A DNA stretch of 22,945 nucleotides. It comes from a virus. The notes beneath the pieces were generated by a model that made no database searches, had not been told where the DNA came from, and saw nothing but the letters and a program-made list of their open reading frames with translations. This document shows, piece after piece, positions 1 to 22,945 of this stretch. The stretch is taken from positions 1 through 22,945 of IMG/VR virus record IMGVR_UViG_3300006916_000420. One strand, written 5' to 3'. Numbering within the stretch: position 1 is the first letter of the stretch; every line of letters starts with the position of its first letter. Both the position numbers and the translations under genes were made by a program.

Positions 1-54
1 GAAGCTAGTAAGTAGAAGCTAGTAAGTAGAAGCTAGTAAGTAGAAGCTAGTAAG
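1..54. repeat. 14-bp tandem repeat (about 3.9 copies)
   Basis: The unit GAAGCTAGTAAGTA is repeated at 1-14, 15-28 and 29-42, with a 12-base partial copy at 43-54, all without mismatch. The array starts at the first base of the window, so more copies may lie to the left. It lies in non-coding DNA next to the large inverted repeat. Its role is unknown; it could be an iteron, a genome-end repeat or an assembly edge. Confidence 0.95.
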
Positions 55-63
55 AAAAAGACC

Positions 64-176
64 TGTTCCTAGAGTGTAATTTTTTGGAACAAGGGTGGAA
101 CAAAATAAGTTTTTAAAATCAATGAGTTACCCTTGCTTGTTCCTAGAGTGTAATTTTTTGGAACAGACTTGGAACA
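64..176. repeat. left arm of large inverted repeat with phased TGTTCC/GGAACA boxes
   Basis: The arm contains two copies, 74 bp apart, of one module: TGTTCC (64, 138), then an AGTGTAATTTTTT core, then GGAACA (86, 160) and a second GGAACA (97, 171). Start-to-start spacings are 22 and 11 bp, two turns and one turn of the helix. The same design in reverse orientation is found at 414-527. The spacer between the modules also matches, sharing AAAATCAA followed by a GTTA-containing stretch. This looks like a multi-site operator or origin complex. No gene is credible here. Confidence 0.9.
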
Positions 177-413
177 GACTTAAATATCTGATTTTAAAGG
201 CAAAACTAAAGGCAAAGTCCTGTTATATTATATATTATTAAAAAATAATAAAGACCTATTTTTATATACTACGAAAATTCTTTTCTTTTTTTGTTTTTTT
301 CTCTTTTTTCGTGCTTTTTTGCTTGTTTTCATAACTCCTCTCATTATTTTTTCAAAAATCACAAAAATAGCACCTTAAATCCCTCGTATCCCTTTATCCA
401 TCAGGGTTTCGAC
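177..413. other. AT-rich, T-tract-rich centre of the inverted repeat; candidate origin or unwinding region
   Basis: This is about 237 bp of non-coding DNA between the repeat arms. It holds two copies of AAAGGCAAA (196-204 and 208-216), an almost pure A/T stretch at about 222-270, and a pyrimidine-rich stretch at about 277-335 with several runs of T. An AT-rich, easily melted segment flanked by phased protein-binding boxes is the usual look of a replication origin, but a divergent promoter region would look similar. A 100-codon open frame across 291-593 is dismissed because it is low complexity and crosses the repeats. Confidence 0.5.
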
Positions 414-527
414 TGTTCCAACCTTGTTCCAAAAAATTACACTCCGAGAACAAAAACACCTAACTACTTGATTTTATTGGTCGAATCTGTTCCACCCTTT
501 GTTCCACTTTTTTACACTTCAGGAACA
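414..527. repeat. right arm of large inverted repeat
   Basis: This arm is the reverse complement of the left-arm design: TGTTCC at 414, 425, 488 and 500, GGAACA at 522, and a degenerate AGAACA at 447. Start-to-start spacings are 11, 22, 12 and 22 bp. The two modules are again 74 bp apart. ATTACAC or TTACAC, the complement of the AGTGTAA core, lies between the boxes. The arm ends 5 bp before palindrome site 1 and 34 bp before the -35 box of the first promoter. Confidence 0.9.
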
Positions 528-531
528 GACT

Positions 532-547
532 TGCCGACATGTCGGCA
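532..547. repeat. 16-bp palindrome, site 1 (perfect)
   Basis: This is a perfect copy of TGCCGACATGTCGGCA. It ends 13 bp before the -35 box at 561, in the position of an upstream activator or repressor site. The same arrangement is seen at site 3. Confidence 0.95.
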
Positions 548-560
548 CACCCTTGAAATA

Positions 561-589
561 TTGACAAAGTGTAATTTCTATGATAGACT
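561..589 (+). promoter_or_regulatory. sigma-70-type promoter P1 with AGTGTAAT spacer
   Basis: The -35 box TTGACA (561-566) is an exact consensus match. A 17-bp spacer contains AGTGTAAT (568-575) and ends in an extended -10 TGA (581-583). The -10 box is TAGACT (584-589). P2 at 1295-1323 has the same 29 bases with one difference. P1 would start transcription near 596 and drive the rightward early genes from 665. Confidence 0.8.
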
Positions 590-601
590 GTAATTAATGA
601 G

Positions 602-625
602 TGGGAAAAGCAACTCCCAATTTTT
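602..625 (+). terminator. short hairpin and T-run just after P1; possible attenuator
   Basis: Stem TGGGA (602-606) pairs with TCCCA (615-619) around an 8-base loop and is followed by AATTTTT (619-625). It starts only a few bases after the predicted start site of P1. The stem is short, so it is weak evidence for termination. P2 is also followed by a hairpin and a T-run, which makes an attenuation role more plausible. Confidence 0.35.
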
Positions 626-630
626 CAACC

Positions 631-646
631 TGCCGACATGTCGGCA
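631..646. repeat. 16-bp palindrome, site 2 (perfect)
   Basis: This is a perfect TGCCGACATGTCGGCA in the leader between P1 and the first gene. It ends 18 bp before the start chosen at 665. Its internal ATG is in frame with that gene but lacks its own ribosome site. Confidence 0.95.
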
Positions 647-664
647 ATAACTTACAAGGTAAAA

Positions 665-835
665 ATGATGATTAAAACAAAACGATTTACACCAAAGATG
701 TGGAAACAAGTACGAGGTACTATATTTCCAAAATACAACACACCATCTTATATTGGGTTAGGTGTTACATTGAGAAACAATACAACTTCACTTAACCATG
801 AATTAACCAAGAAAAAATATAGGGGGTACATGTGA
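665..835 (+). CDS. small basic protein, first early gene, unknown function
   Basis: This is a 56-aa protein rich in lysine and threonine, which I do not recognise. It is the first gene after promoter P1. I chose the ATG at 665 (the ATG at 668 is equally possible) because AAGGT at 656-660 gives a ribosome site. The in-frame ATG at 638 lies inside the 16-bp palindrome, has no ribosome site upstream and probably only looks like a start. The gene ends with an ATG-TGA that overlaps the GTG start of the next gene, so the two are probably translationally coupled. Its basic charge would fit a nucleic-acid-binding peptide, but no motif supports that. Confidence 0.55.
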   Translation: MMIKTKRFTPKMWKQVRGTIFPKYNTPSYIGLGVTLRNNTTSLNHELTKKKYRGYM

Positions 836-960
836 AAGAGTTATTTGAAATTTTTGAAGGGGTTAGTTGTAAAGAACTAGCCCTGTATTTTCTAGGTAGC
901 ATTGTAGCGATACCATGCATTTGGTTTATTATATGTGTAATATTAACTTTTGGAGGGTGA
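832..960 (+). CDS. tiny single-pass membrane protein, unknown function
   Basis: This is a 42-aa protein with a GTG start preceded by a strong AGGGGG ribosome site at 821-826. The start overlaps the stop of the previous gene. Residues 1-16 are polar and acidic. About 17-40 form one hydrophobic helix with two cysteines. The protein ends in GG because its last codons contain the GGAGGG ribosome site for the next gene. Small inner-membrane proteins in early phage regions often act on the host envelope or block superinfection. That is a general possibility, not something the sequence shows. Confidence 0.6.
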   Translation: MKELFEIFEGVSCKELALYFLGSIVAIPCIWFIICVILTFGG

Positions 961-961
961 T

Positions 962-1120
962 ATGACAAAAGAGGATAAGGTGCATTTAGGGTTTCTTAAG
1001 GAACATTTAAGAAAAGGATTAATTTGGTATATGGGTAGTTATACTGATGAATATGTAATAAAAACCTTGAAAAATAGGTTTAAGTATACTGACAAACAAA
1101 TCGAAAAATTAAGGGGGTAA
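962..1120 (+). CDS. small hypothetical protein
   Basis: This is a 52-aa protein of unknown function, charged and probably helical, with no recognisable domain. The GGAGGG ribosome site at 952-957 lies in the end of the previous gene and the ATG follows its TGA by one base. The 3' end holds AAGGGGG, the ribosome site for the next gene. The tight head-to-tail packing (832-1298) indicates one transcript from P1. Confidence 0.6.
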   Translation: MTKEDKVHLGFLKEHLRKGLIWYMGSYTDEYVIKTLKNRFKYTDKQIEKLRG

Positions 1121-1121
1121 T

Positions 1122-1298
1122 ATGTTTTTTATTTTATTTTTAATGTTGTATGCGTATGGGGTTATGGCACTAGCAAGTTATGACATCTTGACGCAAACTG
1201 AATTAGGTTTAAATCTTTTTGTAGCCTTTGCTCTCATACTTTGTTATGTAGGCAGAAAAATATACCTAGCCGACAAGTCGGCAGGTGAGAAAGATTGA
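1122..1298 (+). CDS. small two-helix membrane protein
   Basis: This is a 58-aa protein with hydrophobic segments at about residues 1-19 and 29-46 and a short charged tail ending GEKD. The tail residues ADKSA are encoded by palindrome site 3. The TGA stop (1296-1298) lies inside the -35 box of promoter P2, so the end of this gene and the next promoter share bases. The AAGGGGG ribosome site is at 1111-1117. Function is unknown; two tiny membrane proteins in one early operon suggests action at the host membrane. Confidence 0.6.
   Translation: MFFILFLMLYAYGVMALASYDILTQTELGLNLFVAFALILCYVGRKIYLADKSAGEKD
1268..1283. repeat. 16-bp palindrome variant, site 3 (centre CAAG)
   Basis: GCCGAC-AA-GTCGGC keeps both half-sites and changes only the centre. 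It encodes ADKSA at the end of the 1122-1298 gene and ends 11 bp before the -35 box of P2, mirroring site 1 and P1. Confidence 0.9.
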
Positions 1299-1323
1299 CA
1301 AAGTGTAATTTCTTTGATAGACT
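1295..1323 (+). promoter_or_regulatory. sigma-70-type promoter P2 with AGTGTAAT spacer
   Basis: TTGACA (1295-1300), a 17-bp spacer with AGTGTAAT (1302-1309) and an extended -10 TGA (1315-1317), then TAGACT (1318-1323). It differs from P1 at one base in 29. It would start transcription near 1330 and drive either a short RNA ending near 1404 or, with read-through, the 1428-2908 genes. Confidence 0.8.
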
Positions 1324-1329
1324 ATATAC

Positions 1330-1404
1330 ATACTAAACATCAGAGAGAAGCAAGTGGAGTTTGAGAGGTGATGGGTTGTAGGACTTTTGAACTCCACATT
1401 TTTT
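1330..1404 (+). ncRNA. candidate small RNA or attenuated leader downstream of P2
   Basis: The predicted P2 transcript meets an intrinsic-terminator-like structure. Stem GTGGAGTT (1354-1361) pairs perfectly with AACTCCAC (1390-1397) across a 28-base loop, followed by a run of six T (1399-1404). The product would be about 75 nt. It could be a free small RNA, or an attenuator controlling the GP88-like gene whose ATG is at 1428. I match it to no known RNA family. The ends are estimates from promoter spacing and the T-run. Confidence 0.45.
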
Positions 1405-1427
1405 ATTAACTATTTAAGGTAAAACAA

Positions 1428-2180
1428 ATGAATATTATTACATTCAAGCCGACAGGTCGGCACAAGTGGTCAGGGTATACACCCAAGCCAAACAACAAAT
1501 TAAAATATCTCAATGCCAACTTTGTAAGATTCCATTCGCATGGTGAAATTGAGAACGATTATTCTTTTATTAATTGTGTGACGATTGCAAAAAACAATCC
1601 GAATACTACCTATACTTTGTGGACTAAACGAGCCGAGATTGTTGATAGAGTAAAAGCACAACTCAAGGAACTTCCTAGCAATCTTCTATTGATATACTCA
1701 AACCCTGTTGTGGGTGTACCTATGAGCAAACCACCTAGAAATTTTCATGGGGTGTTCAATGTATTTCCAAAGAGTGCCGATAAGTCGGCAAACAACATCA
1801 ACTGTGAGGGTAAATGTATTGAGTGTCGAGTGTGTTATTCCGATAAACTACATGATGTAAAAGTTATCAACGAGATTCAAAAAGGTAAAGAGATGCAAGT
1901 CGGTGATATTGTATGTGGTGGATGTTATTCAGATAAGCATATCAATCAGTACAGAAAAACGATAACTAAACCATTTGATAACAATTCTTATTGGCTACAT
2001 GATGGGGTGAGGACTATTGAAGAATTGAATGAGCATGTACATACTACGATTGGTCAAGGTAAGATGACGCAAATCAATAGTATCAATTCAAATACAACGA
2101 CAAACCCATACTGTATCAAGATGATGCAGAAAGCTAGAAAAAAAGCGATAGAGATTGCACATGAAAGGGGGATAGCATGA
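1428..2180 (+). CDS. GP88-like cysteine-cluster phage protein, apparently permuted
   Basis: This 250-aa protein resembles the phage GP88-like family of unknown function. Visible motifs are VRFHSHGEI (33-41), a TLWTK strand (63-67), LPSNLLLIYSN (82-92), a cluster C126-x3-C130-x2-C133-x2-C136 ending CYSDK, and a second motif CGGCYSDK (163-170) followed by N-QYRK. From memory, family members carry a CYA-type motif plus MYKN near the N-terminus and the second cluster near the C-terminus; here both lie after the FRxH and LPxNL blocks. The cysteines suggest a metal or Fe-S site. The ribosome site AAGG lies at 1416-1419. The gene overlaps the next by 4 bp (ATGA). Palindrome sites 4 and 5 lie inside it. 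Confidence 0.6.
   Translation: MNIITFKPTGRHKWSGYTPKPNNKLKYLNANFVRFHSHGEIENDYSFINCVTIAKNNPNTTYTLWTKRAEIVDRVKAQLKELPSNLLLIYSNPVVGVPMSKPPRNFHGVFNVFPKSADKSANNINCEGKCIECRVCYSDKLHDVKVINEIQKGKEMQVGDIVCGGCYSDKHINQYRKTITKPFDNNSYWLHDGVRTIEELNEHVHTTIGQGKMTQINSINSNTTTNPYCIKMMQKARKKAIEIAHERGIA
1447..1462. repeat. 16-bp palindrome variant, site 4 (centre CAGG)
   Basis: GCCGAC-AG-GTCGGC at 1448-1461 keeps both half-sites. It is read as KPTGRH near the N-terminus of the GP88-like protein, 21 bp after its start codon. Confidence 0.85.
1775..1790. repeat. 16-bp palindrome variant, site 5 (centre TAAG)
   Basis: TGCCGATAAGTCGGCA has perfect six-base arms TGCCGA/TCGGCA and a changed centre. It is read in frame as SADKSA in the GP88-like protein, just before its first cysteine cluster. 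Confidence 0.9.
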
Positions 2181-2716
2181 ATATGTTTATTACTGAAATG
2201 TACAAGGATGCTTGGAATAAATTTGCTAGATTCAAAGCAGTAACAAATATTGCAAGGGCTATGCCTGATAAGTTAGCAAGTAAGATGGTACTAGAACAAG
2301 GTCAGATATTATGTACAGCACATAGAAAATGTGATGAAGTTGACAATGACAAAGCAGTTGACCAGCGATTGTATAAAATTGCTCATGTCAATCACCCTGT
2401 ATGTATATGGGCTAGAAGTAGTACAGGTAATTATAGATTTTCTTATCTTTTATTTGTTGCATTAGGTCGAGAGTTTTATTATCGTAGAGGTAAGCACCAT
2501 AAGACTTTTTTGGATTTACATGAGCCGTTGAAGAAACCACCCTATCATTTACCGAATGGGAACTTCACCGAGCCACCACAATGTATGCCTGATGAGTACA
2601 AGCATAAAAACTATGCAAGGGCATATCGTAACTATATTATGTACGATAAAGATTACTTATCATGGGATTGGGGCAGACGACCTCCAATGTGGTATTTAGA
2701 TTCTATTATGGTGTAA
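2177..2716 (+). CDS. conserved phage protein of unknown function (KMVLEQGQ / THR-HP-W motifs)
   Basis: This 179-aa protein resembles a family found in many phage genomes. Recognisable blocks are KMVLEQGQILCTAHR (36-50), HVNHPVCIWARSSTGNYR (70-87), a KxHK-type block near 105, QCMPDEYK (137-144) and a C-terminal AYRNY...DK...W-RRPPMWY. The conserved His, Arg, Glu and Trp residues suggest an enzyme or nucleic-acid-binding protein. Some database members carry repair-glycosylase names, which I cannot confirm. The start overlaps the GP88-like stop (ATGA at 2177), so the two proteins are made together and may work together. Confidence 0.6.
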   Translation: MNMFITEMYKDAWNKFARFKAVTNIARAMPDKLASKMVLEQGQILCTAHRKCDEVDNDKAVDQRLYKIAHVNHPVCIWARSSTGNYRFSYLLFVALGREFYYRRGKHHKTFLDLHEPLKKPPYHLPNGNFTEPPQCMPDEYKHKNYARAYRNYIMYDKDYLSWDWGRRPPMWYLDSIMV

Positions 2717-2719
2717 GCT

Positions 2720-2908
2720 ATGAGAGGATATAATGGACTGGCGAGAAATATGAAAATAGTTAGTATGATTTACAGGGGGTACAAGTATGTGCCTAAAGAT
2801 AAACAGATACAGGATACAAAAGGGGGTTGTATTAATGTACCTAAAAAATTTACCACACCAAGTCAATTCAAAGACGAGGTAGAAAAACTCATTGCTCGTA
2901 AGAAGTAG
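2720..2908 (+). CDS. small basic hypothetical protein
   Basis: This is a 62-aa protein, lysine-rich, with no motif I recognise. The start at 2720 follows the previous stop by three bases but has no clear ribosome site. The in-frame ATG at 2750 is an alternative and would give 52 aa. It is the last gene of the P2 block: a hairpin (2967-2991) and palindrome site 6 separate it from the next gene. Confidence 0.5.
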   Translation: MRGYNGLARNMKIVSMIYRGYKYVPKDKQIQDTKGGCINVPKKFTTPSQFKDEVEKLIARKK

Positions 2909-2966
2909 GTAGGTTGCGAGGGTAAACAGAAACCTATCACACTTTCATTTTTTACCTTAACAGTTT

Positions 2967-2991
2967 TCCTAGTTTCTGTAAAAAACTAGGA
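2967..2991 (+). terminator. 9-bp hairpin at the end of the P2 block
   Basis: TCCTAGTTT (2967-2975) pairs with AAACTAGGA (2983-2991) around a 7-base loop. Only ATTT follows, so it is a poor intrinsic terminator as read. A T-run lies upstream (2948-2953). It may instead be an RNA-stability or processing hairpin. Palindrome site 6 begins 3 bp later. Confidence 0.35.
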
Positions 2992-2993
2992 TT

Positions 2994-3009
2994 TGCCGAC
3001 ATGTCGGCA
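2994..3009. repeat. 16-bp palindrome, site 6 (perfect)
   Basis: This is a perfect copy of TGCCGACATGTCGGCA in the 134-bp gap between two genes. It lies 33 bp before the chosen start at 3043. Its ATG is in frame with that gene. Confidence 0.95.
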
Positions 3010-3042
3010 GGGGATACTATTAATTTTTTAAGGAGAACAATT

Positions 3043-4140
3043 ATGGAAAGAATATCCGACCATAAAGTAACAGACCTTACTTACGATAAGGCATTGGAGT
3101 TATTTAACAAGCAAAATAAAGTCAGGGGTTATCCTGATTCGTATCGTAGGTCTGATAAATCTTACAGGGTGGCAATCAAAGATGATGTAGAGTGTGGTGG
3201 ATACATTGATTTTTGGCAGTTTGATAGTGACATGAGAGCAAAGAATATACAACAAGAATTGTATACTCGAAGCAAAGACGACACACTTGTACCTAGATAT
3301 AGTTATTGGCATGGAGATGAAGACTATAGTGATTATACTAGAGAAGATTCACTAAATCAAAAACCCTATGCATTTTCACCTACTCTTAATAGAATGAATG
3401 GTCTTGTTAGAGTGTATAAAAATAATTTTATTATGGCTAGTACAGGCTCACCACATGTACCAAATTCTTGGGGTAGAGCTTTCGTGTCTAATCTTTTAAA
3501 TAGAGATTGGTATGTTATACAAAGGCACAGTAAGTATGACTACTTTAAACATACAGATGGCAAGTATTATTGTACTAATCGTAGTGGGTTACAGCTCCAA
3601 GATGGGTATTTAGTTGATGCCTATAGACCAAGAAAAGTAAACTCAAATTTCTATACTGAAGTTGACTTTAAAAAATATGATGAGATATTAGAGCCATACT
3701 ATAATTGGTTAAAGGATGTAATGTCTACCTGTACTGACAATGAGATACCTAAATTTGAACCTGTAGGTTTGAATTGGGAAGATTTTTCTGTGCGTGGAGT
3801 GTTTAAAAAGTATATGAGAAAAACCATAGATAAACTTAAGAATGGTGAATGTACAGATGACGACTATTTAGATTTAACTTGTGTTTTATTAGAGTTTGCA
3901 CCAAGCAAATGGGAACAACATGGTGTGTTAAATGTTAGAGATAAAGATGTATATGATTATAAAACATATAGAAAAACCAAAAAGTTTGTACCTATGAGTT
4001 TGCTACGAAATAATGTGGCACACTTCTTTACTTTGAATGATGATGAAAAAGAAACAAGTGTGTATTTAGAAGTTGGGGTAGGCAAAAGAGCATGGGATAC
4101 CGAATATCCACATGACCATTGGTCGCACAAAAATCAATAG
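3043..4140 (+). CDS. 365-aa hypothetical protein
   Basis: I do not recognise this protein. It is rich in aromatic residues and aspartate (many Y, W and D, such as YWHGDEDYSDYTRED), with no transmembrane segment, coiled coil or nucleotide-binding loop. The central part (about 120-200) contains several aromatic blocks that may form a beta-rich fold. I chose ATG 3043 because AAGGAG (3030-3035) precedes it by 7 bases. The in-frame ATG at 3001 lies inside palindrome site 6 and has no ribosome site. The gene is followed by a GAGGAG ribosome site and the small gene at 4152. It is one of the larger unknown genes in the early half. Confidence 0.75.
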   Translation: MERISDHKVTDLTYDKALELFNKQNKVRGYPDSYRRSDKSYRVAIKDDVECGGYIDFWQFDSDMRAKNIQQELYTRSKDDTLVPRYSYWHGDEDYSDYTREDSLNQKPYAFSPTLNRMNGLVRVYKNNFIMASTGSPHVPNSWGRAFVSNLLNRDWYVIQRHSKYDYFKHTDGKYYCTNRSGLQLQDGYLVDAYRPRKVNSNFYTEVDFKKYDEILEPYYNWLKDVMSTCTDNEIPKFEPVGLNWEDFSVRGVFKKYMRKTIDKLKNGECTDDDYLDLTCVLLEFAPSKWEQHGVLNVRDKDVYDYKTYRKTKKFVPMSLLRNNVAHFFTLNDDEKETSVYLEVGVGKRAWDTEYPHDHWSHKNQ

Positions 4141-4151
4141 AGGAGAAAACT

Positions 4152-4352
4152 ATGGAAGATAATGAATCTATAATTAGAACATTTGTAATAAAACTAGATA
4201 TGCCTATCGTCTTTATAACAAATGCAACAAAAGAACAAGTCCTTAATGCTGATGATTCTACAATGTCTGATGAATGGTGGGCTACCCTAACTGCACAAGC
4301 GTTAGAAGAAAAGGGTTATATTTGTAAATATTATATTGGGGAGATGATATGA
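4152..4352 (+). CDS. small acidic protein, paralogue of the 10192 gene product
   Basis: This is a 66-aa acidic protein. Its C-terminal two thirds align with the 58-aa protein at 10192-10368: an IVF/LVI strand, TKE/PKE, a DE-containing helix, then KGYICKYYIGE against RGYKCEHYFGE. The two are therefore likely paralogues from a duplication. ATG 4152 follows a GGAG site at 4142-4145; an upstream in-frame ATG at 4119 lies inside the previous gene. The stop overlaps the next ATG (ATGA). Function is unknown; the small size and GY-C-YY-GE signature would suit a protein-binding effector. Confidence 0.6.
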   Translation: MEDNESIIRTFVIKLDMPIVFITNATKEQVLNADDSTMSDEWWATLTAQALEEKGYICKYYIGEMI

Positions 4353-4705
4353 AAAACACACCGACACCTGTCGGTACGAAAAAGGTTCGTATAACGATAA
4401 ACGGGAAAAATCTCCAAACAGTAAAACTCTATAATGATTTTGTTGATTGGATACTTTCTGACTACAGTCGTGAGGACTTGATAGAAATGTTAGGTGGTGA
4501 GGAAACAAAAGAAGATGTTGCATTAAGTGTCGCAGGAATGTTTCCTAACGAGTATATTGAAAACTATGCAGAAATTGAGCCATTCATTGATGAGGAAAAT
4601 AAAGGGAAAGATTTTATTTATCGTATTCAAGAAGAGTGGGAAGTTAAATTTGTAGATAGAAAAAGAGCCGATATATTTAAAAAGTTTCAAAGGAGAAAGC
4701 TATGA
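4349..4705 (+). CDS. 118-aa hypothetical protein
   Basis: Unrecognised. It has an N-terminal basic, beta-like segment (KKVRITINGKNLQTVKLY) followed by an acidic helical region with the FVDWILSDYSREDLIEML block, and a basic C-terminus. The first codons after the start contain palindrome site 7, read as TPTPVG. Start and stop both overlap the neighbouring genes as ATGA, so it is translationally coupled to both. The AGGAG near its end serves the next gene. Confidence 0.6.
   Translation: MKNTPTPVGTKKVRITINGKNLQTVKLYNDFVDWILSDYSREDLIEMLGGEETKEDVALSVAGMFPNEYIENYAEIEPFIDEENKGKDFIYRIQEEWEVKFVDRKRADIFKKFQRRKL
4360..4375. repeat. 16-bp palindrome variant, site 7 (ACCGACA-CC-TGTCGGT)
   Basis: Both outer bases of the core change together compared with the consensus (G-C pair to A-T pair), so the symmetry is kept. 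It is read as TPTPVG at the start of the 4349 gene. This is the most divergent member and could be coincidental, although its placement fits. Confidence 0.65.
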
Positions 4706-4869
4706 GTAAAATGAAAGAGATACATATAGATATTGAAAATATCTTTGGAAGTTTGGAGACTTATAACGAGGTTTGTTATGAGTTGGATATTGATGAGCAA
4801 GATGATGTCTACTATAGACCATATGATGTAAAAGCTATTGTAGATAGAGGGGGTAATATGAATGGCTAG
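4702..4869 (+). CDS. small acidic hypothetical protein
   Basis: This is a 55-aa acidic protein with no motif I recognise. ATG 4702 overlaps the previous stop (ATGA) and AGGAG (4691-4695) gives a good ribosome site. The last codons (RGGNMNG) contain the AGGGGG site for the next gene, whose ATG at 4862 lies within this gene, an 8-bp overlap. Confidence 0.55.
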   Translation: MSKMKEIHIDIENIFGSLETYNEVCYELDIDEQDDVYYRPYDVKAIVDRGGNMNG

Positions 4870-5002
4870 ATTATCGAACTACTATAGAAAACTGAAATAT
4901 AGTGGAATCTTGCAAAGTGTAATATTCTATGGTACAATAGTAGTATTAATTATGGGGATAATTTTTTCTATGTTCGTGTTGTGGGTAATGATACGAATGT
5001 AG
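4862..5002 (+). CDS. tiny single-pass membrane protein
   Basis: This is a 46-aa protein with a basic N-terminus (MARLSNYYRKLKYSG), one long hydrophobic helix at about 17-44, and a short RM end. By the positive-inside rule the N-terminus should be cytoplasmic. AGGGGG lies 8 bases before the ATG. Promoter P3 is embedded in the coding sequence. It is the third tiny membrane protein in this half; function is unknown. Confidence 0.6.
   Translation: MARLSNYYRKLKYSGILQSVIFYGTIVVLIMGIIFSMFVLWVMIRM
4910..4938 (+). promoter_or_regulatory. sigma-70-type promoter P3 inside a small gene
   Basis: TTGCAA (4910-4915), a 17-bp spacer with AGTGTAAT (4916-4923) and extended -10 TGG (4930-4932), then TACAAT (4933-4938). 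It has the same design as P1 and P2, with the AGTGTAAT box one base closer to the -35. It would start transcription near 4945 and drive the AAA+/VWA cassette from 5052, with palindrome site 8 in its leader. That it also encodes protein weakens the call slightly. Confidence 0.6.
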
Positions 5003-5011
5003 ATTTCAACC

Positions 5012-5027
5012 TGCCGACATGTCGGCA
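5012..5027. repeat. 16-bp palindrome, site 8 (perfect)
   Basis: This is a perfect TGCCGACATGTCGGCA in the leader of the AAA+ gene, 24 bp before its start. In RNA it could fold as a six-pair hairpin with a CAUG loop. Confidence 0.95.
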
Positions 5028-5034
5028 ACAAACA

Positions 5035-5060
5035 AATAAGGAGAACTTAACATGGCTACA
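5035..5060 (+). repeat. 26-bp direct repeat, copy 1 (ribosome site and first codons)
   Basis: The stretch from AATAAGGAG through ATGGCTACA is identical to 7532-7557. Both copies contain the ribosome site and the start MAT of a cassette gene. Confidence 0.95.
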
Positions 5061-6191
5061 CAAACTAAAATTCAAGAGATGTCTGATGTCGAGATAATCG
5101 AGACAGCAATCGCTATGCGAGATGCAGAACTTAATCTTGGTATCAAACCAAAGACAATGACAATCAGGGGGATAATGGGTAGTGGTAAAACTACAATCCC
5201 ACAGAGAATCGCAAATAGATTGGGGTTAAAACTAGTTGTGGTATCTCTACCTACTCAAGCACTTGGTGATACAGGCAATCCAATCGTCAAAGAGATTGAT
5301 GGTGTAAAAGTCACATCATTTGCTTGGAATGAATATTTCCAATTCCACAAGGGTGAAGCATTTGTACTATGCCTTGATGAAAAAGATAAGGGTATGTTAG
5401 AAGTGCGTAATCAGTTTCTTGATGTCATTCAAAAAGGTGAGATAAATGGTGTGCGACTACCTAAAGGTACTATTGTGATGTGTACATCAAACCTTGAGGG
5501 TGAGGGTGTTGGTGATACTATCTACGCACATGAGTTAGATAGAGAGGTGGCTATCAAGATGAAGAATCCATCATTAGATAGTTTACTTGCATACAATTCT
5601 GAATTACCAATAGAACAAAAGTATGAGCCTATGATACTTGCTTGGAGTAAAGAGTTTGAGGGTAATGTCTTTGAGAACTATCTTACAAATCCAAATACAG
5701 TATGGGGTATTAATCCTAGCACACCTACTAGAAAAGGTATTACTATGCGTGGGTTACATCAGGTGTCTGATGTATTGAAGATTAGAGATAAACTACCTAG
5801 TCAAAATGCTTTCGAGTGTTTGGTTACAGGTTTGATTGGTATGGTTGCAGGAACGAGTTTACTAGACTTTCTAAAACATGAGGACAAACTTGTACCGATT
5901 GATGAGATAAAAAAGAATCCTGAAAAAGCTAGGGTATCAAGTGATGCAATAGGTAAGTTACTGACCATGTTTAACTTGTCGCAGATGATTACTGATAAAG
6001 AATCTTTGACTACATTCAGTAAGTATATTTGTCGCTATGAGGAAAGAGAGTTTAAGAATCTATTCACTAAAACTCTGACTAGAAACAAGTCACTACATAA
6101 ACACCTATTTACTTGTAAGCCTTACATGACCATTGTTAAAGAATGTGGTAAGGGTGCAGTTGGTCTTGGTGAGAATATTGATTTAGTTTAA
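5052..6191 (+). CDS. MoxR-like AAA+ ATPase
   Basis: This 379-aa protein is an AAA+ ATPase of the MoxR type. It shows Walker A GIMGSGKTT (40-48), Walker B VLCLDE (105-110), a sensor-1 block VMCTSNLEG with Asn147, and a LDREV block (162-166) suited to an arginine finger. The C-terminal ~200 residues are helical and unassigned. MoxR ATPases usually act with a VWA-domain partner as a chaperone or remodelling pair, and the next gene encodes exactly such a partner. The ribosome site AAGGAG precedes ATG 5052, with promoter P3 and palindrome site 8 upstream. In a phage, the pair could remodel virion or replication complexes; the target is unknown. Confidence 0.8.
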   Translation: MATQTKIQEMSDVEIIETAIAMRDAELNLGIKPKTMTIRGIMGSGKTTIPQRIANRLGLKLVVVSLPTQALGDTGNPIVKEIDGVKVTSFAWNEYFQFHKGEAFVLCLDEKDKGMLEVRNQFLDVIQKGEINGVRLPKGTIVMCTSNLEGEGVGDTIYAHELDREVAIKMKNPSLDSLLAYNSELPIEQKYEPMILAWSKEFEGNVFENYLTNPNTVWGINPSTPTRKGITMRGLHQVSDVLKIRDKLPSQNAFECLVTGLIGMVAGTSLLDFLKHEDKLVPIDEIKKNPEKARVSSDAIGKLLTMFNLSQMITDKESLTTFSKYICRYEEREFKNLFTKTLTRNKSLHKHLFTCKPYMTIVKECGKGAVGLGENIDLV

Positions 6192-6192
6192 T

Positions 6193-6208
6193 TGCCGACA
6201 TGTCGGCA
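6193..6208. repeat. 16-bp palindrome, site 9 (perfect)
   Basis: This is a perfect TGCCGACATGTCGGCA. It begins 2 bp after the AAA+ stop codon and ends 11 bp before the next ATG. Confidence 0.95.
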
Positions 6209-6219
6209 GAGGGGATAAT

Positions 6220-7527
6220 ATGGAACAAAAAAGAGCAGAGGATATTATATCCACACTTAATTCGCAGATAAGTGATAACCCTACTTTCTGTAGACTTGTA
6301 CGAGTTATGGTACAGACACCCTTTACTGTCTTGCGTAAGGGTGATAAAAAGTACGAGCAGATTCGCACAGGTGCTACTGATGGTAGGATGGTTTACTACA
6401 ATCTTGATTTCTTCAAGGGTTTGAGTATACCTGAACAGAGGTTTCTTATCTGCCATGAGACAATGCACAATGCCTTGATGCACATGGTGTTTTATCTTGA
6501 CTACTTTATGAAAAGTCCAATCGTTACAAACATGGCTATGGATGAGGTGGTCAATAATATTCTTGTAAGGTGGAACAAACTACATCTGAAGTATTGTAAG
6601 ATGAATGGTTTACCTGAAGAAGATTTCATCAAGTTTATCGAGGGTGGGTGTTGTAATCCAAAATATGCGAATTGGAGTTTTCCTCAAGTCTTTGATGATA
6701 TATACCAAGACCTTAAAGATAAACAAGGTAGTGGTCAAGGAGATGGTGATGGTGATGGTGATGGTGATGGTGATGGTGATGGTGATGATGGTCAAGGTGA
6801 TGGTAAAGATGGTAAGGGTAAGCCACTTGATAATCACCTTTGGGAAGAAGCTAAAAAAGCCTTCGCCAATCCTGAAGAAGCAGAGAAGATGGCAGAGGAT
6901 ATGCGTCAGGCACTTCGGTCAGGTGAAGCCCTTGCAGGTGTCAGGTCAGGTCTAAAAGATGGTGACTTGGAAAAACTATTTGAAGTTAAGACTGATTGGA
7001 TAGAAGTCTTGCGTAACTTTATTGTCAGTAGTTGTTCAGGGTATGGTGAGGTCACAAGGCAGAGACCGAATCGCAGGTCGCTAGGCAACGAGATACTTAT
7101 GCCAAGTCTACAGAGTAAATCTGTTGGTGATGTTGTTATTGGTTATGATGCGTCAGGTTCTGTCTTGTATGATAAAGAACTTGCTACACGATTTTCGTCA
7201 GAAATAAAAAAGATTTGTGAGCAAGTCAAACCAAAATCACTTCGAGTATTGTATTGGGATACTGATGTTGAGAAAGTTGAATTTTATAAGCACAATAAAC
7301 TTTCTCGCTTTGAGGTCGAGGGTAGACCGAGAGGGGGTGGTGGCACTTCACCTGATTGTGTTCCTAAATACTTGGAGAAAAACAATATCAAACCACAAGT
7401 AGTTATCATGCTAACTGATGGGTATGTAGATGGTTGGGGTGATTGGGGTAAAGTTAATGCACCTTTACTGTGGTGTATTAAGGGGAGTAATGATACTCCC
7501 AATGTTGGAAAAACAGTTGTAATTTAA
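6220..7527 (+). CDS. metallopeptidase-like / VWA (DUF2201-type) protein, partner of the AAA+ ATPase
   Basis: This 435-aa protein has two parts. The N-terminal half resembles the putative metallopeptidase domain of DUF2201 proteins, with HETMH (79-83, HExxH zinc motif) followed by NALMH and a NMAMDEVVNNIL helix. An Asp-Gly linker (about 172-195) comes from a GATGGT repeat. The C-terminal half is VWA-like, with a MIDAS motif: DASGS (310-314), GGGGT (372-376) and TDG (399-401). MoxR ATPases and VWA proteins often work as a pair. The AGAGGGG ribosome site lies between palindrome site 9 and ATG 6220. A perfect 7-bp hairpin near the 3' end (7483-7500) has no T-run and is not a terminator. Confidence 0.8.
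   Translation: MEQKRAEDIISTLNSQISDNPTFCRLVRVMVQTPFTVLRKGDKKYEQIRTGATDGRMVYYNLDFFKGLSIPEQRFLICHETMHNALMHMVFYLDYFMKSPIVTNMAMDEVVNNILVRWNKLHLKYCKMNGLPEEDFIKFIEGGCCNPKYANWSFPQVFDDIYQDLKDKQGSGQGDGDGDGDGDGDGDGDDGQGDGKDGKGKPLDNHLWEEAKKAFANPEEAEKMAEDMRQALRSGEALAGVRSGLKDGDLEKLFEVKTDWIEVLRNFIVSSCSGYGEVTRQRPNRRSLGNEILMPSLQSKSVGDVVIGYDASGSVLYDKELATRFSSEIKKICEQVKPKSLRVLYWDTDVEKVEFYKHNKLSRFEVEGRPRGGGGTSPDCVPKYLEKNNIKPQVVIMLTDGYVDGWGDWGKVNAPLLWCIKGSNDTPNVGKTVVI
6742..6792 (+). repeat. GATGGT microsatellite encoding an Asp-Gly linker
   Basis: Seven perfect GATGGT units (6742-6783) are followed by GATGATGGT. In frame they encode DG repeats between the metallopeptidase-like and VWA halves. Such tracts change length by slippage in 6-bp steps without shifting the frame. 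Confidence 0.95.
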
Positions 7528-7531
7528 TTTT

Positions 7532-7557
7532 AATAAGGAGAACTTAACATGGCTACA
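7532..7557 (+). repeat. 26-bp direct repeat, copy 2 (ribosome site and first codons)
   Basis: Identical to 5035-5060, here in front of the third cassette gene. The similarity stops a few codons into the gene, so it is a copied translation-start region rather than a gene duplication. Confidence 0.95.
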
Positions 7558-8715
7558 AAAAAGAAACAGAGTGGTAATCTTGCAGACTTAATCGAGATTG
7601 CTTTTGATGCAGTAAAAAAGAAATTTGGGGATAAAAAAGTTGAACTCAAAATATCTAAACACTTTGGTCACAAACTCGACCTAATTAGTTTAAAGGGTGT
7701 AAATAAAGCACAACATAATTTTTGGGGTGAGGTTGAAAAAAATGGTCGTGAAAAAAACCTATTAAAGGTTGTCCTTAATCATGGAGCAACATATGATATG
7801 CCTGATATACATGCACTTTCCTCTGATATAGATTATCAATCTACTTATCTACCCCTTGAAGTTGATAAGATTTTAAACCTAAAAGATTATGATAGAAGTC
7901 TATTTGATTTAGTTGTAATAGGTGACAAATACTACAATGGTTCGGATGGTCAGGGTTTCTACGCAGGATACTATTTAAAGATGTATTTTGGAAATATCTT
8001 TTCCGATTTAGAATTAGGTTTCTATGTGGACAAAACTTTGATTGGTGCAGTAGATATTTATACTTCTAGTAGAGGTGGAAAGGGTTTGAGGTTTGAATTA
8101 CAGTTTAAAGATAATAACAGGTCGCATAGTGGTCGTAGTATTGTGCCTAAAAGTATTAGGTCTATTATCTTTAATACCATGCATGCACCTGACAAAACCG
8201 AGCAATTGTTCTTTGAACAAAAACTTAAAGAGTTTAGAAGTACATATAAGTTTGGTGGTGATGATAATTCACATAGAACTCTTAACAAAATTGATAAAGA
8301 GTTGACTAGCCTTGTTAATGAAGAAAGAATTAATTTTGGTATTTTGCACCGAGATACTTTCGCTGACACACTAGATAAGTTGGGTAGTTGTATTAAAGAG
8401 GTTGAGAGTAGTGAATCTTCCAAATCGTTTTTTAAATTTATAGATGAGTATAAAGATATACTCGCTGACTATAACTATTTGAACACTCTTCTTGATATGA
8501 ATATGAAAAATCATATGGTGTTTGTTAATTTTGTTAATGATAAATATTCAGTTGTTTCTCATAGAGATGGGGTATATGTCAGAGACTACTATGATTCACC
8601 TGAAGATTTACCTGAAGATATACGAGATAAGTATTCGCTACTTTCTAGTAGTGATGAGGATATCTTTTATGTTGGGTTTAAGTTGGGTGATTGCTACGCA
8701 GTTAGTCTTTTGTGA
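7549..8715 (+). CDS. 388-aa hypothetical protein, third member of the AAA+/VWA cassette
   Basis: I recognise no domain. The protein starts with a basic MATKKKQSG tail, then mixed alpha/beta sequence with serine/aspartate-rich blocks, and ends in an acidic, tyrosine-rich region (about 330-388). No transmembrane segment or nucleotide loop is visible. It follows the VWA gene by 21 bp and begins with the same 26 bp as the AAA+ gene, which argues that it belongs to the same functional set, perhaps as substrate or adaptor. Palindrome site 10 follows its stop. Confidence 0.75.
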   Translation: MATKKKQSGNLADLIEIAFDAVKKKFGDKKVELKISKHFGHKLDLISLKGVNKAQHNFWGEVEKNGREKNLLKVVLNHGATYDMPDIHALSSDIDYQSTYLPLEVDKILNLKDYDRSLFDLVVIGDKYYNGSDGQGFYAGYYLKMYFGNIFSDLELGFYVDKTLIGAVDIYTSSRGGKGLRFELQFKDNNRSHSGRSIVPKSIRSIIFNTMHAPDKTEQLFFEQKLKEFRSTYKFGGDDNSHRTLNKIDKELTSLVNEERINFGILHRDTFADTLDKLGSCIKEVESSESSKSFFKFIDEYKDILADYNYLNTLLDMNMKNHMVFVNFVNDKYSVVSHRDGVYVRDYYDSPEDLPEDIRDKYSLLSSSDEDIFYVGFKLGDCYAVSLL

Positions 8716-8720
8716 TAAGT

Positions 8721-8736
8721 TGCCGACATGTCGGCA
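8721..8736. repeat. 16-bp palindrome, site 10 (perfect)
   Basis: This is a perfect TGCCGACATGTCGGCA. It begins 5 bp after the 388-aa gene's stop and ends 34 bp before the next start, at the head of the small-gene run. Confidence 0.95.
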
Positions 8737-8770
8737 CACATTGTGAAACCAGTAATAAGGAGAAAGAAAC

Positions 8771-8989
8771 ATGAAGAAAAAGAGAATTGAAACTTCTAAT
8801 GAAGAAAAGTATGAGTTGATTAATGCTTGGGATAAACTTGATAGAGCATGGGATTATATAATAGATATCATTGATTATCCTGATGATTATAGTAAGGAAA
8901 GTATAGTAAGTCTTACTGAAGATTATGCTAACTACATATATGAAGCTAGAGAAATATTAGAAGAACTTGGATATAAAGGAGAGGAATGA
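8771..8989 (+). CDS. small acidic helical protein
   Basis: This is a 72-aa protein, almost all helix-forming, acidic after a basic MKKKR start, ending YKGEE. The ending arises because GGAGAGGAATGA is at once the last codons, the ribosome site and the overlapped start of the next gene. The same junction is used at 9291. The ribosome site AAGGAG is at 8758-8763. It is the first gene of a run of about thirteen tiny genes. Function is unknown. Confidence 0.6.
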   Translation: MKKKRIETSNEEKYELINAWDKLDRAWDYIIDIIDYPDDYSKESIVSLTEDYANYIYEAREILEELGYKGEE

Positions 8990-9294
8990 TTATGTATAAA
9001 TATTATTGTGTTGAGATTACTGTATGTGATTCAGAGGGTGAGTATGATATGCCATCAGTAATGAAGATAGATTCAAAGGTTGATGTTAATAAACATCATG
9101 CTGATATTGAGAAAGAATTTATTCTTGAACATTGGGATTCTGAAGCTGAACACAGAGAAGATGATTGGTACTTACCTAGTTGGAATGTAAACAATAGACG
9201 CACCTATCTAACTATTGGTAAAGAAATGCCACTTAAGGATTATGCAGTTGTAAAAAAATATATCTATGCTTGGGAATATGAGGGAGAGGAATGA
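8986..9294 (+). CDS. 102-aa acidic hypothetical protein
   Basis: Unrecognised protein, rich in aromatic and acidic residues (blocks EHWDSEAEHREDDWYLPSW and YIYAWEYEGEE). It starts at ATG 8986 overlapping the previous stop, or at ATG 8992, which would remove two residues; the GGAG site serves either. It ends EGEE through the same junction sequence as its upstream neighbour. The strongly negative charge would fit a DNA mimic, but charge alone is weak evidence. Confidence 0.6.
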   Translation: MIMYKYYCVEITVCDSEGEYDMPSVMKIDSKVDVNKHHADIEKEFILEHWDSEAEHREDDWYLPSWNVNNRRTYLTIGKEMPLKDYAVVKKYIYAWEYEGEE

Positions 9295-9452
9295 TGGATT
9301 TAGATTCTATGACAAGAGAAGAGTTAGAACTTTTACTGCATGAGTTAGAAATGCAAAATGGTGGTGAGGGTACAAAGGATATTCGATTCAGACATAAGGT
9401 CGAAGATATGATAACTGCAAAAATAATCTATGAGGAGAATGACTATGAGTAA
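9291..9452 (+). CDS. 53-aa small hypothetical protein
   Basis: A short acidic protein (MMDLDSMTREELELLLHELE...) with a predicted N-terminal amphipathic helix. ATG 9291 overlaps the previous TGA and follows GGAGAGG; ATG 9294 is the next codon and could also be used. The end overlaps the start of the next gene by 8 bp. Its context in a chain of coupled small genes is the main support that it is real. Confidence 0.55.
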   Translation: MMDLDSMTREELELLLHELEMQNGGEGTKDIRFRHKVEDMITAKIIYEENDYE

Positions 9453-9663
9453 AGAGAATATGCATTATGAAGTCGTTAAAACAAAAGTAGTGCTTGATAG
9501 TTTAAAGGCACAATTAGAAAATGCAATAAATGATGCTACAAAGTATTTAGATGAAGCATATAAAAATCAAGCAAGTAATGAACATGATGATATAGAAATT
9601 TACGAAGGTAGATTAGAATTAGCACAGGAATTATTAGAATATTTGGAGGAAAAAATATGTTAA
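9445..9663 (+). CDS. 72-aa helical (coiled-coil-like) protein
   Basis: A 72-aa protein with a long run of helix-forming residues and heptad-like leucines (VVLDSLKAQLENAINDATKYL, then LELAQELLEYLEEKI), so probably a coiled coil. I chose ATG 9445 because GGAG (9434-9437) lies 7 bases before it; in-frame ATGs at 9430 and 9439 are too close to that site. The TTGGAGGA near its 3' end is the ribosome site for the next gene. Confidence 0.6.
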   Translation: MSKENMHYEVVKTKVVLDSLKAQLENAINDATKYLDEAYKNQASNEHDDIEIYEGRLELAQELLEYLEEKIC

Positions 9664-9836
9664 CAGAAACAGCAAAAGAATCTTTAAACTTGATTGATAA
9701 AGATATTACTAGGTGGACTACTAAAAAATTACTTACTGAATGGGAAAACATAGATTCAGATTTTGTCTACGATAGATTGTTAGAAGCTAGAATTATTGTA
9801 GAAGCAGGTAAACGAGATATATTTTTGAGGAGATAG
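9657..9836 (+). CDS. 59-aa small hypothetical protein
   Basis: A 59-aa charged helical protein with no recognised motif. It overlaps the previous gene by 7 bp and has a strong TTGGAGG ribosome site upstream. It ends in LRR, from TTGAGGAGATAG, which also provides the ribosome site for the gene at 9838. Confidence 0.6.
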   Translation: MLTETAKESLNLIDKDITRWTTKKLLTEWENIDSDFVYDRLLEARIIVEAGKRDIFLRR

Positions 9837-9837
9837 T

Positions 9838-10026
9838 ATGCATAAACATATCAGACAAAATTTAGATGGAGTAAATATTTATATAGATTCCAATGTTAAA
9901 AATTGTTGTGAAGATTGTGGGTATAGTGGGTATGTCTACGGAGAGCATGGCGAAAGTCAGGTACTCATAGATGAAGCAGAAGTTGTTTGCCCAAAATGCT
10001 ATTCAAAACAATATTATTGTTGTTAA
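9838..10026 (+). CDS. small zinc-ribbon-like protein
   Basis: A 62-aa protein with two CxxC-type pairs: C24-x2-C27 (in NCCEDCG) and C51-x2-C54 (CPKC), 23 residues apart, plus a C-terminal CC. This is the layout of a zinc ribbon, the kind used by small transcription-modulating or protein-binding factors. AGGAG (9829-9833) precedes the ATG closely. A role on host RNA polymerase would be a reasonable guess, not a demonstrated one. Confidence 0.65.
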   Translation: MHKHIRQNLDGVNIYIDSNVKNCCEDCGYSGYVYGEHGESQVLIDEAEVVCPKCYSKQYYCC

Positions 10027-10036
10027 AGGAGATAGT

Positions 10037-10195
10037 ATGAGTGACAGAAAGTGGGAGTTATTTGATGAGGAGTTTTATGCTCTTTTGAAGAAACATACTG
10101 GAGTTGAATTCAATGAAGAGCCAAAAGACTTTGGTTTGTACTGTTCAATGCGAGATAAAATTTGGGAAGAACTGCAAAAAAAGGAAGTGGTATGA
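10037..10195 (+). CDS. 52-aa small acidic protein
   Basis: A 52-aa acidic protein of unknown function (MSDRKWELFDEEFYALLKK...). ATG 10037 is preceded by AAAGGAG at 10025-10031. An in-frame ATG at 9971 lies inside the previous gene and is not used in this call. The stop overlaps the next ATG as ATGA. Confidence 0.6.
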   Translation: MSDRKWELFDEEFYALLKKHTGVEFNEEPKDFGLYCSMRDKIWEELQKKEVV

Positions 10196-10368
10196 ATACA
10201 TTTATATTGGAAGACAGTTTGGTGATTGTAACATCTGCACCTAAAGAAGTTGTTGAAGATTGTTTAAATGGGTCTTGGGAATGTGATGAAGAAATGTTAG
10301 AAGATATATCCCAAGAAATAAAAAGTAGGGGTTATAAATGTGAACATTATTTTGGGGAGAAGTTATGA
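10192..10368 (+). CDS. small acidic protein, paralogue of the 4152 gene product
   Basis: A 58-aa acidic protein. The tail RGYKCEHYFGE matches KGYICKYYIGE of the 66-aa protein at 4152-4352, and the N-terminal strand (LVIVTSAPKE against IVFITNATKE) also aligns. Both genes sit in strings of small overlapping genes and both end in an ATGA overlap. AAGGAAG precedes the start. Function is unknown; the duplication suggests the fold is useful to the phage. Confidence 0.6.
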   Translation: MNTFILEDSLVIVTSAPKEVVEDCLNGSWECDEEMLEDISQEIKSRGYKCEHYFGEKL

Positions 10369-10439
10369 AAGTAAAAGAACTAATAGACTATGGTACTTAC
10401 TTAACTAAAGGAATGGAGATTAAAGATGGACTTGGATAA
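10365..10439 (+). CDS. possible 24-aa peptide
   Basis: ATG 10365 overlaps the previous stop, follows GGGGAG (10355-10360), and the frame runs 24 codons to overlap the next gene's start at 10426. It may be a real peptide, or simply a translated bridge that couples the two neighbours. There is no sequence motif. Confidence 0.35.
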   Translation: MKVKELIDYGTYLTKGMEIKDGLG

Positions 10440-10701
10440 TATATGTAAGATAATTGATTCAATAAATGAATCAACAAGTAAGCTAGAAGATATGGTAAAA
10501 GCTGAAAAGAGTTGGTTGCATGGAAATACTGCCGACATGTCGGCAGACCATGTTGAGAATGTAGTTGGTGAAGAAGTACCCTATGAGATTATAGAAACTG
10601 AAGATGACCACCATTATTTTCTAGAAGTGTATGCAAAATTACCGAATGGTAAAAAAGCATATCAGAGTGCTATTCGTATTGAAAAGAAAATCTACAAGTG
10701 A
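10426..10701 (+). CDS. 91-aa hypothetical protein carrying palindrome site 11
   Basis: An acidic 91-aa protein with a helical N-terminal half and a beta-like C-terminal half (HYFLEVYAKLPNGKKAYQSAIRIEKKI). Residues TADMSAD in the middle are encoded by a perfect 16-bp palindrome and look like a linker between the halves. GGAG lies upstream at 10416-10419. The stop overlaps the GTG start of the VRR-NUC gene. Confidence 0.6.
   Translation: MDLDNICKIIDSINESTSKLEDMVKAEKSWLHGNTADMSADHVENVVGEEVPYEIIETEDDHHYFLEVYAKLPNGKKAYQSAIRIEKKIYK
10530..10545. repeat. 16-bp palindrome, site 11 (perfect, in coding sequence)
   Basis: A perfect TGCCGACATGTCGGCA inside the 10426 gene, read in frame as ADMSA. It is the last copy in the window; none is seen in the remaining 12.4 kb. 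Confidence 0.95.
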
Positions 10702-10985
10702 CACCTGAAAAGAAAGTAAAGAATAAAGTTGTTGCCATTCTAAAAAAGTTTGGTGCATATTATTTTTACCCTGTAATGAGTGGGTATGGAGTGTCAGGAG
10801 TACCTGACATTATAGTGTGTTATAAATCTCGATTTGTAGCCATTGAGGTTAAAGCGACACCTAAAAACAAACCCACTCCATTACAACAGAGAAATATAAA
10901 TACAATTAATTCTAATGGGGGTATTGCAATCGTAGTAAATTGTGATAACATACAAAGTGTAACAAAAGTTTTGGAGAACTTATGA
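10698..10985 (+). CDS. VRR-NUC domain nuclease
   Basis: A 95-aa stand-alone VRR-NUC nuclease of the PD-(D/E)XK superfamily. Visible catalytic elements are GVPDIIV (34-40, with Asp37), FVAIEVK (46-52, with Glu50 and Lys52) and Gln64. Phage VRR-NUC proteins cut branched or structured DNA and are common in replication modules. The length is typical of the single-domain form. The start is GTG overlapping the previous stop (GTGA); no nearby in-frame ATG would keep the domain whole. The ribosome site is weak, so translation likely depends on coupling. Confidence 0.85.
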   Translation: MTPEKKVKNKVVAILKKFGAYYFYPVMSGYGVSGVPDIIVCYKSRFVAIEVKATPKNKPTPLQQRNINTINSNGGIAIVVNCDNIQSVTKVLENL

Positions 10986-11077
10986 AATTATTTATGGTCG
11001 CATATTCGCTGTCTGTTATTTTTTTAATGATAGTATTACCTATAATACTTCTAGTAATACATATTTTGGGGGGATAG
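10982..11077 (+). CDS. tiny single-helix membrane peptide
   Basis: A 31-aa peptide that is essentially one hydrophobic helix (about 4-29). Its ATG overlaps the VRR-NUC stop and follows GGAG. It ends in GG because TTGGGGGGAT is the ribosome site for the next gene. It is the fourth tiny membrane protein in the window. Function is unknown. Confidence 0.5.
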   Translation: MKLFMVAYSLSVIFLMIVLPIILLVIHILGG

Positions 11078-11078
11078 A

Positions 11079-11321
11079 ATGATACTTGATAAAAGAATAG
11101 ATAAGTACTTAAGGGTATTTGATGGTGATGAAATGAAATATCTTTTTGTTTTAGATGAATCGAAAACATATGATGAGGGGGAAGAAGTATGGTCAGCATT
11201 TGCAGGGAAAACTTACAAGACAGAGGAATTACGAAGATGGGCGAAAAAGAATGGGTATTTGGTACAAATCGGATTAAGAGCGAAACCCTCGACAAAGAAT
11301 ACACAGAAATACTGGGATTAA
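11079..11321 (+). CDS. 80-aa hypothetical protein
   Basis: An 80-aa protein, acidic in the first half and basic in the second, with no recognised motif. It follows a GGGGGGA ribosome site. The last 85 bp overlap the start of the next gene in another frame, which is long for this genome. One of the two starts may therefore be placed wrongly, or both genes are real and compactly packed. Confidence 0.55.
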   Translation: MILDKRIDKYLRVFDGDEMKYLFVLDESKTYDEGEEVWSAFAGKTYKTEELRRWAKKNGYLVQIGLRAKPSTKNTQKYWD

Positions 11322-11992
11322 TAAGTAGCAATACTCCACCACCCCCATGTGAAATACATAATTGCAGGTACAAACCAAGATGTAAAAGTGAATTACTTGC
11401 TTGTAAATCGTTCTTAAAATTTCTAAACACAGGTAGTAATGTAGCATCACCATCTCTGCCAACAAGACAAATCTATAGAAAAGGTTTTTATGAATCGCCT
11501 TACAATGGTTCTAACACAACAACACCTGATAGTTTATCCCTTGTTGTGTTTGGAGATTCTGCTAAAAAAATTAGTGAGTTTAATTACGATATAAATTCTG
11601 AAGATGCAGAACTACAAGGTAAAGAATTTTTTAATTTGTATAAACCACTCGAAGATGCAGGAATTAGGAATCCATTATTATATTTAGCAAAAGAAAAAAA
11701 TTGGGATATAGGGTTTGTTTACAAGGGAGTAAAGAGATGGCTAACCATAACTTACAATGCCAATAAAAGAAAACTAGATAGTCTTATAGGAGAACTAAAA
11801 GAAAAAAGCACGAAGCTATTTTCAGGTAATGCACTCACTTTCAATTCAAAACAACAAGGTGAAGCAAGGATGAGAAAAAAGGTTTTACAGGTAGAGTATA
11901 GAAGAACATCAAGTAAATTAATATCCCAATTTAAAAAGGGAAAAACTGCGTTAGAAAAAGAAGCAAAAAGAAAAGCAAGGGGGAACTATTGA
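11237..11992 (+). CDS. 251-aa protein with N-terminal Cys4 motif
   Basis: The N-terminus has C38-x4-C43-x5-C49-x6-C56, ending LLACKSFLKFLNTG. I have seen similar Cys blocks in other phage proteins; it probably binds zinc. The C-terminal 100 residues are strongly basic and helical, suggesting nucleic-acid binding. I chose ATG 11237, with GAGGAA (11223-11228) upstream; an in-frame ATG at 11189 would add 16 residues and deepen the overlap with the previous gene. The end overlaps the polymerase start (TTGA), so the two are co-translated. A DNA-binding accessory role in replication is inference from context. Confidence 0.65.
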   Translation: MGEKEWVFGTNRIKSETLDKEYTEILGLISSNTPPPPCEIHNCRYKPRCKSELLACKSFLKFLNTGSNVASPSLPTRQIYRKGFYESPYNGSNTTTPDSLSLVVFGDSAKKISEFNYDINSEDAELQGKEFFNLYKPLEDAGIRNPLLYLAKEKNWDIGFVYKGVKRWLTITYNANKRKLDSLIGELKEKSTKLFSGNALTFNSKQQGEARMRKKVLQVEYRRTSSKLISQFKKGKTALEKEAKRKARGNY

Positions 11993-13812
11993 AATTATTA
12001 ACGATTGATTTTGAAACATATTACGACAAAGATTTTTCGCTGTCTAAAATAACGACAGAGGAATATATAAGAAGTGAACAGTTTGAAACTATTGGTGTTG
12101 CAGTTAAAGAAGATAGTGGAGAAACTAAATGGTATACAGGTGCATTTTCTGAAATAAGAAAAGCATTGAAGCAGTATGATTGGGAGGATTCAGGTTGCCT
12201 TGCACATAATGCAATGTTTGATTCTGCAATTCTTACATGGTTGTTTGGCATAAAACCAAAGATGTGGTTCGATACAATGAGTATGGGTAGAGCATTGATT
12301 GGTTCATTCCATTCTGTCTCCCTTGCAAATATGTCGAAGTATTATAAAGTCGGTGAGAAAGGCACAGAAGTTTTAAATGCGTTAGGAAAAAGACGAGCAG
12401 ATTTTTCAGAAGAAGAATTAGAAAGATACGCACAGTATTGCATTAATGATGTCGAGTTAACTTATGCTTTGTTTAGTAAGATTATCAAAGGGTTTCCTCA
12501 ATCAGAGTTGAGACTTATAGACTTAACGATAAAAATGTTTAGTGAACCAATATTAGAAATAGATGAAGGGTTATTAGAAAAAGAACTAAAGAGTATTGAG
12601 GAAAAGAAACAATCCTTACTAAACCAGTCAGGTATGGATTCAAAAACACTTGCGAGTAATAAACAGTTTGCAGAGTTTTTAGAATCTAAAGGTGTTAAAG
12701 TGCCAATGAAAATAAGTCCAAGAACAGGCAAACCTACCTATGCCCTAGCAAAATCTGATGAGGGTTTCAAAGAATTGTTAGACCACGAAGATGAGACAAT
12801 TCAAATTGTAGCGAGTGCAAGGAAGAATATAAAAAGTACAATCAACCAAACAAGAATAGAAAGATTTTTATCTATTGCAGAAAGAGGTTCGCTACCTGTA
12901 CCTTTGCGTTATTATGCCGCCCACACAGGAAGATGGGGTGGTACAGATAAAGTCAATCTACAAAATCTACCAAAGAATAAAATGCGAGAGGGTATCATTG
13001 TACCGTCAGGTCACACACTCATAGATGCAGATTCTTCGCAGATTGAAGCAAGAGTTTTATGTTGGTTTGCAGGTCAGGAAGATATGCTAAACGCATTTAG
13101 AACAGGTCAAGATAACTATAAAATTATGGCAAGTAAAATATATGGTAAGAAAGTTGAAGATGTAACACCTGCTGAAAGATTTATCGGTAAGACTTGTGTA
13201 TTAGGTTGTGGATATCAAATGAGTTATTCCAAGTTTCAAGGCACGATTAAAAATGCAGGGGTAGATATGACAGAAGAAGAATGTAAAAAGATTGTCTATG
13301 CTTATCGAGATTCTGCAAGGTATATATCTGATTTATGGTATCAAGGTCAAGACTTATTACGAAACTTATGTAAGAACAAGATATCCAAGTTTGGTAAAGA
13401 GGGTATAGTTACTCCCTTTCTTGATTCATTACAGCTACCAAATGGTATGCACATTCACTACAGAGATTTAAGAGAAATAGTAGTTGAAGAAGAAGATGGT
13501 ATTAGAAAACAAATAGTTTATCAATCAAGAGATAAAGAACCAAAATATATTTATGGTGGAAAACTAACAGAGAATGTTGTTCAAGGATTAGCAAGGATTT
13601 TAATAGCAGACCAAATGTTATTAATTGCCAAGAAGTACAAGGTTGTGTTTACTGTACATGATGCGATTGCGTGTGTTGTTCCGATAGAAGAAGCAGAGGA
13701 AGCAATGAAGTATGTCGAGGAATGTATGAGTTTTGTACCATCTTGGGCAGAGGGTCTACCTCTCACATGTGAGGTAGGTAATGGAAATAGTTATGGAGGT
13801 ATATCAAAATGA
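11989..13812 (+). CDS. family A DNA polymerase with 3'-5' exonuclease
   Basis: A 607-aa replicative DNA polymerase of family A (Pol I-like). The exonuclease domain has DFET (Asp7, Glu9), HNAMFD (Asn74, Asp78) and Y150-x3-D154. The polymerase domain has the TGRWGGTDKVNLQNLPK block (313-329), motif A with Asp348 in DSSQIEAR, motif B R397-x3-K401-x7-Y409 and motif C His557-Asp558. The residue matching E. coli Phe762 is Leu405. There is no 5'-3' exonuclease domain, as usual for phage enzymes. The start is TTG at 11989, overlapping the previous stop, with AGGGGGAAC upstream; no in-frame ATG precedes the DFET motif. Confidence 0.95.
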   Translation: MKLLTIDFETYYDKDFSLSKITTEEYIRSEQFETIGVAVKEDSGETKWYTGAFSEIRKALKQYDWEDSGCLAHNAMFDSAILTWLFGIKPKMWFDTMSMGRALIGSFHSVSLANMSKYYKVGEKGTEVLNALGKRRADFSEEELERYAQYCINDVELTYALFSKIIKGFPQSELRLIDLTIKMFSEPILEIDEGLLEKELKSIEEKKQSLLNQSGMDSKTLASNKQFAEFLESKGVKVPMKISPRTGKPTYALAKSDEGFKELLDHEDETIQIVASARKNIKSTINQTRIERFLSIAERGSLPVPLRYYAAHTGRWGGTDKVNLQNLPKNKMREGIIVPSGHTLIDADSSQIEARVLCWFAGQEDMLNAFRTGQDNYKIMASKIYGKKVEDVTPAERFIGKTCVLGCGYQMSYSKFQGTIKNAGVDMTEEECKKIVYAYRDSARYISDLWYQGQDLLRNLCKNKISKFGKEGIVTPFLDSLQLPNGMHIHYRDLREIVVEEEDGIRKQIVYQSRDKEPKYIYGGKLTENVVQGLARILIADQMLLIAKKYKVVFTVHDAIACVVPIEEAEEAMKYVEECMSFVPSWAEGLPLTCEVGNGNSYGGISK

Positions 13813-14111
13813 ATTGGAAAACCACAAACAAGGAGAAAAGTGATGCTAGTAATGAGAAGAAAAGCGAGAAGAATGTACAAGAGGACATGGTTAACCACCC
13901 TGCACACTATAAGGTGGGTGGTATCGAGACCCTTGATTTTATTAGGGCTAAACTTGGTGTTGATGGGTATGTTGGCTATTGTGTTGGGAATGTTCTAAAG
14001 TATCTTTCACGAGCTGGGCATAAAGACCGAAAGAAAGTACAAGAAGATTTAAAGAAAGCTGAATTTTATTTAAAGGAAGCTATTTTGATTGGCGAGAAAG
14101 ATGACGGATAA
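13809..14111 (+). CDS. DUF3310 family protein
   Basis: A 100-aa protein with a disordered, lysine-rich first 25 residues and then the DUF3310 core: VNHPAHYKVGGIETLDFI (28-45), YCVGNVLKYLSRAGHK (57-72) and a helix KKVQEDLKKAEFYL. DUF3310 proteins are frequent in phages and are sometimes annotated as nucleotide-kinase-related, though the function is not established. Here it lies directly behind the polymerase (ATGA overlap, GGAGG upstream), which fits a link to nucleotide or DNA metabolism. Confidence 0.85.
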   Translation: MNWKTTNKEKSDASNEKKSEKNVQEDMVNHPAHYKVGGIETLDFIRAKLGVDGYVGYCVGNVLKYLSRAGHKDRKKVQEDLKKAEFYLKEAILIGEKDDG

Positions 14112-14361
14112 AATAAAAGTATTACCCACCATTACTAAAAAACAAATGGGTACATCTGCTGATGTCATAAAACTGTTGGAGGAATTTAAAGAGCAGATAA
14201 AAGATAGAACAGATGTATCTAAATGTATTGTTATTGGTTTTGGTGGTGATGGTATCAATCCATTAATTAGTTATGGGTTTACTAAAGACCTGCCTTTGTT
14301 TGAAACAGTAGGGGTATTAGAATATATGAAGCAAGAATTAATTGTTGGTGGCGAAGAGTAA
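14101..14361 (+). CDS. 86-aa hypothetical protein
   Basis: An 86-aa protein with an N-terminal helix region and a KCIVIGFGGDGINPLISYG core. I recognise no assigned family; similar short proteins near phage polymerases are usually hypothetical. I chose ATG 14101, which overlaps the DUF3310 stop by 11 bp; an in-frame TTG at 14089 is less likely. It ends in GGEE. About 50 bp of sequence without a clear gene follows. Confidence 0.6.
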   Translation: MTDKIKVLPTITKKQMGTSADVIKLLEEFKEQIKDRTDVSKCIVIGFGGDGINPLISYGFTKDLPLFETVGVLEYMKQELIVGGEE

Positions 14362-14411
14362 TTTATGTATACTCTGTATTACGGTATAGATAGTGCAAAG
14401 GGGTACAACAT

Positions 14412-15074
14412 ATGAGTTTAGCTTGGTCATATTCTAGTTTAAATCTTTTTCAGCAATGTCCAAAGAAATACTACCATTTAAAGGTGGCTAAAGATGTTGT
14501 TGAAAAACAAACACAGGCATTACTATACGGCAATAAAGTGCATAAAGTTGCAGAGGAGTATGTGGCTAATGATGTAGAAATACCTGAAGCATACCAAATG
14601 TTTAAAGAACCTATCGATAAAATTAAAAATATGAAAGGGGAAAAACATTGCGAATTAAGATTAGGTATGACTAAAGACTTGAAACCATGTGATTTTTTGG
14701 CTGATGATGTATGGTGGAGAGGTATCATTGACCTCTTGATTGTTGATGGAGATAAGGGTAAGATAATAGACTATAAGACAGGGAAAAACAGTAAATATGC
14801 TGACACCAAACAACTCGACTTATTTACAGTAGCGGCTTTTACTCACTTTCCCCATCTTAATTCTATAAAAGCAGGGTTGCTTTATTTAGTGACCAACGAT
14901 TTTATCACAAAATCTTATGAAAAGGGAGATGTTATTGGTATTGCGTCTAACTTTTTTAAAGAGGTAGATGTCATGGACACTTGTTATAAAGAGGATGTTT
15001 GGAACGCAAAACCAAATTTTACCTGCTATAGATTTTGTCCTGTATTAAGTTGTCCACACAATGGGAAAGGGTAG
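14412..15074 (+). CDS. PD-(D/E)XK exonuclease, Cas4/RecB-like
   Basis: A 220-aa RecB-family exonuclease resembling Cas4-type phage enzymes. It opens with WSYSSLNLFQQCPKKYY (Cys16) and has GNKVHKVAEEY (His44), GIIDLL (Asp107), KIIDYKTGK (Asp120, Lys122) and QLDLF (Gln134). The C-terminal cysteines Cys205, Cys209 and Cys214, with Cys16, reproduce the one-plus-three pattern that holds a 4Fe-4S cluster in Cas4 and AddB. Such enzymes resect DNA ends for recombination. The ribosome site AGGGG lies at 14399-14403. No CRISPR array or cas genes are present, so a replication/recombination role is expected. Confidence 0.85.
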   Translation: MSLAWSYSSLNLFQQCPKKYYHLKVAKDVVEKQTQALLYGNKVHKVAEEYVANDVEIPEAYQMFKEPIDKIKNMKGEKHCELRLGMTKDLKPCDFLADDVWWRGIIDLLIVDGDKGKIIDYKTGKNSKYADTKQLDLFTVAAFTHFPHLNSIKAGLLYLVTNDFITKSYEKGDVIGIASNFFKEVDVMDTCYKEDVWNAKPNFTCYRFCPVLSCPHNGKG

Positions 15075-15076
15075 CT

Positions 15077-15340
15077 ATGTCCACAAAGAAAAGAGACTAC
15101 AAAAAAGAATACCAACAACAAAAGAGGAGAATCGCAAAGAACAAATCTGTTCACGAAGCGAGAATGGAGAGACAACGAGCAAGAAGAAAACTTGATAAAA
15201 AAGGTGTCAATAGAAAAGGAAAAGATATTGCACACAAAAAAGCATTAAGTAAAGGGGGTTCTAACAAAGATGGATACAAACTACAAAGTCCAAGTAAGAA
15301 TCGTTCATTTAAACGAAACGGGGATAAATCTGTAGCATAA
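15077..15340 (+). CDS. small basic HNH-like protein
   Basis: An 87-aa highly basic protein. The first 45 residues are a lysine/arginine-rich helix. The C-terminus KGKDIAHKKALSKGGSNKDG-YKLQSPSKNRSFKR resembles the core of phage HNH-type proteins (DxxHKxALSxGGSN...L...xxNRS). Asp50, His53 and Asn75 are at the expected places, but there are no zinc-binding cysteines. It may be a small nuclease or a DNA-binding relict. ATG 15077 lies 3 bp after the exonuclease stop, with an AAGGGTAG site; an upstream in-frame ATG at 15035 is inside the exonuclease gene. Confidence 0.65.
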   Translation: MSTKKRDYKKEYQQQKRRIAKNKSVHEARMERQRARRKLDKKGVNRKGKDIAHKKALSKGGSNKDGYKLQSPSKNRSFKRNGDKSVA

Positions 15341-15341
15341 A

Positions 15342-16898
15342 ATGCAAGTAGTAGAAGATAGGGGATTATTGGTTAGAGTTTACGACCCTGACCGAATTAC
15401 TGATGCCATTGAAAAAAGTAAAGTTGTAAAGAAGAATGGGGATGTATATGAGGTATTAGTACATTGGGATTTGGAGAACGCACAAAAATTAGCAGGTATA
15501 GGTCTAAAGAATGTAATGTCCACTATGGACAGAGATTACAAGTATGAAAGTTTTTACTCACCTTTTGACCATCAAAAAAAGACTGCTTCGTTTTTAAGTT
15601 TATATAAGAGATGTTTTTGTTTTAATGAACAAGGCACAGGTAAAACTATGTCTGCGATATGGGCATGTGATTACTTGATGAGAATGAAACAGATAAAAAG
15701 AGTGTTAATTGTATGCCCTCTTTCGATTATGCAGTCTGCATGGCAGAACGATATTATGAGAACTGTAATTCATAGAACTTGTGATATTGCTTATGGAACG
15801 GCTGACAAAAGAAAAAAGATATTAAAACAAGATTCTGAATTTGTAATAATTAATTATGATGGTATGGAGATTATCGAGAAAGATATTATAAAAAATAATT
15901 TCGATTTAATTATTATAGATGAAGCAAACGCATATAAAAACACACAAACAAAAAGATGGAAGTGTTTGAATAGAATTATAAATGCGAATTCTAATATGCG
16001 ACTTTGGATGATGACAGGTACACCTGCGGCTCAATCACCAGTTGATGCTTATGGTCTAGCAAAATTAGTAAATCCAAATAAAGTACCTAGGTTTGCAGGG
16101 GTGTGGAAAGATATGGTTATGTTAAAGGTGTCTCAATTCACATGGATTCCAAAAGAAAACTCTAATACTACTGTACACAAAGTATTGCAACCTGCGATAA
16201 GATTCACAAAAGAAGAGTGCATGGATTTACCTGCTATAACCTATCAGACTAGAGATGTACCACTTACAAAGCAACAAGAAAAATATTATAAAGATATAAG
16301 AAACAAGATGTACATTGAAGCTGCTGAAGAAGATATATCGGCTGTAAATGCCGCTGCTCTAATGCAGAAACTACTTCAGATAAGTTGTGGGGCGGTCTAT
16401 TCCGATACTAAAGAAACTGTAAGGTTTGATGCAAAAGATAGACTAAAGGTTATAAAAGAGATTATTGATGAGACTTCAAACAAAGCACTAATATTTGTGC
16501 CATTTAGAAATGCAATAGAGATGGTAAGTGAGTTTCTAAATAAGAAAAAAATTAATAATGCAGTTATAAACGGTGCAGTTTCTGCGTCAAAAAGAGGTAG
16601 TATATTTAGTAGGTTTCAAACAGAAGATGACTTAAAAGTTTTAGTAATTCAACCACAGTCAGCCGCACATGGGGTAACCTTAACCAGAGCGGATACAGTC
16701 ATCTGGTTTAGTCCTACCACAAGTTTAGAAACATATATTCAAGCTAATGCTAGAGTGCATAGAGCAGGGCAGAAAAATAAAACTACAGTTATTAATATAC
16801 AAGGTAGTGCTGTAGAAAAAAGAATATACACGCTTTTAAGAAACAAGGAGAACATTCATAACAAAATGATTGATTTGTATAAACAAGAAATTAATTAA
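15342..16898 (+). CDS. SNF2-like superfamily 2 helicase/ATPase
   Basis: A 518-aa superfamily 2 ATPase of the SNF2-like phage type. It shows a DHQ Q-motif (76-78), Walker A NEQGTGKT (95-102), motif Ia VLIVCPLSIMQSAWQ, motif II IIDEAN (191-196, Asn in place of the usual His), motif III MMTGTPAAQSP (223-233), motif V with SAAHGVTL and motif VI QANARVHRAGQ (467-477). It probably translocates on DNA during replication or recombination, working with the adjacent Cas4-like exonuclease. The start at 15342 is one base after the previous stop and has only a weak ribosome site. Confidence 0.9.
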   Translation: MQVVEDRGLLVRVYDPDRITDAIEKSKVVKKNGDVYEVLVHWDLENAQKLAGIGLKNVMSTMDRDYKYESFYSPFDHQKKTASFLSLYKRCFCFNEQGTGKTMSAIWACDYLMRMKQIKRVLIVCPLSIMQSAWQNDIMRTVIHRTCDIAYGTADKRKKILKQDSEFVIINYDGMEIIEKDIIKNNFDLIIIDEANAYKNTQTKRWKCLNRIINANSNMRLWMMTGTPAAQSPVDAYGLAKLVNPNKVPRFAGVWKDMVMLKVSQFTWIPKENSNTTVHKVLQPAIRFTKEECMDLPAITYQTRDVPLTKQQEKYYKDIRNKMYIEAAEEDISAVNAAALMQKLLQISCGAVYSDTKETVRFDAKDRLKVIKEIIDETSNKALIFVPFRNAIEMVSEFLNKKKINNAVINGAVSASKRGSIFSRFQTEDDLKVLVIQPQSAAHGVTLTRADTVIWFSPTTSLETYIQANARVHRAGQKNKTTVINIQGSAVEKRIYTLLRNKENIHNKMIDLYKQEIN

Positions 16899-16905
16899 AA
16901 AATAC

Positions 16906-16934
16906 TTGCACATTACACATTAAAAGTGTATAGT
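16906..16934 (+). promoter_or_regulatory. sigma-70-type promoter P4 with TACAC/GTGTA inverted repeat
   Basis: TTGCAC (16906-16911), a 17-bp spacer, then TATAGT (16929-16934). The spacer holds ATTACAC and, at its end, GTGTA. These form the inverted repeat TACAC-N7-GTGTA, an operator-like element related to the AGTGTAA box of P1-P3. P4 would drive 16969 onward and is the only clear promoter inside the replication block. Confidence 0.65.
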
Positions 16935-16968
16935 TAAGTTTTGGGGATATAACAAAAAGGAGAACAAT

Positions 16969-17379
16969 ATGTCAGAAGAAAAGTCAGGTATGTTTGATGC
17001 CGAAAGACTTCTAACAGCTTTCATAAACATTAGGGATAAAAAGGAAGCATTAGAATCGGAGTATAACGAAAAGGTTGAAAAACTTACCCAAAGCCAAAAC
17101 TTAATAAGAGAAAAACTTAATGAGATATTTCAAAAGACAAATATGGAATCTATTAAGACAAAGGTGGGTACTGCTTATCGTTCGATAAAAACTAAATATG
17201 GAACTAACGATTGGGAAAGTTTACATAATTTTATCATTGATAATAAAGTACCTGAAATGCTACAAAAGAGAATCAACGCAGGTGTTATGAAGGAGTGGTT
17301 AGAGAAGTATCCTACTAAAATACCTAAAGGTTTAAATACATTTAATGAATATCAAATTACTATAAGGAGAAAGAAATGA
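16969..17379 (+). CDS. conserved coiled-coil phage protein
   Basis: A 136-aa protein with an N-terminal coiled coil (about 20-62) and a C-terminal part with SIKTKVGTAYRSIKTKYGTNDWESL (60-84), a RINAGVMKEWL helix and a final basic ITIRRKK. Proteins with this layout (helix, ESIKT-GTAY-...-D, then IRR end) are common in phages next to recombination or ssDNA-binding genes; the function is unassigned. AAGGAG lies 8 bases before the ATG, downstream of P4. The stop overlaps the next start (ATGA). Confidence 0.7.
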   Translation: MSEEKSGMFDAERLLTAFINIRDKKEALESEYNEKVEKLTQSQNLIREKLNEIFQKTNMESIKTKVGTAYRSIKTKYGTNDWESLHNFIIDNKVPEMLQKRINAGVMKEWLEKYPTKIPKGLNTFNEYQITIRRKK

Positions 17380-18200
17380 GTGATATTATTCCATTCCAAG
17401 ACGGTAAACCAACAAACTTACCTTCATATTTAAAAGACGCAACTACTGCCACTACAGTTGCTTTAGCAGGTGGTGAATCTAGTGGGTTTAAACGCATATC
17501 TATAAAAGGTAATGTGTTTAGACTTATGGAAAGTGGGCAACAAGTAGCCGAGAGTGATGAGAGGTTTATGAGGATTGTCGTTGTAGATGTCGCACCTGCA
17601 ACAGGTCGTAGTTATTATGCAGGTTCATATAAAGAGGGAGAGAATAGTGGGCCTACTTGTTGGTCATCTGATAGTGTCAAACCTGATGAATCTGTCGAAG
17701 AACCACAGGCAGTAACTTGCGGTGCGTGTCCTAACAATGTCGATGGTTCAGGTCAAGGTGGTAGAGGTAGAGCATGTAGATACGCACACAAAATATCGGT
17801 TGTACTTGCTGATGATATAGAGGGAGATATCTATGCTATGAATATACCTGCTACTTCTTTTTATGGTAAAGGTCAAGCAAAGACAGGTATGCCACTTCAA
17901 GCATATGCTAAATATTTAGCTACGGGGAAACTACCTATCGAATCTATCGTAACTGAAATGCGTTTTGATTCTAACTCACCTGTACCCAAGTTACTTTTCA
18001 AAGCGGCTGGTATGTTGCCTGAAGAAAAGTTTGGGGTAATCATGCAGAGGAAAGAAGAAACAGCTAGTAAAATAGCTGTAGGTAAAACCAAAAGAGATTC
18101 AGGTGGAGGGGAAACTCCTGAACCAGTAAAGGTTGATAAACCAAAAGTAGAGGAGAAGTCTAAAAAATTAAATGATATTTTAGATGAGTTTGATAAGTAA
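17376..18200 (+). CDS. Cys4 protein, candidate ssDNA-binding protein
   Basis: A 274-aa protein with C95 (GPTCWSSD), C115-x2-C118 (TCGACPN) and C134 (RACRYAHK), a likely zinc site, in a beta-rich domain of about residues 38-215. After about 225 the tail is disordered and rich in Lys, Glu and Pro, ending acidic (LNDILDEFDK). An acidic C-terminal tail after a globular domain is typical of bacterial and phage ssDNA-binding proteins. With its place between helicase and primase genes, this makes an SSB role plausible, but there is no direct motif proof. A terminator-like hairpin follows. Confidence 0.6.
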   Translation: MSDIIPFQDGKPTNLPSYLKDATTATTVALAGGESSGFKRISIKGNVFRLMESGQQVAESDERFMRIVVVDVAPATGRSYYAGSYKEGENSGPTCWSSDSVKPDESVEEPQAVTCGACPNNVDGSGQGGRGRACRYAHKISVVLADDIEGDIYAMNIPATSFYGKGQAKTGMPLQAYAKYLATGKLPIESIVTEMRFDSNSPVPKLLFKAAGMLPEEKFGVIMQRKEETASKIAVGKTKRDSGGGETPEPVKVDKPKVEEKSKKLNDILDEFDK

Positions 18201-18206
18201 AGAACG

Positions 18207-18230
18207 AGAGGGGGAAACCCCTCTATTTCT
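18207..18230 (+). terminator. intrinsic terminator-like hairpin after the Cys4 gene
   Basis: AGAGGGG (18207-18213) pairs perfectly with CCCCTCT (18218-18224) around a GAAA tetraloop, followed by ATTTCT. The T-run is interrupted, so it may terminate only partly, letting some transcription reach the HTH and primase genes. This fits a need for more Cys4 protein than primase. Confidence 0.6.
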
Positions 18231-18244
18231 TATAGGAGATATTT

Positions 18245-18490
18245 ATGGCATTATATTTAAAAACACAAGAAAAAATACAAAGACTATTAGACAAAAATTC
18301 ACAGTCTATGGAGGGAAGTTTAGTAAAGTTTTTTACTCACATACTAGATTGTAACAAGGGGATTGAGGAGATTGCAAAAGAATTAAATCTTACGAAAAAA
18401 ACATTATATAATTGGTTAGAGTTTAGAAGCACACCAACTAAAAACACAACTGCGAAAATAAAAATTTGGTTAAATGAGTTGCAGGGATAG
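18245..18490 (+). CDS. small helix-turn-helix protein
   Basis: An 81-aa protein with a predicted helix-turn-helix at about 39-58 (GIEEIAKELNLTKKTLYNWL), followed by FRSTPTKNTTAKIKIWLNEL, a layout like phage Cro/XRE-type or transposase-type HTH proteins. A TAGGAG site lies 7 bases before the ATG, just after the terminator-like hairpin. It is the only clear DNA-binding regulator in the window. It is therefore a candidate to act on the palindromes or the AGTGTAA boxes, but no evidence ties it to either. Confidence 0.75.
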   Translation: MALYLKTQEKIQRLLDKNSQSMEGSLVKFFTHILDCNKGIEEIAKELNLTKKTLYNWLEFRSTPTKNTTAKIKIWLNELQG

Positions 18491-18501
18491 GAGTATTAGC
18501 T

Positions 18502-21372
18502 ATGAACATGCAACAATTTTTCGAAAGGGTTTTACCTGAAGAAGAAAAAGGTAACTATTATTGTGTAACGCATTTTTCGAATACATTTCATAAGGGTACT
18601 GAGTTTAGAGAATCTAAACAAGATATCGTAGATATAGTAAAAGGTTGGGAAAACTCTAAAAATCCTCTCACTAGACAAACAGAGAAGTACATTGGTATGG
18701 CTTCTTTGAGTAGTAGTAAAGCACGCAATCAGCAAAATGCGGTGTCGAATAAATCATTGTTTATTGATATTGATTGTAAAGGTCTAACTACTGCTAAAGA
18801 GGATAAAGAGTATAACTACGATTCTAAAGAGAAAGCACTAAAAGATTTAAATAGATTTTTACAAGTGACAGGGTTACCAAAACCACTCATTTTAGATTCA
18901 GGATACGGACTACATGTACATTGGGTATTAAGTAAATCTATACCATCAGTAGAATGGAAAGCACTAGCAACTAGTTTAAAAAGATTAACCCATAAATATG
19001 ACCTACACAATGACAGAGGGCTATCAACTAACGAAGTTTGTCTTTTAAGGATACCTGAAACTCATAACTATAAAAACAAGGAGGACATAAAAGAAGTAAA
19101 AGTAATACAAGAGGGGGATATAACAGATGTAGATAAAATAGAACCTTTACTACAAGGCCCACGCAGTAGTGAAATAGTAGCTAAACTACAAGATAAAATA
19201 AAAGATTCTGCTACAACAATACTAGCGGCTACATCTCTCGGTGCAAATATTGATTTTTCTTTTAAGAAAATTGTAAATAGAAGTATGAATGGTACTGGCT
19301 GTAATCACATTAGATACATGTTAGAGAATCCTAACAAAGTTTCAGAACCATATTGGAGAGCAGGAATAAGCATAGCCGCTTTTTGTGTAGAAGAAGAGGA
19401 TGCAGTAAAACAATTATCAGAGGGGTATGCTAATTATGATGAAGCAGAAGCACTTGGTAAAATGGAAAGATTATTAAGCACAGGTGCATTTGCTTATAAG
19501 TGTACTTCTATTGATAGTATCGCCCCACCTGAAAACAAACACTTTTGTGTTAAATGTAAACATAAAGATAAAATTGGCTCACCTATAAAACTAGGTGCAG
19601 TATTACCCCAAGCACAGACAGCAAACAAAACTGTTACTGAAATAAACGCAGAGACAGAAGAAACAGTAACTTATAACATACCTAGTAATGAAGATTTACC
19701 TTTAGGGTATATGAATGGTAATACTGGTGCAGTATTAAAAGCAGGTGCAGATGAAGATTCAGACCCAATTCTAGTTTACCCCCAACCGTTATATGCAGTA
19801 AAAAGATTAGATGACCCCCTTGAAGGACAAGCACTTTGGGTTAGATTACATACTACTTTAGATGGTATTAGAGAGTTTATGATTCCTTATACAACTTTAT
19901 CCAGTACAGAAGAATGTAAAAAATTCTTGGCTGCCAAAGGGATACTCGCACCATTAGTAGGACAACAAAGAAGTATACAGCAGTATTTGATAGAGTACGC
20001 AAATCTGTTAAGAGATAAACAAAAACTAGAGGAGTTACATGTACAGTTTGGATGGAAAGAAGATTATAAAAAGTTTGTTATAGGTGTTAAAGAATTAGAT
20101 GGTGAGGGTATAAACTATACTCCACCCGCCAGTACAATGACTAATTTACTAGATAACTTTGAAAGAAAAGGTAGTTTAGAAGAATGGAAAAAGGTATTTA
20201 ATCTATACAATAAACCAGGATATGAACCACAAGCATTTACTTTGATGAGCGCATTTGGTTCTCCTTTGCTAGAATTTACCGATACCAAAGGAGTTATTAT
20301 TCATCTTACAAGTTCTGATTCAGGTGCGGGTAAGACTACGATACAGAGATTTATAAATAGTGTTTATGGTAATCCTGATATGGGTTTAAATCAGACTGAC
20401 ACTAGGTTATCTTCGTTTCATACTTTTGGTGTATTGCGTAATCTACCTTTTTGTATTGACGAGGTAACTAATATGGATGCATCTGATGCATCTGATTTAG
20501 CATATGCTATAACGCATGGTCGAGCAAGAAACAGAATGAGTGCATCATCTAATAAATTAAGAGAGAATAAATTTACTTGGAAATCTATTTTAGTTACTAC
20601 AGGTAATGCATCTTTCTACGATAAACTTGCTGAAAAAAGTCAGGCATCTGATGGAGAAATGATGAGGGTGTTTGAGATTAGAGTACCTTCTAATTCTTCT
20701 ACAGAAAGGCAAGATGATAGATTTAGTAATATAGGTAAAAACTATGGTTACGCAGGGGAAGTATATATACAACACGTTTTAAAAAATATAGATTCTGTTA
20801 AAAATAGAGTTATGGAGACAAGAGAAAAGCTACGAGTTAAATTAGGTCTGTCTAGTAAAGAAAGATTTTGGGCGGATACATTTACAGTTAATATAGTAGG
20901 TGGACAGTTAGCAAAAGAAGTAAATCTTCACAACTATGATATGGATAATATATCTCGATGGTTGCAAAGTGATATAAATACAGTTAGAAGAAAAACTACT
21001 ATATCTAAAGAAGACTTACTAGGACATATTGGCACTTATATAAATCAGCACTCTAACAATATCATAGTGATTAATGCTAAGAAGACTAATGGACTGCAAG
21101 AAGCACCTTTACGAGAACCTAAAGCCCAACTTTCTATAAGGATAGAGCCTGATACTGAAAGACTTTATTTTGCTGTTACTCATTTTAGGTCATGGTGCGC
21201 TAGAATGAGAGTTCCATATGCAGATGTTATAATAGAAGCGGAAAAGAGAGGGGTATTATTATCAACAAAGAAGAAAAGACTAGGCACAGGCTCTGAAATA
21301 CAGAGTGCTTCTGTGGGGGTAAACTGTCATGAATTTGACAGTTCTTTACTAATGTTAGACGATTTAGACTAG
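18502..21372 (+). CDS. primase-helicase fusion (AEP/RepB-like primase + DUF927-type ATPase)
   Basis: A 956-aa multidomain replication protein. The N-terminal primase-like part has FIDIDCKG (Asp89, Asp91), LDSGYGLHVHWVL (131-143, with His138 and His140) and LLRIPETHNYK (181-191), the archaeo-eukaryotic primase pattern seen in RepB-type primases. A Cys block with Cys334, Cys349 and Cys352 may bind zinc. The C-terminal ATPase resembles DUF927, with Walker A SDSGAGKTT (605-613), Walker B FCIDE (650-654) and ILVTTGNAS (696-704) as sensor. It probably unwinds and primes the phage DNA for the family A polymerase. ATG 18502 lies 12 bp after the HTH gene. Confidence 0.9.
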   Translation: MNMQQFFERVLPEEEKGNYYCVTHFSNTFHKGTEFRESKQDIVDIVKGWENSKNPLTRQTEKYIGMASLSSSKARNQQNAVSNKSLFIDIDCKGLTTAKEDKEYNYDSKEKALKDLNRFLQVTGLPKPLILDSGYGLHVHWVLSKSIPSVEWKALATSLKRLTHKYDLHNDRGLSTNEVCLLRIPETHNYKNKEDIKEVKVIQEGDITDVDKIEPLLQGPRSSEIVAKLQDKIKDSATTILAATSLGANIDFSFKKIVNRSMNGTGCNHIRYMLENPNKVSEPYWRAGISIAAFCVEEEDAVKQLSEGYANYDEAEALGKMERLLSTGAFAYKCTSIDSIAPPENKHFCVKCKHKDKIGSPIKLGAVLPQAQTANKTVTEINAETEETVTYNIPSNEDLPLGYMNGNTGAVLKAGADEDSDPILVYPQPLYAVKRLDDPLEGQALWVRLHTTLDGIREFMIPYTTLSSTEECKKFLAAKGILAPLVGQQRSIQQYLIEYANLLRDKQKLEELHVQFGWKEDYKKFVIGVKELDGEGINYTPPASTMTNLLDNFERKGSLEEWKKVFNLYNKPGYEPQAFTLMSAFGSPLLEFTDTKGVIIHLTSSDSGAGKTTIQRFINSVYGNPDMGLNQTDTRLSSFHTFGVLRNLPFCIDEVTNMDASDASDLAYAITHGRARNRMSASSNKLRENKFTWKSILVTTGNASFYDKLAEKSQASDGEMMRVFEIRVPSNSSTERQDDRFSNIGKNYGYAGEVYIQHVLKNIDSVKNRVMETREKLRVKLGLSSKERFWADTFTVNIVGGQLAKEVNLHNYDMDNISRWLQSDINTVRRKTTISKEDLLGHIGTYINQHSNNIIVINAKKTNGLQEAPLREPKAQLSIRIEPDTERLYFAVTHFRSWCARMRVPYADVIIEAEKRGVLLSTKKKRLGTGSEIQSASVGVNCHEFDSSLLMLDDLD

Positions 21373-21400
21373 TACGGACTAGTACGCATTAGTACGCATT
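21368..21400. repeat. 10-bp tandem repeat at the end of the primase gene
   Basis: Three copies of (A)(C/T)TAGTACG(C/G) at 21368, 21378 and 21388 and a partial fourth at 21398. The first overlaps the primase stop codon. The role is unknown. Confidence 0.9.
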
Positions 21401-21459
21401 GACCACCATTAGCAATCTATGTTACTCTACAGATAATGAATAAGTATCCCCTTAATCGT

Positions 21460-21516
21460 CCTAGGTCTTCTTTTCTAAAGTTCTCCTCTTCGCTAGGAGC
21501 TGGAACCGTAACCAGC
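21460..21516. other. structured non-coding segment between primase gene and convergent end
   Basis: Hairpin CTCCT (21483-21487)/AGGAG (21495-21499) adjoins hairpin GCTGG (21499-21503)/CCAGC (21512-21516). CCTAG (21460-21464) could instead pair with CTAGG (21493-21497), excluding the first hairpin. No T-run follows on the plus strand. I find no tRNA in the 152-bp gap. The segment could be an RNA-end, packaging or processing structure. Confidence 0.35.
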
Positions 21517-21524
21517 ACCCCTTT

Positions 21525-21710
21525 ATGAATAGAATATCAGAAGTGAAACTACATACATACAATGTATTAAAAGATATGGAAGTTGAAGCAAGAGATGTTC
21601 GTGATAAATTAAAAGAGCTACAACAAATAAAAGCAGATAAGGCTCAATCTCTTAGAGAGCAAAGTTTAAAAAGGGCGATAGCTGAAGATAGATTTGACGT
21701 AGAAGTTTAG
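21525..21710 (+). CDS. 61-aa charged helical hypothetical protein
   Basis: A 61-aa protein, nearly all helix-forming and highly charged (VEARDVRDKLKELQQIKADK...), a likely coiled coil. It has no proper ribosome site: the nearest AGGAG is 25 bases upstream and within a hairpin. It is the last rightward gene. Its TAG overlaps the stop of the leftward structural gene. It might be a genuine end-of-operon gene; the helix-biased composition argues for a real protein and the missing ribosome site against. Confidence 0.5.
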   Translation: MNRISEVKLHTYNVLKDMEVEARDVRDKLKELQQIKADKAQSLREQSLKRAIAEDRFDVEV

Positions 21711-22945
21711 TTTTCTAATTCTTTTTGTAGTTGTCTAAATTTAGCAGGGGTTATATTTAAACCTTTTAAACCAGCTGCATTATTTTTATATAAAAGCCTT
21801 CTTTTACTATTTATAGAGTCTGCTAAATTCTCCAATGTAATTCTATAAGCATAAGGCACAGTCCTATTAAACTCTACTATTTCCTCTCTAATTTTTTGCT
21901 TCTCCTCGGAGTCACCTGCTACTAGTGCATGGTAGTAATCTGTAAATAGGCTTGTTCTTTTATCAGCTAGTGATGTATCTATTTCGTATAATGCGTTTAT
22001 TATTTTATATTCCTCGTTGACTCTTTTTGGTGGGAGACCTAAAGCTGTAAGTGTTATTTCAAAGTTTGATAAGTTATCAACCCTCACCATACCTTTTGTA
22101 TTTTTTATTGCTTTATCATCTATCACATATTGAAGCGCTCTCGCCCCATATCGCACTTGGGAAAGAGGAATAAGTTTTTCTGCGGCTCTCATCCATTCTT
22201 TTTGCGCTATATACTCGCCACCTTTTTTAATATTGTCACCCATAGAGTAAAGTGGGCCAAGCACCGTTACAAGCACATTATATAAAGGGTCATCTTTACC
22301 CGCACCTCTAAAAGGCGCTTGTCCTAGACCTACTCTTGGAACCCAATCAATAGCTGTTGCTTGAGAAAGAGGGCCATTATAAATTATGTCTGCGAGTTGT
22401 TTTGGGAAGTTAGGGTCATTAGAAAATTTACCTGTAAAATCTTCTATTTTGTTTTTCATTTTAAGTTCAAAAGGTGTTTTTATAGTGTTTCCACTTATTA
22501 AATTTTTCCCATCATACAACATTTCTATTAACCACCAGAAAGGTAAACCAACTGAACCCGCAGTTGCTAAAGCAGCAAATGTATACCCTAACAACATTTT
22601 TCTACCTTCTTTTGCTAATTGGTCTTGTTGCTCTTTAGTAAGCCCCTCAAAGTCTTTACTATTTCTCCACCTATTCCAAGCAGACTTCCATAGATAAGTC
22701 ATGAACACCAAGTATTTTTTAAACATTAAAACTGTTCTACCAATTGAGCTTTTAAAAACTTTAGGTGCATTTGCATATGAATAGTCACCATGAGACCTAT
22801 CAGTCATGTAAGCAGCATACTCATAAGCGTTTTTAAATGGTTGCCCAGTTCTTAATTTATTCGGTTCACTCTTTGCTAGCCTGTAAGCTGCTAGAAACGT
22901 TACTTCTCTATTAACTTTTTCTGTTAGTTGAAATACGTTTGTTAA
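21707..22945 (-). CDS. C-terminal part of a large virion-type (PLxRFG-like) protein, cut by the window edge
   Basis: 412 residues are visible and the frame stays open through the right edge, so the true start lies beyond base 22945; an internal ATG at 22807 is not a convincing start. Features include an N-terminal visible helix region, a hydrophobic segment (about visible residues 117-144, MLLGYTFAALATAGSVGLPFWW...), and IPLSQVRYG (259-267), resembling the PLxRFG block found near the end of giant polyvalent phage proteins. These are often internal virion or ejection proteins. It ends in helical, charged sequence. It is the only minus-strand gene, indicating that the structural genes run leftward. 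Confidence 0.7.
   Translation of the reverse strand, partial: LTNVFQLTEKVNREVTFLAAYRLAKSEPNKLRTGQPFKNAYEYAAYMTDRSHGDYSYANAPKVFKSSIGRTVLMFKKYLVFMTYLWKSAWNRWRNSKDFEGLTKEQQDQLAKEGRKMLLGYTFAALATAGSVGLPFWWLIEMLYDGKNLISGNTIKTPFELKMKNKIEDFTGKFSNDPNFPKQLADIIYNGPLSQATAIDWVPRVGLGQAPFRGAGKDDPLYNVLVTVLGPLYSMGDNIKKGGEYIAQKEWMRAAEKLIPLSQVRYGARALQYVIDDKAIKNTKGMVRVDNLSNFEITLTALGLPPKRVNEEYKIINALYEIDTSLADKRTSLFTDYYHALVAGDSEEKQKIREEIVEFNRTVPYAYRITLENLADSINSKRRLLYKNNAAGLKGLNITPAKFRQLQKELEN

What the first reader, a model, noticed from the sequence alone, without database searches (positions are those of the whole stretch)
64..527. Mirror-image array of phased TGTTCC/GGAACA boxes
Twelve hexamer half-sites (one degenerate) lie in four modules: two forward (64, 138) and two reverse (414, 488). 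Within each, start-to-start spacing is 22 bp and 11 bp (12 in one case), so all boxes face the same side of the helix. Modules repeat at 74 bp in both arms, and the spacer is also conserved. Such regularity points to a cooperative protein-DNA complex: an origin, a divergent operator or a packaging/segregation site. I know of no described phage element of this exact design.
Basis: seen in the sequence. Interest (0 to 1): 0.8.

Follow-up and report, generated by a model that had tools for sequence, protein, structure and literature searches.

The report
Mirror-image phage replication origin
The repeated TGTTCC boxes are very probably the place where this virus of bacteria starts copying its DNA: two mirror-image landing strips around an easily melted stretch, a layout described until now for small phage satellites but found here across a large family of full-sized phages.

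Summary
In detail: 11 exact TGTTCC/GGAACA boxes plus one degenerate, in four modules forming two mirror-image arms at 64-527 (0.28 expected, at most 3 in 2000 shuffles). Relatives show what it is. The window's near-twin and an 80-85% relative keep the array. Arrays of the same plan occur upstream of a conserved ATPase gene in 31 of 41 distinct phage loci, against 0 of 27 control stretches. Box letters drift (TGTTCC, TGTTCT, TGTTCA, ATGTTA and others) but the layout stays: outer boxes, IHF-consensus site, inner boxes, AT-rich core, mirror image. IHF sites are 30-fold enriched. The core is the lowest-GC 200 bp of the window. The array accompanies the replication genes, not the terminase. The window encodes a 956-aa primase-helicase whose helicase and C-terminal winged helix match the SaPIbov1 initiator Rep. 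Published satellite (PICI/SaPI) origins are two iteron sets flanking an AT-rich region; phage P4 uses TGTTCACC boxes with like spacing. Best explanation: a bidirectional replication origin bound by this initiator and bent by host IHF. New are its wide occurrence in full-sized tailed phages, the IHF sites and its 18-kb distance from the initiator gene. Nothing was tested experimentally.

The parts
64..102 (+). outer left module: boxes 64-69, 86-91, 97-102 with AGTGTAA between the first two
117..129 (+). IHF-consensus site AATCAATGAGTTA between outer and inner module
   Evidence: enriched 30-fold in arrays of relatives
138..176 (+). inner left module: boxes 138-143, 160-165, 171-176
178..413 (.). 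AT-rich core between the arms, presumed melting site; 26% GC, contains the lowest-GC 200-bp stretch of the window (181-380, 22%)
414..452 (-). inner right module (mirror): boxes 414-419, 425-430 and degenerate 447-452
461..473 (-). IHF-consensus site AATCAAGTAGTTA, mirror partner of 117-129
488..527 (-). outer right module (mirror): boxes 488-493, 500-505, 522-527
18502..21372 (+). 956-aa primase-helicase, proposed initiator: AEP primase N-terminus and DUF927 helicase of SaPIbov1 Rep / Cch type
21130..21339 (+). C-terminal winged-helix part of the primase-helicase (residues 877-946), proposed box-binding domain
11989..13812 (+). family-A DNA polymerase of the same replication module
1..56 (+). 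tandem 14-mer GAAGCTAGTAAGTA beside the left arm (5 copies in L055, 2 degenerate ones in L056); role unknown
561..589 (+). sigma70-like early promoter TTGACA-N17-TAGACT just right of the array, with AAGTGTAA in its spacer

Best explanation
The array is the phage's main replication origin. Several subunits of the phage's own primase-helicase (18502-21372) bind the GGAACA boxes through their C-terminal winged helix. Host IHF bends each arm at the site between outer and inner module and brings the box clusters together. One helicase hexamer forms on each mirror-image arm, the AT-rich core (178-413) melts, and the two helicases leave in opposite directions, priming DNA for the phage's family-A polymerase. 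Shown here: the anatomy, its conservation, the IHF-consensus sites, the melting-prone core, and the similarity of the protein to the SaPIbov1 initiator. Inferred: that this protein binds these boxes, that IHF binds, and that replication starts here in both directions.
For: (1) The array is far beyond chance and helically phased. (2) Its plan is kept in an 80-85% relative despite changed spacers, in 31 of 41 distinct loci upstream of the ATPase against 0 of 27 downstream controls, and in Rhizobium phage RHph_TM3_14A, Pseudomonas phage Rollin and KPP25. (3) IHF-consensus sites: 23 in 10.5 kb of arrays versus 27 in 368 kb outside; the only two in the 60.9-kb RHph genome both lie in its array, in mirror orientation. 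(4) The array holds the lowest-GC stretch of the window, RHph and KPP25, and is among the lowest-GC stretches of Rollin. (5) It goes with the replication module: RHph and Rollin share polymerase, helicase, exonuclease and primase with the window but not its terminase, and all 14 contigs over 50 kb that were searched encode the primase-helicase. (6) The protein matches SaPIbov1 Rep (8tch) and SCCmec Cch (5dgk) by profile (E 7e-17 and 2.5e-20) and by fold; its C-terminal domain matches theirs (Z 9.5 and 8.9). [quoted passage not shown] (7) In unrelated prophages TGTTCC arrays lie directly beside ~900-aa TOPRIM primase-type genes.
Against: No experiment. GC skew follows gene direction and neither supports nor refutes an origin here. 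The initiator gene lies 18 kb away, unlike in PICIs. Phage 023Pt_psg01 has a similar array but another primase type, and KPP25 a D5-type helicase, so the link to the DUF927 protein is not exclusive. Of the 14 long contigs with the primase, three (L223, L236, L244) gave no clear hexamer array. The loci compared are related, so counts are not independent events. The full-length model is of modest confidence (pTM 0.38).
Confidence: 0.85

Rival explanations
1. A packaging site (cosB or pac) bound by the small terminase subunit with IHF, as in lambda cosB.
For: In the window's closer relatives the array lies 2.3-3.3 kb upstream of the terminase large subunit; lambda cosB also combines boxes and IHF (own knowledge).
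Against: RHph_TM3_14A and Rollin have such arrays with terminases unrelated to the window's. Phages HTVC027P, HTVC023P and DSL-LC04 have related terminases but gave no convincing array. The mirror symmetry is not expected of a one-sided cosB.
Confidence: 0.07
2. A divergent operator at which a phage or host regulator (for example alphaproteobacterial LexA, GTTC-N7-GTTC) controls the early promoter at 561 and genes on the other side.
For: Three of four modules contain an exact GTTC-N7-GTTC. The early promoter at 561 lies 34 bp right of the array, and AGTGTAA is shared by the modules and the early promoters.
Against: Relatives keep the plan with other box letters and with 8, 9, 10 or 12 bp spacing, which no single host LexA would read. 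An AT-rich core and mirrored IHF sites are not needed by a repressor. A secondary effect on the promoter is not excluded.
Confidence: 0.04
3. A partition (parS-like) or other segregation site with boxes and IHF, as in P1 parS.
For: P1 parS also combines hexamer and heptamer boxes around an IHF bend (own knowledge); TGTTCC resembles a bacterial parS half-site.
Against: The plan travels with a replication module; no ParA or ParB was recognised among the window proteins scanned, but not every protein was scanned.
Confidence: 0.03
4. An origin, but bound by another phage protein (for instance the 81-aa helix-turn-helix protein at 18245-18490), which then loads the primase-helicase.
For: A small HTH protein is encoded just before the primase and conserved in the relative. 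Phages with other primase types have similar arrays.
Against: The HTH protein was found by sequence only in the closest relatives, whereas arrays extend to RHph and Rollin. The C-terminal domain of the primase-helicase matches the origin-reading domain of SaPI Rep.
Confidence: 0.15

Closest known systems
PICI/SaPI replication origins with initiator Rep (SaPIbov1 Rep, PDB 8tch)
   Same: [quoted passage not shown] DUF927 helicase with a C-terminal origin-reading domain (PMC7581432); primase fused or nearby.
   Different: The carrier is a phage with its own terminase, portal and capsid genes, not a satellite. The origin is 18 kb from the initiator gene instead of directly 3' of it. IHF sites lie between box clusters (no report of this for PICIs was found here). 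The initiator carries a fused AEP primase.
Phage P4 origin and crr with alpha protein
   Same: Octamer TGTTCACC shares TGTTC with the boxes here and TGTTCA with the boxes of several relatives; runs at 9-11 bp, one inverted box about 22 bp away, then a pair about 43 bp on (compare).
   Different: P4 splits its boxes over ori and crr 4.5 kb apart. P4 alpha is a TOPRIM/D5 protein with no significant sequence match to the window protein.
SCCmec Cch / Cch2 helicases
   Same: Cch (DUF927, 5dgk) matches the helicase and C-terminal domain. Cch2's C-terminal domain binds direct repeats of a putative origin (PMC7581432).
   Different: No mirrored multi-box array with IHF sites was described there in the passages read.
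SV40 T-antigen and papillomavirus E1 origins
   Same: Hexamer boxes around an AT-rich stretch, two hexameric helicases assembled head to head (own knowledge; analogy to SaPI Rep drawn in PMC7581432).
   Different: N-terminal rather than C-terminal DNA-binding domains and a different helicase family; a functional analogy only.

Membership tests
[quoted passage not shown]
   definition in PMC6092414
PICI/SaPI-type origin | initiator helicase of Rep type with C-terminal origin-binding domain encoded by the same element | tested here: met
   similarity to 8tch and 5dgk by sequence and fold; binding itself not tested
PICI/SaPI-type origin | origin directly 3' of rep | tested here: not met
   array at 64-527, gene at 18502-21372; only some other prophage hits (L014, L044, L026) have the array beside the gene
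PICI (the satellite element) | phage-dependent satellite without its own structural genes | tested here: not met
   near-twin contig encodes terminase, portal and GroES-like genes; relatives encode capsid genes
P4 alpha origin | type 1 repeat TGTTCACC in phased runs | tested here: inconclusive
   box core and spacing alike but the hexamer here is TGTTCC; several relatives have TGTTCA(C)
P4 alpha origin | alpha-type initiator (Zn ribbon, TOPRIM, D5_N, Pox_D5) | tested here: not met
   window protein has AEP and DUF927; no significant match to alpha
IHF-assisted site | WATCAANNNNTTR at fixed places in the element | tested here: met
   two mirrored sites in the window; 30-fold enrichment in relatives
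IHF-assisted site | binding and bending by host IHF | not testable with these tools
   host unknown; needs footprinting
lambda-like cosB / pac | linked to the terminase genes that read it | tested here: not met
   arrays occur with unrelated terminases
LexA operator (alphaproteobacterial) | conserved GTTC-N7-GTTC | tested here: not met
   present in 3 of 4 modules here, but box letters and spacing differ in relatives

The most novel reading that the evidence does not exclude
A large clade of full-sized tailed phages and the phage satellites (PICI/SaPI, P4) use one common origin design with drifting box letters. The box letters, read by the C-terminal winged helix, would then set which initiators fire which origins, so that satellites and co-infecting phages could borrow or block each other's replication. 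In the phages IHF hinges would make the two arms cooperate.
Probability: 0.3. Interest if true: 0.8.

Novelty: new variant of a known kind. Interest (0 to 1): 0.62.

Why it matters
[quoted passage not shown] Here it appears in a widespread family of 60-65 kb phages, with isolates on Rhizobium and Pseudomonas. I found no report of an origin for these phages in the library searched. The result gives a short, testable origin plus a named initiator, adds an IHF hinge, and ties phage and satellite replication to one design whose specificity can be studied by swapping boxes or C-terminal domains.

Tried and rejected
Exact whole-window megablast against phage records: nothing. The exact 18-base module pattern in viral contigs gave 47 loci; many are prophages with arrays next to primase-type genes. 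GC skew as an origin test was rejected because it follows gene direction. The protein beside the array (228 aa in L055) was rejected as box reader because the relative L056/L063 has an unrelated 200-aa gene there but the same boxes. Single-strand hairpins of the modules are not stable beyond chance, except weakly in module 2. Contig G016 has the primase but is cut where the array should lie, so it is uninformative. A profile search with seven ATPases found no usable pattern. No sequence homology between P4 alpha and the window protein was found; a remote relation is not excluded. Papers searched without finding this origin in lytic phages; subscription papers are not held.

Full report
Observation. 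Eleven exact TGTTCC/GGAACA hexamers and one degenerate AGAACA (447-452) form four modules, two forward (64-102, 138-176) and two reverse (414-452, 488-527). Window 1-600 would hold 0.28 such hexamers by chance; none of 2000 dinucleotide shuffles exceeded 3. Box starts share one helical phase within each arm (coherence 0.92 and 0.82 at 10.5 bp). Each module also has AGTGTAA after its first box. The 'spacer' between modules holds a perfect IHF consensus in each arm, in mirror orientation: 117-129 (+) and 461-473 (-). Between the arms lies a 236-bp core of 26% GC that includes the lowest-GC 200-bp stretch of the window, 181-380, 22%.

Surroundings. The window is a complete IMG/VR contig of 22,945 bases. 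A 99.9% identical contig (L055; IMGVR_UViG_3300025759_000534) continues leftwards: five tandem 14-mers, a terminator, a 228-aa gene, then leftward terminase, portal and co-chaperonin genes. To the right lie early promoters and a rightward replication module: MoxR-type ATPase, VWA protein, family-A polymerase, RecB-like nuclease, SNF2-type helicase and a 956-aa primase-helicase. A DarB-like gene ends on the other strand.

Conservation. An 80-85% relative (L056/L063) keeps the same two-arm plan with changed spacers and some changed box spacings. Scanning by terminase and by the ATPase gave many more. Among 41 distinct loci with enough sequence upstream of the ATPase, 31 have a strong mirrored hexamer array there, against 0 of 27 equally long downstream controls. 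The letters drift (GGAACA, AGAACA, TGAACA, GAAACA, GTAACA, TACTCA and others). The layout stays: outer boxes 9-12 bp apart, an IHF site, an inner pair usually 7-9 bp apart, an AT-rich core, and the mirror image. In 29 arrays IHF-consensus sites number 23 in 10.5 kb, against 27 in the other 368 kb, a 30-fold enrichment; array GC is 39.6% against 47.9% overall. These loci are related, so the binomial p-value (9e-23) overstates independence. Some more distant loci (L234, L236, L244) have no clear hexamer array.

Which genes it accompanies. Rhizobium phage RHph_TM3_14A and Pseudomonas phage Rollin share the replication module but not the terminase. Both have an array with IHF sites. In RHph the only two IHF-consensus sites of the genome lie inside the array, in mirror orientation, and the array is the lowest-GC place of the genome. 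In Rollin the array is among the lowest-GC stretches and has boxes at 22-bp and 9-bp spacing. KPP25 also has a mirrored array at its lowest-GC place, without an IHF consensus. All 14 contigs over 50 kb that I searched encode the primase-helicase; in 11 of these the array was clear. So the array belongs with replication, not packaging. The gene beside the array is exchanged between close relatives while the boxes stay, so it is unlikely to encode the box reader.

The proposed initiator. The 956-aa protein has DUF927. It matches two solved replication helicases, SCCmec Cch (5dgk, E 2.5e-20) and SaPIbov1 Rep (8tch, E 7e-17). Its predicted structure (modest confidence, pTM 0.38) finds the same two first, plus AEP primases at the N-terminus. 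The C-terminal 171 residues, predicted alone (pLDDT 79.5), contain a winged helix that best matches the C-terminal domains of 8tch (Z 9.5, 2.9 A over 99 residues) and 5dgk (Z 8.9), and the oriT-binding protein of pCW3 (Z 8.9). [quoted passage not shown]

Comparison with known origins. [quoted passage not shown] Phage P4's annotated origin repeats, TGTTCACC, stand at 9310-, 9320-, 9331-, 9353+, 9396- and 9406-. One arm of a relative reads -2002-, -1992-, -1982-, -1969+, -1917-, -1909- (L195), and several relatives have TGTTCA(C) boxes. In prophages from the pattern scan, TGTTCC arrays lie beside ~900-aa TOPRIM primase-type genes. The window's element therefore has the PICI/P4 kind of origin, but sits in a full-sized phage, far from its initiator gene, with IHF sites added.

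Mechanism and doubt. I take the array as a bidirectional origin on which two primase-helicase hexamers assemble, with IHF bending each arm. The anatomy, conservation and protein similarity are shown. Binding, bending, melting and bidirectional start are inferred. GC skew cannot decide because it follows gene direction. The host is unknown, so IHF was not checked in it. Phage 023Pt_psg01 has a similar array with another primase type, so other initiators may read such arrays too.

Noticed in passing
window 533, 632, 1269, 1448, 1776, 2995, 5013, 6194, 8722, 10531: Dispersed 14-bp palindromes GCCGA-N4-TCGGC in the early region, often before promoters or start codons. The 80-85% relative has none, but has CCCTCG-N4-CGAGGG at some of the same spots (before the ATPase gene, near the array). 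They look like species-specific operators ('stoperators') or hairpins.
   Followed up: partly
window 561, 1295, 4909: Three sigma70-like early promoters share TTGNCAAAGTGTAAT; the AGTGTAA in their spacer is also at the heart of every module of the array, so one protein might read both.
   Followed up: partly
L055 8501-8567, window 1-56: Five tandem 14-mers GAAGCTAGTAAGTA beside the left arm, two degenerate copies in L056 (8345, 8360). The window contig breaks inside this repeat.
   Followed up: partly
L055 7732-8418; L063 3741-4343: The gene beside the array (228 aa versus 200 aa) is unrelated in sequence between two phages that are 80-85% identical elsewhere. Most relatives have an equally variable lysine-rich gene at this place.
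   Followed up: partly
L109 16-537 and 1583-2110: In this relative two copies of one gene family flank the array on both sides.
   Followed up: no
L014 1696-4838, L044 2828-5914, L026 3814-7160: Prophages with TGTTCC arrays directly beside ~900-aa TOPRIM primase-type genes: a rep-ori arrangement as in PICIs.
   Followed up: partly
window 17376-18200: 274-aa protein conserved next to the primase in 7 genomes, with an acidic tail (DILDEFDK) like single-strand DNA-binding proteins.
   Followed up: no
window 21707-22807: C-terminal part of a DarB-like giant antirestriction protein, conserved at this place in the relatives.
   Followed up: no
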